Part shown: piece by piece, positions 1-64,000 of the stretch
How positions within the stretch are numbered: position 1 is the stretch's first letter
Layout: the number at the start of each line of letters is the position of its first letter
From: Rhodothermus profundi
Lineage (GTDB): Bacteria > Bacteroidota > Rhodothermia > Rhodothermales > Rhodothermaceae
Direction: 5' to 3'
Assembly: GCF_900142415.1 (NCBI RefSeq)
Contig: NZ_FRAU01000006.1
Coordinates: 1 to 64,000, forward strand
DNA length: 64,000 nt
Position numbers and translations under genes: made by a program
Notes under the pieces: generated by a model
What the model saw: only the letters and a program-made list of their open reading frames with translations
Told to the model about the DNA's origin: nothing
Databases searched by the model: none

Positions 1-413
1 TAGGTGCGATTAAAAGTCTTTCCGTTCTTCATCAAATCTTCAAAGAACAAATACATTTCAATACCAAATAGGTGCGATTAAAAGCACCAAACACGCCAGA
101 ACGTACTTCTCAGTACGTTATTTCAATACCAAATAGGTGCGATTAAAAGAACAAATAGGTGGAGCTATGGAACGGCTTACTATCAATTTCAATACCAAAT
201 AGGTGCGATTAAAAGCCTGCAAAAGCCATGAAGACGTTGACGCACGACTACATTTCAATACCAAATAGGTGCGATTAAAAGTCTCAAACCTATTGACTTT
301 TTCAATTCCATTATCGAATTTCAATACCAAATAGGTGCGATTAAAAGGTTCGAATGAAACCATATAATCTTCATTTTTGAAAAATTTCAATACCAAATAG
401 GTGCGATTAAAAG
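1..413 (-). CRISPR. CRISPR array, seven repeat units visible (first truncated by window edge)
   Basis: Six full 30-nt repeats start at 55, 120, 186, 252, 318 and 384, and the last 16 nt of another lie at 1-16. Spacers are 35-38 nt and share no obvious similarity. All complete repeats read identically. On the minus strand the repeat ends in ATTGAAAT, the usual 8-nt Cas6-generated crRNA 5' handle of type I-B and III repeats, so transcription is most likely leftward. The leader-proximal repeat is then 384-413, with the older spacers beyond the left edge. This direction agrees with the consensus minus-strand promoter at 451-479. The array continues outside the window, so its total size is unknown. 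Confidence 0.98.
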
Positions 414-450
414 CCCTGATACATCAAGGTAAAACCTACCTCTTTGGTAT

Positions 451-479
451 ATTATAAGCGATTTTACAAGGATTGTCAA
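451..479 (-). promoter_or_regulatory. CRISPR array promoter in the leader
   Basis: Read on the minus strand, TTGACA (474-479) is followed by exactly 17 nt and TATAAT (451-456), a perfect vegetative sigma consensus. A start about 7 nt after the -10 box would put the 5' end near 443, some 30 nt before the first repeat at 413. Perfect consensus is unusual and suggests strong constitutive pre-crRNA synthesis. Confidence 0.8.
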
Positions 480-592
480 TCGATCCAGATCGTCGGCCTT
501 CGGTCTCCTCTCCCACCCTGGCAGACCGACGACTTCTTATAATCCATTACGTTTCCGAAAGTTACTTCAAAGCTCTGGAGACCATCAGCGTT

Positions 593-621
593 TTGTCTTG
601 CTGATTCTTTCTTGTTATTTT
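593..621 (+). promoter_or_regulatory. Possible cas2 promoter
   Basis: TTGTCT (593-598), 17 nt, then TATTTT (616-621) lies about 50 bp upstream of the cas2 start. The match is moderate, but cas2 is alone on its strand and needs a promoter in this gap. Confidence 0.35.
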
Positions 622-674
622 GGAGGCCGACGACTTCTCCGCCGTTCCTTTTGCAAGAAATACAGTCTGTTACG

Positions 675-941
675 ATGCCTTACTACATTGCTGTTTATGA
701 CGTCAACGTCCGACGCGTAGGCAAAATGCTCAAGCTCTTTCGTCGGTACCTGACCTGGGTCCAACGATCTGTCTTTGAAGGTGAGCTGACCGAAGCGCAA
801 TTCCGACGATTACATCACGAAGCCCGTCAACTCATGAACCCAGATGAAGATGTGGTCATCTTCTATGAATTGCGCGACGTGCGCTACCATCGTCGGCTCG
901 TGCTCGGCACTGAACAAGGACATACAGGCCGTTTTCTTTAA
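675..941 (+). CDS. cas2: CRISPR-associated protein Cas2
   Basis: An 88-residue Cas2, the non-catalytic structural dimer that bridges two Cas1 dimers in the spacer integration complex. It opens with the typical beta strand MPYYIAVYDVN, followed by a helix and an arginine-rich middle, a ferredoxin-like fold of usual Cas2 size. The reading frame is open from 612, but the conserved family start is the ATG at 675. The gene runs opposite to all other cas genes. Its TAA stop (939-941) touches the cas1 stop (942-944) tail-to-tail, so it must be expressed from the leader side, head-to-head with the array. No strong ribosome binding site is visible. Confidence 0.93.
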   Translation: MPYYIAVYDVNVRRVGKMLKLFRRYLTWVQRSVFEGELTEAQFRRLHHEARQLMNPDEDVVIFYELRDVRYHRRLVLGTEQGHTGRFL

Positions 942-2024
942 TTACCACCACATGTGCAGCCCGCGGTATCGCTCCTGCTTTGGATCCAACAGGTGCCGAA
1001 TCAGCTTGTAACACTCCAGCCGAATGAGCCGTTCATAGCTGACATGTCGTTCCAGTCGCCGATGATACACAGTCTGGCGCAATCGCTCATCCCAGTGCTG
1101 CACAAAGATGCGCCGCCCCTCTTCTTTGAGATAAATGCCACCCAGGCGCGCTTCAAAATGTCGGGGCGTAATTTGTCCGGTTTTTATCAGACGAAAAATG
1201 GCCCGGTCTACCAGAATAGGCTTAAAAATCTCTGCCAGATCCAGAGCCAGCGAAAAGCGGCGCTCGCCGGGCTCATGCAGGTAGGAAATAGTCGGATCCA
1301 GCGCGGTGCGATGAATCTGCCGAATCGTTGTTGTATAGCAGAGACTATTGCCAAAGCTAATGAGCGCGTTTAGTTCATTCGAAGGGGGTCGCCGCTCGCG
1401 TTTCTCAAAGGCAAACGCCTCGCCTGGACCATGGGCCAGAATAGCTGGCCAGGCCCCATAGTACGCATCTCGGCTGCGGCCCTCAATGCCCATGAGCTCC
1501 GGAATCTTTTCCACGGTTTTGAGCTGCGCGCGCTCCTGACCGATAACCGCAATAGCCTGCGCCACCGCCTGCTGCGGAGCCCCTTCCAGGCGATTGACGT
1601 AGTAGCGCAGCACGCGGAGTAGATTGTAGGTGGCTGCCTCCACGATAGCCCGTGCTAAATAAAGCCGTCGCTTTGGCCGCACGTAGTGCAGCACCTGTTC
1701 AATGCGCAATCGTCCGCTGTGCAAATAGTCACGGGGAATGTAGGTGCCGGTGTAGTTTCCGTAATAGTCGTAGAAGTGCGCCGGGATATCGTGGCGTGCC
1801 AGAAAAGTGAGCAGCTTGGAGTTCAGATCCACCTCGCCAAAAAAATACAGGCTATCGACCTGCTCAACCGGAAACGGGATACGTTCTCCGGTAGGCGTAC
1901 CCGAAGGCGCCCCTGTTTCGTCCTGGTCATCCGGAATGCGCTTGCCGGCTGCCTTTTCAAAAAAAAGCGTGTTCTGCCGGCGGCGGAGTCGTCCGCTGGA
2001 AAAAATGTAATACGGGCGCTTCAT
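942..2024 (-). CDS. cas1: CRISPR-associated endonuclease/integrase Cas1
   Basis: A 360-residue Cas1, the metal-dependent integrase that inserts protospacers at the leader-proximal repeat. The N-terminal beta domain is interrupted by a hydrophilic insert near residues 23-52. The all-alpha catalytic domain carries the expected metal ligands: E181 in ELMGIEGRSRDAYYG, H250 in SYLHEPG, and D262/E265 in LDLAEIFKP. The frame is open further upstream, but the ATG at 2024 gives the family start and overlaps the exonuclease stop as ATGA, so the two are translationally coupled. It is the last gene of the long minus-strand cas chain. It would serve both interference modules, since no second cas1 is present. 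Confidence 0.95.
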   Translation of the reverse strand: MKRPYYIFSSGRLRRRQNTLFFEKAAGKRIPDDQDETGAPSGTPTGERIPFPVEQVDSLYFFGEVDLNSKLLTFLARHDIPAHFYDYYGNYTGTYIPRDYLHSGRLRIEQVLHYVRPKRRLYLARAIVEAATYNLLRVLRYYVNRLEGAPQQAVAQAIAVIGQERAQLKTVEKIPELMGIEGRSRDAYYGAWPAILAHGPGEAFAFEKRERRPPSNELNALISFGNSLCYTTTIRQIHRTALDPTISYLHEPGERRFSLALDLAEIFKPILVDRAIFRLIKTGQITPRHFEARLGGIYLKEEGRRIFVQHWDERLRQTVYHRRLERHVSYERLIRLECYKLIRHLLDPKQERYRGLHMWW

Positions 2025-2725
2025 TTTCCTTCTGACCGAGGGGGTTGGCAGTCCCGAGGAAGCAGTGGCAGTAGCCGAGCAAAGCACTTCAGCGTCGCCT
2101 CCACATCGGCTTCGCAATAGCGCCGCACACCGTCGATACCTTCGGTCTTCAGCAATTGGTACACCAGGCTTCCATCACCATGCATTTTCGGACTGGGGAT
2201 ATGCAGCAGCGCACACAGATCCTCCAATCCCAGATTAATGCCCCAGAATAAACTGAACAGATCACAGTGCGGGAAATTCCGGTACGGGTAATTGTCCAGC
2301 AGTCCGCAGGCAACAGGCAGCAGGCCATGGTGGAGCGTACGCGCCAGCAGAAAGGGCACGTCGAACCGTTTGCCGTTGAACGTGATCCAGCAGATTTTTT
2401 CGCCGCGGTCGACAAGGCGCTGGATGTCCCGCCAGAAACGCTCGAGCATGCCGCATTCTTCCTCAGGCGTTTCGGCGGCGTACGTGTACGGCGGGTTGGG
2501 CCGTGAGGGATCGTCTTCGGCGCGTTGGACCGAGATGCAGACGATCCAGCTCAGCAGCGGATGCAAGCTGGCCGCCCGAAGCGCCAGATGGTCTTCCGGC
2601 AGATCCGGCTCGCGTTGCCGCTGAAAGTGCATTTCCCGCGCCAGTCGCGCCTGCTGCTGCTCGGAATACCCGTCTTTCGGCAGCGGACACGTCTCAATAT
2701 CCAGCGCCAGGTAATGCATGGGCAC
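2021..2725 (-). CDS. DEDDy-type 3'-5' exonuclease in the cas operon
   Basis: A 234-residue ribonuclease H-fold exonuclease resembling the predicted PolB-type proofreading domain family. All acidic motifs are visible: D9 and E11 in LALDIET, N117-G118 and D122 in TFNGKRFDVPF, and Y203 with D207 in YCEADVEAT, which makes it a DEDDy rather than a DnaQ-like DEDDh enzyme. It sits between the CARF effector (3-bp gap) and cas1 (4-bp overlap). That position suggests trimming of prespacer 3' overhangs before integration, a job done by DnaQ-like or ExoT-like nucleases in other systems. The role is inferred from context. Alternatively it is a general nuclease captured by the operon. Confidence 0.8.
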   Translation of the reverse strand: MPMHYLALDIETCPLPKDGYSEQQQARLAREMHFQRQREPDLPEDHLALRAASLHPLLSWIVCISVQRAEDDPSRPNPPYTYAAETPEEECGMLERFWRDIQRLVDRGEKICWITFNGKRFDVPFLLARTLHHGLLPVACGLLDNYPYRNFPHCDLFSLFWGINLGLEDLCALLHIPSPKMHGDGSLVYQLLKTEGIDGVRRYCEADVEATLKCFARLLPLLPRDCQPPRSEGK

Positions 2726-2728
2726 ACG

Positions 2729-4231
2729 TTATTCGGGCGAATGGTCAAAGATGCATACTTCGCCAGTTACAGGAGAGGCATACACCAATCGTCGCACTTT
2801 TCCGTGCAGCGCATGCGCAACGGCAAGATACAGCCATACAGGTGCCTGGCCTGTCAACACCACTTCATTACCCTCACCTGCAAGTGTTTTTGCCTGCTCA
2901 AGATAAACTGACAGCTCCTCCAGTTTGGCCACTTCGCCATACAGGCTCTTCAAGTCGATCTCGACTCGTCCCCCGCAGAGCACATGGTCGGGAGCGTTAT
3001 GCATCAGCACCTCTAAACGTTTAGGTATTTCCTTGGTCCGCCGCGCGATGCTCTGAATGCTGGCAGCCCGCTGTCTCATCCCACAGTGCGCTACATCGTT
3101 CCGAAGCTGAAGGAGCCAATCCCACACCTGAACAACTTGTTCACGCTCAGGCAGGCTATCAAACCATGCAGGTACTTCCTCTGTCTTTTCTTGCTGAAGC
3201 TTTCGGACCGCTGCTCCCAGCACGCGTTCAATTTGCTGTTCGCGGTAATTTTTGTCCAGCCAATCGCCATCGCCTTTCTGGAGTACTACCCAGGAGACCA
3301 CCCACTCTCGCGCGAGCGTTACTGCCTGCATCCATAGGCCTTTTTTTACCAGGTGCTCAATGAGCGCCAGTTGTTTTTGCAGGTTTTCTCGGTCCAGTCG
3401 GTCCGGTGCATCGTGAGCAAACGGAGCGATTTCTGCGTGAATTTGCTCCAGAATGACCGCAAAGGGTTTTGCCCAGCGCTCCGCTTCTGAAGCAACCTCC
3501 TGTAAAACGGGCAGCAAGCGGGCTGCCTTATCCATCACATTGCGTGGACGCGCCAGATGTAGCGCCTGGGAAAAGGAGCGCAGCTGCTTAGCAACTCCCT
3601 GCAGACGCCTTGGCAAATCGTCACCTGCTCGCGTTTTCCATGCCTGTTGGTGGACACTCTCTAACCGTTCAGCCAGCAAGGTAGCGTCGCTGCGTTGCAG
3701 CATAAACTCCGTCCCACTTAGCCAGTCCAGCAAATCCAAGAGCAGTGTCAGGTCAAAGATGGGTGCCCGGTCTTCAGGTTGAGGCGGTTCGCGAAAAGGC
3801 TCGCGGGCTTCGTAGGCACCGTACACGATATGCCGAATGGTCACGCCTTTTGTCCGTCGCAAATACGCCGCGACGGCGAACACTATCATCGGGATAGAAC
3901 GAAAAGCGTGGGTGATGTCCAGAATAACCGTATCGCCCTCATCGACCGAAGAGGCAACACAATCGAAAATCTGCCAGAGTTCAGCTTCAGACCTACCTTC
4001 AGGGATATTCTCCGGTTGCAGTTTATTGCCCATTCGCTCCTTGAGCGACTGAAAATGCTCACGCGCTCTTGCCTGCGGCGTTACAAAAACCAGAATCTTT
4101 TCAGGTCGAAAGATGCGGGCAACTGCCTCAGGAAACAGGTGAGTTTGACACTTTTGACCGTCATGCCAGATGTAAGTGACGGTCTTATAAGGACCCGTGC
4201 CAAGAAACGTGAGCGCTTTCAAGGACGCCAT
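2729..4231 (-). CDS. CARF-HEPN (Csx1/TM1812-type) effector with Csx3-like C-terminal domain
   Basis: A 500-residue ancillary type III protein. Residues 1-145 form a Rossmann-like CARF domain of the TM1812/DxTHG group; the signature is DITHAFRS at 105-112. A helical region follows with R377-x4-H382 (RNDVAH), the active-site motif of HEPN ribonucleases. Residues 412-500 resemble Csx3 (Crn3), a ring nuclease for cyclic tetra-adenylate: GQAPVWLYLAVAHALHG aligns with the Csx3 GxxPxWL...AH segment. The Csx3 DPRLG stretch appears as SPVTG, so its conserved Asp seems lost. It would be activated by cyclic oligoadenylate from Cmr2 and cleave RNA. The tail may bind or degrade the activator. The gene overlaps cmr6 by 13 bp. 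Confidence 0.75.
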   Translation of the reverse strand: MASLKALTFLGTGPYKTVTYIWHDGQKCQTHLFPEAVARIFRPEKILVFVTPQARAREHFQSLKERMGNKLQPENIPEGRSEAELWQIFDCVASSVDEGDTVILDITHAFRSIPMIVFAVAAYLRRTKGVTIRHIVYGAYEAREPFREPPQPEDRAPIFDLTLLLDLLDWLSGTEFMLQRSDATLLAERLESVHQQAWKTRAGDDLPRRLQGVAKQLRSFSQALHLARPRNVMDKAARLLPVLQEVASEAERWAKPFAVILEQIHAEIAPFAHDAPDRLDRENLQKQLALIEHLVKKGLWMQAVTLAREWVVSWVVLQKGDGDWLDKNYREQQIERVLGAAVRKLQQEKTEEVPAWFDSLPEREQVVQVWDWLLQLRNDVAHCGMRQRAASIQSIARRTKEIPKRLEVLMHNAPDHVLCGGRVEIDLKSLYGEVAKLEELSVYLEQAKTLAGEGNEVVLTGQAPVWLYLAVAHALHGKVRRLVYASPVTGEVCIFDHSPE

Positions 4232-5430
4232 AATGCTGCAAGACTGACTTTTCTGATGCGCTGTGTCTTTTTATCGAATTCTGCGATTTTAACCCATATG
4301 TACGTACCTGGAGGAAAGGATGAAAGGTTACGTACTCCGTAACACTCAAATACTTCGTTCTCATATCCTTTAGCAAGCAACCTGACTCGGATAGGATTTC
4401 GGGAATTATCTAAAACCTGTGCGGGTATACGTTCAGTTTTCGGTGTAATTCGCTCGATAGGCTCAGGATAGTCTGGCTTTTTTTCTCTTTCAGAGTCTGC
4501 CTGAGTTTCTTCTATACTTTCCGACGTTGCAGTTATAGTCTGGTGTTGCTGTGACTTCCATAACCCATATCCTACAGTTGTCTTTGCCCCAACCCCCATT
4601 TCCTGCAACCCAGCCTGAAGCCAGCTCTGTGCTTGCTGAGCCAGCCTGGGCTTCCTAGAAGCAACCGCAAACAGAAACTCGCTGTCCGGCGCAATAGCGA
4701 GAAAGAAAACAGGGATCGGATTCAGGTAGTCTGCAGGAGGAATATTGCCCCCCTGATAGTATTGACTGTAATGCGGATTCATTACGTCCAAGTCCAGTTG
4801 CAATCTTTCTGGATCTGCAGGCACAGCGTCGAAGAAGATGACCTGGCCAGCACTGGCATCGGGTGGAGATTTACCAAACACAGCGGCAAAGGTCGCGTCG
4901 GTTTCGTTCTTGTTTTCTATCAGTTCTGCAAACGACCGAGCCAGGCCTTTAAGCGCACTCCCAGGAATAATGGGAAAACCGTAGATGCGATGCAGGCGGA
5001 TGCTTGTCTCCAGCACACTTTCTGCACCCAGACCAACGATCACACGACTGGCAGTGTGCATCGAGAAGGAACACACCTCATACCCATGCTCACGGTAATC
5101 GTCGAGCATGGCTTTCCACCGAACTGCATAAGCATTGATAAGATGGGAAAGATCCGATTGCGTAAATCTCAGAACTTTTCTCCCATTCACCGGGCTAGTA
5201 AATCGTTCTTTAGCCCGCCTGGTCAGCTCCCACGTCTGGGCATCGCAAGGTAGCAGCCGATCCAGCCGCAAACCGTAATTGTGGCACTGGACTTCCCGTG
5301 ACCGGGCAAGAGCACACGTATCCTGCGGAAGCGGGTAAGCCTCTTGAGAGCCGGCCGGGGGGCCACCCGCTCGAGGTGGCCCTGAGGTACGGCCACCCCG
5401 TTCCCTTCGGAATCGTCGCTGCGGTCGCAT
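4219..5430 (-). CDS. cmr6: Type III-B CRISPR complex subunit Cmr6
   Basis: A 403-residue RAMP protein that caps the crRNA 3' side of the Cmr effector. RAMP signatures are clear: IIPGSALKGLARS near residues 155-167 and the glycine-rich loop GVGAKTTVGYG near residue 290. The first 50 residues are Arg/Pro/Gly-rich and probably disordered. The last ~100 residues, after a charged linker rich in Glu and Lys, form an extra domain beyond the minimal Cmr6. It begins 3 bp after cmr5 and overlaps the CARF gene by 13 bp. The 3' third is visibly more A+T-rich than nearby housekeeping genes, in keeping with horizontal origin of the III-B module. Confidence 0.9.
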   Translation of the reverse strand: MRPQRRFRRERGGRTSGPPRAGGPPAGSQEAYPLPQDTCALARSREVQCHNYGLRLDRLLPCDAQTWELTRRAKERFTSPVNGRKVLRFTQSDLSHLINAYAVRWKAMLDDYREHGYEVCSFSMHTASRVIVGLGAESVLETSIRLHRIYGFPIIPGSALKGLARSFAELIENKNETDATFAAVFGKSPPDASAGQVIFFDAVPADPERLQLDLDVMNPHYSQYYQGGNIPPADYLNPIPVFFLAIAPDSEFLFAVASRKPRLAQQAQSWLQAGLQEMGVGAKTTVGYGLWKSQQHQTITATSESIEETQADSEREKKPDYPEPIERITPKTERIPAQVLDNSRNPIRVRLLAKGYENEVFECYGVRNLSSFPPGTYIWVKIAEFDKKTQRIRKVSLAALWRP

Positions 5431-5433
5431 GAT

Positions 5434-5850
5434 TTAATCTCCCTCTGTAGGCAGTTCTGCTTCAGCAAAACGTTTGAGCCATGAGAGATACGCTAAAGCT
5501 TCTGCCGTTGCGCGGCGGTAGGTAGCGCTGTCGCTTTGAAGTACCCAATCAAGCAGATTCTGACTGCCTGCATCGGGGGCTATCTGGCGCATTGTCCAAG
5601 CCGACAGATGCTCGAACACTGCACCGCTTGCCTCAGCGTCTACTCCGCGTTTCGACTCTTTAAACTTTGCCTTTGACAACAAAAACGCCAGTGTCTGTCC
5701 CAGGCCGTTTGTGAGCACAAGCATCGGCACACGACGGGCAAGACTGCCATATTTCTTTTTGAAATCGTCAGAACGGTTGACAACGCTCTGAATGTCTCTC
5801 CATGCTTGTTGCGCCCGCTTCTGTTCAAGGGTTTGCTGTTGGCTTGCCAT
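5434..5850 (-). CDS. cmr5: Type III-B CRISPR complex small subunit Cmr5
   Basis: A 138-residue all-helical small subunit that forms the inner filament of the Cmr complex and stacks along target RNA. The pattern is typical: a basic N-terminal helix (KRAQQAW), a conserved VPMLVLTNGLGQTLAFLLSK segment, and a helical C-terminus ending in YLSWLKRFAEAE. The frame is open to 5916 but that would run into cmr4, so the ATG at 5850, 13 bp past the cmr4 stop, is preferred. It lies in the expected order between cmr4 and cmr6. Confidence 0.92.
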   Translation of the reverse strand: MASQQQTLEQKRAQQAWRDIQSVVNRSDDFKKKYGSLARRVPMLVLTNGLGQTLAFLLSKAKFKESKRGVDAEASGAVFEHLSAWTMRQIAPDAGSQNLLDWVLQSDSATYRRATAEALAYLSWLKRFAEAELPTEGD

Positions 5851-5863
5851 AGCACAAGTCTCC

Positions 5864-6760
5864 TTATTGTTGGACCAGACGCACTTTGACGAACCCGCGT
5901 CCGACGGTGCTGTCACCTCCTAGTTGCATCCGTCTACCATCCACGCAGCCTTTCACAAAATTCAGAACAGCCTGTGCATCCTGAAGCTCAGACAGATTAC
6001 TATTTACCCTGGGTTTACTGGCAAAGAGCGTCGCGTAAAGCAACGTGTCGGAGGGCAAGTGCTCTTCGGTCCAGAGCGCGCCCTGGGCTACAGTCTTTTT
6101 CACATCATCAATACGGACGCGGCTAACGACTTCGGTGGAAAACTGTACGAAATCCCGAAAAGCCGTTTCTGGCAGAATTACCAGACGTTTGGCAAGCGTC
6201 TCGCGCCAATAGCGATACTCATCGCTGACTGGCAACGCCTGTTGCGCAAGCCAATCTGCGATTTGTTTGACTGCTGTATTCGTCTGCGCCTCAAATGCAA
6301 ACTCCTCCAGCACAACCCTCTCATTTGCTACAACCATACTATCCTGTGCAACAAAGGCGGCATTGTCCGCACCTGGCCCTGTTTCGGTCCAATCCACGCT
6401 CAATTCTGCCAACTGTGCATCGCGTCGAAAACGTGCCAGCACATTCTGGCTGGTCACCCAAGCAAACACTCCGACAAGAGAGCGCACCGGGAAGAGCAGT
6501 ATACGTGCATCCCCTACAGATAAAGCGCCCGCATGCGCGCTTGGATCTTGCTCGGGTCCAAATACAATTTCAACGTTTTTCTTATCGGTGCGATTGGCTA
6601 TGTCACGCAGGCATCCTTTTAAGCTTGAGGCTTGCACCATCGGATAGCCCGTGGCGCGCTCGCGCTGGATGGGCAAGTCCACAATGCCGAGACTCGTTCC
6701 ACTGCCCGCATGGAGCGGGGTCTCGGTGTAGCAAAACAGGATCGCGCTTTTGTCAAACAT
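5864..6760 (-). CDS. cmr4: Type III-B CRISPR complex backbone subunit Cmr4
   Basis: A 298-residue Cas7-like RAMP that polymerises along the crRNA and cuts target RNA at 6-nt intervals. The N-terminus carries the conserved ETPLHAGSG and VDLPIQRER segments. D28 in the latter corresponds to the catalytic Asp of Cmr4 (D26 in Pyrococcus), so target RNA slicing is expected. The C-terminus has the glycine loop LGGDSTVGRGFV. The start at 6760 is set by an excellent ribosome binding site (AAGGAGGT, 5 nt before ATG), the best in the operon, which fits a multi-copy subunit. The longer frame to 6787 is less likely. Confidence 0.95.
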   Translation of the reverse strand: MFDKSAILFCYTETPLHAGSGTSLGIVDLPIQRERATGYPMVQASSLKGCLRDIANRTDKKNVEIVFGPEQDPSAHAGALSVGDARILLFPVRSLVGVFAWVTSQNVLARFRRDAQLAELSVDWTETGPGADNAAFVAQDSMVVANERVVLEEFAFEAQTNTAVKQIADWLAQQALPVSDEYRYWRETLAKRLVILPETAFRDFVQFSTEVVSRVRIDDVKKTVAQGALWTEEHLPSDTLLYATLFASKPRVNSNLSELQDAQAVLNFVKGCVDGRRMQLGGDSTVGRGFVKVRLVQQ

Positions 6761-6771
6761 GGCGACCTCCT

Positions 6772-7911
6772 TCAGGCGTAATTCCACGAACCAATTGCAC
6801 AGAAGCCGAATCCAATCTGTCCGAAATCGCCTTCACCTGCTGGCGTCTCGGTAAAGGGGTTGCCGTTCCAGGTGACGGTGTCGTTGCATTTGAAAAAGAA
6901 CACGCTCCCTGCAGGTACAAAACGACGCATAGGCTTCTGGAAGTTTGTGCGGCGACGCCGGTCATCCACATAAGCTCCTCCAATTGACTGATAGCGTGGC
7001 ACAATAGCCGAAATCAGTTGGACCGAACCGTTGAAGAACCGAGACCAGCTTCCGTTTGCTGGATGCCAGCCTCCGCTAAACCACGCTGGCGTAAGCAGCA
7101 CAACTTTAAAGTACTCTGGAAGCTGATCAGGTGGAGCGGGTATCGCATCAAGCAAGTTATCCAGTAGGCAGTAATAGGCTGCCCGCGCCTCCCCGCCTAA
7201 CTGGATAATTCCCTTTTTGGGCCCGAAATCCCCTGGCTCTATTCCATCCACACGCACCCACAGCGCCACCTCATCTTTGAGCCGCAAAAACTCCGCTATA
7301 TACAGATGTCCTTCCCGTGTGGTGCGGCGTCCACGCTCTATTGCAATGCCTATACGAGGCTCTCGGACAACGAACTCTTCTTCACACAACACGCGCTGCG
7401 GCGCCTGACCGCTCAGGTAACGTTGGAAATCTTCTGCGCTAATCCAGCCACGCGCTTCTTTAAGACGGTCAATGGTTCGTATCCAGGAAAGCAGCAAATT
7501 ATCTGATAAATTGGTCTTATACGAAAGCTCGTTACCTTTCAAAGGCTTCAGTAGCGTATAGCGGCTACCTTCTTCCTTTAGTACATCAGCTGGCGCAGGA
7601 AAGTAAAGCGTCCAATTCTCACTTTTCTTGCGAACCAGAAGTGGACCTCGCAAGCGCAGACTCCCATAATCCTGGCCCGGCACGCCAATTTTCTGATGCA
7701 ATTGCTGGGCTTGTGGCGAAGGATTTGAGCTCGCATAATCAGCCGGGCTTACGCCGCTTGAAAAAAGCATCCGTGCCCGAATTGCGCCCTGTATGGTAAA
7801 AGGTGTAGGCGGGAAGAGACTGCGTGCACGCGTATCTTCCCCCGCCGTAAAGGGTCTGCCGTCGCGAAAGAGCAACACGTCGTGCGGCTCGATCAAAAGA
7901 TCAAAGCTCAT
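6772..7911 (-). CDS. cmr3: Type III-B CRISPR complex subunit Cmr3
   Basis: A 379-residue Cas5-like RAMP that binds the 5' handle of crRNA and contacts Cmr2. The opening LLIEPHDVLLFRDGRPF is diagnostic for Cmr3, followed by FPPTPFTIQGAIRAR. The C-terminal glycine-rich segment near IGFGFCAIGSW completes the RAMP fold. Length is normal for the family. Its ATG overlaps the cmr2 stop (ATGA), so the pair is translationally coupled, as expected for the physically interacting Cmr2-Cmr3 subunits. Confidence 0.95.
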   Translation of the reverse strand: MSFDLLIEPHDVLLFRDGRPFTAGEDTRARSLFPPTPFTIQGAIRARMLFSSGVSPADYASSNPSPQAQQLHQKIGVPGQDYGSLRLRGPLLVRKKSENWTLYFPAPADVLKEEGSRYTLLKPLKGNELSYKTNLSDNLLLSWIRTIDRLKEARGWISAEDFQRYLSGQAPQRVLCEEEFVVREPRIGIAIERGRRTTREGHLYIAEFLRLKDEVALWVRVDGIEPGDFGPKKGIIQLGGEARAAYYCLLDNLLDAIPAPPDQLPEYFKVVLLTPAWFSGGWHPANGSWSRFFNGSVQLISAIVPRYQSIGGAYVDDRRRRTNFQKPMRRFVPAGSVFFFKCNDTVTWNGNPFTETPAGEGDFGQIGFGFCAIGSWNYA

Positions 7912-10772
7912 TGCTTACCTCCCCGGACGATGAATGAGCACACCAGGAGCCATTGGGCTACCTCTTCAAGTCCTATTCTTTTGATCTCTTGCATGGCTCT
8001 TCCTCCGTTTTTTGGCCATTGGGCTACCATTCCCTGCGCTAATCGCATCAGCTTATCTGACCAATCTTCGGCCAGCCTTTTTTTCTCCTCCTGGCTCAAG
8101 CTTTCACCAGCCTGGCGCCTAATAAGGCGCCGAAGTTCTGCTTTTTGCGCTTCTTCAGGTACACCACAAAGCGTTCGGGCCACAGCGTGCACAGCATAAG
8201 GAAATCTACCGCTCAGTTGCTCTTTTTCAAGCAGCTCACAAAAGGCTATAAAGTCACCAACAGCATCGGGTACCCCGTCATAAAACCATTTTGTCCCGAC
8301 AGAAAGCGCTTCGCCAGAGCGCTTGAGCACTTCGATAGCAAGGGCATTGCGCTCCCAAACCTGTTTGGCACGGTGTTCGGCGCGGCGAGCAGCCTGGAGC
8401 GCCAGATCCAGCGGCTGCAGATGATGCGCAATGGCTACCCCAATAGAGGCCGTTGCTCCTGGCCCCATTGTGAGCAATGGCTCTCCATCAAAAACCAGAT
8501 ATCCTGTGCACTGGTCATCTTTGAAAGCCACCTCCCAAGCGGCTTGCCGTAGATCAGTGTTTCGGTCACTGCATCCAACCTTGACTTCCCCTGAGAAAAG
8601 AGCCCTGAGCTCCCTTGCGGCTGGCAGCACATGGTCCATAGGAAGAAGCGCCAGCACATCATCCCCACCCGCATACACCACCCGACCAGCATAGCGCTCT
8701 TCAATCACATAGCGCACAAGTTTAAGCGAAAAGCTGGCCAGTGCACTCGAAATCGCTGCATGAACTGCTGGCGTAATGAAACGCCTCTGGTTCAAGACTC
8801 GCTGCCATTGAGCGTCGTTTTGCAAAACGTTTGCAACGTCGGGATGTAAAATGCTTGCGAAGCTGGCCAGCTTCTCGTGCGTACCGCTGAGCCATCGGCC
8901 CATTTGATCGCCGTCCATATAGAGAACAGCGTAGTATTTTTTAGGCCTCATATCTATGGCCTCGTAGAGCTGATTAAGGCATCGGCGGCCTTCCTGAGCT
9001 TGCTCTGCTGTTATACCAGGAATAGTCTCTTCTAGAACGTTGGGCGTCCAGGCCTCTGAGAAAAGATATTCGCCGTCCAGGCGCAAAAGCTTTTGCGCAA
9101 GTTCTCCACGGCTCCTTGCTTTGGCCTGCAAATAGGGGATAGCATCTTCAGAGACTGTTTGAGGAAGTTGAATCTGGTCGACGTGATCGAAAAAGGTTTG
9201 CAAAGCCTGTTTGATGTGTGTGTCATCAAGATTATCCAGAACCTGTGCCTTGAAAGTTGCAGCCGAAATCTCGCTTGTGGAAGGAAAACTGCTCCGGAGC
9301 CCTATCTTCTGCGCTAAAACCTCCCGCTGGACGAACCGCTTCACCGCACAGACGGCGCAGAGGCGCTCTTTCCCATCGGGTTTGATGTCATATTTTCTCT
9401 GAGCACGCCGGCTGTTAGCAGTCTGCCCCCAGAACCTGCGTGCATTATGTTGTTTGGAGCGCAGAGCGGCACGCTGTCCGCAGAGTGTACATTTCGGTCC
9501 TTCTTCGCAGACAGGCTCGAAGTTGCGCAGATTTTTCCGTGCATTGAAGGCGCGGTCTGCAAGATCATAGAGCAGGCTATAGACCGTTCCCCAGTTGGGG
9601 TCATACCGCCCACTTTGATCCAAGACCTGATAGATCTCTTCGAATGGCCATGAACCATCCGGAGGCAAAAGCGCTCGATACGTTGCTTTGACAGCCTCTG
9701 CCTGAGGTTTCCCAGGTGCGTTATCGGCACCAATCCAGGGCAGCACCACCCAGTACACTTCCAGATGCTGTTGGATTTGGGCCTCCCACAGCTGCCGCGT
9801 TTGTTCATCAGCAGGAAAACAAACGGATAGCTCTTGATAAAGTGCTTCGCTCAGTTGCTTCCATTCCTCCCGAACTGCCTTCTCTGCCTTCTCTGCCCCC
9901 CTCGCAGCTTCCTGGATGGACAGCAGGGCTACAAACTTATTAGGAAATGTAGGCCGGGCAAGATCAGCTTCGGAAGGTCGGCAGGGAAGATTGTGCGTTG
10001 TATGTAGCCAATGGTCACACAGGGGCTGTCCGCGAAGTGAAGGGAAAACGACCACATCGGGGCCATATTCCTCTGCCAGGCTTTCGATCGCTCTCCACGT
10101 GAGATAGGAAAGCAGCCAGCTTCCCATCCACAGATCCTGCGTACGCCGGGCAGCAGCGATGAATTCTTGCACAGGCCCAATAGAAAAGACTAAGAACGCA
10201 GGCTCAGGCAAGGCATCCGCAATGGCTGCCGTGATCGAAAGGTGCTGCTCAAGTGGATGATCAGGCTGGCGGGTATCGGCCGGAAGCAGGCGCACCCATC
10301 CTCTGAGGCTTGTCCGCCGGGCAAGTTCTGCGTACAAAAGTCTCCATATGTGGAAATACAGACGCTTTTCGCTGTCGGGCTGTGCAGCCAGCTGAGTAAT
10401 CCATGATCGGAGGACACGATGGCCAGCTTCTTCCTGTATTTCATTGTCCAGCTGCGGAAGATCTTGAGCCGGTAGCGGTACAGACTGAGGTGGCGTGCCT
10501 GCTGCAAGAGGATGAGTGAGCATAGCGTTGACCCGGTCCCAGTATGCAGTGGCCCGCTCAGGAAAGTTTACTCGGTCAGCCGCCGAAGCGATATGGTCCG
10601 CTTTTACCGCTCGCTCCTTTTCCCCTGCCTCAGACGGGCGCCCCAGCACGATTTGCTGCAACGCCTCAGCGAGTTGAGCATGGGGATCATGAGACACCGA
10701 GCGCAGGACCAGCGCCTTTCCCGGCGGGTCGTGCAGGAAGGCAACGATTTTCTGTGACCAGCGATTCACCAT
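7908..10772 (-). CDS. cmr2: Type III-B CRISPR large subunit Cas10/Cmr2 with intact HD and GGDD motifs
   Basis: A 954-residue Cas10 that, on target RNA binding, makes cyclic oligoadenylates and may cut ssDNA. The N-terminal HD motif is present (H14-D15 in FLHDPPGK). A Cys4 zinc element (CTLCG and CAVC) sits near the middle. The first palm region shows YMDGDQMGRW. The second palm has GGDD at about residues 702-705, encoded near 8658-8669, so signal synthesis should be active. The frame is open to 10850, but the conserved start is the ATG at 10772, which overlaps the cmr1 stop by 7 nt. The intact cyclase fits the downstream CARF effector. Confidence 0.96.
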   Translation of the reverse strand: MVNRWSQKIVAFLHDPPGKALVLRSVSHDPHAQLAEALQQIVLGRPSEAGEKERAVKADHIASAADRVNFPERATAYWDRVNAMLTHPLAAGTPPQSVPLPAQDLPQLDNEIQEEAGHRVLRSWITQLAAQPDSEKRLYFHIWRLLYAELARRTSLRGWVRLLPADTRQPDHPLEQHLSITAAIADALPEPAFLVFSIGPVQEFIAAARRTQDLWMGSWLLSYLTWRAIESLAEEYGPDVVVFPSLRGQPLCDHWLHTTHNLPCRPSEADLARPTFPNKFVALLSIQEAARGAEKAEKAVREEWKQLSEALYQELSVCFPADEQTRQLWEAQIQQHLEVYWVVLPWIGADNAPGKPQAEAVKATYRALLPPDGSWPFEEIYQVLDQSGRYDPNWGTVYSLLYDLADRAFNARKNLRNFEPVCEEGPKCTLCGQRAALRSKQHNARRFWGQTANSRRAQRKYDIKPDGKERLCAVCAVKRFVQREVLAQKIGLRSSFPSTSEISAATFKAQVLDNLDDTHIKQALQTFFDHVDQIQLPQTVSEDAIPYLQAKARSRGELAQKLLRLDGEYLFSEAWTPNVLEETIPGITAEQAQEGRRCLNQLYEAIDMRPKKYYAVLYMDGDQMGRWLSGTHEKLASFASILHPDVANVLQNDAQWQRVLNQRRFITPAVHAAISSALASFSLKLVRYVIEERYAGRVVYAGGDDVLALLPMDHVLPAARELRALFSGEVKVGCSDRNTDLRQAAWEVAFKDDQCTGYLVFDGEPLLTMGPGATASIGVAIAHHLQPLDLALQAARRAEHRAKQVWERNALAIEVLKRSGEALSVGTKWFYDGVPDAVGDFIAFCELLEKEQLSGRFPYAVHAVARTLCGVPEEAQKAELRRLIRRQAGESLSQEEKKRLAEDWSDKLMRLAQGMVAQWPKNGGRAMQEIKRIGLEEVAQWLLVCSFIVRGGKQ

Positions 10773-11746
10773 TTGATGTTTTTTCCCATTATCCACGTTC
10801 CTTGCCACCTGTGAGCACAGTCTCTCAAGAAATCTTGTAGTTTCCTCCAATCTGGGTCACGACTTTGGAAACGGCTCCGAAAAGCAGTCAGGAGAAGGTG
10901 ATAGCTCTTGTCAATCTTAATGATTCGCAGATGTAGAGGAGATGCTTGCCGCCCAGCCTGACCGGCAAAACCGAAAACAGGATCGTCCCGGTATTGATCG
11001 CCCCGTAGTAATCTCCAAAAGTCCATCATTGCTGTTTCCCAAGTTGAAAACTTATTTCTGCAGAAAAGAATCTTTGTATGGTTGGAATGCAGAAGAGGAA
11101 AGGCAGGAAGATTATTCGGTGTACCTGCAGCGATTTGAAGCGTACTTATGTGGCTCTGGGCCTCATTTTGGGCTTTTTCGATAACTTGTTGCAAAGTCTG
11201 CTCGAATTTACTCATGTTTTTATAAGCATCGTGTGTAAATGGCTGTCTTGGTATGCCCTCTGGAAATTGGAGCGTACCAAAGCCACGTCTTGATCGTTTG
11301 CCTAAACCACCAAGTAAAAGCCAGAGGACAGTAACAGACAGCACAAAAGAGCTTACCTCTCTATAAGGGGGACGAGGAGAAAGCTCAAGGCATAAAGTCT
11401 GTCCTGGACTTATTCCCCGGAAAGTGAACTTCTTTTTAGGATTGTGTAATAGCGGCTGATAATAATCTGATCGCAACTTGCCATACATCCGCACCACGAC
11501 TGGTGAAGCGCCGGTTTTGGTGCTTCCCCAAACGGCGGCCTCAGCTTTGCGCAGAGCATCCCAGTTTTGATCGCCGATAACCCCGCCCAAGAGCGCTCGA
11601 AGCCAATACCGCAATGCACCTCGCACTGAGGCTGCCCGCAACTCGGGCGCTCCGCGAGGGTCGGCGCCCGCTAAAAATAGCGGCGTTACTGTCTCAAGTT
11701 TGACAATCAACATCTGGATACTTGCTTTCTTTATTATAGACACCAT
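10766..11746 (-). CDS. cmr1: Type III-B CRISPR complex subunit Cmr1
   Basis: A RAMP protein of about 326 residues placed at the 3' end of the crRNA in the Cmr complex. Family signatures are LETVTPLFLAGAD near the N-terminus, the ASVRGALRYWLRALLG segment, and LGGLGKRSRRGFG as the glycine/arginine loop. The start is uncertain: ATG at 11746 places the gene 1 bp after cas4. An upstream ATG (11776) would overlap cas4, and ATG at 11713 would begin just before the first conserved strand. The gene is noticeably A+T-rich compared with the I-B genes before it, marking the junction between the I-B and III-B modules. Confidence 0.92.
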   Translation of the reverse strand: MVSIIKKASIQMLIVKLETVTPLFLAGADPRGAPELRAASVRGALRYWLRALLGGVIGDQNWDALRKAEAAVWGSTKTGASPVVVRMYGKLRSDYYQPLLHNPKKKFTFRGISPGQTLCLELSPRPPYREVSSFVLSVTVLWLLLGGLGKRSRRGFGTLQFPEGIPRQPFTHDAYKNMSKFEQTLQQVIEKAQNEAQSHISTLQIAAGTPNNLPAFPLLHSNHTKILFCRNKFSTWETAMMDFWRLLRGDQYRDDPVFGFAGQAGRQASPLHLRIIKIDKSYHLLLTAFRSRFQSRDPDWRKLQDFLRDCAHRWQGTWIMGKNIKW

Positions 11747-11747
11747 T

Positions 11748-12287
11748 TCATCCAAAACATAACTCCTCATATGCACATTTTTTGCAGAAGCGGCGGTTTT
11801 CGAGGCGGGGTGGTGGAGCGGTCTGTGCAGCTATCTGACGGATAGCACGCACCATTTCACCCAGCTGCTGCTCATCGGCAGCCGTCAGCGTGACGGTCTC
11901 GGTGCGGCGCTGGCGCGGAAAATTGAGCTGTCCCACAAACGGCTGCCCATCCTTTCGGCACACGCCCTGCAGCTTGAGCAGCCACAGGTAAAAGCGAAGC
12001 TGCCAGCGATGCGCCTCAAGGGCTGTCGGGCTTCGTTTGGTCTCGTGCAGCACCCCGTCGCGCAGCTCGGCCCAGTCAATGCGGCCGGCCAGGTGCAGTC
12101 CATCCGGACCTTCAAGCTCCACATTCACGTGGCGCAGCTCTTCGGCGTAGGTCGTCTCATCCAACAGCTTCCCCAGCGCCACAGCCTCCGACTCCTGCTC
12201 CATCCAGAGCCCATGCACGGCCAGCCACACCTTGCGCCGGCATAGCACGAAATAGTTTACCAGCGTACCGGTGACGGAAAATTGCAT
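11748..12287 (-). CDS. cas4: CRISPR-associated exonuclease Cas4
   Basis: A 179-residue Cas4 nuclease of the RecB/PD-(D/E)xK fold with an iron-sulfur cluster. It processes prespacers and helps choose PAM-proximal ends. Visible residues are C16 in VLCRRKVW, D71 in GRIDWAE, the catalytic E82-x-K84 in HETK, and the C-terminal cluster ligands C168, C171 and C177. Length is standard for type I-B Cas4. It lies 3 bp after cas3 and directly before cmr1, so it is far from cas1 and cas2, although it should act with them. A separate DEDDy exonuclease also sits in the operon. Confidence 0.95.
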   Translation of the reverse strand: MQFSVTGTLVNYFVLCRRKVWLAVHGLWMEQESEAVALGKLLDETTYAEELRHVNVELEGPDGLHLAGRIDWAELRDGVLHETKRSPTALEAHRWQLRFYLWLLKLQGVCRKDGQPFVGQLNFPRQRRTETVTLTAADEQQLGEMVRAIRQIAAQTAPPPRLENRRFCKKCAYEELCFG

Positions 12288-12290
12288 ATG

Positions 12291-14663
12291 CTATATCATG
12301 TACGCTGTTAGCTCGGAAACATCCGGCTGGAGCCCCAGGCAGGCATCATATCCACAATCGGCCACCCACACCCGATATTCCTGCAATCGCGTCAGGGCAT
12401 GCTGTTGCCGAAACGCATGGAAACGTCCCCGCGATACCGGCACAAGCAGCCCGTAGGCCTCAACGTACGCCCCCTTCTCAATGCGCCGTAGAAATTCCTC
12501 CTGTAAGGGAAGGGGCAATACTTCGTACCCGTCAAACAGTGCGTCGAATTGATCTTCCCGGCTCGGATCCGACTCGAAGGCTATCAGGCGCTCTGGCCCT
12601 GCTACCTCTTCGTACGAGCGGCGTCCACGTGCTACCTGCTCTAAAAGCCCAGGAATCTCGGGCGCATAAACCGCATCCAGCCACTGGCTGATCATAGCTT
12701 CGTCAATCAACTCCCCATCAAACTGGGCCAGGTGCGCCACGGTGCGTCGCATCAATGCCTCTTGACGATATGGCCAGGTCCAGTCCATTGCCTCGCGCAT
12801 CACAAAAACAGGACGTTCTCTATGGCGCCGGCGCCGGTTTACCCGTCCAAAACGCTGCACCAGTGCCTCCAGAGGGGCCGGATCGGTATAAATCGTATCA
12901 AAATCCACATCCAGACTGACCTCTACCACCTGAGTAGCCACCACTACAAACCCCTGCTTTCGAGAACGGTCATCTACCCGGGCCTGCAATATGGCCTCTC
13001 GTTGCAGTCGATCCTCTGCCGTAAACCGGCTGTGCACCAGCAGCACCGGATCATGCGCAGGATCACACTGCTGCGGCCAGCGGCTTCCGAGTCTCTCTGC
13101 CAAGGCGCTGGCCAGTTGCTGGGCTGCAACGACCAGATTGGTCACCACCAGTACTGCTTCCCCCTCCTGCACGCGCCGAACTATCTCCTCCAGAATGGGG
13201 CCATCGCTCAATCGTCCTTCCTTCAAAAAAAGACGATGGCGGCAGAACTGCGCGTACAGGGATGCATCGGCCTGCATCCAGGTAACGTCCAGTTCCCCGG
13301 CCAGCAGCGTGCGAAGCCAGCACGGCATGGTGGCTGTCATTACAGCAATCCGCACATCAAAATGCTGCTGCAACATCGAAAACAGCCCCAGCAGGAGACC
13401 TAAACGGAATGGTTCGTAGCCGTGAATTTCATCCACAATAAGATGCGCCCCTTGCAGCATAGCCCACTGACCTTCATAGCCCGGCAGCCGGAAAGCCGCC
13501 CGCAATAGCTGGTAAGGGGTTGCCAGCAGTACGGATTGCTGATGCAATCGGGCCAGCGCTTTCAGGCGTTGCGCCGCTTGATAGGCGTCTACCTGTTCCT
13601 CGGAGGCTGCCCCTACTAGCTCCCGGTAGACTGCCTGAACTGCTCGGCTGTGTAACAACGCGACATCGTCCCGTTCCAGACCATAGCGCTCCACGAAACG
13701 CCGGTACATAGCGTTCAAGCTAGCCTGGTAAGGCAACAAATAGCAGACAGCTCCTCGCCGCCCTTCCCGAAGCTGGCGATGTGCCCAGAGCAACGCTGCT
13801 TCCGTCTTTCCACTACCGGTAGGAGCCGCCAATAGCAGTGAGCCTACGTGCCGGGAAGCACTGCGCTGATGGCTATACCAGTCAGTTTCCTGTGCTGGTA
13901 GGACTGAGGCAACCCCCTGCAATTGAGGTGCTCGCAACGGCGGCGCCTGCGCACTGGCCAGGCGGTCGGCCTGCAGGATTAATCCTCGCACAAAAAGCGC
14001 TTGCCGCCGGCGCAGCCATACCTGTCGCCGCGCTCTCCGTGGTGGATAAGCCTGAAGTTCAAAGTATTGCTGATAGCAGGTGAGCGCCTGGCAAATGCGT
14101 TCAGGCCCCTCGCGGTGCAATACCGGCACGTCCTGCAACAGCGCCTCCAGCGACGGCACCTGCACGCAAAGGTTCTCCTGCTCAACGATGCAGGGCCACT
14201 CGCTGGCAGTCCATCGAGCCAGGGCCTCCAGTCGAGCCCGATCCATCTCTTGCCAGCGCTCGCTGATTCCGCTATCCGCAGGATCTACTACCTCAATGTA
14301 CTGGCGCGCCAGCACAGGATAGTCTCGATGATGAGCTGCTACTGCCGCTGCAGCCAGCGGATAGCAAGAATCGCCGGGCTGCAGCAACCAGAGAAGAAAC
14401 GCCAGCGAAAGTACCTCATGGCGATAGCCCCAGGCAGGCCCTCCCTGCAACATTTCCTGGAATCCGCAAGCAGCCTTTCCCATGTCATGCACCCAGGCCG
14501 CTGCAAATAGCGCATCCCAAAGCCCGGGAAGCTCCAGCTCTTCTTCCAGAGATGGCATCCGCCAGCGCAGTTGCCGCAATCGCTCAATGACCTGGCGGGT
14601 ATGTGCCGGGAGTGACTCCCCGCCCTGCGCAGGACTTTTCGCCAGCAAAGCTTCCGCATTCAT
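12291..14663 (-). CDS. cas3: CRISPR-associated helicase/nuclease Cas3
   Basis: A 790-residue Cas3 with fused N-terminal HD nuclease and SF2 helicase, which unwinds and degrades DNA marked by Cascade. HD residues H21, H59-D60 (VHDMGK), H82 and H111-H112 are in place. Walker A is APTGSGKTE (about 280-288), the DExH box is DEIH (411-414), and motif VI is QRFGRVNRR (about 600-610). A CRISPR-type C-terminal region follows. The start codon overlaps the cas5 stop by 4 nt. Everything needed for DNA interference appears intact. Confidence 0.96.
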   Translation of the reverse strand: MNAEALLAKSPAQGGESLPAHTRQVIERLRQLRWRMPSLEEELELPGLWDALFAAAWVHDMGKAACGFQEMLQGGPAWGYRHEVLSLAFLLWLLQPGDSCYPLAAAAVAAHHRDYPVLARQYIEVVDPADSGISERWQEMDRARLEALARWTASEWPCIVEQENLCVQVPSLEALLQDVPVLHREGPERICQALTCYQQYFELQAYPPRRARRQVWLRRRQALFVRGLILQADRLASAQAPPLRAPQLQGVASVLPAQETDWYSHQRSASRHVGSLLLAAPTGSGKTEAALLWAHRQLREGRRGAVCYLLPYQASLNAMYRRFVERYGLERDDVALLHSRAVQAVYRELVGAASEEQVDAYQAAQRLKALARLHQQSVLLATPYQLLRAAFRLPGYEGQWAMLQGAHLIVDEIHGYEPFRLGLLLGLFSMLQQHFDVRIAVMTATMPCWLRTLLAGELDVTWMQADASLYAQFCRHRLFLKEGRLSDGPILEEIVRRVQEGEAVLVVTNLVVAAQQLASALAERLGSRWPQQCDPAHDPVLLVHSRFTAEDRLQREAILQARVDDRSRKQGFVVVATQVVEVSLDVDFDTIYTDPAPLEALVQRFGRVNRRRRHRERPVFVMREAMDWTWPYRQEALMRRTVAHLAQFDGELIDEAMISQWLDAVYAPEIPGLLEQVARGRRSYEEVAGPERLIAFESDPSREDQFDALFDGYEVLPLPLQEEFLRRIEKGAYVEAYGLLVPVSRGRFHAFRQQHALTRLQEYRVWVADCGYDACLGLQPDVSELTAYMI

Positions 14664-15379
14664 GAGGACGTACGGAAAGCATGAAAATAAAGCAGATGCG
14701 GCTCAGACAAATCTGACAGCTCTGCCCAGCATAGTTCTGGAACCGCCGTGGTAAGCCGAACCGGAGCGTCCAGCGCCAGGAACCAGTCCCACTCTACCTG
14801 ACGCCGGCTGCGGGGGGTGATAAAGCGTGGCATGTGAATGGCCGGGGCCAGCGGTGCCCATTCCCGGAAGTGCACGGGAAATAAACCTGGCGTCAGCCAC
14901 CCTTTCTGAGCCGGACGCAGCGCAACGCGCTCAACACGTCGCACGCTGACCAGCTCCTGGGAACGCCCTAGCGTCAGGATATAGGAGGGGCTGCGAAACG
15001 CCTGGTACAGCGCCTCCAGGCCGTGACCCGTTACGTAGAGCGTCAGGCGCGGATGCACCAGCCATTCACGAGGCAGAATATTGCTCTGCGCCTCCAGATT
15101 CTTCTTCGCCGCCTCTCCCCGCGTGGCGGTGTTGGGCTGGACAAACCATATGGTCTCGACGTCATCGACGCGCTGCCGGGCGCATTCAAACCGGTAGGCA
15201 AAGCGCAACGCATGAGGATCGGGGAAATACCCCAGCGCCGCGCTGATCAAACCATAGATGGTGGAAGGAGGTGGCATCGGATACGTCGGCTGCCGGCCAA
15301 TCAAAAAATGCGGATAACGAAACGATGCCACCGGCCCTTCCAACTCCACCTTGATAGCTTCAAGACGCTCTTCGCTCAT
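14660..15379 (-). CDS. cas5: Type I-B Cascade subunit Cas5
   Basis: A 239-residue Cas5 RAMP, the subunit that grips the crRNA 5' handle in Cascade. The family opening is clear: ELEGPVASFRYPHF followed by PTYPMPPPSTIYGLISAALG. ATG at 15379 overlaps the cas7 stop as ATGA and is preferred over the ATG nine bases upstream. It sits between cas7 and cas3, the standard type I-B order. Confidence 0.92.
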   Translation of the reverse strand: MSEERLEAIKVELEGPVASFRYPHFLIGRQPTYPMPPPSTIYGLISAALGYFPDPHALRFAYRFECARQRVDDVETIWFVQPNTATRGEAAKKNLEAQSNILPREWLVHPRLTLYVTGHGLEALYQAFRSPSYILTLGRSQELVSVRRVERVALRPAQKGWLTPGLFPVHFREWAPLAPAIHMPRFITPRSRRQVEWDWFLALDAPVRLTTAVPELCWAELSDLSEPHLLYFHAFRTSS

Positions 15380-16443
15380 GCCAGCCATTCCGGATGACGA
15401 CTCAGTTCGTCGGCAAGCTGCGCAAAGACCCGGCGTGGATGCCCCAGCACCACGCCATGCGGATACGCCTGTTGCAACGTCTCTCGCATCGCTTCTAACT
15501 GCCGACGTCCTTCAGGAGCGTACCCTTCTACCCAGCCAATGTACAGGGGCGACAGAATCTGGTCTCCCCAGATTTCCCCAATTTCTTGAAATGCCTCCGG
15601 TACGGGACGCGCCAGTCCTTCGCGATCTCCGTCAATAGCGTAATAGAACGGATTATTGCCGCCTCGCACAACAGCCATCACCACAACGACAGGATTCACG
15701 TCGGTATAATGCAACGCCTGCTTGGCGCCACCATCTACCACCGGCATGGCCGAAAGCAGCGCCCGAATACGCTGCAGGCGAACGTGGTCCGGAAGCCGAT
15801 ATGCCCGGTTTTTCTCGTCGTGCACCAACCCACGCGCTTCCGCCAATTTCCGACGCGTATCGTCCAGATTCAGAAAGCCCGTACGGTTTTCGTAGGTAAA
15901 TACTCCGATTCGCCCCAGATCAATGGAGAACATGCCCTTCAGCGAAGCGCGATAAAACTGATGCTCATGCGGCACCGGATCGCCTTCGTGGCGACTCATC
16001 GTGCCGAAATCCTGCACCACACCATCGCTCATCGCCACCAGCGTCCCAACACGGAAAGGCGACACGCGCGTTACCGTCTCCTTGGTCTCGGTCGCATCGA
16101 CAAAGGCAGCCCGGCTGTCGGCCGCTTCAATACTTTTACCTGGCGCCCGCATATAGCCAAACACATCATCATCGGCATATTCGATTGGATTGGCATCTGT
16201 ATAGGCTACCTTTTTTTCCCGAAAGATGGGAGCGACCGTCCATCCTTCAGGCTGCATCTGCTCCAGCGTGCGCCGCAGCCAGTACCGATACGCCTGCGCC
16301 GATACGTACGGATAGCTCCGGCCATTGACGCGAAGCGCTTTGACCACGACGGCATTTTCCGTAGCACTGCCTGTCTGCATACCCGCATTGTTCAAGGCCG
16401 AAGCTGGCGCATGAATCACCTGAATTCCCGTAATGAAAGCCAT
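15376..16443 (-). CDS. cas7: Type I-B Cascade backbone subunit Cas7 (Cst2/DevR type)
   Basis: A 355-residue Cas7 that forms the Cascade filament along the crRNA spacer. The N-terminus (FITGIQVIHAP, later YPYVSAQAYRYWLR) is characteristic of the Cst2/DevR branch found with Cas8b1. No truncation is evident. It lies 24 bp after cas8b1 and is coupled to cas5 by a 4-nt overlap. Confidence 0.93.
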   Translation of the reverse strand: MAFITGIQVIHAPASALNNAGMQTGSATENAVVVKALRVNGRSYPYVSAQAYRYWLRRTLEQMQPEGWTVAPIFREKKVAYTDANPIEYADDDVFGYMRAPGKSIEAADSRAAFVDATETKETVTRVSPFRVGTLVAMSDGVVQDFGTMSRHEGDPVPHEHQFYRASLKGMFSIDLGRIGVFTYENRTGFLNLDDTRRKLAEARGLVHDEKNRAYRLPDHVRLQRIRALLSAMPVVDGGAKQALHYTDVNPVVVVMAVVRGGNNPFYYAIDGDREGLARPVPEAFQEIGEIWGDQILSPLYIGWVEGYAPEGRRQLEAMRETLQQAYPHGVVLGHPRRVFAQLADELSRHPEWLA

Positions 16444-16467
16444 GGCCGCTTTTCTATGGTTTAGGGT

Positions 16468-17955
16468 TCACGTTTCTTCTTCAACCTCTTCTTCTTCAGG
16501 CACCTCTTCCAGCAACTCGGGAGCCTCTGCAAAGAAGCCAGCCCGGTGCAGTTGCTCCAGCACGCGAATGCGCACCAGATCCCGCACCAGGCGCCAGTCC
16601 GCCCGCGGGAACCCCTCTCCTTCCTCAAACAAAAGCAGATAATCGTCAAAACTCAGCAGAAGCTGATTGGTCCGGCGCAGACGCTCCCGAATCGCCCGAA
16701 TCAGAAGCGCCCGGAATGCCCCGTAAGAATTCATTCCGGAGACCAGACCCATTAGCTGTCGATACAGACGTCGATCATTATTGGCGTGAATCTCATGGGC
16801 CAGCTCATCGGCCAGCCGACGGATCGTTTCAATGCGTTCCGGCGTCATCGTTGGCATCAGTTCGGTTAAAAACAGTTCAACCAGTGGCCAGATATCAATG
16901 TCGTCGGTGCGGAAGTCTCTACGCTGCCCAACCCGGTTCTGGGCAAACCCCAAAAAGACGTGCTTTACAAAGCGTGCAGCTTTTTCTGGCAAAGCGGGCA
17001 ATAGCTCATACACGTCGTTGCGGGCCTGCAGCCGCTCTTCCGCTGAAAGCGGGGCCGCCCCTTTCTTTTTCTTGCCCTGCACGATAGCCTGTTCATAGCT
17101 CCCATCTTTCGGACGACGCCAGAAAGCCCGCACCAGCGCTTTCCACCGAGGGTGATGGGCAGCTGCTTCGGCCCGCGCTAGAAAACGGTTAACCAGGGGA
17201 CGCACAGTGTAAAGGTCAACCGCCGGACCATTACCACTATTAGACAGATGATACAACGTCACTCCTGACAGACGCTCATCCGACGCAAAACGGCGCATCC
17301 GGCCAGGCCCAAACACCTCCTCCAGCGCTTCCAGCAGACGCGTGCGCGGTGCTTTGCGATCTTTCCAGGCTCCGCCAGCTCGAAGCAGTGCCAGCTCTCG
17401 ATCCAGGTCTTCTTTCCAGTATTCGCACAGATCAAGCAGTAGCTCCGGATCGTCGGCTCCTACGATCATGGCCCGTCCGCTGACAATGGGCGCAACGCGC
17501 GGCAGCGAAAGCACACACCCCAGCGCAAGCGCCGAAAGCGGGAGTTCAGAGCGGCCATTCGGGTAGAAGTTAAGCTGCTGTTGGCCCATGAGCATTGGAA
17601 ACAGATCCCGGGCAGCGCGAACTACGGCCGGACGTTCAGGAAAAAACGTACAGGCCTCTGCAAGAAGTGACGCAGCGTTGCGAGCACTTTCAAAGGTACG
17701 GGTAATCTTCTGAGCTCGCTCTTCTGGCTTTTTAGACCATGAGGGATTATCAAAGGCATTCAAAGTAAACAAGATAGAACAGGGTTTCTGCAGATATTTG
17801 TCCTGATAATCCTGCTCCAGTTCATCCATCCATTGTTCCCACTGGCGCTGCGTAACTTCCTCAGGCCGCTCATTGCCTGTGGCCAGTACAACAACAGCTA
17901 CCCCCATGTCAATCAGCGCGTGTCCGGTCCAACGCAAACCAACGAGCGTCTCCAT
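16468..17955 (-). CDS. cas8b1: Type I-B Cascade large subunit Cas8b1 (Cst1 type)
   Basis: A 495-residue large subunit, by position and length the Cst1/Cas8b1 protein that recognises the PAM and recruits Cas3. The N-terminus WTGHALIDMGVAVVVLATG fits the family, whose members are otherwise very divergent. The C-terminus is a run of acidic residues (EEVPEEEEVEEET). No Cys zinc motif is visible. The gene lies 14 bp after cas6 and 24 bp before cas7. Identification leans on gene order as much as on sequence. Confidence 0.82.
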   Translation of the reverse strand: METLVGLRWTGHALIDMGVAVVVLATGNERPEEVTQRQWEQWMDELEQDYQDKYLQKPCSILFTLNAFDNPSWSKKPEERAQKITRTFESARNAASLLAEACTFFPERPAVVRAARDLFPMLMGQQQLNFYPNGRSELPLSALALGCVLSLPRVAPIVSGRAMIVGADDPELLLDLCEYWKEDLDRELALLRAGGAWKDRKAPRTRLLEALEEVFGPGRMRRFASDERLSGVTLYHLSNSGNGPAVDLYTVRPLVNRFLARAEAAAHHPRWKALVRAFWRRPKDGSYEQAIVQGKKKKGAAPLSAEERLQARNDVYELLPALPEKAARFVKHVFLGFAQNRVGQRRDFRTDDIDIWPLVELFLTELMPTMTPERIETIRRLADELAHEIHANNDRRLYRQLMGLVSGMNSYGAFRALLIRAIRERLRRTNQLLLSFDDYLLLFEEGEGFPRADWRLVRDLVRIRVLEQLHRAGFFAEAPELLEEVPEEEEVEEET

Positions 17956-17969
17956 ATGGCTGTATCCGC

Positions 17970-18698
17970 TTAGTTTCGCGCCTTTCTTTTCGGGCGTGGA
18001 CGTCTGCGTACCCGCACAGAGGGCCCTATCGGCTCCCCCAGGGCGCCGAAGCCACAGCCGGTGAGTTCGCCGGCCCCGACCAGCCAGGCAAATTGCACCG
18101 CCTCAGGCGGACCTTCGACAATCACGGGACACATGCTGCCCCGGTGATCGATGCCCTTGATGCGCACGAGCTTGGTCTTGGCCCCTCGGTAGCGGCGGTC
18201 AAAACGCATGCTCGCCTGCGGCGCCAGATGGCCCAGCCCCGCCGCTGTCAGCTTGCGCCGAAAGACGCGCGTGAGTACCTCGTCGGCTCCTTCATCCGCC
18301 CAGGTCAGGTAATCCCGCCCCCCATCAGCCCGCACCCGCCGCGCCACTACCGGACTTTCCACCCGGAATACCACCCGCTCCCCAAATACCGGAATCGGCA
18401 CTGCCTGCACCTCGGCTACAGCCATGCCCGCAATCACCGCCGGCTCCCGAAAAATGCCTGCCACCACCCGCTGCACCTGCTCTCCTTCATAGAAACTGAG
18501 CGTCCAGAAAGCTCCTTTCGGGAAATACAACCCGTCTTTTCCCAATCGTCCGCCCTGCAGCCAGCCGAAGCTGTACAGACTCAATCCATCGTGCCAGTCA
18601 TTCTGGCCCAGCCAGCGATGCAGCACCCCCGCCAGCCGATAAGGATAGGTAAACGGTACCGGCTCGCAAGCAGGCGTCAAAAACAGGCGAAGACGCAT
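17970..18698 (-). CDS. cas6: CRISPR RNA endoribonuclease Cas6
   Basis: A 242-residue Cas6 that cleaves pre-crRNA within each repeat, leaving the 8-nt handle. The C-terminal glycine-rich loop is GELTGCGFGALG (about 213-224), preceded by a typical ferredoxin-like arrangement and followed by an Arg/Lys-rich tail that probably aids RNA binding. It is the only cas6 in the window, so it should mature crRNAs for both the I-B Cascade and the III-B Cmr complex. It begins 12 bp after the WYL regulator gene and starts the cas portion of the operon. Confidence 0.93.
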   Translation of the reverse strand: MRLRLFLTPACEPVPFTYPYRLAGVLHRWLGQNDWHDGLSLYSFGWLQGGRLGKDGLYFPKGAFWTLSFYEGEQVQRVVAGIFREPAVIAGMAVAEVQAVPIPVFGERVVFRVESPVVARRVRADGGRDYLTWADEGADEVLTRVFRRKLTAAGLGHLAPQASMRFDRRYRGAKTKLVRIKGIDHRGSMCPVIVEGPPEAVQFAWLVGAGELTGCGFGALGEPIGPSVRVRRRPRPKRKARN

Positions 18699-18710
18699 AC
18701 GTCCCCTCGT

Positions 18711-19754
18711 TTAAGTCGTCTGTGAACGGGAAGGCGTGTGCGGCCCCCGATAAACAGGCGCACCGTAACGCTCCGCCATACGGCGGGCTTCGCTGGCAAT
18801 GCGATGGCGCAGCACCGGCGGACCGATCACCTCGCACTCGGCCCCATAGCTGAGCACCCAGCGCGCCACATCGGCCAGCCCCGTCACCTGCAGATGCACA
18901 TCCAGCGACCCGTCCGGACGCTCAATCAGCACCTGGCTGGGATGCCACTGCTCTTCCCGAATCCAGCGCGCCTGATACGGCGAAAAACGCAGATGCACTG
19001 CATAGGTCCGCTCATCCCGGTGCATCCCAAAAGCCGGCCCCAGGTACGCTTCCAGGTCGAAATCCGGCCGCCGGGTAAACGTCTCCTCCCGCACTTCCAG
19101 ATGGCGAATGCGGTCGATCCGGAAGTCCCGCATGGCCTCCCGCAACCGGCAGTAAGCAACCAGGTACCAGCGGCTCTGGTAAGCCACGACGGCATAGGGC
19201 TCCACGTCGCGCTCGGTAACGGCGTCCGCATAGTTGGCATAGTAGCGCAGATGGACCACCCGCTGCTCAGCAGCCGCCCGGCGCAACACGTCCAGGTAGC
19301 GCAGTGGCGTGCGCGGCCGAGGCCCCATCTCGAAGCGTAGCGTGCGCGTGAGCGTGTCAGGATCCACATGAATCGGCTCGGGCAGATGCGCTGCCAGACG
19401 CTCAACCGCGGCCTCCAGTAACGCTGCATCCGGTGTGTCCCCAAACGCCTCCAACGCCAACCGGGCCACCAGAAACGCAGCCAGCTCGGCCCGGTCCATC
19501 GCAATCAACGGCAGATTGTCCGTGAACGGCTCCTCCAGATAGTAGGTCTGCCGTCGGCGATCATACGCGACCGGCACGCCCAACCGCCGCAGGTACTCAA
19601 TGTCGCTGGCAATCGTGCGACGAGATACCTCAAAATGACGCGCCGCACGCGCCGTCGTTAGTGGACGCCCACTGCGTAACCATTCGATCAGACGCTGCAA
19701 CCGCAAAATCTGCGGCCCTCGAAGCGGGCGGCCGCCGGTCGCATGCCCGGCCAT
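18711..19754 (-). CDS. WYL-domain transcriptional regulator of the cas operon
   Basis: A 347-residue regulator. Residues ~14-65 form a DeoR-like winged helix (RHFEVSRRTIASDIEYLRRL). The middle carries a WYL domain (SRWYLVAYCRLREAMRDFRID, about 195-220), a ligand-binding module frequent in regulators of CRISPR and other defence loci. It is the first gene of the minus-strand chain, 12 bp before cas6. Autoregulation and control of the whole operon are therefore likely, though inferred. The ligand is unknown; nucleic acid or nucleotide ligands are proposed for the family. The start at 19754 is the first ATG, and shorter starts are possible. Confidence 0.88.
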   Translation of the reverse strand: MAGHATGGRPLRGPQILRLQRLIEWLRSGRPLTTARAARHFEVSRRTIASDIEYLRRLGVPVAYDRRRQTYYLEEPFTDNLPLIAMDRAELAAFLVARLALEAFGDTPDAALLEAAVERLAAHLPEPIHVDPDTLTRTLRFEMGPRPRTPLRYLDVLRRAAAEQRVVHLRYYANYADAVTERDVEPYAVVAYQSRWYLVAYCRLREAMRDFRIDRIRHLEVREETFTRRPDFDLEAYLGPAFGMHRDERTYAVHLRFSPYQARWIREEQWHPSQVLIERPDGSLDVHLQVTGLADVARWVLSYGAECEVIGPPVLRHRIASEARRMAERYGAPVYRGPHTPSRSQTT

Positions 19755-20210
19755 GACACCCTACTGGTTCAGCTCATTGCCCCAACGCTTTCATAATACA
19801 ATAGACACCGTGCAGGGTAGCTTCATAACCTCCTGTGGAAAACTTTTTTGCTCAATAGGAATGGCCCCCTCTAAGACGCAGCGCCAGACCTCCATCTTGC
19901 CTAATCTTCCAGCAAAAAGGCACCAAACCAGGCAGTAAAAACCGAGGGGTCTCTCTCAGACTAGAAGCTCTTCCTCCTTAAAAAATCAATCCCTTAGGCC
20001 ATGCTCCCTCTCTTTACCTTCCGACTCGCGAAGGTCATGATCCTTCTCAGCAGGATCCTGGTTGTGCGCTTCTGGATTTGCAACAGTTTTTCTAGCTGCA
20101 TCAACCGCCTTGTTCAGGCAGCAACTATCCTGTATTCCAGCCACTTTTTAAGCACAATTCTGGAATAGCGGGACAAACGAGCTTCAGCGAACGGATACGA
20201 CCGGTGCCCT
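19755..20210. other. Gene-free gap upstream of the cas operon
   Basis: A 456-bp stretch between the WYL regulator start and the nhaC stop. Short frames here have no recognisable product or start signal. A small hairpin (GATCCT/AGGATC) lies around 20039-20058. The promoter of the 18.8-kb cas operon should be in this gap on the minus strand, but no box close to consensus stands out. Confidence 0.5.
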
Positions 20211-22100
20211 TTATCCCTCAACGGGCTCAGGTGATGCCGGAACTTTCTTTCCGAACAACCGCAGCCCAAACAGCAGCACAGTTGCCGCCACAGGCATGGC
20301 CACCCACCAGGGCAAACCAAAACCCGTCGGCAGCGTGCCCAGCAATACCGCCACCAGTCCGACAAACAGCGCATAGGGGAGCTGCGTGCGCACATGCTCC
20401 ACATGATCACAGCCCGAAGCCATCGACGAAAGAATCGTCGTGTCGGAGATGGGCGAGCAGTGGTCGCCCCAGACAGCGCCAGCCAGCACCGCTGAGACGG
20501 TCGAGTAGATGATATGGTGATACTCCGCCTCGGTATGCAGTCCGCTGGCAGCCAGCACATGCCAGGCCAGGGGCACAACCAGCGGCAGCAGAATACCCAT
20601 GGTTCCCCAGCTTGTGCCGGTGGCAAAAGCCGTGGCAGCAGACAGCACAAACACAAGCGCCGGTACCAGTCCAGGCGCCAGTCGCTCGCTGAGCACCGAC
20701 GACAGATACTGGGCCGTGCGCAGCTCCTCCGTAATCGAGGAAAGCGCCCAGGCCAGCAGCAGAATAATCATGGCAAAAAACATGGAACGCAGGCCCGCGT
20801 ACCAGGCCTCCATGGTCTCGTCGAGCGTCAGGATCCGCTGGCCTATCGAAAGGGCTGCCGCTGTTAACACGCCCAGCAGCGATCCCCACATGAGCGCCCG
20901 GTACGAATCAGCGCTGCCGATGATCTCCCGGAGCGTTTCCCCTTCCCCGGTTGCGTAGAGCCCTCCCAGCACCGAAACAAACAGGACGAGGATAGGAATC
21001 AGGGCATTGCGCGCGCGGTGTGGTTTGTCGGCAGGCGGGCGCAACTCGCGGCCTTCGGCCGCAGCTTCATCAATGCGTGCGTTTGGTCCCAGCACCTGGC
21101 CGGTCGACCGCGCCCGCACTTCCGCCCGGTACATCGGCCCAAAGTCTCGCTGCGACCAGGCTACAGCAAACACAAATAGCAGGGCCAGCCAGGGATAAAA
21201 GCTGTAGGGAATGGAATTCAGAAAAATGGAATACGCACTCTCATCATAGCCGGGAAGCTGGGCCACGGCGGTTCCAACCAGTCCCACTTCATAGCCGATC
21301 CAGGTTGTCACGAAAGCCAGCGCAGCGACCGGAGCTGCGGTTGAATCGACAATGTAGGCCAGTTTTTCGCGAGAGATGCGAAGGCGGTCGGTGACGGGCC
21401 GCATGGTGTTGCCCACCACCAGCGTGTTGGCATAGTCATCGAAGAAAATCAGTAGCCCCAGCACGGCTGTAGCCAGTTGGCCACGCCGGGGATCGCTGGC
21501 CCAGCGCACGATGCGATTGACCACGCCCTGCATCCCCCCATTTTTTGAAATGATCCCCACCATTCCCCCGATCATCAGCGAAAAAAGCACAATGGCTGCA
21601 TGATCCGGGTTAGCCAGCGCGTTGCGGACGTACACATCGAACGTGTCGAGCAGCCCCTGCCATAGACCGGCAAGCGAAAAATCGACGGCCAGCCAGGCCC
21701 CCAGCCAGATTCCCAGAAACAGCGCAGGCACAACCCGCCGAAACAACAGGGCAATGACAATGGCCAGCAGAGGCGGCAACACCGAGGTCCACCCCGGCAA
21801 CACCCGCACTTCGGCTTGAGCCAGCACCCGATCTCCCCGCGTCAGCACCACCGCAACCCGACCGCTGCGCATGGCCCGCACGCTGTCGGCTTTGAGGACG
21901 CCATCGATTAGCTTCAGGGCATACGTCTGGCCGGCTACGTGCACAGCATAACCGCTATCGGACGCGACACCCTCCAGGGTCACCGTAAAGGGCAGGTCCT
22001 TCAACACAAGGCCGGGCACCCGTAGATGCGGCTGCGCCGCTACGGCATGGGTCAGCCCGAGCATGATTCCCAGCAACCAGACAATGGTGCGTGCACGCAT
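20211..22100 (-). CDS. nhaC: NhaC-family Na+/H+ antiporter with N-terminal periplasmic extension
   Basis: A 629-residue antiporter exchanging sodium for protons. The ATG at 22100 gives a clear signal peptide (MRARTIVWLLGIMLGLTHAVAA). About 75 residues of beta-rich, extracytoplasmic sequence follow before the first transporter helix (SVLPPLLAIVIALLF), which is unlike the compact bacterial NhaC. Family motifs such as FFDDYANTLVVGNTMRP, STAAPVAALAFVTTWIGYE and the late GDHCSPISDTT are present. A GGAGG lies 11 nt before the start. It follows upp by 7 bp and probably forms an operon with agcS and upp. Confidence 0.85.
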   Translation of the reverse strand: MRARTIVWLLGIMLGLTHAVAAQPHLRVPGLVLKDLPFTVTLEGVASDSGYAVHVAGQTYALKLIDGVLKADSVRAMRSGRVAVVLTRGDRVLAQAEVRVLPGWTSVLPPLLAIVIALLFRRVVPALFLGIWLGAWLAVDFSLAGLWQGLLDTFDVYVRNALANPDHAAIVLFSLMIGGMVGIISKNGGMQGVVNRIVRWASDPRRGQLATAVLGLLIFFDDYANTLVVGNTMRPVTDRLRISREKLAYIVDSTAAPVAALAFVTTWIGYEVGLVGTAVAQLPGYDESAYSIFLNSIPYSFYPWLALLFVFAVAWSQRDFGPMYRAEVRARSTGQVLGPNARIDEAAAEGRELRPPADKPHRARNALIPILVLFVSVLGGLYATGEGETLREIIGSADSYRALMWGSLLGVLTAAALSIGQRILTLDETMEAWYAGLRSMFFAMIILLLAWALSSITEELRTAQYLSSVLSERLAPGLVPALVFVLSAATAFATGTSWGTMGILLPLVVPLAWHVLAASGLHTEAEYHHIIYSTVSAVLAGAVWGDHCSPISDTTILSSMASGCDHVEHVRTQLPYALFVGLVAVLLGTLPTGFGLPWWVAMPVAATVLLFGLRLFGKKVPASPEPVEG

Positions 22101-22107
22101 GTCGGCT

Positions 22108-22737
22108 TTATCCTCCGGTTCCGAAGATGCGGTCGCCGGCATCCCCTAACCCTGGCCGAATGAACGCATTTTCATCCAGCCCGCGGTCTATGGCTGCCGT
22201 AACAATACGCACGTCCGGGTGCGCTTCCTGAAGGGCTCGAATCCCTTCTGGTGCGGCAATCAAACAGACAAACGTAAAGCGCCGGGCTCCATGGGCTTTC
22301 AGGTGATGGATCGCCTGCACTGCACTGCCGCCGGTAGCTAGCATGGGATCGACCACAAACACCCGCGCTGCTTCGATGCCGCCCGGAATATTGCTGTAGT
22401 AATCGACCGGCTGCTTGGTACGCTCATCGCGTTGCATGCCCAGATGCCCCACCCGCGCCTCCGGTACAAAGCGCACAAAACCATCTACCATCCCCAGTCC
22501 GGCCCGCAGAATAGGAACCACCACAATCTCCTCGGCCACCCGATAGCCGGTGGTGGGCTCCAGAGGCGTCTCAATAGGAATCGGTTCGACGGCCAGGTCC
22601 CGCAGCGCCTCGTAGGCCAGAATGGCAGCCGCTTCGGCCACAATCTGCCGAAACTGCCCGTGCGTGGTCTCCCGTCGCCGGAGCAGTGTTAAATCACGCT
22701 TCAGCAAGGGGTGATCAACGACGGTCAGCGTGCTCAT
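22108..22737 (-). CDS. upp: Uracil phosphoribosyltransferase
   Basis: A 209-residue salvage enzyme making UMP from uracil and PRPP. The PRPP loop is VFVVDPMLATGGSA (about 127-140), and the family segments VPILRAGLGMVDG and the C-terminal GLGDAGDRIFGT are both intact. Length is normal. The gene lies 2 bp after agcS and 7 bp before nhaC. Confidence 0.97.
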   Translation of the reverse strand: MSTLTVVDHPLLKRDLTLLRRRETTHGQFRQIVAEAAAILAYEALRDLAVEPIPIETPLEPTTGYRVAEEIVVVPILRAGLGMVDGFVRFVPEARVGHLGMQRDERTKQPVDYYSNIPGGIEAARVFVVDPMLATGGSAVQAIHHLKAHGARRFTFVCLIAAPEGIRALQEAHPDVRIVTAAIDRGLDENAFIRPGLGDAGDRIFGTGG

Positions 22738-22739
22738 GG

Positions 22740-24461
22740 CTATTGCGTTTCCCCTCCCTGTTGCTTGCGCCTGCGCGTTTCTACCCAGCGCCGATGCGCT
22801 TCGTAGTCTTCCTTCCAGGGTTGCCGTTCAAAATAGCTATCGGTAAGCTTCTTGAGCGTCCCTGAAAGCAACACCAGGGAGATTACGTTGGGCAGCGTCA
22901 CCAGCGACAGGGCCACATCGCCTACATCCCACACAGTAGTCACGGCCACCACAGCGCCCAGAAAGTGCATGATCAGGAAAACGGTCTTGTAGGGTAGAAT
23001 GCCCTTCGTGCCAAACAGATAGTAAGCACAGCGATCACCGTAGTAACTCCAGGAAATAGCCGTCGAAATCGCAAACAACAGCACGCTTAGCAGCACGATG
23101 TAGCGGCCAACGCCCCCCAGTCCCAGCGCCGACAGCCCGCGCTCAAATCCGAGGGTGGTTAGCGGCGCACTGCTCCGCACCGCATCGCCGTAAAGCCGGG
23201 TGTAGCGCTGCCCATCGTCACCACGCGCCTGCGCCTGCAACGGATAGATGGTACCCGTAAAGGGCTGCGTCTGGGCCTCATCCACGAACAGCCGCGGCAC
23301 ACCTACCTCGAAGTAAGCCAGTTGCGGCTGCCCCTCCACCGGCCGCCCGTCCACATACCGCACCGAATCAGGCGTGGCCACGCGCGTGTAGCCGATCTCG
23401 TCGTTACCGGTGACGTACGTGATGTTCACATCGTTGAGCGGCAGCGTAGTGGGCACGCGCTCATTCCAGACACCGGTAATCACGATCACAAGGCCGGTCA
23501 TGGTGCAGATAACCAGCGTGTCGATAAACGGCTCCAGCAACGCCACCACACCTTCGGAGACCGGCTCATCTGTTCGAGCCGCTGAATGGGCTATAGGCGC
23601 TGAGCCCTGCCCGGCTTCGTTGGAAAAAAGCCCGCGCTGCACGCCATAGGTGAGCGTGGTCAGCAATACCCCCATGCCGGTCCCGGCCACGCCCGCGGTC
23701 GGGTTAAAGGCTTCGCGGAAGATCGTTCCAAAAGCAGGGAGCACGTGCTCCAGGTTAGCAAAAATGATCAGCAGCGCCCCCGTTACGTACAGACCCGCCA
23801 TGAGCGGAGCCAGCACGCCCGTTACCGCACCAATGCGGCGAATGCCCCCGATGATGACCAGCCCTACCAGGGTGGCCGTAACCAGACCGGTGATCCAGGT
23901 CTCAATGCCGAATGTATCCCGCACCTGGGTTGCAATGGTATTGGCCTGGATCGCATTGCCGGTCATGAACGAAGTGATCATGAGCATAAAGGCAAAAAAG
24001 ACGGCCACCGGCTTCCAGCCCAGCCCCTTTTCGATGTAGTACATGGGTCCACCGGCCACCGAGCCAGCCCAGACCTTGCCGTCCGATTCAACAGGTACGC
24101 GGTAGTGCAGGGCCAGTGTTACCTCGCTGTACTTGGTGGCCATGCCCAGAAAAGCGGTCACCCACATCCAGAAAAGCGCCCCCGGCCCGCCGATATGAAT
24201 CGCAATTGCCACGCCTGCAATGTTGCCAATGCCCACCGTAGCCGAAAGCGCTGTCGTCAGCGCCTGAAAGTGGGGGACGTCGCCCGGTTCATCGGGATTG
24301 TCATACTTCCCAGAGGCTACTGCAAAGCCATGCGCCAGCTTGCGCAGTTGAATGAAGCGTAAACGCAAGGTCAGAAATAAACCCGCTCCCAGCAACCCAA
24401 CCACCAGAACCGGTGCCAGCCAACTATTTAGCTGCTCAATTACGTGACTAAAAAGCTCCAT
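22740..24461 (-). CDS. Sodium:alanine symporter family protein (AgcS type)
   Basis: A 573-residue inner-membrane amino-acid carrier. Signatures are TTALSATVGIGNIAGVA, PMYYIEKGLG and the GLFSNEAGQGSAP motif. Usual members are about 450-480 residues. The excess is mainly a hydrophilic insert of roughly 100 residues (around 327-430, from VPTTLPLNDVN to GDAVRSS) between membrane segments, probably a periplasmic loop domain. It heads a likely three-gene unit with upp and nhaC. The transported substrate (alanine or glycine) is taken from the family. Confidence 0.88.
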   Translation of the reverse strand: MELFSHVIEQLNSWLAPVLVVGLLGAGLFLTLRLRFIQLRKLAHGFAVASGKYDNPDEPGDVPHFQALTTALSATVGIGNIAGVAIAIHIGGPGALFWMWVTAFLGMATKYSEVTLALHYRVPVESDGKVWAGSVAGGPMYYIEKGLGWKPVAVFFAFMLMITSFMTGNAIQANTIATQVRDTFGIETWITGLVTATLVGLVIIGGIRRIGAVTGVLAPLMAGLYVTGALLIIFANLEHVLPAFGTIFREAFNPTAGVAGTGMGVLLTTLTYGVQRGLFSNEAGQGSAPIAHSAARTDEPVSEGVVALLEPFIDTLVICTMTGLVIVITGVWNERVPTTLPLNDVNITYVTGNDEIGYTRVATPDSVRYVDGRPVEGQPQLAYFEVGVPRLFVDEAQTQPFTGTIYPLQAQARGDDGQRYTRLYGDAVRSSAPLTTLGFERGLSALGLGGVGRYIVLLSVLLFAISTAISWSYYGDRCAYYLFGTKGILPYKTVFLIMHFLGAVVAVTTVWDVGDVALSLVTLPNVISLVLLSGTLKKLTDSYFERQPWKEDYEAHRRWVETRRRKQQGGETQ

Positions 24462-24587
24462 GGGTTTGCTTGCCCTTGGTTTTCAGATCACGCTGCTGAG
24501 CCGGGCGCTCCTGCTTGCAGGCATTCATTGCCCGGCCCCAACAAAACTCGGCCTAATATAGCAATCTGCCACCAAAAGAACCGCCCC

Positions 24588-25271
24588 TCAAAGCGTATGG
24601 GGATCGACTTCGACAAGCTGACCGTTCAGAATCGCCAGCGTACGTGCCGGATATTTTTTAACCAGACGATAGTCGTGCGTAGCCATCAGAAGCGTCATCC
24701 CCTGGCGATGCAGGCTGAGCAGCAATTCCATAATCTCGTCAGCCACTCGTGGGTCTAAGTTTCCTGTTGGCTCATCGGCCAGCAAAATCCAGGGATCGTT
24801 TACAATTGCCCGGGCAATCACCACGCGCTGCTGCTCTCCACCGGAGAGCTCGTGCGGATAGCGCCGCCGCTTATGGCTCAAGCCTACCAGCGCAAGCGCT
24901 TGCAGCACCCGGGTTTTTACTTCAGCTCCCCGTCTTCCGGTTACATATAGCGCAAAAGCCACGTTTTCATATACGTTGCGGTCGGGTAGCAGTTGGAAGT
25001 CCTGAAACACCACGCCCAGCGTGCGGCGCAAGTAGGGAATTTCTGTCGGTTTGATTCGGTCGGAGCGGTAGTCTCCTACCTGACAGTAGCCCGCGTCCGG
25101 AAACAGATCCATGTAGATGAGCCGCATGAGCGTGGTTTTGCCGCTTCCGGTCGGGCCAATCAAATAGACATGCTCGCCCCGTTGAATTTCAAACGAAAGA
25201 TTCTCAAATACCGGACGCTGCTGGCCATCCGGCAGAGGATACGAAATGCAGACATTTCGAAAGACAATCAC
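24588..25271 (-). CDS. ftsE: FtsE-like ABC transporter ATP-binding protein
   Basis: A 227-residue ABC ATPase of the FtsE/LolD group. Walker A is GPTGSGKTT (about 39-47), the Q-loop is VVFQDFQLLPDRNVYENVAF, the signature LSGGEQQR, and Walker B LLADEPTGNLDP. The Q-loop wording is close to FtsE, which with FtsX couples cell division to peptidoglycan hydrolysis. No ftsX is adjacent. The gene follows a methyltransferase by 15 bp in the pdxA unit. It could instead energise another MacB-like exporter. Confidence 0.75.
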   Translation of the reverse strand: MIVFRNVCISYPLPDGQQRPVFENLSFEIQRGEHVYLIGPTGSGKTTLMRLIYMDLFPDAGYCQVGDYRSDRIKPTEIPYLRRTLGVVFQDFQLLPDRNVYENVAFALYVTGRRGAEVKTRVLQALALVGLSHKRRRYPHELSGGEQQRVVIARAIVNDPWILLADEPTGNLDPRVADEIMELLLSLHRQGMTLLMATHDYRLVKKYPARTLAILNGQLVEVDPHTL

Positions 25272-25286
25272 GGCCGCGCGATAGCT

Positions 25287-26051
25287 TTATGCAGGACGAC
25301 GAACCACCCAGTGTATGCGCTCCGAGCGTTCCGTAGCCGGGCGCAGCGAAAAGTTATCGTATGCTGCTTCAATGCGAAAGCCCTGCGCCAACAACAGCGA
25401 CTTGATTTCCTGCAACGTGTAGGCTCGCTCCAGGTGCCGTTCGCGATATACCTTGCCCTCTACCTCCAGTTCAAAGATTGTCGTGTGCAACCGCAACGCT
25501 GGATCATAGTGGCTCCGGCGCACATAGCGAAACGCATTGGTTTCGCCTTCGTCGTCGAAGTCTGCTTCGTGCGCCAGCGAATTCATCGGCGTGCTCTGAT
25601 CAAAGATAAACAAACCACCCGGCCGAAGCGCCTGCCAGGTGCACCGAAACAGCGCCTGAATTTTTTCAGGCTCTAGAAGGTAGTTGAGCCCGTCGTAGAG
25701 CAACAAGACCACGTCGACTGGCTCTGCCACGCAATACCTGGTAAAATCGGCCTGTTCAAAAACAACCGGACTGCCCATGCGGGCGGCCTTTTCCCGAGCC
25801 ACCTCCAGCATGGCGGCCGAGCGATCACTGGCCCGGTAACTATAAGGCCCCAGCGGTTGCAGATGCAGCGCCAGCGAGCCGGTCCCACATCCAAGCTCAA
25901 GCACCACCCGCGCCTCCGGTAGAAAACGCCGGATCAGGCGATGCACATAGCGCGCCCACGCCGCATAATCGACGTAGTGCATCACGGCGTCGTACCCGCG
26001 CGCCAGTAAACTATAGGGCACCACCTCCTGCACCCGAACACCTGCGCTCAT
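25287..26051 (-). CDS. Class I SAM-dependent methyltransferase
   Basis: A 254-residue methyltransferase with the SAM-binding motif LELGCGTGSLALHL (about 50-63), the acidic ASDRSAAML strand, and post-motif DVVLLLYDGLNYLL. The C-terminal part (HYDPALRLHTTIFELEVEGKV) resembles small-molecule methyltransferases that carry a barrel lid. The substrate cannot be told. Its ATG overlaps the pdxA stop by 4 nt, indicating co-translation with pdxA and then ftsE. Confidence 0.8.
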   Translation of the reverse strand: MSAGVRVQEVVPYSLLARGYDAVMHYVDYAAWARYVHRLIRRFLPEARVVLELGCGTGSLALHLQPLGPYSYRASDRSAAMLEVAREKAARMGSPVVFEQADFTRYCVAEPVDVVLLLYDGLNYLLEPEKIQALFRCTWQALRPGGLFIFDQSTPMNSLAHEADFDDEGETNAFRYVRRSHYDPALRLHTTIFELEVEGKVYRERHLERAYTLQEIKSLLLAQGFRIEAAYDNFSLRPATERSERIHWVVRRPA

Positions 26052-27118
26052 GACGCTGCTGCCGAAGAAGCCGTCGTTGCCGCTTCGTGCCGCTCTCTGC
26101 GGCGGCGGGCAATGTCAATGGCCAGATAGATGGCGCTGCGCATGCTTCCCGGCGACGCCTTGCCCTGCCCGGCAATGTTGTAGGCCGTACCATGATCCGG
26201 CGAGGTGCGCACAATGGGCAGGCCAGCCGTGTAGTTGACGCCGCTTTCAAAAGCCAGCGTCTTGAATGGAATCAGTCCCTGATCGTGGTACATGGCCAGC
26301 ACCGCATCATAGAGCCGGTAGGCGCCAATCCCGAAAAAGCTGTCGGCTGGAAACGGTCCGAATACCAGGTAGCCGCGCCGACGAGCCTCCTCGAGAGCTG
26401 GGATGATCGTCTCATTCTCTTCTCGTCCCAACACCCCACCGTCTCCTGCATGCGGATTCAGGCCAAGCACAGCCATCTTGGGCCGGTCGATCCCGAAATC
26501 CTGCACCAGGCTATCGTGAATGATTTCAATCGTCTCCAGAATCGCCGGGCGCGTAACCCGCTTAGGAACATCCCAGATAGGGATGTGGCCGGTCACCAAT
26601 CCGATACGCAACTCGTCCGACACCATCATCATGGTATATCGTCGGGTACCGGTCAACCGAGCAATAAACTCAGTGTGCCCCGGATCCCGATAGCCGGCCA
26701 GCGAGATGGCCTCTTTCGAAATAGGGGCCGTTACCATCGCATCAACCTTTCCATCCAGGCAGAGCTGCACTGCCCGCCGCACCGATGCCATGGCCAGCTT
26801 TCCCCCCTCTGGCGTGATCTTGCCAAATGTCACCCTGAGCGCTTTTCCCTCACGCACGTCCACCACCACCAGTCGCCCGGGCGCCAGCCGCTCAGGTACA
26901 GTCTCCACCACGTGCACCTCCGGCAATGGCAGCTCCAACACCTCAGCATGCTGGCGAAGCACATCGACCGATCCGACAATAATCGGATCAAAAAATTTCA
27001 TCAGACGAGAATCAGACAGGCACTTTAATACAATCTCCGGACCGACACCATTCGGATCGCCCAGCGTTATGGCAATCCGAGGCCGCACGAACTTTCTCTT
27101 TCCTTGATCTATCGACAT
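26048..27118 (-). CDS. pdxA: 4-hydroxythreonine-4-phosphate dehydrogenase
   Basis: A 356-residue NAD-dependent dehydrogenase of pyridoxal 5'-phosphate synthesis (DXP-dependent route). The opening ITLGDPNGVGPEI is the family hallmark. Further motifs include APISKEA, the GHTEF segment, the metal-binding HAGDGG region and MYHDQGLIPFK. A strong ribosome binding site (AGGAGG) precedes the ATG. The gene is divergent from the sirtuin gene across a 74-bp gap that must hold both promoters. Confidence 0.97.
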   Translation of the reverse strand: MSIDQGKRKFVRPRIAITLGDPNGVGPEIVLKCLSDSRLMKFFDPIIVGSVDVLRQHAEVLELPLPEVHVVETVPERLAPGRLVVVDVREGKALRVTFGKITPEGGKLAMASVRRAVQLCLDGKVDAMVTAPISKEAISLAGYRDPGHTEFIARLTGTRRYTMMMVSDELRIGLVTGHIPIWDVPKRVTRPAILETIEIIHDSLVQDFGIDRPKMAVLGLNPHAGDGGVLGREENETIIPALEEARRRGYLVFGPFPADSFFGIGAYRLYDAVLAMYHDQGLIPFKTLAFESGVNYTAGLPIVRTSPDHGTAYNIAGQGKASPGSMRSAIYLAIDIARRRRERHEAATTASSAAAS

Positions 27119-27192
27119 GGGACGTTCCTCCTAACCCGTACTATATTGCCCTGAAACGGAACGGCCGGACTTACACCGGAGATCCCTCCGCT

Positions 27193-28062
27193 ATGTACCC
27201 GACCTCGTCTACGTTTCAGGCGCTTGTAACTCACCTGCGCAACCGACGTATTGCCGTGCTCACCGGCGCCGGATGCAGCACCGAATCAGGTATTCCCGAT
27301 TATCGCGGCGAAGGCACGCGTCGCCGCGCCCGACGTCCCATTCAGTACCGGACGTTCCTGACCGATGCAGCCGCACGCGCGCACTACTGGGCGCGCAGTA
27401 CCCTGGGGTGGCCACGCCTTGCTAAGGCCCAACCCAACCCGGGGCACTATGCGCTGGCCTGGCTCGAACGGGCTGGCCTGCTCACCGGCCTCATCACGCA
27501 GAACGTAGATCGTCTGCATCACAAAGCAGGTAGTCGACGTGTTCTGGAACTGCATGGGAACCTGGCGACGGTGCGCTGCCTGACCTGTAAATACACCATT
27601 CCCCGCGCAGCCTTCCAGCAGTGGTTGCTGAACCTGAATCCCGGATGGACCGAACAGGCAGCCGAACTGGCCCCAGATGGCGATGCCGACCTTCCTCGCG
27701 CCCTTACCGCACACTTCCGGGTACCCGACTGTCCCCGTTGCGGCGGCATCTTGAAACCCGATGTGGTCTTTTTCGGCGAAAATGTGCCGCGTGACCGCGT
27801 AGAAGCGGCTCGCCAGATTGTTGCTGCTGCCGAGGCGCTGCTGGTCGCCGGCTCGTCGCTGGCGGTCTATTCAGGCTATCGGTTCGTGCTGGAGGCAGCG
27901 CGCCAGGCCAAACCTGTTGTGATTGTAAACCTGGGGCCCACGCGTGGGGATGCCCTCGCTACGCTGCGGTTGGAAGGGCGCACCGGCGAGGTGCTTCCCC
28001 GCCTGGCAGCGGCACTTATCGGACAGCCCGTGCCGGAGCCGCCCCCTCCTTGCCCACCGTAA
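27193..28062 (+). CDS. NAD-dependent protein deacylase, class II sirtuin
   Basis: A 289-residue Sir2 protein. GAGCSTESGIPDYRG (about 24-38) binds NAD, TQNVDRLHHKAGS carries the NAD contact residues, and ELHG supplies the catalytic His. Zinc is held by C-x2-C pairs in RCLTCK and CPRCGG. The GCST...GIPDYR form and the long inter-Cys insert match class II (SIRT4-like) sirtuins. Substrates could be acetylated or other acylated lysines. The tail is proline-rich. Confidence 0.92.
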   Translation: MYPTSSTFQALVTHLRNRRIAVLTGAGCSTESGIPDYRGEGTRRRARRPIQYRTFLTDAAARAHYWARSTLGWPRLAKAQPNPGHYALAWLERAGLLTGLITQNVDRLHHKAGSRRVLELHGNLATVRCLTCKYTIPRAAFQQWLLNLNPGWTEQAAELAPDGDADLPRALTAHFRVPDCPRCGGILKPDVVFFGENVPRDRVEAARQIVAAAEALLVAGSSLAVYSGYRFVLEAARQAKPVVIVNLGPTRGDALATLRLEGRTGEVLPRLAAALIGQPVPEPPPPCPP

Positions 28063-28081
28063 CGTGGCGCTGCGCAGCCCC

Positions 28082-29194
28082 TCAGGGCATCTGACGGTGC
28101 ACAATGCGCTGCGTGGCCTGAAGGCGACCTGCTGAAAGACGCAGCACATAGACCCCATCCGGAAGCCCTACTGCCTTCAGCACGAGCACCTGCTCTCCAG
28201 CTTCGCGCCTGCCATAAGTTACGCGTTGCACCTCACGGCCCAGCACGTCAAAAAGCTGCACGCGCACCGGAGCAGGCTCAGGCATCCAGAATCGCACCCG
28301 GAGCGTCTGGCGGAACGGCTGCGGATAGACCAGTATTCCTGCTGCCGGTGCCTCCTTGCGTGGAGCAACCGCCGTAACACCTCCCCGAAGCGTCTGGGCT
28401 ATTTCCTCCAAAACCTGCTGCACGTCCACCTGCCCGAAATAACCGGCCTCCCATTTCCAGAGCAACAGAGCCCGCTTGTGCGGCGCAAGCGCAAGGGCAC
28501 GTCCAAACTGTCGCAGCTCCGCCGGCGTCATAGCGCCCTGACTGCCTCCCGCCAGCACATTGATGCTCAGCAGCAGTTGAAGCCCGGCCTGTTGGACCCG
28601 CTGCACTTCGCGATTCAACCACTCGGTAATATCCCCTTTCCGGACCGCATACTGCGCAAAGGCAAAATCCAGAAAGGCAAACGGCGCCCCCTGATAGAGA
28701 TAGGACGGAGGCGAACCGACCGCGGTCGCCATCGTCGGAAACAACTGCTTGCTCACGGCCGCCGCCGAGTCAACCATTGCTGGCGATACCGTCTCACCAT
28801 TCCAGTTGTTGGGGTCGTGGGGTTCGTCAAACAGCATGTGGGCGAGAATTACGCCGTCCGAGACGTACGGCGTAAAGTCAAACGACACCCATCGCTCCAG
28901 GCGCTGCCGGAACCGCTCCAGACTGAACGCCCCGTCCACATCCTGAAAGGTAGCCCGACTCCCGGCCAGATTGATAATCAACTGCATCCCCTGCGCCCGG
29001 GCCGCCTCAAGCACGTGCCGGGCATGCGCCGTATCCCGCAACAGCACCAGCGTCCCGCTGAAAGGAGCGCCAAACTGATCAACCGGCAAATGGAAGGGAC
29101 CAAAGAGGATCGGCTCTGTAGCCAGCCTGGGGAAATGCTGCCCCCATACCGGCACCGCCCATCCCAGCCAGAAACACCACCCGATCCTTAACAT
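28082..29194 (-). CDS. Secreted protein of unknown function with C-terminal sorting-like domain
   Basis: About 370 residues starting from ATG 29194 (another ATG lies at 29215). A signal peptide ends near VPVWGQ. The body (about 20-285) has the alternating strands and acidic residues of a TIM-barrel-like protein (GVILAHMLFDEPHDPNNWNG, LLLSINVLAGG), so a glycoside-hydrolase relative is possible but not shown. The last ~85 residues (from YPQPFRQTLRVRFW to the end) look like the beta-sandwich tail used for type IX secretion: DVLGREVQRV and LPDGVYVLRL. The protein is probably surface exposed. It converges on the sirtuin gene. Confidence 0.6.
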   Translation of the reverse strand: MLRIGWCFWLGWAVPVWGQHFPRLATEPILFGPFHLPVDQFGAPFSGTLVLLRDTAHARHVLEAARAQGMQLIINLAGSRATFQDVDGAFSLERFRQRLERWVSFDFTPYVSDGVILAHMLFDEPHDPNNWNGETVSPAMVDSAAAVSKQLFPTMATAVGSPPSYLYQGAPFAFLDFAFAQYAVRKGDITEWLNREVQRVQQAGLQLLLSINVLAGGSQGAMTPAELRQFGRALALAPHKRALLLWKWEAGYFGQVDVQQVLEEIAQTLRGGVTAVAPRKEAPAAGILVYPQPFRQTLRVRFWMPEPAPVRVQLFDVLGREVQRVTYGRREAGEQVLVLKAVGLPDGVYVLRLSAGRLQATQRIVHRQMP

Positions 29195-29215
29195 GCGTAA
29201 AAGCAGCGATTCCAT

Positions 29216-29546
29216 ACTCCTTGTAGATGGTGCAGCATTTCTACGCTATCAGCACCTGGCACATCGCGTGGTCCCCGCAAACACCGGACCCGCTTTGCCG
29301 GGTCACGCATACCACCCACCCATTTTACGTACAGCGGCCTGCTTAAACAGTCTCCTCCCATCTGCTTCATTTATAGCAGGTTGAACAGAATATTCCAGCC
29401 AGAACTTCCGCGCAAACGCATATGTGCCGGCACAGGCACTTCGACTTCTGGGCCGCAGGTTCCATTTTTTGCCATTTAAAACCGGCCAGAATGGCCGATA
29501 GAAAGGGAGCGATTGTGTTCCCACCCACCTACAACCTGCCACCACC
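29216..29546. other. Gap upstream of the chemoreceptor gene
   Basis: A 331-bp stretch between divergent genes. It contains a short dyad (GACCCG/CGGGTC near 29287-29304) but no T-run after it. No convincing gene or known riboswitch is seen; promoters for both flanking genes are expected here. Confidence 0.4.
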
Positions 29547-31811
29547 ATGCGGCACTTGATCTCGCGGTTTTCCCAGAAGTCCATCCGGAAGCAGATTATA
29601 TGGTTTACGCTGCTGCTGACTGTGCCCCCCATGTTGATCTTCACCGGCGTGGTCTTATGGAACGTGCAGCGCAATACGAAAAAGCAGATCGAACGAACCT
29701 TCAGATTGGTGGCCGAGACCAAAGACCATGCAATTGACAAGTTCTATCAGCATGCGCTGCAAGATGCCCACTCTATTGCCACTCATCCCTCTGTTATCTC
29801 ATGGTTTGCCTATAGAAAGTCTCCACGGCGCACAGCAGCCGTCCAGCAGTTGCTTCAGCAATTACAGGAGGCTAAATGGGGGCAATATCATCACATTTTT
29901 CTGATCGATCAGGAGGGCACCGTTGTGCTCAGTCCCCCGCACGGACAAGCCCAGAAGGCGCACGAAGGCCATTCCATTCGGGCCTCTTCCTACTTTGAGC
30001 AGGCCCTGCAACAACCCCTGTTAACAGACTTTTTTGGGTTCGAAGAAAAGGATCACTATCACCAACTCGTGCTATACCCCGTCCGGTCACGCCAGGGCCA
30101 GACCGTGGGTCTCGTAGGCATTGAGATCGTTATCCAGTATCTGCTCGACTGGATGAACCAGGAAGCCGAGCACCTGCCTGCAGGAACGCGCTTTTTCCTG
30201 ACTACCCTGGAAGGACGCGAAATCGTCCATACTAAAACGAACGAAATTCCCACCTATCCCTACATTGCAGAGAAGTTAGAAGCAAGCGACCAGTTCTTTG
30301 GCATTGTTCGCACAGCGCATCACGGGGAGGTCATCGGTCATTATCAGAAAGCGCGCAGTGGTCCCTTCATTATGGCTTTTGAGATTCCGAAAAAGACGGC
30401 GTTTGCCGACGTTTACATGCTAACCCTGAAGCTATTCCTCTTGAATCTGTTCGGGATTGGCCTCCTGCTCATTCTGGCGCGCCGCGGCAGCCTGCTGCTC
30501 AGCCAACGCATTGAAAAGATTGCCAGCGTAGCACAGAAACTCCGCGAAGGTGACTGGAGTGCTCGGACGCACGAGCAGGAAAGCGAAAATGAAATCAGTC
30601 ATGTAGGCATTGCGCTGGACACCCTGGCCGATACGGTGGAACAAACAATTTCCCTGCTTGAATCCGAAAAGGCTCAGCAGGCGCAACGCATCCAAGAGGC
30701 CGTAGCCCATATCGAAGCGCAGAAGCAGGCCCTTGAGACGCACGTTGCCTACATGATGGAGCGCATGCAGCAATTTGCGGAGGGCGATCTGACGGTCCGC
30801 ATGCACGTCCATCAGGAAGATACGCCTACGGCCGAAGAGGCGCAGGCATTGTTCCAGCAGCTCTTTGAGGGCTTTAACACGGCTGCCCGCCAGCTCGAAG
30901 CCATGCTGGCAGGCGTCCGAGACGTTATGCAGGAGCTCCTTGAAAACACCTACGATATTCTGCAGGCGACTGAAACCCTTGTGGACCAGACCAGCCAGCA
31001 ATCGCAGCAGTCCAGCGAAGTTGCTGCCGCCGTTGAAGAAATGGCGCGCACAGCCGAATCGAACGCCGAAAGTGCCGGCCAGGCTGCTCAGGTAGCCCAG
31101 CGCAGCCAGGTTACCGCGCAGGAAAGCGAGGCAGCGATCGAACAGACCATCACCAGCATTCATCGGCTTGCCCAGACGCTGCGCCAGTCCGTTGAAAGCG
31201 TACGGCAACTGGGGCAGTCGGGTGAGCAGATCGGCAAGATTGTCGCCGTCATCGAAGAAATTGCCAACCAGACCAACCTGCTGGCACTCAACGCAGCCAT
31301 CGAGGCCGCCCGCGCAGGCGAGTCGGGTCGCGGCTTTGCCGTGGTAGCCGACGAAGTACGCCGCCTGGCCGAACGCACAGCCGAAGCCACCCGGGAAATT
31401 ACCGACATGATCCTACGGGTGCAGCAGGAAACCGAAACGGCCGTTGAGACCATGGAACGCGGCTATGCCGAACTAGAAACCAGCCTGGAACAGGCCGAAA
31501 CCATGCGCCAGAAATTTGGCGAACTGCTGCAAAATGCCCGGGAGACAATGGATCTCGTCACGCAGATTGCCGCGGCCAGTCAGCAACAGGCAGGCACCAG
31601 CGACGAAATGGCCCGAAACGTGGTCATCATCACTGAAGCCATCGGAGAAATCTCGCGCAGCACCCACAACATCCGAACGCGCTTTGAGCATCTGAGCCAG
31701 CGCCTGGAGCAACTGTCGCAAATTCTCGCCCGCTTCCGGTACCATCAGGAACAGGAGGAGGTTCTCGAACCTGCAGGCGATGGCGCTTCTCCGCTCGTCT
31801 CTACCCCCTGA
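29547..31811 (+). CDS. Methyl-accepting chemotaxis protein
   Basis: A 754-residue transmembrane chemoreceptor. The first membrane segment is at about 18-42, followed by an extracytoplasmic sensor of ~240 residues that looks like a dCache domain ([13 protein letters not shown]). The second membrane helix is near 292-312, then a HAMP domain and a long coiled coil. The signalling hairpin [20 protein letters not shown] is intact, and Gln/Glu pairs suitable for methylation flank it. The C-terminus lacks a CheR-tethering pentapeptide. The ligand is unknown. A strong terminator follows. Confidence 0.95.
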
Positions 31812-31831
31812 ACATCGCCGTCCCGGAAGGC

Positions 31832-31863
31832 AAGCCGCACCCGCACAGGGGTGCGGCTTTTTT
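31832..31863 (+). terminator. Rho-independent terminator of the chemoreceptor gene
   Basis: AAGCCGCACCC (832-842) pairs with GGGTGCGGCTT (849-859) around a 6-nt loop and leads into a T-run. It stops transcription before the convergent DUF99 gene. Confidence 0.9.
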
Positions 31864-32428
31864 ATACCCGCCCGCGCGACTGGCCCCGAACAAGTGCCGC
31901 CCCAATCAAATGGGCGATGCGAAGCGGCTCGGGCAGACGCGCTTTGTGCAGCATAGCCTGCACAAGCTGCCTGGCCTCAAAGGCATCCGTCCCGGCCCAG
32001 GCCACATACAACCCCTTCCCCATGGGTTCGGCCGGAGGCGTACGCTCCAGAATAGCCAGACGGTCTTCCAATCCGGCCGCCTGAAGCGCGTCGGCCAGCT
32101 CACTGCCGGCTGTATCACGCCGCGTCACTGCCAACACCGGCAGCGCGAGTTGCTCCGATAGCGCTACCAGGTCCACCACTCCCAGACCCGCCAGGGTAAT
32201 GCCCCCCAGCACAACTGCCTGCAACGATGGCCTCCAGCGCAACGTCTGAATCCACCCGGCCAGAAAGTCCGTTGCTCCGGCGCCGTCAATCGGAAACCGC
32301 GTGATCGCTACGCCCTCAACAAGCGTTGCCCCCTCCATCATCACCCCCACAATAGGGACCACCTTGTCCCGTTCGCGCTCAAACGGCGCATCGTCAATGC
32401 CCAGCACGTGGGGTCGCCTGGCCGTCAT
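31862..32428 (-). CDS. DUF99 (UPF0215) family protein, endonuclease V-like fold
   Basis: A 188-residue protein with the family opening VLGIDDAPF and later VVLGGITLAGLGVVDL. DUF99 proteins are mainly archaeal, related to endonuclease V, and associated with cleavage at deaminated bases. D-D near residues 12-13 could serve metal binding. The gene overlaps the ACT-domain gene by 4 nt, so the two are cotranslated, a pairing whose meaning is unclear. It converges on the chemoreceptor gene, with the stop touching that gene's terminator. A bacterial DUF99 suggests an old transfer from archaea in a hot habitat, which is inference. Confidence 0.7.
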   Translation of the reverse strand: MTARRPHVLGIDDAPFERERDKVVPIVGVMMEGATLVEGVAITRFPIDGAGATDFLAGWIQTLRWRPSLQAVVLGGITLAGLGVVDLVALSEQLALPVLAVTRRDTAGSELADALQAAGLEDRLAILERTPPAEPMGKGLYVAWAGTDAFEARQLVQAMLHKARLPEPLRIAHLIGAALVRGQSRGRV

Positions 32429-33081
32429 GAAGCCTCGCGGATAAATCGGTTGTAAATCGACTCAAAGGCCAGTTGCACGTCCCGGTCATCTAAGTAAATG
32501 TTGAACTCCGTCGTCGTTGAGGCTACCTCAACGACATTGATGTTCTGCAACGCAAGCTGCTGCAAGAGCTGGTAGAGCAGGCCCGGCGTCTCCAGATACG
32601 TTTCCTGAAATTTGACACCCAATCCGGCCAGATTATGGTACACCCGACGCGGAGCTACGCTGAGCACATCGGGCACCAGCGCCAAATGCCGCTGCTCCAG
32701 AATGACTGTTACCTCGCTAACGCCCTCTGTCAGCGTTAGATACCCTCCTTCCTCCTGCACCCGACCGAATAGTTCGGCCAACTCGCGAAGCGTCGCCACC
32801 TGCTTGGGCAACGTTAACGCACACAACCCCCCTTGCACGTTGATCCGGTCTACCCGAAACCGCCGCTGCGGAGCCGGCTGCTGCGCCTCCCAACGTCGCT
32901 GCAACCGAGACAAGCTCATGAGCACAGCCGACGGACGCACCGGCTTGCGCACGCGCGCCGCCACCAACGGACAGATAAAACGGGCTACCTGACTTAAATT
33001 CAGCAATCGATGATGCAATCCAAACTGCAAGGCCGGGTTGACCTCAATCAGGGCCTGCACTGCCTCGGATACCTTCCGCAT
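32425..33081 (-). CDS. ACT-domain protein, possible amino-acid-responsive regulator
   Basis: A 218-residue protein. The N-terminal ~75 residues are basic and helical (LSQVARFICPLVAARVRKPVR), in line with a winged-helix-like segment. The rest contains two ACT-like units, the second of the aspartokinase type (GVKFQETYLETPGLLYQLL then LALQNINVVEVAST). It is divergent from lysC-lysA across 161 bp that include a palindrome. A lysine or threonine sensor controlling the lysine genes is a reasonable but unproven guess. No enzyme domain is seen. Confidence 0.6.
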   Translation of the reverse strand: MRKVSEAVQALIEVNPALQFGLHHRLLNLSQVARFICPLVAARVRKPVRPSAVLMSLSRLQRRWEAQQPAPQRRFRVDRINVQGGLCALTLPKQVATLRELAELFGRVQEEGGYLTLTEGVSEVTVILEQRHLALVPDVLSVAPRRVYHNLAGLGVKFQETYLETPGLLYQLLQQLALQNINVVEVASTTTEFNIYLDDRDVQLAFESIYNRFIREAS

Positions 33082-33097
33082 GGGCCGATTTGACCTT

Positions 33098-33117
33098 TTT
33101 GTTATAAATATAACAAA
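33098..33117. promoter_or_regulatory. Palindromic operator-like site
   Basis: TTTGTTATA and TATAACAAA form a perfect 9-bp dyad with a 2-bp centre, in an A+T-rich island between the ACT-domain gene and lysC-lysA. It lies 16 bp before the ACT gene ATG and could be a binding site for that protein or part of an mRNA hairpin. Confidence 0.5.
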
Positions 33118-33242
33118 TTATGTTGCGATGTGATATTTTTCTCCAAAAAGTTTCCTTCCAAGGCCAATTGTGCCTATTCTAAAGACGCCTGCTGTCTAGT
33201 AACAGCGCCACCAGGCACTCTGGCGGACGAGCTGAGCCCCTG

Positions 33243-35900
33243 ATGGTAACCAAACGCACCGACATGGCAGTACCACGCTGGATTGTTCTGAAATTCGGTG
33301 GAACAAGCGTTTCAACCCCTGCGCGTTGGGAAACCATTGCCCGCATCGCGCGCCATCGGCTGACCGAAGGGTTGCGGCCGGTGGTGGTGTGCTCGGCCCT
33401 TTCTGGCATCTCGAATGCGCTGGATCGACTGCTCTCCGAGGCTATGGCCGGACGCGGCGAAGCAGCCCTGGAAGCCATCCGCCAGCCCCATCTGGAACTG
33501 GGCCGGGCCCTGGGCCTGGAGGTCGAATCCTTGCTGCACCCCTACTTTGAAGAGCTCGCGCGCATTACCATGGGAACCGCCCTGGTGCGCGACGTCACGC
33601 CGCGACTCCAGGCCCGCGTCATGGCGATGGGCGAGCTGATGGCTACCACCCTGGGGGCAGCCTACCTGAACCAGGTGGGCCTTGCCACGCAATGGCTGGA
33701 TGCCCGAGAGCTGCTGGAGGCCCTCGACGAACCCCATGGCAACGAAGCGCGCCGCTACCTGTCTGTTACCTGCGATTATCAGCCAGATGCAACATTGCAG
33801 GCCCGTCTGGCTGCGATCCCGGCCGACGTTCTGCTAACGCAGGGGTTCATTGCCCGCAATCGCCGAGGCGAAACCGTGTTGCTTGGCCGAGGTGGATCGG
33901 ACACGTCGGCCGCTTACCTGGCTGCCAAGTTGCAGGCAGAGCGGCTTGAGATCTGGACCGACGTGCCAGGCATGTTTACTGCCAATCCCCGCCAGATTCC
34001 TTCGGCCCGTCTGCTGCGGCATCTCGACTACGATGAAGCCCAGGAACTGGCCATTACCGGTGCTCGCGTGCTGCATCCTCGATGCCTGGAGCCTGTACGC
34101 GCCTATGGGATTCCACTACACATTAAATGCACGGATCATCCTGAACTGGAAGGCACCATCGTTTCGGCCAATCCCCCGGATGTCAATCCGCGCGTAAAAG
34201 CGATCTCTTGCAAGACAGGCATCACCCTTGTGTCGATGGACACCGTCGGCATGTGGCAGCAAGTAGGCTTTCTGGCCGACGTGTTTGGTGTCTTCAAGCG
34301 ACACGGACTTTCTATCGATCTGATCGCCACCAGCGAAACAAACGTTACGGTCTCGCTCGATCCCCTGGCCAATGCGCTGCAGCCTGCCCAGCTCGATGCC
34401 CTGGTGCAAGATCTCAGCGCCTACTGTCAGGCTCGCGTGATTGCCCCCTGTGCCGTGGTAAGCCTGGTCGGGCGTCACGTCCGCGCCTTGCTGGATGAAC
34501 TGACCCCGGCTTTCGAAATTTTTGCGGCACACCACGTGTACTTGATCTCGCAGGCTGCCAGCGATCTGAACTTCAGCTTTGTCGTCGACGAAGACCAGGC
34601 CGAACGCCTGGTGCGGCGGCTGCATGCCGAATTGTTCGGTCACGTGGAGTCCGATACCCTTTTCGGGCCTACCTGGCGCGAGTTGTTCGCCCCTCCCACC
34701 AAGCCTGCAACCTCCCGTCCCTGGTGGCACCGCCGTCGCCACGAGCTGATCAGTCTGGCCAAGACGCAGGCGCCCTGTTATGTGTACGACGAAGGCACAC
34801 TGCGCGCACAAATCGAAGCGCTGCGGCGCCTTGCCTCCGTCGACCGCCTCTTCTACGCGCTCAAAGCAAACGACCACCCGGACGTACTGCGCCTCTTCTA
34901 TGAAGCGGGCCTTGGCTTTGAATGCGTATCGGCCAACGAACTGGCCCACGTGCGTCAACTCTTTCCAGACCTGCCCCCTGAACGACTCCTCTTTACGCCC
35001 AACTTTGCCCCGGCCGATGAATATCGCCGCGGATTTGATTTAGAAGCGTTCGTAACGCTGGATAACCTGTACCCCCTGGAAGCCTGGCCCAAGCTTTTCC
35101 GCGGCCGCACGGTACTGGTGCGGTTTGATCCCGGACGCGGCGACGGACACCATCGCTACGTGCGCACCGCCGGCGCCCAGTCCAAGTTTGGCATCGCTCC
35201 TGCCCAGGCCAGACGTCTGCAGAAGCTGGCCGAGGAGCTGAACATGCGCATCGTGGGATTGCATGCCCATGTGGGCAGCGGCATCCTGCTGCCGGAAACC
35301 TGGGCCGAAACCGCGCTATTCCTGGCCGAACTGGCCGAAACATACTTTCCTGACGTGCGCTACCTCGACGTAGGCGGCGGCCTGGGCGTCCCGGACCGAA
35401 CCGGCTTGCCTGGCCTGGACCTCAAGGCGGTCGAGACGCATCTGCACCGCTTTAAAGCAGCACACCCCCGGTTCGAACTCTGGATAGAGCCCGGCCGCTT
35501 TCTCGTAGCTGAAGCCGGCGTGCTGCTGGCCCGCGTCACGCAGGTCAAAGAAAAAGGAGGCGTGCGCTACGTAGGCATTGAAACAGGCATGAATTCCCTG
35601 ATTCGACCTGCTCTCTACGGCGCCTACCACGAAATTGTTAATCTAACCCGACTGGAGGAACCGGCTACGCAGACTGTCGAAGTAGTGGGTCCCATCTGCG
35701 AGTCAGGTGACGTGCTGGGGCACAGCCGCCGGCTGCCTGACACGCGTGAAGGCGACGTGCTCCTGATTGCCCAGGCAGGCGCCTACGGCGCGGTCATGAG
35801 CTCGCACTACAATCGACGGCCGCCAGCTCGCGAAATCTTTCTGCCAGCCGATGCCGCCAACCCAACCTCCTCGGTTACCCCAAACGCAGCATCTGTATGA
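33243..35900 (+). CDS. lysC-lysA: Bifunctional aspartate kinase / diaminopimelate decarboxylase
   Basis: An 885-residue fusion joining the first and last enzymes of lysine synthesis. Residues ~10-465 are aspartokinase: KFGGTSVS near the start, GRGGSDTSAAYLAAKL in the catalytic core, then two ACT domains (ITLVSMDTVGMWQQ onward) that should bind the feedback amino acid. After a short linker, residues ~495-885 are a fold-III decarboxylase: K541 in FYALKAN holds PLP, HVGSG and GGGLGVPD bind phosphate, and CESGDVLG supplies the partner-subunit Cys. A second ATG at 33267 could be the true start. Such fusions are known in Xanthomonadaceae and some Bacteroidota. The stop overlaps dapB by 4 nt. Confidence 0.95.
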   Translation: MVTKRTDMAVPRWIVLKFGGTSVSTPARWETIARIARHRLTEGLRPVVVCSALSGISNALDRLLSEAMAGRGEAALEAIRQPHLELGRALGLEVESLLHPYFEELARITMGTALVRDVTPRLQARVMAMGELMATTLGAAYLNQVGLATQWLDARELLEALDEPHGNEARRYLSVTCDYQPDATLQARLAAIPADVLLTQGFIARNRRGETVLLGRGGSDTSAAYLAAKLQAERLEIWTDVPGMFTANPRQIPSARLLRHLDYDEAQELAITGARVLHPRCLEPVRAYGIPLHIKCTDHPELEGTIVSANPPDVNPRVKAISCKTGITLVSMDTVGMWQQVGFLADVFGVFKRHGLSIDLIATSETNVTVSLDPLANALQPAQLDALVQDLSAYCQARVIAPCAVVSLVGRHVRALLDELTPAFEIFAAHHVYLISQAASDLNFSFVVDEDQAERLVRRLHAELFGHVESDTLFGPTWRELFAPPTKPATSRPWWHRRRHELISLAKTQAPCYVYDEGTLRAQIEALRRLASVDRLFYALKANDHPDVLRLFYEAGLGFECVSANELAHVRQLFPDLPPERLLFTPNFAPADEYRRGFDLEAFVTLDNLYPLEAWPKLFRGRTVLVRFDPGRGDGHHRYVRTAGAQSKFGIAPAQARRLQKLAEELNMRIVGLHAHVGSGILLPETWAETALFLAELAETYFPDVRYLDVGGGLGVPDRTGLPGLDLKAVETHLHRFKAAHPRFELWIEPGRFLVAEAGVLLARVTQVKEKGGVRYVGIETGMNSLIRPALYGAYHEIVNLTRLEEPATQTVEVVGPICESGDVLGHSRRLPDTREGDVLLIAQAGAYGAVMSSHYNRRPPAREIFLPADAANPTSSVTPNAASV

Positions 35901-36661
35901 GACTGGCTCTGGTAGGAACCGGCAACATGGGCCAGGCCATTGAGCGCCTGGCCCGGCAACAAGGCGATGAAATTGTGGCGCGGTTTAACACGGCACATCC
36001 GCTGCCGGTCCATGCCGACGTATCGGTGCTGAACGGCGCCGACGTGGTCATGGATTTCTCGCTGCCGCACGTGGTGCGCGCGCACATCGACGCCTACTGC
36101 CGCTGGCACGTCCCGGCCGTAATCGGCACTACGGGCTGGTACGACCAGTTGGAGGAAGTGCGCCGGCTGGTCGAGGCCAGCGGCACTGCACTCCTCTATG
36201 CGCCTAACTTTTCGCTGGGCATAGCCCTGCTCAAGCACATCCTGAAGCAACTGCTGCCTTTGCTGGAACAGTTGCCCGATTATGACCTCTACGTGCATGA
36301 AGTCCATCATACCCGCAAGGCCGACAGCCCAAGCGGTACGGCGCTCATGCTGGCCCACCTGATCGTGGACGGCCTCTCGCGCAAAACCCGCATTGAAACC
36401 GAAACGCAGCATGGGCGCATCGCATCCAATGCGCTGCATGTAACTTCAACACGGGCCGGTCAGGTCTTTGGTCGCCATACCATTGGCATCTGTGGACCTT
36501 TTGATGAATTGACGCTCGAGCATCACGCCTATAGCCGCGACGGCTTTGCCGCCGGTGCCCTGCAGGCCGCCCGATGGCTTGTAGGCCGCCGCGGATTCTT
36601 CTCGCTCGATGATATGCTGCACGAATGGCTGCATATATCCTCTGAAACCAACCCGCGCTGA
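35897..36661 (+). CDS. dapB: 4-hydroxy-tetrahydrodipicolinate reductase
   Basis: A 254-residue NAD(P)H-dependent reductase. The Rossmann loop is LVGTGNMGQA (about 4-13), DFSLPHVV and IGTTGW follow, and the catalytic segment EVHHTRKADSPSGTA (about 133-147) contains the His and Lys of the active site. It overlaps the lysC-lysA stop and is 5 bp before dapA, so the lysine genes form one transcript. Confidence 0.96.
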   Translation: MRLALVGTGNMGQAIERLARQQGDEIVARFNTAHPLPVHADVSVLNGADVVMDFSLPHVVRAHIDAYCRWHVPAVIGTTGWYDQLEEVRRLVEASGTALLYAPNFSLGIALLKHILKQLLPLLEQLPDYDLYVHEVHHTRKADSPSGTALMLAHLIVDGLSRKTRIETETQHGRIASNALHVTSTRAGQVFGRHTIGICGPFDELTLEHHAYSRDGFAAGALQAARWLVGRRGFFSLDDMLHEWLHISSETNPR

Positions 36662-36666
36662 ATACC

Positions 36667-37563
36667 ATGGCTGCACAACCGGTATTTCGAGGAACCGCTC
36701 CTGCTCTGGTAACGCCCTTTACGCGCGACGGCAACGTGGACGAACCTGCCCTGCGACGGCTGATCGACCGCCAGATCGAAGGCGGCGTCGATGCCCTGGT
36801 CGTACTGGGAACCACAGGGGAAAACGCCACCATCTGGCCCGAAGAACGCCGTCGCATTGTCGAACTTACGCTGGAGCACGTGAACGGACGCGTGCCCGTC
36901 ATTGTAGGAACGGGCAATAATTCAACCAGCGAAAGTCTGATCTTTTCGCGCGAGGCTGCCCGAGCCGGCGCCGACGGCCTCTTGATTGTAGGCCCCTATT
37001 ACAACAAGCCCCCGCAGGAAGGCTTTCGAGCCCACGTAGCCGCCATCGCAGAAGCGGTGGACACTCCCCTGATCCTCTACAATGTGCCCGGCCGCACTGG
37101 ATTCAACATGACTGCCGAAACCGTTCTGCAACTGGCAGAAGAAATACCTACAGTGGTTGGCATCAAGGAAGCGTCGGGCAACCTGGCCCAGATCGGTGAC
37201 ATCCTGGCCCATCGACCGCGCAAGCTGGCCGTCTACGCAGGCGACGACGAAATCACGCTGCCCTTGCTGGCGCTGGGCGCTGACGGGGTAATTTCAGTCG
37301 TCTGCAATGCGCTGCCTGAACGCTTTACCGCGCTGGTGCGGGCCGGCCTGGCAGGCCGTTTCGAAGAAGCACGCAAACTGCACTTCGAGTTGCTGCCGGC
37401 CATGCGCGCCTGTTTCTACGCGACCAACCCCATCCCCATCAAGGCAGTCCTGCACGCCATGGGCCTGATCGAAGACGTCCTGCGCCTGCCCCTGGTACCG
37501 CCTGACGAAGCAACCCGCCGCCGTGTGCTTGAGGCGTTTGAAGCCTTCCTGACAACTGCCTGA
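36667..37563 (+). CDS. dapA: 4-hydroxy-tetrahydrodipicolinate synthase
   Basis: A 298-residue aldolase condensing pyruvate with aspartate semialdehyde. The VVLGTTGENATI segment binds pyruvate carboxylate, LYNVPGRTGFNM contains the catalytic Tyr, and the Schiff-base Lys is in VGIKEASGN. Its length is normal and no insertion is seen. It sits between dapB and dapD in pathway order. Confidence 0.97.
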   Translation: MAAQPVFRGTAPALVTPFTRDGNVDEPALRRLIDRQIEGGVDALVVLGTTGENATIWPEERRRIVELTLEHVNGRVPVIVGTGNNSTSESLIFSREAARAGADGLLIVGPYYNKPPQEGFRAHVAAIAEAVDTPLILYNVPGRTGFNMTAETVLQLAEEIPTVVGIKEASGNLAQIGDILAHRPRKLAVYAGDDEITLPLLALGADGVISVVCNALPERFTALVRAGLAGRFEEARKLHFELLPAMRACFYATNPIPIKAVLHAMGLIEDVLRLPLVPPDEATRRRVLEAFEAFLTTA

Positions 37564-37670
37564 CTGACGGATTACGGCCGAAAATACTCCAGCACGACAG
37601 CACCTTCCTGCCCCTGAACAACGGAGAGCCTCCTCGTGCTCCCACATGCGCGTTACAACTTCTGGAGTCC

Positions 37671-38543
37671 ATGAGGCAAACACTGGAAGCAATGCAGACT
37701 GAGCTTTACGCAACGCTGCGCCAGCGCATCGAAGCACTGGCTACCCAGCCCACGGAATCGCTGGATGAACGCGCCGCTCGGGAAGCGTTCGATGAACTGC
37801 TCGAAGGACTGAACCAGGGCACCATTCGAGCAGCTACGCCTGCTGAAGACGGCCGTTGGATTACCCATCCCTGGGTCAAACAGGGAATTCTACTTGGCTT
37901 TCGAATTGGACGGCTGGTCGATTATTCTACGGAACGCTTTCCCTTCTTCGATAAAGACACGTACCCCCTGAAGCCGATCACCCTGGCCGACCGAATTCGC
38001 GTGGTGCCAGGCGGCTCGTCGATTCGCACCGGCGCCTACCTGGCACCCGGCGTGGTCTGCATGCCGCCCATGTACGTGAACGTGGGCGCCTACGTCGATG
38101 AAGGGACCATGATCGACTCACATGCGCTGGTCGGCAGTTGTGCCCAGATTGGCAAGCGCGTGCACCTGTCGGCCGCCGTGCAAATCGGCGGCGTGCTGGA
38201 GCCGGTGGGCGCCCGGCCGGTCATCATTGAAGATGACGTGTTTGTAGGAGGCGGCTGCGGCATCTACGAAGGATGCCTGATTCGTAAAGGTGCCGTGCTG
38301 GCCCCCGGTGTCATTCTGACGGGCTCAACAAAACTGTACGATCTGGTGCACGAACGCATACTGGCCCCGCCGCCTGGCGAACCATTAGAGGTGCCTCCCT
38401 ATGCAGTGGTGGTGCCTGGCGCCCGCGCCGTACGTTCTCCTTTTGGGGAAGCCCACGGGCTTTCCCTGTACACACCGGTTATTGTCAAATATCGCGACGC
38501 CCGCACCAACGCAGCAACCGCCCTGGAAGAAACGCTACGATGA
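37671..38543 (+). CDS. dapD: 2,3,4,5-tetrahydropyridine-2,6-dicarboxylate N-succinyltransferase
   Basis: A 290-residue left-handed beta-helix acyltransferase of the succinylase branch. Hexapeptide repeats run through RTGAYLAPGVVCMPPMYVNV and VDEGTMIDSHALVGSCAQIG. The start at 37671 has GGAG 4 nt upstream; another ATG lies at 37692. Its presence indicates that diaminopimelate is made through succinylated intermediates. The stop overlaps ppc by 4 nt. Confidence 0.95.
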   Translation: MRQTLEAMQTELYATLRQRIEALATQPTESLDERAAREAFDELLEGLNQGTIRAATPAEDGRWITHPWVKQGILLGFRIGRLVDYSTERFPFFDKDTYPLKPITLADRIRVVPGGSSIRTGAYLAPGVVCMPPMYVNVGAYVDEGTMIDSHALVGSCAQIGKRVHLSAAVQIGGVLEPVGARPVIIEDDVFVGGGCGIYEGCLIRKGAVLAPGVILTGSTKLYDLVHERILAPPPGEPLEVPPYAVVVPGARAVRSPFGEAHGLSLYTPVIVKYRDARTNAATALEETLR

Positions 38544-41356
38544 GCAGGCCTGCTTCCCTCCCGATCGAAGTGGAAGGTACCGGTATCACACGACCGCTCA
38601 GCGAGCATGTCAATTTGCTGGGCCGCCTGCTGGGCCAGGTCATCCAGGAGGCCGCCGGCTCCGAAATGCTGGAGCTGGTCGAAACGCTGCGTCGCCTGTG
38701 CAAGCAGGCGGCCCTCGAAAATCGCCCAGAGCTACGGGAGCAGGCCTACCGGCGCATTCAGAGCGCCACCTATGATGAACTGCTCTGGCTGCTGCGCGCC
38801 TTCACGGCATTTTTTCATCTGGTCAACCAGGCAGAGCAACAGGAAATTATTCGGATCAACCGAGAACGGGCCCTGCGCAGCACTCCAGAACAACCGCGTC
38901 CGGAATCAATTGATGAGGCCATTCGCGCCCTGAAGCAACAGGGACGGACCCTTGACGAGGTGCTGGCCCTCCTGGAACGCCTGGATATTCAACCCACGCT
39001 AACCGCCCATCCAACCGAAGCCCGCCGCCGCAGCATTCTCTATAAGCAACAACATATTGCGCACCTGCTAGCCCGGCAACGTCGATGCCAGCTCACGCCA
39101 GAAGAGCAGGAAGCATTGCTGGTGGACCTCCATAACCAGATTGCCCTGCTCCTAGGCACCGCTGAAGTGCGCGAGGAACGCCCCACCGTTCGCGATGAAG
39201 TGGAGCAGGGCCTGTACTTCATTCAGAGCACAATCTGGGAGGCTGTCCCACGCATTTACGAAGACGTGCGCCGGGCGCTGCGCCGCTATTATAATGCGGA
39301 CGTGGACTTTCGCCCCTTCCTGCGATACCGCTCCTGGATTGGCAGCGACCGGGACGGCAATCCGTACGTTACGCCCGAAATCACCCGGTGGACAGCCCTG
39401 ACGCAGCGCCGCCTGGTACTCCAGCGGTACATGGAGGAGCTCCGTCAGCTCCGGCGGCAGCTTAGCCTGTCCGACCGCTACGTTCCCCCTCCAGAAGCTC
39501 TGCGCAGATCGCTGGCTCGCGATGCTCGTGAAGTTGTGCTCCCGCCACACGTCCTTCGACAGTTCCGGCATGAATCCTTCCGACTCAAGATTTCCTACAT
39601 CATGGGGCGGCTGCACGCGTTGCTGCAAGCCCTGGACGATCCGAGCCAGTCTCCGCCTGCCTACACCGCCGAGGCTTTTGTTGACGATCTTCGCCTGCTT
39701 CAGCGCTGCCTTGAGGCCTGCGGCCTGGAGCGCATCGCCCGCTACGGCCGGCTTAACCGTTTGCTGGTGCTGGCGCAGACGTTTGGCTTCCATCTGGTCA
39801 CGCTGGACGTGCGCCAGCACAGCAGTGTTCATGAGGAAGCCGTCGCCGAACTATTACGCCTGGCCGGTGTGGAGAACGACTACCGAGCGCTGCCTGAGTC
39901 GCGCCGCCAGGAGCTACTGGCCCATGAACTGACCAATCCTCGTCCGCTTTTGCCGCCGGGCGCCCCGCTTTCGGAAAGCACGCGCCAGGTTCTGGACACC
40001 TTCTCCGTCATCCAGGAGCTGGTGCAGCTCGATCCCCGCAGCGTGGGCAGCTACATCGTCAGCATGACGCACACCGTCAGCGACCTGCTAGAGCCCATGC
40101 TGCTGGCTAAGGAGGTAGGCCTCTGGCGCTACGAACGCCCTGTCCAGAGCGGCCAACCAGGCCACGTGCACTGCCCGATCGATTTTGTGCCGCTTTTTGA
40201 AACCATTGATGACCTGAAGGCCGCAGCCCATCGGCTCGAATCCATTCTACGCCACCCTGTCTATCGCATGCAGGTAGCCGCCCGGGGTGGTTTTCAGGAA
40301 ATTATGCTGGGCTATTCCGACAGCACAAAAGACGGTGGCTACTGGACGGCCAACTGGGCGCTGCACAAGGCGCAGGAACAACTGGCCGAGGTGTGTCGCC
40401 GTCATAGCATCGATTTTCGCCTGTTTCATGGGCGTGGAGGCACGGTCGGCCGAGGAGGCGGACGCGCCAACCAAGCCATTCTGGCCATGCCCCCGGTCGT
40501 GCATAACGGCCGCATTCGGTTCACCGAACAGGGCGAAGTGATCTCCTTTCGCTATGCCCTGCCCGAAATAGCGCACCGCCATCTAGAGCAAATCGTCAAC
40601 GCCATGTTGCGCGCCGTAGGCCTACCACCTGCTGCCGACAGGGCCCCTGACGAACTGGCCACGCGCCGCCAGCTCATGGAAGCGCTCGCCGAACGCTCCA
40701 TGCGCGCCTACCGTCGTCTCATCGACGCTCCCGCCTTCTGGACCTGGTACACCCAGATTACTCCTATCGAGCAGATCAGCCGTCTGCCCATCGCATCCCG
40801 ACCGGTTTCGCGCCGCAGCGCGCACGAGGTGGACTTTGAAAGCCTACGCGCCATCCCCTGGGTATTTGCCTGGACGCAGGTGCGCTACCTGATCCCCGGT
40901 TGGTACGGAATTGGCCAGGCACTCGACGAGCTGCTCCAAGCCTCGCCCGAACAGCTCCAGACCCTGCGCACCTGGTATCAATCCTGGCCGTTCTTCCGAA
41001 CCATCTTACAGAATGCGCAGCGCGAAATGGTACGCGCTCGGTTGGAAATCGCCGCCTATTACGACCGGCTGCTGGGCAACGGCCCGACTGACTTTCATCG
41101 GCTCATCGAAGAGGACTACCAGCGCGCCCGCTCGGCTATCCTGCGCATCACCGATCAGCAAGAGCTGCTCGATCATGACCCGATCATCCGTAAATCCGTG
41201 CAGCTTCGTAACCCCTACACCGACGTGCTCAACCTAGTGCAAGTCGAACTGATGCGACGCTATCGCCAGGCGCCCGAAGCCGACCGGGAGTTGCTCCGCC
41301 GCGCGCTGTTTCTAAGCATTAACGGCCTTGCAGCCGCCATGCAAAGCACCGGATAA
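38540..41356 (+). CDS. ppc: Phosphoenolpyruvate carboxylase
   Basis: A 938-residue PEP carboxylase producing oxaloacetate, the precursor of aspartate. Active-site motifs are all there: TAHPTEARRRS (about 152-162), GYSDSTKDGGYWTANW, and the glycine loop FHGRGGTVGRGGG. The C-terminus ends in STG rather than the usual QNTG, though the upstream LFLSINGLAAAM retains the family pattern. Translational coupling to dapD ties carbon supply to lysine demand, an unusual and sensible arrangement. No frameshift is seen. Confidence 0.96.
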   Translation: MSRPASLPIEVEGTGITRPLSEHVNLLGRLLGQVIQEAAGSEMLELVETLRRLCKQAALENRPELREQAYRRIQSATYDELLWLLRAFTAFFHLVNQAEQQEIIRINRERALRSTPEQPRPESIDEAIRALKQQGRTLDEVLALLERLDIQPTLTAHPTEARRRSILYKQQHIAHLLARQRRCQLTPEEQEALLVDLHNQIALLLGTAEVREERPTVRDEVEQGLYFIQSTIWEAVPRIYEDVRRALRRYYNADVDFRPFLRYRSWIGSDRDGNPYVTPEITRWTALTQRRLVLQRYMEELRQLRRQLSLSDRYVPPPEALRRSLARDAREVVLPPHVLRQFRHESFRLKISYIMGRLHALLQALDDPSQSPPAYTAEAFVDDLRLLQRCLEACGLERIARYGRLNRLLVLAQTFGFHLVTLDVRQHSSVHEEAVAELLRLAGVENDYRALPESRRQELLAHELTNPRPLLPPGAPLSESTRQVLDTFSVIQELVQLDPRSVGSYIVSMTHTVSDLLEPMLLAKEVGLWRYERPVQSGQPGHVHCPIDFVPLFETIDDLKAAAHRLESILRHPVYRMQVAARGGFQEIMLGYSDSTKDGGYWTANWALHKAQEQLAEVCRRHSIDFRLFHGRGGTVGRGGGRANQAILAMPPVVHNGRIRFTEQGEVISFRYALPEIAHRHLEQIVNAMLRAVGLPPAADRAPDELATRRQLMEALAERSMRAYRRLIDAPAFWTWYTQITPIEQISRLPIASRPVSRRSAHEVDFESLRAIPWVFAWTQVRYLIPGWYGIGQALDELLQASPEQLQTLRTWYQSWPFFRTILQNAQREMVRARLEIAAYYDRLLGNGPTDFHRLIEEDYQRARSAILRITDQQELLDHDPIIRKSVQLRNPYTDVLNLVQVELMRRYRQAPEADRELLRRALFLSINGLAAAMQSTG

Positions 41357-41431
41357 CTATTGCAATCACAGAATTTTCACACTACATTAACCCATAGTAA
41401 GATATGAACTTATCACTTAACACCCCGAACC

Positions 41432-42001
41432 ATGCGCTGGATACAATGGATAGGGCTCTGGCTCCTCTTGTTCGGGGTAGGCTGCACGTACACCTATCAG
41501 TTGACGCCGGGCGTGTATGACATGCCCTACTATCGCGCAAGGGAGCTTGCCCGCCACCACACGGCAACGATCCAGTTAAAGAAAGGTCAGCGCTTCACCA
41601 GCCGCACCCTGCATTTTCGCAATGACTCACTGGTTACCACGCAGGGTACGTATGCGCTCGCTGAGGTACAATGGATCCGCTTCCGGAATTACGCGGCCCA
41701 GATGAGCCGCGGCATGCGAATAGGCGCAATGACCGGGGCAATTTTCGGAGGCTTGCTGATCCTGAGTGGCCTGACGATCGACCAGGATGACGATGCTGAC
41801 GATACGGATCCGCCAAGTGCAGCCGGTGCGATCGTAGGGGGGCTGCTCATCTCCACCGGCCTGGTTATCATTCCCCTCAGCGCCATGATCGGGGCCGCAG
41901 TAGGTTACCTGTCGGGCTCAGAAACCACGTTTTACATCGCTCCCTCACGGCCCCCGGCCAGGCCGACCGAAACGCCTTCCCAGCAGGTACCGGATCCCTG
42001 A
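41432..42001 (+). CDS. Predicted lipoprotein, paralog of the next gene
   Basis: A 189-residue protein with a lipoprotein signal (lipobox VGC, Cys at residue 18). The mature N-terminus YTYQLTPGV is nearly repeated in the downstream gene. A beta-rich stretch follows (HTATIQLKKGQRFTSRTLHF, then VQWIRFRNY), then two glycine-rich hydrophobic segments (AMTGAIFGGLLILSGL and AIVGGLLISTGLVI) separated by an Asp-rich loop. No known function is recognised. The repeat of the same layout next door indicates tandem duplication. Confidence 0.7.
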   Translation: MRWIQWIGLWLLLFGVGCTYTYQLTPGVYDMPYYRARELARHHTATIQLKKGQRFTSRTLHFRNDSLVTTQGTYALAEVQWIRFRNYAAQMSRGMRIGAMTGAIFGGLLILSGLTIDQDDDADDTDPPSAAGAIVGGLLISTGLVIIPLSAMIGAAVGYLSGSETTFYIAPSRPPARPTETPSQQVPDP

Positions 42002-42090
42002 CCGGTGGCCTGCCAGACGCGTGCAGCTCCTCTAAAGGAGTCAGGCGTTTAATCTATACACCCTGCATCCAGAACCTGCTCTGTACCCCG

Positions 42091-42639
42091 ATGCGGTACG
42101 TCGTGCTGGGACTGGTGCTGCTTTTGGGAAGCACAGGCTGTGCCAGCACTTACCAACTAACTCCCGGGGTGCCAGACCAGGCGTACAAACAGCTTGAGGC
42201 GTTAGGAAGCCGGCATACAGCCACCATTCGGCTTCGCAGCGGCCCGACGTTTAAAGCCCGCGTGTTACATCTTAGCCCCGACACGCTTGTCACGACCCGA
42301 CAAGCCTATGCGCTGCGCGAAATTGAATGGATTCGGTTTCGGCGGCGCAGCGCAGGCCTGTGGCGTGGGATCTTGGTTGGTTCCCTGGCAGGCCTGGTGC
42401 CGCCCGCCCTGCTGCTAACCAGCGACTGTGAAGGGCTGGGTTGCCTGCTGCTCCCTGCCCTTGTCCTTGTCACCGGTGCTTACACTGTTCCCCTGGGCGC
42501 ATTCAGCGGTGGCCTGATTGGCTACCTGCACGGATATGTAGATACCTTTGAGATTGTCGCTACCCCTCCCCAGGAGTTCGCATCCAGAGCAAACAAAAAG
42601 CATCCGGGGTTAGCGCAGGAGCCAACCCCGGATGCCTGA
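42091..42639 (+). CDS. Predicted lipoprotein, paralog of the preceding gene
   Basis: A 182-residue protein with lipobox TGC (Cys at 17), then STYQLTPGVPDQAY, HTATIRLRSGPTFKARVLHLSPDTLVTT and REIEWIRFR, each matching its neighbour. The hydrophobic tail has two glycine-rich segments, again with little charge. Both may sit in the membrane or outer-membrane inner leaflet. The last ~40 bases of the gene form the stem of a terminator serving the opposite strand. Function unknown. Confidence 0.7.
   Translation: MRYVVLGLVLLLGSTGCASTYQLTPGVPDQAYKQLEALGSRHTATIRLRSGPTFKARVLHLSPDTLVTTRQAYALREIEWIRFRRRSAGLWRGILVGSLAGLVPPALLLTSDCEGLGCLLLPALVLVTGAYTVPLGAFSGGLIGYLHGYVDTFEIVATPPQEFASRANKKHPGLAQEPTPDA
42594..42635 (-). 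terminator. Terminator for the bTHX gene, inside the 3' end of the convergent lipoprotein gene
   Basis: GCATCCGGGGTT (42600-42611) pairs perfectly with AACCCCGGATGC (42624-42635) over a 12-nt loop. On the minus strand it is followed by TTTTTG. The hairpin overlaps the last codons of the plus-strand lipoprotein gene. Confidence 0.85.
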
Positions 42640-42656
42640 AATGAATACTCCTCTGG

Positions 42657-42782
42657 TTATTGGCTATCCGCCGCCGCAGCTTCCTGTTGCTGTTTCTTTT
42701 TCTTTTTCTTTTTGGGGCGGTACTTCCCATAAGTGCCGCGCCAGATTTTACCGCGCCGCGTACGACGATCTCCTTTCCCCAT
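42657..42782 (-). CDS. 30S ribosomal protein bTHX
   Basis: A 41-residue, very basic peptide beginning [19 protein letters not shown] and continuing through a run of lysines into a Gln/Ala tail. This matches bTHX of Thermus and of many Bacteroidota, a small protein bound at the head of the 30S subunit that stabilises it. The reading frame is shorter than common annotation cut-offs. It is a single gene with its own terminator at 42594-42635. The match over the first 25 residues is close enough to be confident. Confidence 0.93.
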
Positions 42783-42865
42783 GAGTGCTGTGTCGTTTTC
42801 GTTTCAATCCAGAAAAAAGGCTTCCCAATATAACATCTACGGCCCCTGCCGAGCAAGCCGTCCTG

Positions 42866-44548
42866 TCAGACCTGAAGCACACCCGGGTTAAAGGGGGGCA
42901 GGTCCGGGTTGTGATCCGCCATCTCGATACCCAGACTGATCCAACGGCGCGTTTCTATCGGATCAATGATCGCATCTACCCAGAGGCGGGCGGCTGCATA
43001 ATAGGCAGAGGTTTGGGCTTCGTAGCGCGACTCAATCTCTTCCAGCAACTGCTGTTTTTCTTCTTCCGAAAGGGTCTTCCCCTGGCGTTCGAGCTTGCCA
43101 AGCTGCACCTGCAGCAGCGTCTGCGCTGCCTGTTTGCCGCCCATCACCGCAATGCGGGCTGTTGGCCAGGCCAGCATGAGTCGGGGCTCATAGGCCCGTC
43201 CACACATCGCATAGTTACCTGCTCCAAATGAGTGCCCAACAACCACCGTGAACTTCGGAACGACCGAGTTGGCTACCACATTGACCAGCTTGGCTCCATC
43301 CTTGATGATACCGCCGTGTTCGGCCCGTTTCCCGACCATGAAGCCTGTTACGTCCTGGAAGAAAACAATAGGGATGCGCTTTTGATTGCAGTTCATGATG
43401 AAGCGGGCCGCCTTGTCAGCCGAGTCGGAATAGATTACGCCGCCCACTTGCATTTCCCCCTGGCGGCTGCGTACCACCAACCGTTGATTGGCCACAATAC
43501 CTACGCTCCAGCCATCAATACGGGCATAGCCGGTAATAATGGTCTGGCCATAGCCTGCCTTGTATTCCGTCCAGGAATCCGCGTCGATAATGCGCGCAAT
43601 CACTTCACGCATATCGTAGGGTTGCTGCAGATCAGGCGGCACCAGCCCATAGAGGTCTTCCGGGGGAAAGGCAGGCGGGCGCGGCGTGCTGCGGGGAAAC
43701 CCGGCCCGCGGGCGCGGGCCCAGATGGGACATCAGGCGACGAATTGTCTCCAGACACGTCTCATCGTCTGGCATTTTGTAGTCGGTCACGCCCGAAATTT
43801 CCGTGTGCGTAGTAGCTCCTCCCAGCGTCTCGGCATCGACGATTTCCCCGATCGCTGCTCGTACCAGATAAGGCCCTGCCAGAAATACCGATCCAGTGCC
43901 CTGCACAATAAGCGCCTCGTCGCTCATAATGGGCAGATATGCGCCTCCTGCCACGCAACTGCCCATGATGGCCGCGATCTGCGGCACACCCAGACTGGAA
44001 AGCCGTGCATTGTTAAAAAAGATGCGGCCAAAGTGATCGCGGTCGGGAAAGATTTCATCCTGCATGGGCAGGTAAACGCCGGCCGAATCAACCAGATAGA
44101 TAATGGGAATGCGGTTCTGCAGGGCTATTTCTTGCGCGCGCAGGTTTTTCTTCACCGTAATGGGAAACCAGGCCCCGGCTTTTACGGTAGCGTCGTTGGC
44201 CACAATCATGCATAAGTGGCCACTCACGCGTCCTAATCCCATGACCGTACCACCCGCCGGACACCCTCCCTCCTCCGTGTACATCCCATAGCCGGCCCAG
44301 AGCCCCAGTTCCCAGAACTCCTCAGGATCGTCCAGCAGACGAGCAATTCGCTCCCGTGCTGTTAGTTTACCCCGCTGATGTTCGCGCTCAATGCGTTTGG
44401 CCCCGCCGCCCAGCCGGATCTGTTCGGCCTGGCGTTGCAGTGCTTCGATTAACGCCCGATGTTGAGCAATCCAGTTTTGTACAACAGGGTTATTCGTGGT
44501 CAGCGGTGAGCCGAATTCGCCGGCCACCTGCGCTTCACTTTTCTCCAT
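42866..44548 (-). CDS. Acyl-CoA carboxylase carboxyltransferase (beta) subunit, propionyl/methylcrotonyl type
   Basis: A 560-residue carboxyltransferase subunit of a biotin-dependent acyl-CoA carboxylase. It has the two crotonase-fold halves: the first with KLTARERIARLLDD, DSAGVYLPMQDEIFPD and the oxyanion-forming GSCVAGGAYLP, the second with FFQDVTGFMVG and the GNYAMCGRAYEPRL segment. The long form with YKAGYGQTIITGYARI resembles methylcrotonyl-CoA and related subunits. No biotin carboxylase or carrier gene is adjacent, so the partner lies elsewhere and the substrate is open. Confidence 0.88.
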   Translation of the reverse strand: MEKSEAQVAGEFGSPLTTNNPVVQNWIAQHRALIEALQRQAEQIRLGGGAKRIEREHQRGKLTARERIARLLDDPEEFWELGLWAGYGMYTEEGGCPAGGTVMGLGRVSGHLCMIVANDATVKAGAWFPITVKKNLRAQEIALQNRIPIIYLVDSAGVYLPMQDEIFPDRDHFGRIFFNNARLSSLGVPQIAAIMGSCVAGGAYLPIMSDEALIVQGTGSVFLAGPYLVRAAIGEIVDAETLGGATTHTEISGVTDYKMPDDETCLETIRRLMSHLGPRPRAGFPRSTPRPPAFPPEDLYGLVPPDLQQPYDMREVIARIIDADSWTEYKAGYGQTIITGYARIDGWSVGIVANQRLVVRSRQGEMQVGGVIYSDSADKAARFIMNCNQKRIPIVFFQDVTGFMVGKRAEHGGIIKDGAKLVNVVANSVVPKFTVVVGHSFGAGNYAMCGRAYEPRLMLAWPTARIAVMGGKQAAQTLLQVQLGKLERQGKTLSEEEKQQLLEEIESRYEAQTSAYYAAARLWVDAIIDPIETRRWISLGIEMADHNPDLPPFNPGVLQV

Positions 44549-44651
44549 TGCTCAAAAAAGTGCTTCCAATATAGCCCCAGCGTTGAGAAGGCAAGCTAAA
44601 ACTTTGCCTTCTTGAAAATCGCCCGCTAGCGCAACATCCCCCGGAGCCCTT

Positions 44652-44843
44652 TTAAAGAAGGGCTTCCATTTTCTGAAGGATCTCTTCGCGAGACTCGCCT
44701 GTCTTTTCGTGGATCAGTGAAACCATGGCATGCAGATTACCACGCGCCTTTTGCAATTCCTGATCGCTCAGAACGTCGCCCCAGATGACGCGGATCTGCT
44801 CTTTAGTACGCTCCCAGCTCTCCTCCATCCGTCTGGTGGCCAT
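44652..44843 (-). CDS. CsbD-like small stress protein
   Basis: A 63-residue hydrophilic helical protein. SWERTKEQIRVIWGDVLSDQEL followed by ARGNLHAMVSLIHEKTGESREEI has the W...K...WG.L.D.EL...GN...L...I...G.SREE pattern of the CsbD family, linked to general stress in Bacillus and often abundant in stationary phase. No partner gene is adjacent. Identification rests on this short pattern. Confidence 0.7.
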   Translation of the reverse strand: MATRRMEESWERTKEQIRVIWGDVLSDQELQKARGNLHAMVSLIHEKTGESREEILQKMEALL

Positions 44844-44919
44844 AATGCTCCGGGGTTTTTCTGGTTTACGTTTGCCTGGACTGAAAAAAACGGGACGGCT
44901 GCAAAGCCGGTTCCAACAT

Positions 44920-45393
44920 TTATCCTGAGGCTGCCACCAGCGTATTCCAGTACATCAGCACAAGGATGACTGCCCAGAGGAAATGGCCCAGGCCTGTCGC
45001 CATGGCAATGCGTTTGCGATAGCGCTCGGCCTGCTGGGCATCGGGCGCATGACCGGATAGCACTTGCTGCAGGCCCTGCCAGGACGGACGCAACAGGCCC
45101 CACTGAAGGCCAATCAGCACCAGCAAAAGCAGCAAGCTGGTGTGGTACGGCGCGCCGTAAACGCCAAATCCTCCGCCACTCAACAAAGCGCCCAGGCCAA
45201 AAATCAGGGTGGCGACCAGAAAAACGCCCATGAGTCGCACGGTCGCCCCTCCTTCCTCAAGCAATGCCTGCGCAGCTTGCGTCTCCAGCGCCAGGGCGCG
45301 GCGCGCCTGCGCCGCCAGTCGAAGCCCCAGTCCAAACCAGGCCGCCGCGGTCAAAATATGCAGCAGGACAAAGATGCTCTTCAGAAACAGCAT
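44920..45393 (-). CDS. Small integral membrane protein of unknown function
   Basis: A 157-residue protein with four predicted membrane helices (near 3-25, 50-72, 80-98 and 128-152). The start at 45393 (MLFLKSIFVLLHILTAAAWFGLGLR) is preferred because the upstream frame to 45570 overlaps hemY and is hydrophilic. The first helix with HILTAAAWFG recalls families of small heme-linked or CopD-like membrane proteins. Given the divergent hemY, a heme-related role is possible but unproven. Confidence 0.6.
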   Translation of the reverse strand: MLFLKSIFVLLHILTAAAWFGLGLRLAAQARRALALETQAAQALLEEGGATVRLMGVFLVATLIFGLGALLSGGGFGVYGAPYHTSLLLLLVLIGLQWGLLRPSWQGLQQVLSGHAPDAQQAERYRKRIAMATGLGHFLWAVILVLMYWNTLVAASG

Positions 45394-45507
45394 GGCTGAT
45401 CGTATTTTTGTCCAGAAGATTTTGCGACCTTCCGAGCAGCACGGTTCGTTAGCGCATCGGATTGTTGGAAGAAAAGAGCGCCCCGCTAAAAAGGCAAGCG
45501 CACATTT

Positions 45508-46917
45508 ATGGCTTCTGTAGGAATCATTGGTGCCGGCATTGCAGGCCTGGCCGCTGCCTACGAGCTGCACCGCCGCGGCCTGGAGGTTACGGTCTTTGAA
45601 GCGTCTGACCGGATTGGGGGCTTTATTCAGTCGGAACGCATGGAAGGATTTCTGGTGGAGTATGGCCCGCAGACGCTCCAGCGCACTTCAGCCGATCTGG
45701 AAGAGCTGCTGCGTCGCATCGACCTGGAAGATGCCTGTATTGCGGCCCAGCCGGTGGCTTCAAAGCGTTTTATTGTTCGCAGCGGCCGTCCCATTCCTTT
45801 ACCTCGCTCCCCTCGCGAGCTGCTGCGCACCCCTCTGCTCTCGCCCCGTGCCCGGCTTCGGCTGCTGGCCGAGCCCTTCATTGCACGCTCCCACCGGAGC
45901 ACGGAGGAGTCCGTCGCCAAATTTGCCCGCCGCCGCCTGGGTCCCGAAGTGCTGGACTATCTGGTAGAACCCTTCGTGGCCGGTATTTTTGCAGGTAATC
46001 CGGAGCACCTCTCCATACGCCATGCTTTCCCAAAGCTCTTCGAGCTGGAACAGCAGTACGGCTCCCTGTTCTGGGGCTTTATACGCGACCGCATGAAGCA
46101 GCGCTATCATCCTGCGCCGCGCCGGTCGATGTTTTCGTTTGTCGAGGGACTGCACATGCTTCCCCGGGCACTGGCCGATCGGCTGCCTGCCCAGGCAATC
46201 CTTCGAAACGCAGAGGTTCTGGCCATCCGCTGGGATGAAAAGAATCCCTGGACGCTGAGCTTTCGCGAAAACGGTCGCACGGCCACACGCTTTTTTGACG
46301 TAATTGTCTGCGCCACCTCCCTCCACCATCTGGCGCAAATTCGCATTCTTCCCCCTCTGGATCGCCAGCCCCTCAGCACCGTCGAGCATCCTCCCCTCGC
46401 GCTTGTAGCCCTGGGCTTTCGCCGCGAACAGGTAGCCCACCCGTTAGACGGCTTTGGCTTGCTGGTACCAGCAGTAGAACGAGAATTCCAGATTCTGGGC
46501 ACGTTGTTTTCTTCATCGCTCTTTCCTAACCGGGCCCCGGAGGGCCATGTGCTGCTGACCACTTTTGTCGGCGGCATGCGTCACCCCGAGCAGGCGCTGC
46601 TGCCCGACGACCGGCTGGAGGCCCTGGTTTTGCAAGACCTGCGCCGGCTGCTGGGCATCTCAGGCCCACCAGTGTTCCGACACATCTGGCGCTGGGAGCG
46701 CTCAATTCCTCAGTACCGCCTGGGATACGACACCGTCATTGCCTGCGTGCGCGACGTCGAAATGAGCCGACCCGGACTCTTCCTGGCAGGCAACTATCGC
46801 GAAGGAATCTCCGTAGTCGATGCCCTGCACTCTGGCCTGAAAGCTGCTCAGCAGATCATCCTCCATCTACGAGAAGAAGCTGCCGGCGGCCTGGCCAAAC
46901 TACTCCTGGGAGATTGA
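45508..46917 (+). CDS. hemY: Protoporphyrinogen oxidase, HemY type
   Basis: A 469-residue FAD-dependent oxidase converting (copro)protoporphyrinogen to the porphyrin in heme synthesis. The dinucleotide fold GIIGAGIAGLAAAYEL (about 5-20) opens the protein, followed by EASDRIGGFIQSE. A substrate-binding helical domain lies in the middle, and the C-terminal FAD contact is GLFLAGNYREGISVVDALHSG. The oxygen-dependent HemY type fits an aerobic thermophile. The gene is divergent from the small membrane protein. Confidence 0.92.
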   Translation: MASVGIIGAGIAGLAAAYELHRRGLEVTVFEASDRIGGFIQSERMEGFLVEYGPQTLQRTSADLEELLRRIDLEDACIAAQPVASKRFIVRSGRPIPLPRSPRELLRTPLLSPRARLRLLAEPFIARSHRSTEESVAKFARRRLGPEVLDYLVEPFVAGIFAGNPEHLSIRHAFPKLFELEQQYGSLFWGFIRDRMKQRYHPAPRRSMFSFVEGLHMLPRALADRLPAQAILRNAEVLAIRWDEKNPWTLSFRENGRTATRFFDVIVCATSLHHLAQIRILPPLDRQPLSTVEHPPLALVALGFRREQVAHPLDGFGLLVPAVEREFQILGTLFSSSLFPNRAPEGHVLLTTFVGGMRHPEQALLPDDRLEALVLQDLRRLLGISGPPVFRHIWRWERSIPQYRLGYDTVIACVRDVEMSRPGLFLAGNYREGISVVDALHSGLKAAQQIILHLREEAAGGLAKLLLGD

Positions 46918-46971
46918 GTCAAAAAGAATTGGTCTGCTTGCTATCCGCAGCAGCCAGCTCTATCTTATATC

Positions 46972-47137
46972 ATCTCATCAAGAACGACTGAGGGAACAGG
47001 CCCGATGACGTCGTAGCAACCGGGCATCTTCTACCGGCAGGAAGATGCCGCCTGGTGCTAAATCCTGCCCGGAGCGTGGGGCGGAAACAAGCGTGCGTTG
47101 CTGTTTCCCGAGCTGTGTCGTTCCGGGGAAGATGAGA
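46972..47137 (+). promoter_or_regulatory. SAM-I (S-box) riboswitch aptamer
   Basis: The core has the S-box signatures in order: CATCAAGAACGACTGAGGGA, GGCCCGATGA, GCAACC and GGTGCTAAATCCTGCCC. P1 forms between TCTCATC (46973-46979) and GATGAGA (47131-47137). A good P4 hairpin lies around 47080-47110 (GGAAACA...TGTTTCC). SAM binding should stabilise P1 and lower metB expression. Confidence 0.95.
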
Positions 47138-47167
47138 GCTGCTGGCGTCTGCCGGGGTTCCAGTCGC

Positions 47168-47220
47168 TCGGTTCTTGATGAGATCTGGTAAGAAGTTTTT
47201 GTCTCACCATCAAGAACCGA
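47168..47220 (+). promoter_or_regulatory. Expression platform hairpin of the SAM riboswitch
   Basis: TCGGTTCTTGATG (47168-47180) pairs perfectly with CATCAAGAACCGA (47208-47220), directly before the AGGG and start codon of metB. The same left arm, extended to GTTCTTGATGAGAT (47171-47184), is also perfectly complementary to the aptamer 5' strand at 46972-46985. There is no T-run, so control is most likely at translation. Confidence 0.8.
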
Positions 47221-47228
47221 CAGGGCTT

Positions 47229-48389
47229 ATGCAGCCACAGACGCGTCTGACGCTGGCCGGTCAGCAGACTGACACCAGTTATAACAGCGTCGTTCCTCCA
47301 ATCTATCAGTGTTCGACGTTCCGTTTCGAAGACGTCGGCCAGACCAAGGGATATGATTACTCGCGCAGTGGCAACCCCACGCGCCGCACCCTCGAAGAGG
47401 TTCTGGCCGACCTGGAAGGAGGGGTTGGCGCTGTAGCCACGACCAGTGGCATGGCAGCCATCTCAACGGTGCTGTCCATGTTTGACCACGGCATTCATGT
47501 GATCTGTGCGCACGACTGCTACGGCGGCACCGAGCGGCTGCTCAATTTGCTGGCCCGGCAGGGCAAACTGGACGTGTCGTTTGTCGATTTGCGGGATTTA
47601 AAGGCGGCGGAAGCCGCCCTCCGCCCGAACTCACGAATCATCTGGGTGGAAACGCCATCCAACCCGCTGCTGCGCATCGTGGATCTAAAGGCCCTCTGTC
47701 AGTTTGCCCGAACCCACGGATTGCTGGTTGTTGTAGACAATACGTTTCTGTCCCCCCTGCAGCAGCGTCCTTTTGAGTTTGGTGCCGACATTGTGGTTTA
47801 CTCGACGACGAAATACCTGAATGGCCACTCCGACGTGGTCGGCGGCGCCGTTATCGTGCGCACCGAGGAGCTAAATGAACAGTTGCAGTTCGTGGCCAAT
47901 GCGCATGGTACCATTGCTGGCCCCTTCGATTGCTGGCTGGTGTTGCGGGGATTGAAGACGCTGCCCGTACGGATACGACAGCATGAACACAACGCAATGG
48001 CCGTGGCGCGTTTCCTTGAGCAGCACCCTAATGTAGAGCGTGTCTTTTATCCTGGCCTTCCCTCCCACGAAGGACACGACATTGCTGCACGCCAGCAGAA
48101 AGGCTTTGGCGGCATGGTCTCGTTCACTGTGAAAGGGGGACTGGAGGCCGTACATCATATCCTGCGGGCTACCCGCGTCTTTACCCTGGCCGAATCGCTG
48201 GGTGGCGTAGAGTCGCTGATCGAGCATCCGGCCACCATGAGCCATGCCTCCATGCGGCCGGAACAACGCGAAGCCGCCGGCATTACCGACAACCTGATCC
48301 GGCTCTCCGTCGGCATCGAAGCTACCGAAGACCTGATTGCGGACCTGGAGCAGGCGCTGGCCTACGAACCGGCTACAGTAACGGCCTGA
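47229..48389 (+). CDS. metB: Cystathionine gamma-synthase (PLP-dependent, MetB type)
   Basis: A 386-residue enzyme of the Cys/Met metabolism PLP family. TKGYDYSRSGNPTRRTLE and TSGMAAISTVL are family motifs; the PLP Lys is in YSTTKYLNGHSD. Its role is either cystathionine formation in methionine synthesis or the reverse gamma-lyase step; the upstream SAM riboswitch argues for synthesis. The frame is open from 47175, but that would place the riboswitch hairpin inside the coding region, so ATG 47229 is preferred. Confidence 0.9.
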   Translation: MQPQTRLTLAGQQTDTSYNSVVPPIYQCSTFRFEDVGQTKGYDYSRSGNPTRRTLEEVLADLEGGVGAVATTSGMAAISTVLSMFDHGIHVICAHDCYGGTERLLNLLARQGKLDVSFVDLRDLKAAEAALRPNSRIIWVETPSNPLLRIVDLKALCQFARTHGLLVVVDNTFLSPLQQRPFEFGADIVVYSTTKYLNGHSDVVGGAVIVRTEELNEQLQFVANAHGTIAGPFDCWLVLRGLKTLPVRIRQHEHNAMAVARFLEQHPNVERVFYPGLPSHEGHDIAARQQKGFGGMVSFTVKGGLEAVHHILRATRVFTLAESLGGVESLIEHPATMSHASMRPEQREAAGITDNLIRLSVGIEATEDLIADLEQALAYEPATVTA

Positions 48390-48454
48390 GTAGTTGCACA
48401 GGGTAGCTTTTAAGGGTTAAATTGAAAACATCCGCTTCGTTTTCGCAAAACGCT

Positions 48455-48556
48455 ATGCCGTCTATGCAGGTGCCAGGTTACCTTCCGCTGAGTGGCTGTC
48501 CGTGTTGTTGCTGCAACGCGGGAGGGGCCTGCTGTACCTGTAGATGCTGGCTTTGA
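48455..48556 (+). CDS. Cysteine-rich leader peptide of the siroheme operon
   Basis: A 33-codon frame that begins MPSMQVPGYLPLSG and then reads CPCCCC and, after NAGGA, CCTCRC, giving nine Cys codons in the last 19 positions. The first cluster lies at 48497-48514, immediately before the left arm of an antiterminator. The stop (48554-48556) precedes its right arm. This is the classical layout of an attenuation leader in which slow translation of the regulatory amino acid, here cysteine, permits read-through. The product itself is probably not functional. Confidence 0.85.
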   Translation: MPSMQVPGYLPLSGCPCCCCNAGGACCTCRCWL

Positions 48557-48613
48557 ATCCAGGCTATTCCTCTAATACAGCAGCCCCTCCCGCCATGCGG
48601 TGAGGGGCTTTTT
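48518..48613 (+). promoter_or_regulatory. Cysteine attenuator: antiterminator and intrinsic terminator before cobA
   Basis: The antiterminator pairs 48518-48527 with 48584-48593 and 48529-48536 with 48576-48583, 18 base pairs with one bulge. The competing terminator uses 48582-48593 with 48597-48609 around a CAT loop and ends in five Ts (48609-48613). The two structures share 48582-48593 and cannot coexist. A third pairing, between the leader start (about 48457-48471) and 48536-48551, could compete with the antiterminator when no ribosome is present. Confidence 0.85.
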
Positions 48614-48646
48614 CGTTGAATATTGTCGCATCTTGCCTGTATCACC

Positions 48647-49462
48647 ATGCAGCACCCCCATAACCGTTCTGCCGAGCCCGGTAAGGTTTATCTGGTAGGC
48701 GCCGGCCCGGGTGATCCCGAGCTGATTACCGTGCGCGGGCTGTCGCTCCTGCGCCAGGCGGAGGTTGTCGTTTACGACCGACTGGTGCATCCCGCCCTGT
48801 TGGAAGAAGTGCCTCCTACTGCCGAACGCATCTATGTGGGCAAAACACCGGGTCGCCACGCACTACCCCAGGAGAAAATCCAGGCGTTATTAATCGACCG
48901 AGCCCGCCGCAACCGGATCGTAGTCCGACTCAAAGGCGGCGACCCGTTCGTTTTTGGCCGAGGCGGCGAAGAAGCCCGAGCCCTGGCCCAAGCCGGCATT
49001 CCCTTCGAAATCGTCCCCGGCGTTACCAGCGCCATAGCTGTACCGGCCTATGCAGGCATTCCGGTAACGCAGCGCGGCGTAGCGGGCGCATTTGCCGTCG
49101 TAACAGGCCACCGCTGCGACCTGGAAACGCTCGCGCTGGACTGGTCGGCGCTGGCACGCATCGATACGCTGGTGCTGCTCATGAGCCTGCGCCGCCTACC
49201 TGAACTAACCCGCCTGCTGCGCGAAAACGGCCGCGCACCGGAGACCCCGGTCGCCGTCATTAGCAATGGCACAACGACGGCCCAGCAGCATGTCGTCGGC
49301 ACGCTGGCCGACATTGCCGAGCGCGCAACCTCCTTAAACACACCCGCTACCGTCATTGTGGGGGAAGTGGTCCGCCTGGCCAATGAGCTGGCCTGGTTCC
49401 ACCCTGCGCCCGCACCTTCTCCATTTGCCCGGCATCCTGAACCGCAGCCTTCCGATACATAA
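48647..49462 (+). CDS. cobA: Uroporphyrinogen-III C-methyltransferase
   Basis: A 271-residue SUMT that adds two methyl groups to uroporphyrinogen III, giving precorrin-2 for siroheme (or cobalamin). Motifs: [18 protein letters not shown] near the start, [17 protein letters not shown] and [22 protein letters not shown]. The ATG at 48647 gives the family start; the frame extends slightly upstream. It is 2 bp before the dehydrogenase/chelatase gene. With the cysteine leader upstream, the purpose is most likely siroheme for sulfite reductase. Confidence 0.95.
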
Positions 49463-49464
49463 CC

Positions 49465-50208
49465 ATGCGCGTTTACCCGATTTTTCTGAACAATCTGGAC
49501 GGACGTCGCTGCGTCGTTTTTGGCGGCACGCACGAAGCCGAACGCAAGGTGGCCGACCTGCTAGCCTGCGGCGCCGACGTAGTTCTCATCAGTGAAACGG
49601 CTACCCCCCAACTCCAGCAATGGGCCCGAGAAGGACGGCTCACCTGGCATGCCCGCAACTACCAGCCGGGTGACCTGAAAGGAGCCTTCCTGACCATTGT
49701 GGCCATTCCCGACCCTCAGGCCACTGAACCCATCTGGCAGGAGGCGCAGCGCGAACGCGTCCTGATCAACGCTATGGACGATGTTCCCCACTGCACATTT
49801 GTAGCCGGCGCGGTCGTTCGTCGCGGCCCGCTGGTCATTGCCATCTCGACCAGCGGCCAATCCCCTGCTCTTGCCGTGCGACTTCGCGAAATGCTGGAGC
49901 AGCACCTGGGGCCTGAATACGCACTCTTTCTGGATCTCATGGGAGCGCTGCGCCTGCCAATGGCAACCCACTATCCAGACTTTGGCGAACGCAAAGCGCG
50001 CTGGTATGCCCTGGTCGATAGCAATGTGCTTGACCTGCTACGCCAGCAACGCTTTGCAGCGGCGCGCACCCGCATTAGCGAACTCGTTGGCGAACCCGTC
50101 GCGGCTGCCCTGCCAGACCCCGACACAATGGCCCGTCTCTTTGCACATTATCAGGACGAATATGCCTGGTCCCCTTCTTCTAACCTGAACGCCCACGCTC
50201 CTCCCTGA
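49465..50208 (+). CDS. Precorrin-2 dehydrogenase / sirohydrochlorin ferrochelatase (CysG N-terminal type)
   Basis: A 247-residue Met8-like protein that oxidises precorrin-2 with NAD and inserts iron to make siroheme. Residues 1-25 read MRVYPIFLNNLDGRRCVVFGG, and the segment VLINAMDDVPHCTFVAGAVVRRGPLVIAISTSGQSPALA is typical of CysG/Met8, with the Asp in NAMDD acting in catalysis. It follows cobA directly, so both halves of CysG are encoded as separate proteins under one cysteine attenuator. Confidence 0.93.
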   Translation: MRVYPIFLNNLDGRRCVVFGGTHEAERKVADLLACGADVVLISETATPQLQQWAREGRLTWHARNYQPGDLKGAFLTIVAIPDPQATEPIWQEAQRERVLINAMDDVPHCTFVAGAVVRRGPLVIAISTSGQSPALAVRLREMLEQHLGPEYALFLDLMGALRLPMATHYPDFGERKARWYALVDSNVLDLLRQQRFAAARTRISELVGEPVAAALPDPDTMARLFAHYQDEYAWSPSSNLNAHAPP

Positions 50209-50365
50209 CGCCCTGCTACCTCACGTTCTACCTCCCTCACCTCGAATCAAAATACCGATAAGCCATGAATCAACCGCTACCCAGTACGCTGATTTGATAT
50301 TACCCCTTGACACCCATAACACATACAATAGGCTACCCCTTAAAAACCAAACCCCGAAAAAAGCC

Positions 50366-51208
50366 ATGGCACAGACCTCCCAGCGTCCTGCGGTTCTGGT
50401 AGATACCGAATGGGCTGAAGCGCACCTGAACGATCCCAACGTGCGCTTCGTCGAAGTTGACGTCGATACCTCCGCCTACGAAACGGGCCATCTGCCCGGT
50501 GCGGTAGGCTGGAACTGGAAAACGCAATTACAGGACCAGATCCGCCGCGACATTGTTCAGCAGGCCGACTATGAACGGCTGCTGAGCCAATCTGGCATTC
50601 GGCCCGACATGACGGTCGTGCTCTATGGAGACAACAACAACTGGTTCGCCGCCTGGGCCTACTGGCTCATGAAGTACTATGGCCACGAAGACGTACGCCT
50701 GATGGACGGCGGCCGCAAAAAATGGGTGGCCGAAAACCGGCCGCTAACCACCGAAGTGCCTGCTTACGAGCCGACCGATTATAAGGTGACCCGTATCAAT
50801 GCACACCTGCGCGCCTTCCGGGATGATGTAGCCGAACTGATCCGACAGGAGCGTTTCGCGCTGGTTGATGTGCGCTCGCCCGAAGAATTCCGCGGCGAAA
50901 TCCTGGCTCCTCCCGGCCTGTCGGAAACAGCCCAGCGGGGCGGTCACATTCCAGGTGCAACAAACATCCCCTGGTCACAGGCCGTGCGAGAAGACGGAAC
51001 GTTCAAGTCGATTGAAGAGCTCCAGGCGCTCTATGCCGGCCAAGGCGTAACACCCGACAAGCCCGTGATTACGTACTGCCGCATTGGCGAACGCTCCTCG
51101 CATTCCTGGTTTGTGCTCCACGAGCTACTGGGCTATCCAGATGTCCGCAACTACGACGGCTCCTGGACCGAATGGGGCAACCTGGTAGGCGCTCCTATCG
51201 AGCGCTGA
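50366..51208 (+). CDS. sseA: Thiosulfate/3-mercaptopyruvate sulfurtransferase (tandem rhodanese)
   Basis: A 280-residue two-domain rhodanese that moves sulfane sulfur to cyanide, thiols or proteins. Domain 1 (about 5-125) is inactive-type; domain 2 (about 150-280) carries the active-site Cys in TYCRIGERSSHSW. The CRIGER loop points to thiosulfate sulfurtransferase rather than the CG[S/T]GVTA mercaptopyruvate form. The ATG at 50366 fits the family start. It sits between the siroheme genes and a terminator, in keeping with a sulfur-metabolism neighbourhood, but a 157-bp gap suggests its own promoter. Confidence 0.9.
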   Translation: MAQTSQRPAVLVDTEWAEAHLNDPNVRFVEVDVDTSAYETGHLPGAVGWNWKTQLQDQIRRDIVQQADYERLLSQSGIRPDMTVVLYGDNNNWFAAWAYWLMKYYGHEDVRLMDGGRKKWVAENRPLTTEVPAYEPTDYKVTRINAHLRAFRDDVAELIRQERFALVDVRSPEEFRGEILAPPGLSETAQRGGHIPGATNIPWSQAVREDGTFKSIEELQALYAGQGVTPDKPVITYCRIGERSSHSWFVLHELLGYPDVRNYDGSWTEWGNLVGAPIER

Positions 51209-51230
51209 GCCGCGCACACAAACGCCAGAC

Positions 51231-51290
51231 GCCGGACGGCGTCCGCGCCAGCGCGATAGACGGAGCTGGATGCCGTCCGGTCTTTTTTTT
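51231..51290 (+). terminator. Rho-independent terminator after the rhodanese gene
   Basis: CCGGACGGC (51232-51240) pairs with GCCGTCCGG (51272-51280); the long loop can fold again. Eight Ts follow (51283-51290). Confidence 0.85.
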
Positions 51291-51295
51291 CCTTT

Positions 51296-52051
51296 TCAGG
51301 CACGGCCAATCTGCAGGAACAGATGGCGCATGAGCTTGCGTTTGGCCACAGGCAGCACCGTCTGCGCAAAGGGAAAATCCAGATCCGTAGCAAAAAAGTA
51401 AGTAGCCGGATTCGGCAGCTCGCGCCGCTCGGCAATCAGATCTAGCTTGATGCGCTGGGGAGCCGGGTACACACCCCGCAGCGGCAATTGCTTGAGATGC
51501 ACAGTCCGCAACGTCCGGTAACGCTCCGAACCTCCACTGACCACCGAAAGCTGATACTGCAAGATGTGCAGCATCTGGCCTCGCTGATCTGGCACGATCA
51601 GGTACCCCTCCTCTTGATAGGAAGGCACAATCCCGACCGGTTCCATATGCAGATGCTCTTCCACGAATTCAAAGATGGTCCGGCCTTCCTCAATAGCTTC
51701 CTGAATATGCGGAAGTGCCCAGCGAATCAGCTCTTCGACTGCCGCAATCCGGTCTGCATCAAAAGCGGGCCGCTCATAGATCACGCGGCAGGCTTCCCAG
51801 TCCACCTGGCGCACTTCACCAGGAGCCGCATTCCGAATACCCTCCAGCCCCCGCAGGATGTGCTGGAGTTGCTCGAACAGGTGAATCAGATCGCTCAAAT
51901 AAGGATAGATGACATTGCGCGAAAACTCCCGGTGGGTTTCTTGCAGCGCGGCCAGGATTTCGTACTGAGCCCGCTCCATATCCGAGACGCCACTCAAAAA
52001 GTGCTCCAGACGCAGCCCTTTGCCTTCACCACGCGCAAACGAACGTTCCAT
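51296..52051 (-). CDS. Conserved-looking hypothetical protein
   Basis: A 251-residue soluble protein that I do not recognise. ATG 52051 is preferred; the frame stays open to 52141 without a better start. The N-terminal half is helical (MERAQYEILAALQETHREFSRN and HLFEQLQHILRGLEGI), likely coiled coil. The C-terminal half is strand-rich with paired aromatic residues (LPNPATYFFATDLDFPFAQTVLPVAKRKL). No signal peptide, membrane helix or catalytic motif is visible. It converges on the rhodanese gene and ends just past the shared terminator. Confidence 0.55.
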   Translation of the reverse strand: MERSFARGEGKGLRLEHFLSGVSDMERAQYEILAALQETHREFSRNVIYPYLSDLIHLFEQLQHILRGLEGIRNAAPGEVRQVDWEACRVIYERPAFDADRIAAVEELIRWALPHIQEAIEEGRTIFEFVEEHLHMEPVGIVPSYQEEGYLIVPDQRGQMLHILQYQLSVVSGGSERYRTLRTVHLKQLPLRGVYPAPQRIKLDLIAERRELPNPATYFFATDLDFPFAQTVLPVAKRKLMRHLFLQIGRA

Positions 52052-52244
52052 GGTACTACGCGCCCAACCGTTGGTGAAACTTCTTCTACAGGCAATATCG
52101 GCCCCCTGGCATGGTTTGTAAAGCAGGGATGAAGAACACAAAGATAACCGCCGGGAAAATGCAAGGTTCTGCCAGCTCGTTGGTCAAAAAGTCATGCTGA
52201 ACGGTACAGGAAGCGTGGTCAGTTGAAAAGTGCTTGAAGTGAGT

Positions 52245-52823
52245 TTACGTCTTCTCCACCCGACGCACGGTCTGCGTATCCTCCAGCACGTACTGTCGTC
52301 CGCATTCCCGGCAGGTAGCCTGCCTGTCTTCGAAACGCAACGGAATCCCACATTCGCACACCCAGCCTACCAGCCGCGCCGGAACCCCGGCTACCAACCC
52401 ATAATCCGGCACATCCTTCGTTACGACTGCTCCGGCTGCTACCAGCGCCCACCGCCCAATGGTCACCCCACACACAATCGTCGCGTTCGCTCCAATCGAA
52501 GCCCCATACCGCACCCGCGTCCGCACGTACGCTCCCTTCCGCGGAAACGCTGCCCGCGGCGTCCGCACGTTCGTAAACACCATGCTCGGACCGCAAAACA
52601 CATAGTCCTCCAGCTCCACCCCCTCATACAACGACACGTTGTTCTGGATCTTGCAATGGTCTCCCACCTTCACGCCGCGCGCCACAAACACATTCTGCCC
52701 CAGCGTGCAGTGCGCCCCAATCTCCGCCCCCCCCATCACATGACAGAAATGCCAGATCCGCGTGCCCTCCCCGATCCGGGCACCTGCGTCCACTACCGCC
52801 GTCTCGTGCTTCCACCAACTCAT
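52245..52823 (-). CDS. wlbB: Sugar N-acetyltransferase, WlbB/WbpD type
   Basis: A 192-residue left-handed beta-helix acetyltransferase. Hexapeptide repeats run through [21 protein letters not shown] and [16 protein letters not shown], as in enzymes acetylating the 3-amino group of UDP-2-acetamido-3-amino-glucuronate. The C-terminal ~35 residues add a zinc-ribbon-like element (CECGIPLRF and CRECGRQY). Its start overlaps the oxidoreductase stop by 4 nt. With the two genes upstream it forms part of the pathway to diacetamido-uronic acid sugars for surface polysaccharide. Confidence 0.85.
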
Positions 52824-53755
52824 ACCGCTACCAAGGGGTGTCGCTGATTCGAACCGGCCTGCACTACCTCCAGCCGGCGCAACCGCGCTATCGTCTCAAT
52901 CGCCGGCGTCGCCTCTGCTATCCCAAACCCCTGCCCCGCCAGCGTCCGACGATACACCTCCGTGTGCAACTCCGTAAATCCCCCCGAAAACTCCACCTCC
53001 TCCCCTTCAATCCGAATCGACCGGTACGTCCGCTGCCCCGACCGGCGCAGCGCCTCCGGCACATAGCGCGCATCAATCGACAAAAACCACCGCACCCGCG
53101 CCCGCTCCAACTCTAACCGACCCGCCCAGGTCGTCGCCGTCCGCACATGCACCTCCGCGTGCTCTAGCGCGCCAAACAACCAGTGCAACAGATCAAAAAA
53201 GTGCACCCCAATGTTCATCGCTACCCCCCCACTGAGCTCCTCACGCCCCTTCCAACTCTGCAGATACCACGGCCCCCGCCCCGTAATGTAGGTCAGCTCT
53301 ACCTCCTTGATCCCGCCCTCGCCCTGCAACTGCTCCCGAAGCCGCACCAGCGCCGGATGTACCCGAAGCTGCAACACCGTCCACACCCGCCGCCCCCAGC
53401 GCGCCTCTAGCTCCCGCAACCGCACCAGCTCCGACGGCTCCAACACCAGCGGCTTCTCACACAACGCATCCGCCCCTACCCGAAAGGCCATCCGAACATG
53501 CGCCCCATGCAAATAGTTCGGCACGCAAACCGACACATAGTCCACCCCCTCCCCCCGATCCCGCAAATCCTCCAGATGCGCCTCAAACAACTCCGGATGC
53601 AAAAAAAACAACGCCTCCGGAAAGTACCGGTCCAACACCCCCACCGCATCCACCACGTCCAGGGCCGCTACCAGCTTCCCCCCCACCTCCCGCATCGCCT
53701 GCAAATGCCGCGGCGCAATGTAACCCGCTACTCCCGTTAACGCAAACCGCTTCAT
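52820..53755 (-). CDS. wlbA: Gfo/Idh/MocA-type sugar dehydrogenase, WlbA/WbpB type
   Basis: A 311-residue NAD-dependent oxidoreductase. The N-terminal Rossmann domain opens [17 protein letters not shown], and the [11 protein letters not shown] segment (about residue 98) contains the catalytic Lys of this superfamily. [21 protein letters not shown] follows. By close resemblance and context it oxidises the 3-hydroxyl of UDP-N-acetylglucosaminuronate. It is coupled to wlbB and to the 6-dehydrogenase by 4-nt overlaps. A matching aminotransferase (WbpE) is not in the window. Confidence 0.87.
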
Positions 53756-55074
53756 AGCAACGTAATCTTTTCGCTCTCAATGCCGCGCGTCGCATAGCGC
53801 GTGTCCAGCACTGCCTGCGCCCGCTCCACCACCCACCGATAATCAATCGTGCTATGATCCGTCGTAATGATCACCAGGTCCGCCGCCGACACCTCCTCCG
53901 ACGTCAACGGCACGCTCCGCAACACCCGATTCCCCAGCACGACCTCCGGTACATATGGATCATGGTAGCGCACCGCCACCCCATCGGCCTCCAGCAAACG
54001 CCACACCTCCAGCGCTGGACTCTCCCGCCAGTCCTCCAAATCCCGCTTATAGGCCATCCCCAGCAGCAATACCCGCGCCCGCGACGGCGCTATCCCCAGA
54101 CGGTTCAATACCCGGTAGGCCTTCTCCCGCACAAACTCCGGCATCTTCCGATTAATCTCCCCTGCCAAAGCAATAAAATGCGTGTTGAAATGCAACTCCT
54201 TCGCCTTCCACTCCAGATAGTGCGGGTCCACCGGTATGCAATGCCCGCCCACTCCCGGACCCGGCCAAAACGGCATGATCCCAAACGGCTTCGTAAAAGC
54301 CGCTTCCAGCACCTCCCACACGCTCAATCCCATCCGATCACACAACAACGCCAGCTCATTCACCAACGCAATGTTCACCGCCCGAAACGTGTTCTCAAAT
54401 ACCTTCACCAGCTCGGCCGCCTTCGCACTGGAGACCGGCACCACGTGCGCAATCGTCTGACTGTAAAAAGCCACCGCCACCTCCAGACTCTCCGGCCCCA
54501 CGCCTCCCACCACCTTCGACGTGTTCTTCGTCGTGTACCGCCGATTGCCCGGATCCACCCGCTCCGGCGAATGCGCCAGGAAAAAGTCCCGCTCCACACG
54601 CAAGCCACTCGCCCCCTCCAAGATTGGCAGCATCACCTCCTCGGTCGTGCCCGGATAGGTCGTCGACTCCAGACTGATAAGCTGGCCCGGCCGCAGCCGC
54701 CGCCCAATCTCGTGCGTCACCCGCTCCACGTACTGCAAATCCGGCGTCAGATTCTTCGTCAGCGGCGTCGGCACGCAGATCACCACCACATCCATCTCCG
54801 CCACCCGCTCGAAGTCCGTCTCGGCCACAATCCGCCCTTCGGCCACCAGCCGACGCAGCTCCTCGTCGCGCACGTCCCGAATGTAGTTCTCTCCACGGTT
54901 GACCTTTGCTGCCCGCCGCGGATTCTGCTCAATCCCGATAACCCGATAGCCCACCTTCGCCTTTTCCACCGCAAACGGCAACCCTACATAGCCCAATCCC
55001 ACAACGCCCACCACCGCCTCCTTCGTCCGAATCCGCTCCAAAAGCGTTGCTTTGTCCACAACCAGCGATTCCAT
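53752..55074 (-). CDS. wbpA: UDP-N-acetylglucosamine 6-dehydrogenase, WbpA type
   Basis: A 440-residue nucleotide-sugar dehydrogenase making the uronic acid by two NAD-linked oxidations. GVVGLGYVGLPFAVEKA (about 24-40) binds NAD, the catalytic Cys is in PGPGVGGHCIPVDP, and AELVKVFENTFRAVNIAL is typical for this group. It is first of three overlapping genes. Codons end mostly in G or T rather than the C favoured elsewhere in the window, which makes the plus strand very C-rich and creates a spurious 489-codon antisense frame. Confidence 0.92.
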   Translation of the reverse strand: MESLVVDKATLLERIRTKEAVVGVVGLGYVGLPFAVEKAKVGYRVIGIEQNPRRAAKVNRGENYIRDVRDEELRRLVAEGRIVAETDFERVAEMDVVVICVPTPLTKNLTPDLQYVERVTHEIGRRLRPGQLISLESTTYPGTTEEVMLPILEGASGLRVERDFFLAHSPERVDPGNRRYTTKNTSKVVGGVGPESLEVAVAFYSQTIAHVVPVSSAKAAELVKVFENTFRAVNIALVNELALLCDRMGLSVWEVLEAAFTKPFGIMPFWPGPGVGGHCIPVDPHYLEWKAKELHFNTHFIALAGEINRKMPEFVREKAYRVLNRLGIAPSRARVLLLGMAYKRDLEDWRESPALEVWRLLEADGVAVRYHDPYVPEVVLGNRVLRSVPLTSEEVSAADLVIITTDHSTIDYRWVVERAQAVLDTRYATRGIESEKITLL

Positions 55075-55194
55075 AATGCTCTGAGTTTATTCGCATTACG
55101 ATGCGCTCGCTCTCAGAAGGCATGCCAGCCGCAGCGCAGATTATTTAAGATACGGCCAGTCTGCCACCTCCCCACTGCTGGAGTAAAACCCTAC

Positions 55195-55340
55195 AAAAAT
55201 GGCCCGGTGCCCACCCCAAAAGCACCGGGCCTGCGCGCCTCATCCACCAAGGGAACCTGTGTTCCGGGACGACCGCTGGCGCCGACGTCCCCCGTGAACC
55301 ACCACCCCACAAGCCGTGGATGACCCCGTCTGAACAGGGT
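55195..55340 (-). ncRNA. Candidate structured RNA ending in a terminator
   Basis: On the minus strand this segment folds well. 55316-55323 pairs with 55240-55247, 55296-55299 with 55261-55264, and 55286-55291 with 55266-55271, giving nested stems with a central bubble. A perfect 10-bp hairpin (GGCCCGGTGC/GCACCGGGCC, 55201-55231) follows with ATTTTTG. No gene upstream on that strand explains the terminator. It could be a small RNA such as a 6S-like RNA, or a leader of wbpA; I cannot assign a family. Confidence 0.4.
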
Positions 55341-55377
55341 ATCGGCACTACGTAGAAAAACTTAAGGGAACCCTATC

Positions 55378-55485
55378 TCACACAAAAAGAAATACTTCTT
55401 TTTCTACAACGGGCCTGCGTCTCTGCTGCCGGAACCACCAGCCTGTCAGCAGCAACGCGCCGCCCAACAACAGCAACTTGGTCAT
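55378..55485 (-). CDS. Possible 35-residue membrane peptide
   Basis: From ATG 55485 the frame reads MTKLLLLGGALLLTGWWF and continues with QQRRRPVVEKEV, a single membrane helix followed by a basic segment, the usual plan of small membrane proteins. There is no supporting neighbour or clear ribosome binding site, so it may be chance. Confidence 0.25.
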   Translation of the reverse strand: MTKLLLLGGALLLTGWWFRQQRRRPVVEKEVFLFV

Positions 55486-55597
55486 GAGCCTATCGCCATT
55501 CGTTGAATCCCTGTCACTTTTTATCCTTTCTTCAAAAGACGTACCATCGGCACACTCAAACGATTTTCGTAGCAATTGCCTGGTGTACAGGGAGAAC

Positions 55598-55639
55598 TTT
55601 TCCGGTTCCCTTTCGTTTGGAGAGCAGAGTTTTCCGGTT
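55598..55639 (+). repeat. Duplicated 10-mer upstream of the cysteine leader
   Basis: TTTTCCGGTT occurs at 55598-55607 and 55630-55639, 32 bp apart, about three helical turns. The copies lie 20-60 bp before the leader peptide start and could be operator half-sites. Confidence 0.35.
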
Positions 55640-55641
55640 GT

Positions 55642-55823
55642 GCTATCCAGTTGTGTTTATGAGGTGGCTTTCGCCCGTGCACCGGTGTTGCTGTTGTTGT
55701 TGTGCCCGTCCAGTTGGAGGGGTAACAGGTGCGTGTGCACCGGCGAAAGCTCTGGATAGCCCATAGAGAAACCAAACGCCACGCACAGGTTGCCCCTCCG
55801 GAAGCTTCCGCGAGGGGTTTTTT
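55642..55823 (+). promoter_or_regulatory. Cysteine attenuator before cysM
   Basis: Three pairings are readable. The anti-antiterminator joins 55642-55650 with 55752-55760 (9 of 9 pairs) and 55667-55681 with 55736-55750 (14 of 15). The antiterminator joins 55716-55735 with 55780-55799, broken only by a 2-nt mismatch. The terminator joins CCCCTC (55793-55798) with GAGGGG, capped by the palindrome CGGAAGCTTCCG (55799-55810), and ends in six Ts (55818-55823). Antiterminator and terminator share 55793-55799. Confidence 0.87.
55659..55766 (+). CDS. Cysteine-rich leader peptide of the cysM operon
   Basis: A 35-codon frame starting MRWLSPVHR and followed by six consecutive Cys codons (55686-55703), with another Cys further on (GACAP). 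It ends at 55766, 27 bp before a terminator stem. The left arm of an antiterminator begins 13 nt after the last of the six Cys codons, as expected for ribosome stalling. The frame is open upstream to 55503, but this ATG lies nearest the Cys run. It matches the leader at 48455 in plan though not in sequence. Confidence 0.88.
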   Translation: MRWLSPVHRCCCCCCARPVGGVTGACAPAKALDSP

Positions 55824-55845
55824 ATTGCACAAACCAGCGCAGCGT

Positions 55846-56799
55846 ATGCTTACCGAAACAGCATCTGTGACCGTCGAGCCCCGGGCAGTTGCCCGCGCTG
55901 AGCTGCTTCGTGCTATCGGCCACACTCCCCTGATACGCCTTCGACGCGTGACGCGCCATTTGCCCGAAACTGTGGCCGTTTATGTAAAGGCCGAGCACTT
56001 GAATCCTGGAGGGTCTGTAAAAGATCGACCCGCCCTGCGCATGGTGCTTGAGGGACTGCGCAGTGGCGCGCTGCGCGAAGGACGGGTGCTCATTGATGCT
56101 ACCAGCGGCAACACAGGCATTGCCTATGCCATGCTGGGGGCCGCCCTGGGCTTTCCGGTAGCGCTGGCCATGCCGGCCAACGCCTCGCCTGAACGAAAGC
56201 GCATGCTTCAGGCCTACGGCGTGGAGCTCATCCTGACAGACCCCATGGAGGGAACAGACGGCGCCCAGCGCTACGTGCGCGCCCTTGTGCAACAGGAACC
56301 TGAGCGATACTTCTACCCGGATCAGTATAACAACGACGCCAACTGGCGCGCTCATTACGACGGCACCGGCGCCGAAATCTGGGAACAGACCGGCGGACGC
56401 GTCACCCACTTTGTCGCCGGGCTGGGCACAACGGGCACGTTCGTCGGGGTCAGCCGAAGGCTTAAGGCACACAACCCGGCCATCCGCTGTTACGCCCTGC
56501 AGCCCGACTCTCCCCTGCATGGACTGGAAGGGCTCAAGCACCTGGAAACGGCTATCGTGCCAGGAATCTATGATCCTTCGCTGGTAGACGAACACCTGAC
56601 CTGCTCAACCGAAGAAGCGTTCGAGATGACCCGCCGCCTGGCGCGCGAAGAAGGACTATTTGTGGGCCCCTCCTCCGGGGCCAATGTGGTAGCCGCCTTG
56701 CGCGTGGCCGAGCAACTGGAGCAGGGCGTTGTCGTCACTATCCTGTGCGATACCGGCGCGCGTTACCTGAGCGAATCGTTCTGGGAGGAAGGACCATGA
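55846..56799 (+). CDS. cysM: Cysteine synthase, CysM type
   Basis: A 317-residue PLP enzyme. The cofactor Lys is in NPGGSVKDRPA (about residue 48), TSGNTGIAYA binds substrate carboxylate, and GLGTTGTFVG binds PLP phosphate. The start at 55846 lies after the attenuator terminator; the longer open frame from 55729 would run through it and is rejected. It overlaps the JAMM peptidase gene by 4 nt. The downstream JAMM, carrier and activating enzyme indicate a CysM that takes sulfur from a thiocarboxylated carrier protein, possibly using O-phosphoserine, as in mycobacteria. Confidence 0.93.
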   Translation: MLTETASVTVEPRAVARAELLRAIGHTPLIRLRRVTRHLPETVAVYVKAEHLNPGGSVKDRPALRMVLEGLRSGALREGRVLIDATSGNTGIAYAMLGAALGFPVALAMPANASPERKRMLQAYGVELILTDPMEGTDGAQRYVRALVQQEPERYFYPDQYNNDANWRAHYDGTGAEIWEQTGGRVTHFVAGLGTTGTFVGVSRRLKAHNPAIRCYALQPDSPLHGLEGLKHLETAIVPGIYDPSLVDEHLTCSTEEAFEMTRRLAREEGLFVGPSSGANVVAALRVAEQLEQGVVVTILCDTGARYLSESFWEEGP

Positions 56800-57242
56800 A
56801 AATCAAAGCGACCTTGCTTGATCGAATCCGGGCCCACGGCGAAGCCACGTATCCAGAAGAGTGCTGCGGACTGTTGCTGGGCAAAAGTGGTCCAGACGGC
56901 AACCACGTGCTGGCCCTCTATCCGGTAGAAAACCGACACGAAGCGCAACGGGAGCGGCGCTACACCATCGCCCCAACCGACTATCTGGCCGCCGAACGCG
57001 CCGCCCGACAACAGGGCCTGGATGTGGTAGGCTTCTATCATTCCCACCCAGATCATCCTGCCCGGCCTTCGGCCACGGACCTGGCCGAAGCTACGTTTCC
57101 CGGATACACCTACGTAATTGTTGCCGTGCATCAGGGCCGGGCCGGTGAGCTGACCGCCTGGCACCTGGCCCCTGACCGCACCCGGTTTGAAGCCGAATCT
57201 ATCGAAATAGAACCCGAAACAACCGCTGTAGACCAAACCTGA
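56796..57242 (+). CDS. JAMM/MPN+ metallopeptidase (Mec-like)
   Basis: A 148-residue zinc peptidase. The JAMM signature is complete: a Glu in the EECCGLLLG segment and HSHPDHPARPSATD, which holds the two His and the Asp. In related systems such enzymes release cysteine from the CysO-cysteine adduct, or trim residues beyond the Gly-Gly end of a sulfur carrier. Both could apply here, because the next gene encodes a carrier with two extra residues after Gly-Gly. The start at 56796 overlaps the cysM stop. Confidence 0.9.
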   Translation: MKIKATLLDRIRAHGEATYPEECCGLLLGKSGPDGNHVLALYPVENRHEAQRERRYTIAPTDYLAAERAARQQGLDVVGFYHSHPDHPARPSATDLAEATFPGYTYVIVAVHQGRAGELTAWHLAPDRTRFEAESIEIEPETTAVDQT

Positions 57243-57251
57243 GCAGACCGT

Positions 57252-57548
57252 ATGGGCACGACGACCGCAACCGTAACGATTCGCATCCCTACACCGCTGC
57301 GTGGTTTTACGAACAACCAGGATGCCGTGGAAGTAAGTGGCACTACCGTAGGCGAAGCGTTGCAGCAACTGGTCGAACAGTTCCCGCGCCTGAAGCCCCA
57401 CCTGTTCAATGAGGAAGGACGCCTGCGCTCATTCGTTAACATTTACGTAGGCGACGAAGACATCCGCTATCTGCAACGGGAAGCCACCCCGCTTCAACCG
57501 GGCGCCGAACTCTCTATTGTGCCTTCCGTTGCCGGTGGACGTTTGTAA
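57252..57548 (+). CDS. MoaD/ThiS-like sulfur carrier protein (CysO type)
   Basis: A 98-residue ubiquitin-like carrier with the MoaD pattern IRIPTPLRGFTNN, TVGEALQQLVEQFP, FVNIYVGDEDIRYL and LSIVPSVAGG. The chain ends GGRL, so the Gly-Gly that must be adenylated and thiocarboxylated is not terminal. Removal of Arg-Leu, probably by the JAMM peptidase encoded 9 bp upstream, should be needed for activity. QbsE of Pseudomonas, with a short tail after Gly-Gly, is a known parallel. Position between JAMM and MoeZ supports a cysteine-making role. Confidence 0.9.
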   Translation: MGTTTATVTIRIPTPLRGFTNNQDAVEVSGTTVGEALQQLVEQFPRLKPHLFNEEGRLRSFVNIYVGDEDIRYLQREATPLQPGAELSIVPSVAGGRL

Positions 57549-57570
57549 CTCCAAAACCTGCCAACGCGCC

Positions 57571-58749
57571 ATGCCTGCAACAACGGCTGATATCACGCTG
57601 ACGCCGGAGGAGCTCCGGCGCTACAACCGCCACCTGATTCTGCCCGAAGTCGGACTCGAAGGCCAGAAAAAACTGAAAGCTGCTTCTGTACTGCTGGTCG
57701 GCGCAGGCGGCCTTGGCTCTCCCCTGGCGCTTTACCTGGCAGCCGCCGGCGTAGGTCGCCTGGGACTCGTCGACTTTGACGTCGTTGACGAGACCAACCT
57801 GCAACGCCAGGTGTTGCATGGCACCAAGGACGTAGGACGGCCTAAACTGGAGTCGGCACGTGATCGCATCCTTGATATCAACCCGCACGTGCAGGTCGAC
57901 CTCTACGAAACGCGCCTGACCAGCGAAAACGCTCTGGATATCATCAAGGAGTATGATCTGGTAGCCGACGGGACCGATAACTTCCCAACCCGTTATCTGG
58001 TTAACGATGCCTGCGTCCTGGCCGGTAAGCCCAACGTCTACGCCTCCATCTTCCGGTTCGAGGGTCAGGTGTCGGTCTTTGCCACGCCAGATGGTCCGTG
58101 CTACCGGTGCCTTTATCCGGAGCCCCCGCCCCCCGGCCTGGTTCCTTCCTGTGCCGAAGGAGGCGTGCTCGGTGTACTGCCGGGCATGGTGGGGACCATC
58201 CAGGCTACCGAGGTGATCAAGATGATCCTCGGGATCGGAACCCCGCTCATTGGCCGCCTCCTGCTCATCGATGCCCTGCATATGCAGTTTCGCACGCTCA
58301 AGGTGCGGAAAAACCCTGAATGCCCGATCTGCGGCGAACATCGCACCATCCACGAGCTCATCGACTATGAGCAGTTCTGCGGGCTGCCTCCGCGCAACGG
58401 TGAGGCCGCCCAGGCAGACGAAACCGTGCCCGAGATCACGGTGCACGATCTGAAAGCCCGCCTGGAGCGGGGCGACCGTCCCTTCATCCTGGACGTACGC
58501 AAACCCCACGAAGTGCAGATTGCCAGCATCGAACACGACCTGCTCATCCCAGTCGATGAGCTCCCTGAACGGCTCTCAGAGCTGGAACCGTACCGCGACC
58601 GCGAAATCATCGTGTACTGCCGCTCCGGAGCGCGTTCGGCCCGAGCCACTAAACTGCTCCGCGAAGCAGGCTTCCCCAACGTCAAGAATCTGAAGGGAGG
58701 GATCCTGGCCTGGAGCCAGGAAATTGATCCAAGTATCCCTCAGTACTGA
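57571..58749 (+). CDS. moeZ: Sulfur carrier adenylyltransferase/sulfurtransferase, MoeZ type
   Basis: A 392-residue two-domain enzyme. Residues ~12-265 are an E1-like MoeB domain: LVGAGGLGSPLALYLAAAGVG binds ATP, DGTDNFPTRYL follows, and zinc Cys pairs are CYRCLY and CPICGE. Residues ~290-392 are a rhodanese whose active Cys is in IVYCRSGARS. It adenylates the carrier's Gly-Gly end and loads sulfur from persulfide, supplying the cysM route. The ATG at 57571 is preferred to the longer open frame because it matches the family start. A bidirectional terminator closes the operon. Confidence 0.93.
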   Translation: MPATTADITLTPEELRRYNRHLILPEVGLEGQKKLKAASVLLVGAGGLGSPLALYLAAAGVGRLGLVDFDVVDETNLQRQVLHGTKDVGRPKLESARDRILDINPHVQVDLYETRLTSENALDIIKEYDLVADGTDNFPTRYLVNDACVLAGKPNVYASIFRFEGQVSVFATPDGPCYRCLYPEPPPPGLVPSCAEGGVLGVLPGMVGTIQATEVIKMILGIGTPLIGRLLLIDALHMQFRTLKVRKNPECPICGEHRTIHELIDYEQFCGLPPRNGEAAQADETVPEITVHDLKARLERGDRPFILDVRKPHEVQIASIEHDLLIPVDELPERLSELEPYRDREIIVYCRSGARSARATKLLREAGFPNVKNLKGGILAWSQEIDPSIPQY

Positions 58750-58763
58750 GCACGTGCCTTCCC

Positions 58764-58799
58764 AGAAAAGCTCGGCTGCCTAAGCGGCCGAGCTTTTCT
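58764..58799. terminator. Bidirectional terminator between moeZ and the DCC gene
   Basis: AGAAAAGCTCGGC (58764-58776) pairs perfectly with GCCGAGCTTTTCT (58787-58799) around a 10-nt loop. The A/T ends give short T-runs on both strands. Its right part overlaps the 3' end of the convergent DCC gene. Confidence 0.8.
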
Positions 58800-59253
58800 G
58801 GTTTTCGGGAAAAGACGCAGTCAGCGGCGACTCTAAAAAGCGCGCCAGCAGATCGGGCGTAGGCACGCGACACTGCGCCCGACGACCAAACCAGCGGTAA
58901 CGGTGCCGGGCTACCCAGCGATACACAGCATCGCGCAACGGCCGCGGAACCACAATGAGTCCGTAGAGCAGCGGCCAGAGCCCCCTCAAGCGCCGCAAAA
59001 TGCGAAGGGCAGCCGTCGAGTCGCGATAGCAACGCCCCCCCTCTATCAAGATAATGCTATCAAGGTAGTCAGGCTGGAGTCCAAAACGCTCCAGATAGGG
59101 ACGCGCCGCTTCAGATTGCAACGCACCGAACTTGAAGTAACCAGCTGGATCCCGATCAATGACAAAGTTGATAAACCCGTTGCACAGGTTGCATACGCCA
59201 TCAAACAGCACAATCCCGTGCTGCGCTTCACCTGTTGGATGTGCACTATTCAT
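58780..59253 (-). CDS. DCC-family thiol-disulfide oxidoreductase-like protein
   Basis: A 157-residue protein with the hallmark FDGVCNLCN (Cys-x2-Cys near residues 21-24), then FGALQSEAARPYL and the RDSTAALRILRRL segment. DCC proteins (DUF393) have a thioredoxin-like fold and are thought to handle thiols, but no substrate is known. It follows the patatin gene with a 4-nt overlap and converges on moeZ. Confidence 0.85.
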   Translation of the reverse strand: MNSAHPTGEAQHGIVLFDGVCNLCNGFINFVIDRDPAGYFKFGALQSEAARPYLERFGLQPDYLDSIILIEGGRCYRDSTAALRILRRLRGLWPLLYGLIVVPRPLRDAVYRWVARHRYRWFGRRAQCRVPTPDLLARFLESPLTASFPENQKSSAA

Positions 59254-60203
59254 GCGTCGGCAACTGTTGAGGTTGTTGACGCAAGCCGTCGCGCCAGCGC
59301 TCGCAACGCGGCTTCCTGAGCTTCCGCCGCAGCTACCCCCCGCTGAAAAATCTCTTCCTTCTCTTCCCAGAGGCTGAGCATACCAACGTGCGACACGTCT
59401 GGCGTAATCAGCACATCGGGCCTACATGCCTGCAGCCGATACCCTTCCAGTTGGGTCACTACAATTTCCATGGCACGCCCCAGCACGTCAAACCCATTGG
59501 GTTGCCGTTCGCTACCGTTGCGACGGAACGTGCGGGCCAGCCGCTCGCCCCACATGCCCAGGCTGATCCGTCGCCCTTCTCCCTCTTCGTCATCACTGCG
59601 ACGCCGCTTGACCGGAGCTGGCTCTAACGCCGTGCTTTCCCGATGCAACCGCACAGCAATGGTGTAACGGGCACCATGATGCACCAGCGGACTGACCGGC
59701 ACGTTGTTGCAAAGCCCCCCGTCAACCAGCAACCGTCCATTGATTTCTACCGGCGCAAAAATGCCCGGAATAGCCGAAGAGGCCAAAATAGCATCCACTA
59801 CCGGCCCCTGATTGAAAACCACTTCCTTACCGCTTTCAAGATCGGTCGCCACCACATAGAACGGTACCGACAGATCCTCAAAGCGACAGTCTTGCAAATG
59901 ATACTGGAGATACTCCCGCAGCGGCTCATTGGAAATAAGCCCCTGGCCGTCAAACCGAAGCGAAAAGAGCGCGCGCGTGCGCTGCTCCCGCATAAGCTGC
60001 TTCATCTGTTCTACCGAATAGCCAAAGGCATAAAAAGCACCGATCAACGCCCCTGCGCTACATCCGGCCACGACCCCGGGACGCAACCCATAGCGTTCGA
60101 GCACGGACAGCACGCCTATATGGGCCCATCCCCGCATGCCTCCTCCTCCCAGGGCCAGCCCTAGCGCTGGCTGCACACGCTGCCGCTGTTTTTCTCGCTG
60201 CAT
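59250..60203 (-). CDS. Patatin-like phospholipase (RssA type)
   Basis: A 317-residue patatin. The oxyanion loop is LGGGGMRGWAHIGVL, the nucleophile Ser is in GCSAGALIGA, and the dyad Asp is in VDGGLCNNVP. A hydrophilic Arg/Asp/Glu insert (KRRRSDDEEGEGRR) breaks the C-terminal part. ATG 60203 is preferred to the longer frame reaching 60308, which overlaps the divergent glucosidase upstream region. It is probably a cytoplasmic or membrane-associated lipid hydrolase; its physiological role is unknown. Confidence 0.88.
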   Translation of the reverse strand: MQREKQRQRVQPALGLALGGGGMRGWAHIGVLSVLERYGLRPGVVAGCSAGALIGAFYAFGYSVEQMKQLMREQRTRALFSLRFDGQGLISNEPLREYLQYHLQDCRFEDLSVPFYVVATDLESGKEVVFNQGPVVDAILASSAIPGIFAPVEINGRLLVDGGLCNNVPVSPLVHHGARYTIAVRLHRESTALEPAPVKRRRSDDEEGEGRRISLGMWGERLARTFRRNGSERQPNGFDVLGRAMEIVVTQLEGYRLQACRPDVLITPDVSHVGMLSLWEEKEEIFQRGVAAAEAQEAALRALARRLASTTSTVADA

Positions 60204-60325
60204 AGCCACGACCGCCTGATTCGACTGTGGACGTGTACCGTCAACTCCAGGTAAAGATTCACGGCCTCCCTGTGCTTTCTGTGTTGTATCTTTGGGGCGA
60301 CATTGCACCCAACCTGACCAAAGGC

Positions 60326-62665
60326 ATGGAATTTCTCGGTGCGCTCACAGAATACCAGGACATTCCAGGCGGCTTAGAACTGCAGGCAGGCCAGGCCCGC
60401 CTGCGCATTCGGGCGCTGGCCGACGGAATTTTTCAGATCTGGCTGCATCCGGACGGGCAGCCTTTTCCAGCACATCCCTTTTCCTATGCTGTACGACCTG
60501 AATGCTTTGCTGCTGCTCCTCCGCCTGTAACATGCCACCTCCAGGAATCCCATCTCGTACTGACCCAGGGTTCCTGGCGCGTGGTTGTGCAGCGCGATCC
60601 AGTCCGTCTCTGGTTTGAAGGAGCTGCCGGCGTCCCATTAGCGGCCGACAGCTTCGGCATGTGTTGGGAAAACGCACACGTCAGCGTCTGGAAAAAGCGG
60701 GCCGACGGCGAACGTTTCTTTGGCCTGGGCGAGAAGACCGGCTCGCTGGAGCGCACCGGCCGCGCCTACGAAAACTGGAATACCGACGATTCAGGCTACG
60801 ATACCCGAGATGACCCCCTGTATAAGACGATTCCATTTTATCTGGCCCTGCGTCCTACGCTGAACCAGCGCGTTGAAGCCTACGGTATTTTCTTCGACAA
60901 TACATTTCGCTCCTGGTTCGACTTCGGCGGTTGCGCGCCAGAGCATGTAAGCTTCGGTGCGGATGGTGGAGAGCTGGTTTACTATTTCCTAGCAGGTCCT
61001 GCACCGGCCGACGTGCTCAGCCGCTACACCTGGCTAACCGGCCGCTTTGCGCTGCCCCCCCGCTGGGCGCTGGGCTATCACCAGAGCCGCTGGAGCTACT
61101 ACCCGGAAGCCGTTGTGCGCGCCCTGGTCTCTGAATTCCGGGCTCGTCGACTTCCGCTCGATGTGGTACACCTCGACATCCATTATATGGATGGGTACCG
61201 CATTTTTACCTGGGATTCCCACCGCTTCCCCAACCCGCACCAACTGGCCGAGGACCTGCGCAAAGAAGGCGTGCGCCTGGTCACCATCGTTGACCCCGGC
61301 GTTAAGATAGACCCGGGATATCCGGTGCACGACGAAGGACTGGCCGAAAACGTATTTGTGCGCTACCCGGACGGCAGCCTGTACGAAGGGAATGTATGGC
61401 CGGGACGCTGCTACTTCCCGGACTTCACAGATCCCAGAGCACGGGCCTGGTTCGGGCGATACGTGGGCGCGTTTCTTCGCACCGGTGTGGCCGGATTCTG
61501 GTGCGACATGAACGAGCCTTCGGTGTTTAAGGGAGGCACAATGCCCGATCTGGTCGTGCACTGCCTTGAAGGCCGCGGCGGCACCCACCGAGAGGCCCAC
61601 AACGTCTATGGACTGCTCATGGCCCGCTCCGTCTGGGAAGCATATCGCACGCACATGCCCGAGCAGCGTCCCTTCGTCATTACCCGTGCCGCCTATGCCG
61701 GCGTGCAGCGCTACGCGTGCGTCTGGACCGGCGACAACGTCGCGGACTGGTCCCATCTGCGCCAGGCCCTTACCATGATGCTCTCCCTGGGACTCAGCGG
61801 CCAGCCTTTTTCTGGTAGTGACATCGGTGGATTTATTGGCACGCCTTCTCCTGAACTATATGCGCGATGGATCCAGCTCGGCGCCTGCTCGCCGCTATTT
61901 CGCACGCACACGGCTTATGGCACGCCTGCCCAGGAACCCTGGAGTTTCGGCGAAGAAGTCGAAGCCATTGCGCGTAAATACCTGACCTGGCGCTATCAAC
62001 TGCTTCCTTACCTTTACACCTGCTTTGAAGAGCACCAGCGCACGGGCCTTCCCGTGCTACGGCCTCTCTGGCTACACTACTTCGATGATCCGCGCACCTT
62101 TGAAATTGACGACAGTTTTCTACTGGGTCCCCATCTGCTGGTCGCACCTGTTTTAGAACCGGGCGCTCAACATCGCCGCGTCTATTTGCCTGCTGGCAGG
62201 TGGTATGACTTCTGGAGCAACCGCGCTTACGAGGGACCCGATGAAATCCTCGTTGAAGCTCCCCTGGATGTATTGCCCGTTTTTGTGCGTGCGGGAACGG
62301 TGCTCCCACTGGGCCCCGCCTTACAGCACACCGACGAACCCTGCGACACGCTGCAACTCCACGTGTATCCCGGCCAGGGCCATAGCCTGCTCTACGAAGA
62401 CGACGGGCATTCCTGGGCCTACGAAACCGGTGCGTTCCGACGCACTACCTTCATGCTGGAAGCCACTTCTTCCGCGCTCTCTCTACGCGTCCACGTAGAA
62501 GGAAGCTATCACTCTCCCATAAAGCGCTTTCATCTCTGCTGGCATCACGGAGAGGGACCCACTACCCTTTACGTAGATGGCCAGCCTATTGCGTCCCACT
62601 ATGACGCCACCCATCAGCATATAACCGCAGAACTTCCCGCCTTTTTCACGCATGTGCACACGTGA
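60326..62665 (+). CDS. Glycoside hydrolase family 31 alpha-glucosidase
   Basis: A 779-residue GH31 enzyme. The nucleophile Asp is in WCDMNEPSVF (about residue 395). TGDNVADWSHLRQ contains the acid/base region, and SDIGGFIG and the ARWIQLGACSPLFRTH segment complete the active site. An N-terminal beta domain and two C-terminal beta domains flank the barrel. No signal peptide is visible, so it probably acts in the cytoplasm on maltose or isomaltose-like sugars. A GTG at 60227 would lengthen it; ATG 60326 is a better family start. The nearby glycogen synthase suggests storage-glucan metabolism. Confidence 0.9.
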   Translation: MEFLGALTEYQDIPGGLELQAGQARLRIRALADGIFQIWLHPDGQPFPAHPFSYAVRPECFAAAPPPVTCHLQESHLVLTQGSWRVVVQRDPVRLWFEGAAGVPLAADSFGMCWENAHVSVWKKRADGERFFGLGEKTGSLERTGRAYENWNTDDSGYDTRDDPLYKTIPFYLALRPTLNQRVEAYGIFFDNTFRSWFDFGGCAPEHVSFGADGGELVYYFLAGPAPADVLSRYTWLTGRFALPPRWALGYHQSRWSYYPEAVVRALVSEFRARRLPLDVVHLDIHYMDGYRIFTWDSHRFPNPHQLAEDLRKEGVRLVTIVDPGVKIDPGYPVHDEGLAENVFVRYPDGSLYEGNVWPGRCYFPDFTDPRARAWFGRYVGAFLRTGVAGFWCDMNEPSVFKGGTMPDLVVHCLEGRGGTHREAHNVYGLLMARSVWEAYRTHMPEQRPFVITRAAYAGVQRYACVWTGDNVADWSHLRQALTMMLSLGLSGQPFSGSDIGGFIGTPSPELYARWIQLGACSPLFRTHTAYGTPAQEPWSFGEEVEAIARKYLTWRYQLLPYLYTCFEEHQRTGLPVLRPLWLHYFDDPRTFEIDDSFLLGPHLLVAPVLEPGAQHRRVYLPAGRWYDFWSNRAYEGPDEILVEAPLDVLPVFVRAGTVLPLGPALQHTDEPCDTLQLHVYPGQGHSLLYEDDGHSWAYETGAFRRTTFMLEATSSALSLRVHVEGSYHSPIKRFHLCWHHGEGPTTLYVDGQPIASHYDATHQHITAELPAFFTHVHT

Positions 62666-62773
62666 GCCATTTTTATCTCCCTGCCCCTCGGATGCTGGAA
62701 GCGTTTACCAGGCGCTTTATCCCCTTATCTCTGCTACACTTTCCCACCAAACTCCAATCATTTGATCAATTAC

Positions 62774-62802
62774 TTGAATATCCGTTATGTTTTTTGTAAA
62801 TT
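62774..62802 (+). promoter_or_regulatory. Possible promoter of the glycogen synthase gene
   Basis: TTGAAT (62774-62779), 17 nt, TAAATT (62797-62802) in an A+T-rich island 65 bp before the start codon. Confidence 0.4.
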
Positions 62803-62866
62803 GCATTGTTGTAGCACCCCCCTGACGCCAGACATTCTTGCTCACCAATCCTATAGAGAAGCGGAC

Positions 62867-63643
62867 ATGGCTCAGCCAATGCGTATTCTTTTTGTTGCCA
62901 GTGAAATCATTCCTTTTGCTCAAGTTACCCCCATTGCCGAACTGGCTCGCCTGCTGCCGGAACGGCTGCAAGAAGCGGGATTGGTAGAGCCGCGCATTAT
63001 GATGCCTCGTTATGGCATCGTCAGTGAGCGCCGGAACCGCTTACACGAAGTTATTCGTCTTTCGGGAACGCACGTGCCGCTCGGCAAAGACCAGGAAACG
63101 TTGAAAGTTAAGGTAGCCTCTATTCCTGGAATTCGGCTTCAGGTCTATTTCATGGACAACACCCGTTATTTCAAACGCAAAGGCGTGTACGCCGACAAGG
63201 AAGGCGCCGAATTTCCGGACAATGTAGCCCGCGCTCTGTTTTTCGGTCGTGCCGTGCTGGAGACCGTGCGAAAACTGGGATGGGCACCGGATATCGTGCA
63301 TGCCTTTGGTAGCCTGGCGGGATTGTTGCCTTTTCTACTTACCACAGAATATGCACAGGACCCACTTTTCGAGCGGGCGCGACGCATCTATACGCCGGAC
63401 GGCCTCACGTTAAAGGCGCGCCTGAGCGCTGCGCTGCTAGACAAGCTGCGGTTGCCCCAGGATGAACGCCTCATCGACCGTTCGCTCGATGAAGTAGGCC
63501 GCGCTCTGGCCGAAGTCGTGGTCTATCCGGCATCACTGCAGCCAAGTGAAACAGAGGCGGTTCAGTTTGCTGCTGATCCCGAGGCGTTTGTGGAGCAGGC
63601 TGCTGCCCTGTATGAGCAGTTGCTCAGCAGCGTGCCTGCTTGA
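62867..63643 (+). CDS. Short glycogen/starch synthase (GT5 N-terminal domain only)
   Basis: A 258-residue protein starting MAQPMRILFVASEIIPFAQV, the GT5 glycogen synthase N-terminal domain, with MMPRYG and WAPDIVHAFG further on. The C-terminal GT-B half that carries most ADP-glucose contacts is absent, and the K-x-G-G loop near the start is altered (VTPIAEL in place of KVGGL). Such short forms recur in Bacteroidota. It may therefore be non-catalytic or need a partner. The ATG at 62867 is preferred because the upstream extension to 62762 covers the probable promoter. Confidence 0.8.
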   Translation: MAQPMRILFVASEIIPFAQVTPIAELARLLPERLQEAGLVEPRIMMPRYGIVSERRNRLHEVIRLSGTHVPLGKDQETLKVKVASIPGIRLQVYFMDNTRYFKRKGVYADKEGAEFPDNVARALFFGRAVLETVRKLGWAPDIVHAFGSLAGLLPFLLTTEYAQDPLFERARRIYTPDGLTLKARLSAALLDKLRLPQDERLIDRSLDEVGRALAEVVVYPASLQPSETEAVQFAADPEAFVEQAAALYEQLLSSVPA

Positions 63644-63811
63644 AGCACGCTCCAGCGAAAACCTGCCGGTAGCTCCTGCGTTAACCGCACGGCTGCTGGC
63701 CGTGGGCAAGCCCCTCGACCCCGTCGAGTGGGCTTTTGCCTTTCTCAAACACGAAATCGTAACCGGGCATCGTTCTTCAGCCGATGCCCCTGCTTCAGGC
63801 GGAAAGAGTTT

Positions 63812-64000
63812 ATGCGACGCTTAGCGGTCTGGCACCTTTGCGTGCTATTTCTGCTGCTGACGGCAGGCTGCGATGATCCGTCGGCGGTAGGCATTGGCTT
63901 GATCGGCGAGGAGGGTGTTCCCGTGCTGGTGCGTCTGCCAGCCGACTCGGTACTGGTGGCTCAGCAAAAAGATCGAACCGGCAACGCTGCCCAGGTACTG
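63812..64000 (+). CDS. Lipoprotein gene, cut by the window end (DUF4270-like)
   Basis: The first 63 codons of a gene that runs past the right edge. It has a lipoprotein signal (MRRLAVWHLCVLFLLLTAGC, Cys at 20) followed by DDPSAVGIGLIGEEGVPVLV. The CDDPSxVG start after the lipid Cys and the position just behind a short glycogen synthase recall DUF4270 lipoproteins of Bacteroidota. It would be anchored in the outer membrane. Function unknown. Confidence 0.65.
   Translation, partial: MRRLAVWHLCVLFLLLTAGCDDPSAVGIGLIGEEGVPVLVRLPADSVLVAQQKDRTGNAAQVL

Follow-up and report, generated by a model that had tools for sequence, protein, structure and literature searches.

The siroheme genes that begin with cobA in Rhodothermus profundi are most likely under the control of a trp/his-type transcription attenuator that is ribosome-mediated and specific for cysteine, with at least two of the kind in the window (the whole 64,000-nt stretch of DNA that was analysed); we assign this reading a probability of about 0.88. 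Sulfur assimilation in these bacteria is very probably turned on through ribosome stalling when cysteine is short. The region ahead of cobA combines all the sequence-level features of such attenuators for which we tested: a leader ORF rich in a single amino acid, an intrinsic terminator before the first gene, an antiterminator mutually exclusive with this terminator, a competing 1:2 hairpin, regulatory codons placed such that stalling would free region 2, and downstream genes that serve cysteine supply (the siroheme genes here and the cysM operon in the case of the second element).

The leader peptide ORF (48455-48556, forward strand, as are all features of this locus) comprises 33 codons, nine of which specify cysteine (codons 15, 17-20, 26, 27, 29 and 31), and its translation reads MPSMQVPGYLPLSGCPCCCCNAGGACCTCRCWL followed by the stop codon. 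The 5' arm of the antiterminator (region 2; GCGGGAGGGGC-C-TGCTGTA, 48518-48536) begins 3 nt past the first Cys cluster and forms 18 pairs, with one bulged C, with the 3' arm (region 3; TACAGCAGCCCCTCCCGC, 48576-48593); the energy of this duplex is -38.8 kcal/mol (z -6.5 versus shuffles). Region 3 overlaps by 11 nt with the intrinsic terminator (regions 3:4, 48583-48613), made up of an 11-bp stem, GCCCCTCCCGC-CAT-GCGG-T-GAGGGGC (48583-48608), and a run of five T (48609-48613). A preliminary description of this DNA had already proposed the 33-codon frame with nine Cys codons as well as the 18-bp antiterminator 3 nt after the first cluster, and both are borne out; its terminator does carry the five Ts announced, but the 12 nt said to be shared with the antiterminator are in fact 11. 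Absent from that description was a third helix, a 1:2 anti-antiterminator hairpin (48459-48546) seen in the minimum free energy fold, the core of which pairs CAGGTGC (48467-48473) with GTACCTG (48534-48540). The minimum free energy fold of the whole leader consists of this hairpin and the terminator, and its energy lies 4 sd below that of dinucleotide shuffles.

Upstream of the leader, a candidate promoter could be read from the sequence (48394-48425), with TTG (48394-48396) and TAAATTGA (48418-48425) separated by a 21-nt spacer, an arrangement which we take to resemble the Bacteroidota -33/-7 type; TTG-N20/21-TAAATT is retained at this place among the genus members read. Downstream, the start codon of cobA, encoding uroporphyrinogen-III methyltransferase (48647-49462; Pfam TP_methylase, 1.9e-55), is separated from the U run by 33 nt. 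The following genes code for a protein of the precorrin-2 dehydrogenase/siroheme ferrochelatase type, corresponding to the N-terminal part of CysG (49465-50208; Pfam NAD_binding_7, Sirohm_synth_M and CysG_dimeriser), and for a two-domain rhodanese (sulfurtransferase; 50294-51208, Pfam Rhodanese in two stretches).

These parts suggest how the switch would operate. Transcription would start downstream of the metZ-like gene, at the putative promoter, and the leader would be translated by a ribosome which, given ample Cys-tRNA, would pass the first Cys cluster and cover region 2, leaving region 3 to pair with region 4 and transcription to stop at 48613. Were Cys-tRNA scarce, the ribosome would stall at Cys codons 15-18, and the freed region 2 would pair with region 3, allowing the polymerase to read through into cobA; if the leader were not translated at all, the 1:2 hairpin could favour termination. 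Since sulfite reductase uses siroheme as its cofactor, such a switch would couple cofactor supply to cysteine demand. Equilibrium folding of the free RNA is consistent with this scheme: with the ribosome A site at codons 15-18 the antiterminator has a probability of 0.94 and the terminator of 0.00, while from codon 20 on the terminator reaches 0.92-1.00, which places the predicted transition within the first Cys cluster. The rise of the terminator beyond the cluster is partly trivial, because less competing RNA remains, and for the leader without a ribosome the terminator probability takes one of two values, 0.33 or 0.97, according to the sequence ends used.

Conservation within the genus points in the same direction. 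A Cys-rich frame is found at the same place before cobA in all seven genus genomes, with an ATG or GTG start aligned with 48455 in each of them, while the rest of the peptide varies (the leaders include CCGCPCCCPHTGGACCTCSLCG, CCGCRCCAPQRGGVCCTYSRCS, CCGCPCCAPHTGGVCYTCSCCS and MCLCPCCGRHTGGACHGCSR) and the Cys codons themselves exchange TGT for TGC. The terminator is retained across the genus, with a compensatory change from C-G to U-A in G001 and a G-U pair in G005, and not even the most diverged species lacks the antiterminator or the terminator, although its helices are partly built from different bases. In G001, the TGTA/TACA of the upper antiterminator is replaced by CTTG/CAAG, such that GGAGGGGCTTG pairs with CAAGCCCCTCC; by inspection, the same CTTG could also be used in an alternative 1:2 helix (GGCAAGCC with GGGCTTGCC), the 1:2 core being retained with single mismatches in G006 and G003. 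Formal covariation is nevertheless weak (one two-sided change in seven sequences, a score reached by 67 of 500 shuffles), because most stem positions are invariant. Both comparisons proposed at the outset thus came out in favour of the attenuator: relatives preserve the Cys frame (7/7 genomes) and also both stems, in which some compensatory changes occur and formal covariation is modest. At the level of sequence, this argues for the original interpretation by analogy with trp/his-type attenuation.

The number of Cys codons taken alone was rejected as evidence, as other ORFs and random sequence give similar counts: in other small ORFs of the window the count reaches 8-10 Cys in a stretch of 60 codons, and in first-order Markov sequences 6-11. 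The combination of a dense Cys cluster with a downstream intrinsic terminator is, by contrast, exceptional: scanning 719 kb of strand sequence for it returned almost only sites before sulfur operons. Nearly all of the 26 matches are found immediately upstream of sulfite-reductase, rhodanese-sulfite-reductase or cobA genes, the exceptions being a few alternative-frame duplicates, one match on the wrong strand of a hairpin and one chance match.

The second attenuator of the window (55659-55823, forward strand), 7 kb from the first, precedes a cysM-type cysteine synthase gene identified by homology search (55846-56799), the first of a cysM-mec(JAB)-cysO(ThiS)-moeB/rhodanese operon ending at 58749. 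The families of this operon were assigned by homology, and the Balneolaceae homologues match Pfam PALP, Prok-JAB and ThiS; together, cysM, JAB/Mec, ThiS/CysO and MoeB/rhodanese make up what we take to be the CysO-dependent cysteine synthesis set of mycobacteria. The leader peptide (55659-55766; MRWLSPVHRCCCCCCARPVGGVTGACAPAKALDSP and stop) includes six consecutive Cys codons (55686-55703), retained in all six genus members that have the cysM locus, and the 1:2, 2:3 and 3:4 helices are all complete. The 1:2 hairpin (55667-55750, from the minimum free energy fold) pairs GCTTTCGCC-GTGCAC (55667-55682) with GTGCAC-GGCGAAAGC (55735-55750) and is retained in five of six genus members. The antiterminator (55716-55799) pairs GGAGGGGTAAC (55716-55726) with GTTGCCCCTCC (55789-55799) and, in addition, GTGCGTG (55729-55735) with CACGCAC (55780-55786); 98.8% of its alignment cells are paired and two pairs are changed on both sides, a score reached by 19 of 500 shuffles. 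The terminator, CCCCTCCGGAAGCTTCCGCGAGGGG with six T, occupies 55793-55823. Equilibrium folding gives an antiterminator probability of 0.97-1.00 with the ribosome at Cys codons 12-15, and a terminator probability of 0.98 without a ribosome and of 0.97-0.99 from codon 18 on. This predicted switching is cleaner than that of the cobA leader, and the cysM attenuator is the best example of the set. As a separate observation on codon usage, TGT predominates among the Cys codons of the two leaders (11 TGT, 5 TGC), whereas the genes of the window favour TGC (20 TGT, 44 TGC; Fisher p 0.009 versus the two leaders).

Similar leaders occur well beyond the genus. In a loose test, in which weak leaders were counted and the genus was included, 22 of 25 Rhodothermales cysM loci were preceded by a Cys leader. 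A strict test, admitting ATG starts only and demanding at least four of one residue in ten, found Cys leaders in 18 of 25 cysM and 7 of 7 cobA upstream regions; 27 control genes were positive as well, 24 of them themselves sulfur operons, which leaves 3 of about 149. Cys leaders with terminators were also found before sulfite reductase or cobA in six Rhodothermales genomes (G010, G011, G012, G016, G019 and G025), and a Cys/Met leader with a strong terminator before the rhodanese-sulfite-reductase operon in 14 of the 15 Balneolaceae-type genomes read; in the fifteenth (L166) the match falls on the other strand, probably as the reverse complement of the hairpin. Several Balneolaceae possess, in addition, a divergent cysM-mec-cysO-moeB operon with a poly-Cys leader of its own (MFCCCCCCS and stop). 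Region 2 of the Balneolaceae leaders (GGTAGTGG) is retained but read in frames that differ by species (GSG or VVE), so it is the RNA and not the peptide that is conserved; pairing in these leaders amounts to 99.1%, and one pair of the terminator has changed in a compensatory manner in five sequences. Across 25 diverse leaders, antiterminator complementarity is pronounced (Fisher p 1e-10, against mononucleotide shuffles and with sequences that are partly related). The same duplex test gave no significant antiterminator in about ten of the 25, the more distant leaders concerned including those of cobA in G011, of SiR in G016, G010, G025, G019 and G012, and of cysM in G107, G043 and G102. The Balneolaceae leaders did not switch in equilibrium folding. 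Kinetic control, or a region 2 that was delimited incorrectly, may account for this and for the lack of significant antiterminators.

On balance, we lean towards a cysteine attenuation regulon that would span the class in Rhodothermota and Balneolota: the siroheme, sulfite reductase and CysM/CysO operons would each have a Cys-leader attenuator of their own, with in-frame Cys codons and switch topology preserved despite turnover of the peptide and RNA sequences. Among the outgroup loci, similar leaders in Anaerolineae (L067, where cysH follows, and L096) and in Gemmatimonadota (L046) suggest that the design is wider than the class. The two Anaerolineae loci carry two tandem Cys leader ORFs near cobA/cysH. 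No Cys leader with a terminator was found in 30 loci from a cysH/cysD survey of 118 Bacteroidota genomes, in which about 1.5 kb on each side was read, so that leaders further upstream would be missed.

Some members of this putative regulon may sense methionine along with cysteine. Sulfite-reductase leaders of Balneolaceae and of some Rhodothermales alternate the two residues (MCMCCMCCMC, ACMCMCMCM; L162-L176, L122), which raises the possibility that the leaders report sulfur status and that their Met codons are regulatory too. The clusters of the two window leaders, however, hold no Met, and the ATGs elsewhere may serve as internal starts or simply result from TGTATG repeats; we therefore regard sensing of both amino acids as tentative and rather unlikely.

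The sulfite reductase-cysH operon of R. profundi itself (G000:C5:269104-; L152-L158) is preceded in most genus members by a conserved leader ending in MLQVAGRCCCMG and a stop, for which no recognisable terminator was found in the R. profundi genome; this leader is possibly a translational or Rho-type cysteine attenuator. Its existence lends some plausibility to a switch acting mainly on translation or through Rho-dependent termination, as proposed for mycobacteria, instead of on an intrinsic terminator. For the window leaders we consider this very unlikely, as both carry a strong hairpin with 5-6 T that is retained in the genus, and the cobA start codon is distant from the U run. Genes for a transporter and a flavodoxin-like protein flank that of a second siroheme reductase, possibly of the nitrite type (G000:C2:51642-53177; L124, L161), and siroheme supply may also serve nitrate assimilation.

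Slightly less probable still is a reading of the Cys-rich ORF as the gene of a small protein with metal or redox activity and of the hairpin as the ordinary terminator of the upstream metZ-like transcript. Cys-rich small proteins do exist and the hairpin does lie 3' of the metZ-like gene, but the peptide is unconserved outside its Cys clusters (related leaders range from MFCCCCCCS to MRFITRCCCCCCPCCC..), region 2 inside the ORF is complementary to an arm of the terminator, and the same layout recurs before cysM, which has no metZ upstream, and before sulfite reductase. The strong folding of the leader and its switchable terminator might also suit a metabolite-binding riboswitch or a T-box with an incidental ORF, but this is scarcely credible, as the only Rfam match is a SAM riboswitch at 46972-47082, with none at either leader, and across the order no aptamer-like region is conserved, in-frame Cys codons being common instead. 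That riboswitch (RF00162, forward strand, 49.9 bits) precedes the Cys_Met_Meta_PP (metZ-like) gene; neighbouring RNA devices of two different kinds thus appear to control the methionine branch and the cysteine branch.

If the attenuator reading of the two leaders is correct, cysteine would rank with those amino acids whose own synthesis is governed by a genuine transcription-attenuation regulon, outside the phyla usually described for leader-peptide attenuation, and the coordination of siroheme, sulfite reduction and CysO-dependent cysteine synthesis would be explained. The Cys codons make the leaders recognisable, which allows the regulon to be traced in genome sequences and its members to be tested by simple reporter fusions.

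In the open-access literature we found no description of a cysteine attenuator for Rhodothermota, Balneolota or siroheme genes and no intrinsic-terminator cysteine attenuator on a cysteine-synthesis operon, both of which count as weak evidence, and nothing relevant on leader peptides of Rhodothermus, Salinibacter or Bacteroidetes. Within this scope the preliminary description, which knew of no case in Rhodothermota, is not contradicted, but cysteine leader peptides as such are already described in Actinobacteria and predicted before cysS in Rhodobacterales: cysteine attenuation itself is not new, and what is notable here is the apparent formation of a regulon. The uORFC-8-2 motif before cysS in Rhodobacterales, a predicted terminator-type ribosome-mediated attenuator (PMC8632094), likewise joins a short uORF with tandem Cys codons to an intrinsic terminator, but it belongs to Alphaproteobacteria, has two Cys codons and occurs only before cysS; the window leaders, before cobA and cysM, are set apart from it by position. 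Actinobacterial cys operons have candidate cysteine leader peptides without terminators (PMC1262725), and in M. smegmatis translation attenuation by a cysteine leader has been reported (Canestrari 2020, as cited in PMC13236596). The mycobacterial polycysteine peptides likewise precede cysteine-biosynthesis genes and bring about cysteine-responsive attenuation, but this is described as attenuation of translation, with no conserved terminator, whereas the window leaders combine an intrinsic terminator with an antiterminator. Lack of an intrinsic terminator, the mark of the mycobacterial type, does not apply to either of them, their terminators being strong. With the SAM riboswitch (RF00162), one of which lies 1.4 kb upstream in the window, they share RNA-level control of sulfur amino acid genes, but the riboswitch senses SAM by an aptamer and has no leader ORF. 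The closest correspondence is with trp/his attenuation, in the leader peptide with regulatory codons, the 1:2, 2:3 and 3:4 helices and the intrinsic terminator before pathway genes; the differences are that the amino acid is cysteine, that the targets are siroheme and CysM/CysO cysteine synthesis, and that separate attenuators sit on separate operons.

Follow-up and report, generated by a model that had tools for sequence, protein, structure and literature searches.

Terminator-type attenuation is a textbook mechanism of transcriptional control. Outside Proteobacteria, Firmicutes, and Actinobacteria, to our knowledge, little has been learned about how cysteine synthesis is controlled. In Rhodobacterales, uORFC-8-2, which lies upstream of cysS and combines Cys codons in tandem with a U-run at its end, was proposed to be a transcription attenuator sensing Cys-tRNA (PMC8632094). 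Leaders with Cys codons have also been described in Actinobacteria, where they are without terminators (PMC1262725), and cysteine-responsive translation attenuation is described for the leaderless polycysteine sORFs of mycobacteria in the passages of PMC13236596 that cite Canestrari 2020. A survey of attenuators in 2010 noted that, of those predicted in Acidobacteria, almost none had an assigned function (PMC2965389).

The window analyzed here is a 64,000-nucleotide stretch of Rhodothermus profundi DNA. The original prediction placed at 55642-55823 a second, independent cysteine attenuator in front of a cysM-JAMM-carrier-MoeZ operon. The overall observation was confirmed from the sequence, from folding, and from an alignment within the genus, and both anatomy and comparison lend good support to a cysteine attenuator before this operon, as described below.

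Anatomy of the cysM leader

The operon begins with cysM (55846..56799), which encodes a cysteine synthase (TIGR01136 above the cut-off, with 352.5 versus 344.15 bits, and PF00291). It is followed by genes for a Mec-like JAMM/Prok-JAB peptidase (56790..57242; PF14464), a CysO-like ThiS/MoaD-like sulfur carrier (57252..57548; PF02597), and a MoeZ-like ThiF-rhodanese fusion (57568..58749; PF00899 and PF00581). These genes and all of the features of the leader upstream lie on the forward strand. By position and annotation, the operon makes the amino acid that the leader would sense, and it would be under the control of the leader.

The leader ORF, MRWLSPVHRCCCCCCARPVGGVTGACAPAKALDSP (55659..55766), consists of 35 codons plus TAG, with its ATG at 55659 and its stop codon at 55764-55766. 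The six consecutive Cys codons that were originally reported in it are present at 55686..55703 and represent the putative sensor. Both the ATG and the Cys run are conserved in the genus, and the Cys codons show three synonymous and no nonsynonymous changes among six genus genomes. In G001, the most distant of the six genus sequences, an in-frame stop codon lies 10 codons 5' of the Cys run and leaves the conserved ATG as the sole remaining start, which rules out that the Cys run is part of a longer real gene. Judged by the synonymous-only change of the Cys codons and the G001 stop codon, the cysM leader is a genuine coding sequence, and it has the short ORF with clustered codons for the regulated amino acid that is expected of a cysteine attenuator. 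No Shine-Dalgarno-like sequence was found 5' of the leader ATG; a missing Shine-Dalgarno sequence is usual in Bacteroidota, to which the phylum of the leader is related. TGT/TGC repeats like the Cys run also occur elsewhere in the genome, and those examined are inside long ORFs.

A promoter-like element, GAGAACTTTT-N13-GTTT (55592..55618, forward strand), is conserved upstream of the leader, and we take it to resemble an ECF-type -35/-10 pair. Six of the seven genus genomes carry exactly one copy each, and in every case it lies directly 5' of the cysM leader. The element was not found in the seventh genome (G005), where the cysM match is only a fragment. Stretches of GAACTTTT also precede the cysM leaders of three compared loci (L010, L126, and L128), and a sigma-70 scan of the leader region gave nothing above chance. 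The presumptive promoter may answer in part the question of whether a transcript starts upstream of 55642, and its ECF-like form could possibly tie cysM to stress control.

Folding of the leader transcript gave -83.2 kcal/mol versus a shuffle mean of -67.0 kcal/mol (z -3.9), which beats 200 of 200 dinucleotide shuffles. Three competing helices were evaluated across six aligned sequences from the genus. The antiterminator is formed by segment 2 (55716..55738), which starts 12 nt past the last Cys codon, and segment 3 (55778..55799), which overlaps the 5' arm of the terminator. It has 93% of its alignment cells paired, versus 38-49% when slid, and none of 200 shuffles of its 5' segment is as strong (z -5.6). 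Two of its pairs are changed on both sides (n = 6 genus sequences), a score that 19 of 500 shuffles reach, and the covariation within the genus is thin. The intrinsic terminator hairpin of segments 3 and 4 (55792..55818, with arms at 55792-55802 and 55807-55818) has 98.5% of its cells paired, versus 46-64% when slid, with almost no variation among the genus sequences. Its U-tract, TTTTTT (55818..55823), is invariant in the genus, and the terminator lies 22 nt upstream of cysM. The antiterminator and the terminator are mutually exclusive helices, and the region between the leader ORF and the first gene contains an intrinsic terminator overlapped by an antiterminator whose 5' arm is just after the codon run.

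The third helix is the anti-antiterminator (1:2) helix, in which the conserved core of segment 1 (55666..55682) pairs with 55735..55751, which overlaps the antiterminator 5' arm. Of the six genus sequences, five conserve this core, which would sequester the antiterminator arm; in G001, several of its pairs are broken. An outer extension, in which 55642..55650 pairs with 55752-55760, is specific to the R. profundi genome, and its 55642-55650 arm is mostly unpaired in the remaining genus sequences. Three exclusive pairings had been proposed for the leader. The antiterminator (given as 55716-55735 with 55780-55799) holds and extends to 55738 and 55778, the terminator holds together with the six Ts after it, and the first pairing (55642-55681 with 55736-55760) survives in its inner part, the core, and falls away in its outer part.

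From these elements we infer a mechanism of leader translation, stalling, and cysteine response in which the polarity of control and the effect on transcription would be as follows. RNA polymerase and a ribosome would begin together on the leader. When Cys-tRNA is scarce, the ribosome would stall in the six-Cys run, masking segment 1 and freeing segment 2 from 55716; with the usual ribosome footprint, a stall in the run leaves 55716 onward free because the antiterminator arm starts 12 nt after the last Cys codon. The 2:3 antiterminator would then form, the terminator would not, and cysM-JAMM-carrier-MoeZ would be transcribed. When Cys-tRNA is ample, the ribosome would move past the run and cover segment 2 up to the stop codon at 55766, and segment 3 would pair with segment 4, ending transcription at the U-tract. 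If the leader is not translated, the 1:2 helix would form, which would also permit termination.

Other cysteine leaders in the genus

A companion leader ORF, MPSMQVPGYLPLSGCPCCCCNAGGACCTCRCWL (48455..48556, forward strand), precedes the siroheme genes cobA and cysG(N), and each of the seven genus genomes has a Cys-rich leader at this place. On the same strand, its antiterminator helix, formed by GCGGGAGGGGCCTGCTGTA... with TACAGCAGCCCCTCCCGC, spans 48518..48593 and beats shuffles in seven of seven genus genomes (z -3.4 to -5.6), and its intrinsic terminator and U-tract lie at 48583..48613. The companion peptides diverge in the genus (CPCCCC..ACCTCRC, CCGCPCCC..ACCTCSLC, LCCGCRCC, and MCLCPCC). 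The claim that the two leaders are independent was not supported. Both have a terminator of the CCCCTC...GAGGGG type, and a genome scan found CCYCTC...GAGRGG-type terminators at four distinct sites, two of which are the cysM and cobA leaders. Since the shared type occurs at only four sites, a common origin through a duplicated terminator/antiterminator core appears as likely as a separate origin of the two leaders. Outside the genus, the cobA regions are mostly without a Cys leader. An exception is a locus from another family of the order (L159; G011:C147), in which a Cys-rich short ORF, MSDRCCRCMCCASCMC..., precedes cobA with a hairpin and a T-rich tail. The window also contains a SAM riboswitch (RF00162) at 46972-47082, before a cystathionine gamma-synthase-like gene, which places one SAM sensor and two putative Cys sensors within 9 kb.

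A third Cys leader is located outside the 64-kb window (G000:C5:268865-268903; L266 about 3366-3404). It is a short ORF ending MLQVAGRCCCMG, approximately 200 nt upstream of a NirA-type sulfite/nitrite reductase gene, which is followed by cysH (APS/PAPS reductase). Its counterparts in the genus are MLSVGVRCCCMG and MLQVAGRCRCMC; the variant in G006 lacks that ATG. The peptide sequence of the third leader is itself conserved in the genus, and no U-tract terminator was seen, so this leader may work by translation or Rho and might be of the mycobacterial polycysteine sORF type.

A genome scan for at least four consecutive Cys codons, which had been suggested as a check, gave 63 pattern matches, among which only the two window leaders had both a short frame with a start codon and a credible terminator; such a scan would miss leaders with three or fewer consecutive Cys codons, such as the third leader, and the genome, a draft in 18 contigs, was sampled by pattern and by region. 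Eighteen other short Cys frames were examined in detail, and all are inside long ORFs. When the genus was scanned for three Cys codons with T5 after them, the recognized leaders among the matches listed were the two known ones. The candidates at C3:1236 and C3:213536 were checked, and neither was convincing as a Cys leader; the VAGRCCC pattern matches outside the genus were not convincing as leaders of sulfur genes. No conserved Cys leader was found upstream of ATP sulfurylase in the genus, and the cysE model had no member over the cut-off there.

The cysteine attenuation regulon suggested by the original prediction gains support from the genus-conserved leader at 48455 and from the third leader before the sulfite/nitrite reductase gene and cysH, and a small cysteine regulon in the genus is supported at the sequence level. 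Together, the three leader-bearing operons serve the formation of sulfite and sulfide, the supply of siroheme as a cofactor, and the synthesis of cysteine.

cysM upstream regions and alternative readings

For 99 cysM matches, as much as 380 nt of upstream sequence was compared; 80 of the loci came from named genomes and 19 from order-level relatives. A short ATG/GTG ORF contained at least four Cys in eight codons in 28 of the 99 regions, at least five in 24, and at least six in 13, with regions from related genomes not being fully independent. Dinucleotide shuffles of the 99 regions averaged 0.4 regions (maximum, 3) with at least four Cys and 0.025 (maximum, 1) with at least five. The reverse strand gave 1, 0, and 0 regions at the levels of at least four, five, and six Cys, respectively, and any other amino acid reached the level of at least five in no more than 5 regions. 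An intrinsic terminator was found in 22 of 29 regions with a Cys ORF versus 4 of 55 without one (Fisher p = 1.6e-10), a count to which the same dependence among related genomes applies and which includes 29 rather than 28 Cys-ORF regions because TTG starts and frames of other lengths were also allowed. No terminator was detected upstream of cysM at the Cys-ORF loci L015, L038, L044, L070, L073, and L077, and such ORFs are possible translation-attenuation variants. Seven Cys codons precede cysM at L038.

In 12 of 17 lineage representatives, the stretch that follows the Cys run forms a better pairing with the terminator 5' arm than shuffled sequence does (p ≤ 0.05), and the combined p of about 1e-12 is indicative only, as the 17 representatives were chosen by hand with approximately one per leader type. 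In the 5 other representative lineages, the antiterminator is no better than shuffled sequence. In other families, the 5' arm was mostly computed to start 0 to 15 nt past the Cys run, compared with 12 nt in the cysM leader here. The set of Cys leaders before cysM spans Rhodothermota, Acidobacteriota, and Ignavibacteria, and the leader peptides vary widely outside the Cys run, in sequence and in length between families, as shown by MRFITRCCCCCCPCCCTAGPG... in Roseithermus (L010), MPFLRTILACCCAMCCCAPG... in L126, MKLTRLKKQICCCCCKRHRLSFVVGKS in Pyrinomonadaceae (L033), and MINRAVYACCCCRICVDYP... in Ignavibacteriae (L041). Four acidobacterial loci (L017, L023, L033, and L057) have a common stretch, ATRTAGACTTTTTTGTA, just before the Cys leader and downstream of a TTGACA-like box.

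The JAMM, carrier, and MoeZ genes are 3' of cysM in 12 of 14 named Cys-ORF loci, and other sequence lies between cysM and JAMM in the acidobacterial loci L017, L033, and L057. At least one of the three genes is equally common near cysM without a Cys leader (60 of 61 loci), which indicates that the operon can exist without the leader.

The cysM leader is very probably a cysteine-responsive, ribosome-mediated transcription attenuator with trp-type logic. This reading is favored because Cys runs before cysM exceed chance and co-occur with terminators, because distinct lineages have the complement of the terminator 5' arm immediately past the Cys run, because the Cys codons change synonymously only and antiterminator pairs change on both sides, and because the distance from run to arm suits a stalled ribosome and the controlled genes make cysteine. 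Alternatively, a stall in the Cys run could reshape the RNA and expose the cysM start region, that is, act by translational attenuation as in mycobacterial polycysteine uORFs. The description of mycobacterial cysteine genes as translation attenuated, in the part of PMC13236596 citing Canestrari 2020, the terminator-less Cys ORFs before cysM in other phyla, and the third leader without a U-tract terminator are consistent with such control. However, the strong, conserved T6 terminator so close to cysM and its overlap with the antiterminator argue against it, as does the co-occurrence of terminators with Cys ORFs, and for the cysM leader it is unlikely.

Attenuation of transcription would be incidental if the leader ORF encoded a functional Cys-rich small protein, for example, one binding metal or with a redox role. 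The ORF is kept in the genus, as such a protein would be, but the variability of the peptide outside the Cys run between families and the position of the run close before the antiterminator arm in most families make this very unlikely. It is highly improbable that the terminator is constitutive and that the Cys codons are due to chance or to a low-complexity TTG/TGT repeat. Although the run is a TGT/TGC repeat with similar repeats elsewhere in the genome, this explanation is already contradicted by the comparative data: Cys is enriched over the 99 regions in the sense orientation only, the Cys codons change only synonymously, and leaders of quite different sequence keep Cys. A small-molecule riboswitch or thiol-sensing RNA instead of ribosome stalling is exceedingly improbable, in spite of the SAM riboswitch 8.7 kb upstream within the window, since Rfam 15 gave no credible match at the leader at the gathering or permissive threshold (four unrelated chance matches only) and since only Cys codons with a terminator and an antiterminator are in common across families.

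We consider it more probable than not that the genus has a cysteine attenuation regulon over three assimilation steps and that its cysM attenuator is kept before the CysM-carrier operon in at least three phyla with rapid sequence turnover, either inherited or repeatedly reinvented.

Relation to described attenuators

Cysteine attenuators are a known kind of regulatory element, and the cysM leader is a new example that is absent from Rfam. The gene set of the cysM operon is the same as that of the mycobacterial CysM-CysO-Mec-MoeZ pathway (PMC3227635 for MoeZR), which belongs to a different phylum, and a terminator-type Cys attenuator controlling the mycobacterial pathway was not found in the literature searched. 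An attenuator of the cysM operon in the phyla considered here was found neither in Rfam nor in the literature, which is weak evidence, as subscription papers were mostly outside the search. A cysteine sensor common to several such phyla and placed ahead of the sulfur-carrier pathway would be a direct, testable rule linking sulfur assimilation to the charging of Cys-tRNA. It also provides a search rule that is free of sequence similarity: a Cys-rich short ORF and a terminator whose 5' arm complements the stretch just after the Cys run.

The mycobacterial sORFs and the actinobacterial Cys leaders resemble the cysM leader in that several Cys codons in a row precede genes for cysteine biosynthesis. 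In the cited passages on those leaders, no conserved terminator is reported, and translation attenuation or Rho is suggested, whereas the cysM leader has both a terminator and an antiterminator; its intrinsic terminator sets it apart from the mycobacterial polycysteine sORF type. uORFC-8-2 shares with the cysM leader its Cys codons in tandem and its final U-run, but it targets a cysteinyl-tRNA synthetase gene, occurs in alphaproteobacteria, and has two Cys codons. The cysM leader probably does not belong to that family, as its target is cysM rather than cysS and no such family was among the Rfam 15 matches. The trp/his-type attenuators of Enterobacteria, with trp also in Corynebacterium and Streptomyces (PMC1262725), likewise have a run of regulatory codons, a competing antiterminator and U-tract terminator, and an extra 1:2 helix. 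Unlike them, the cysM leaders use Cys codons, precede a cysteine/sulfur operon, and are found in Rhodothermota, Acidobacteriota, and Ignavibacteria.
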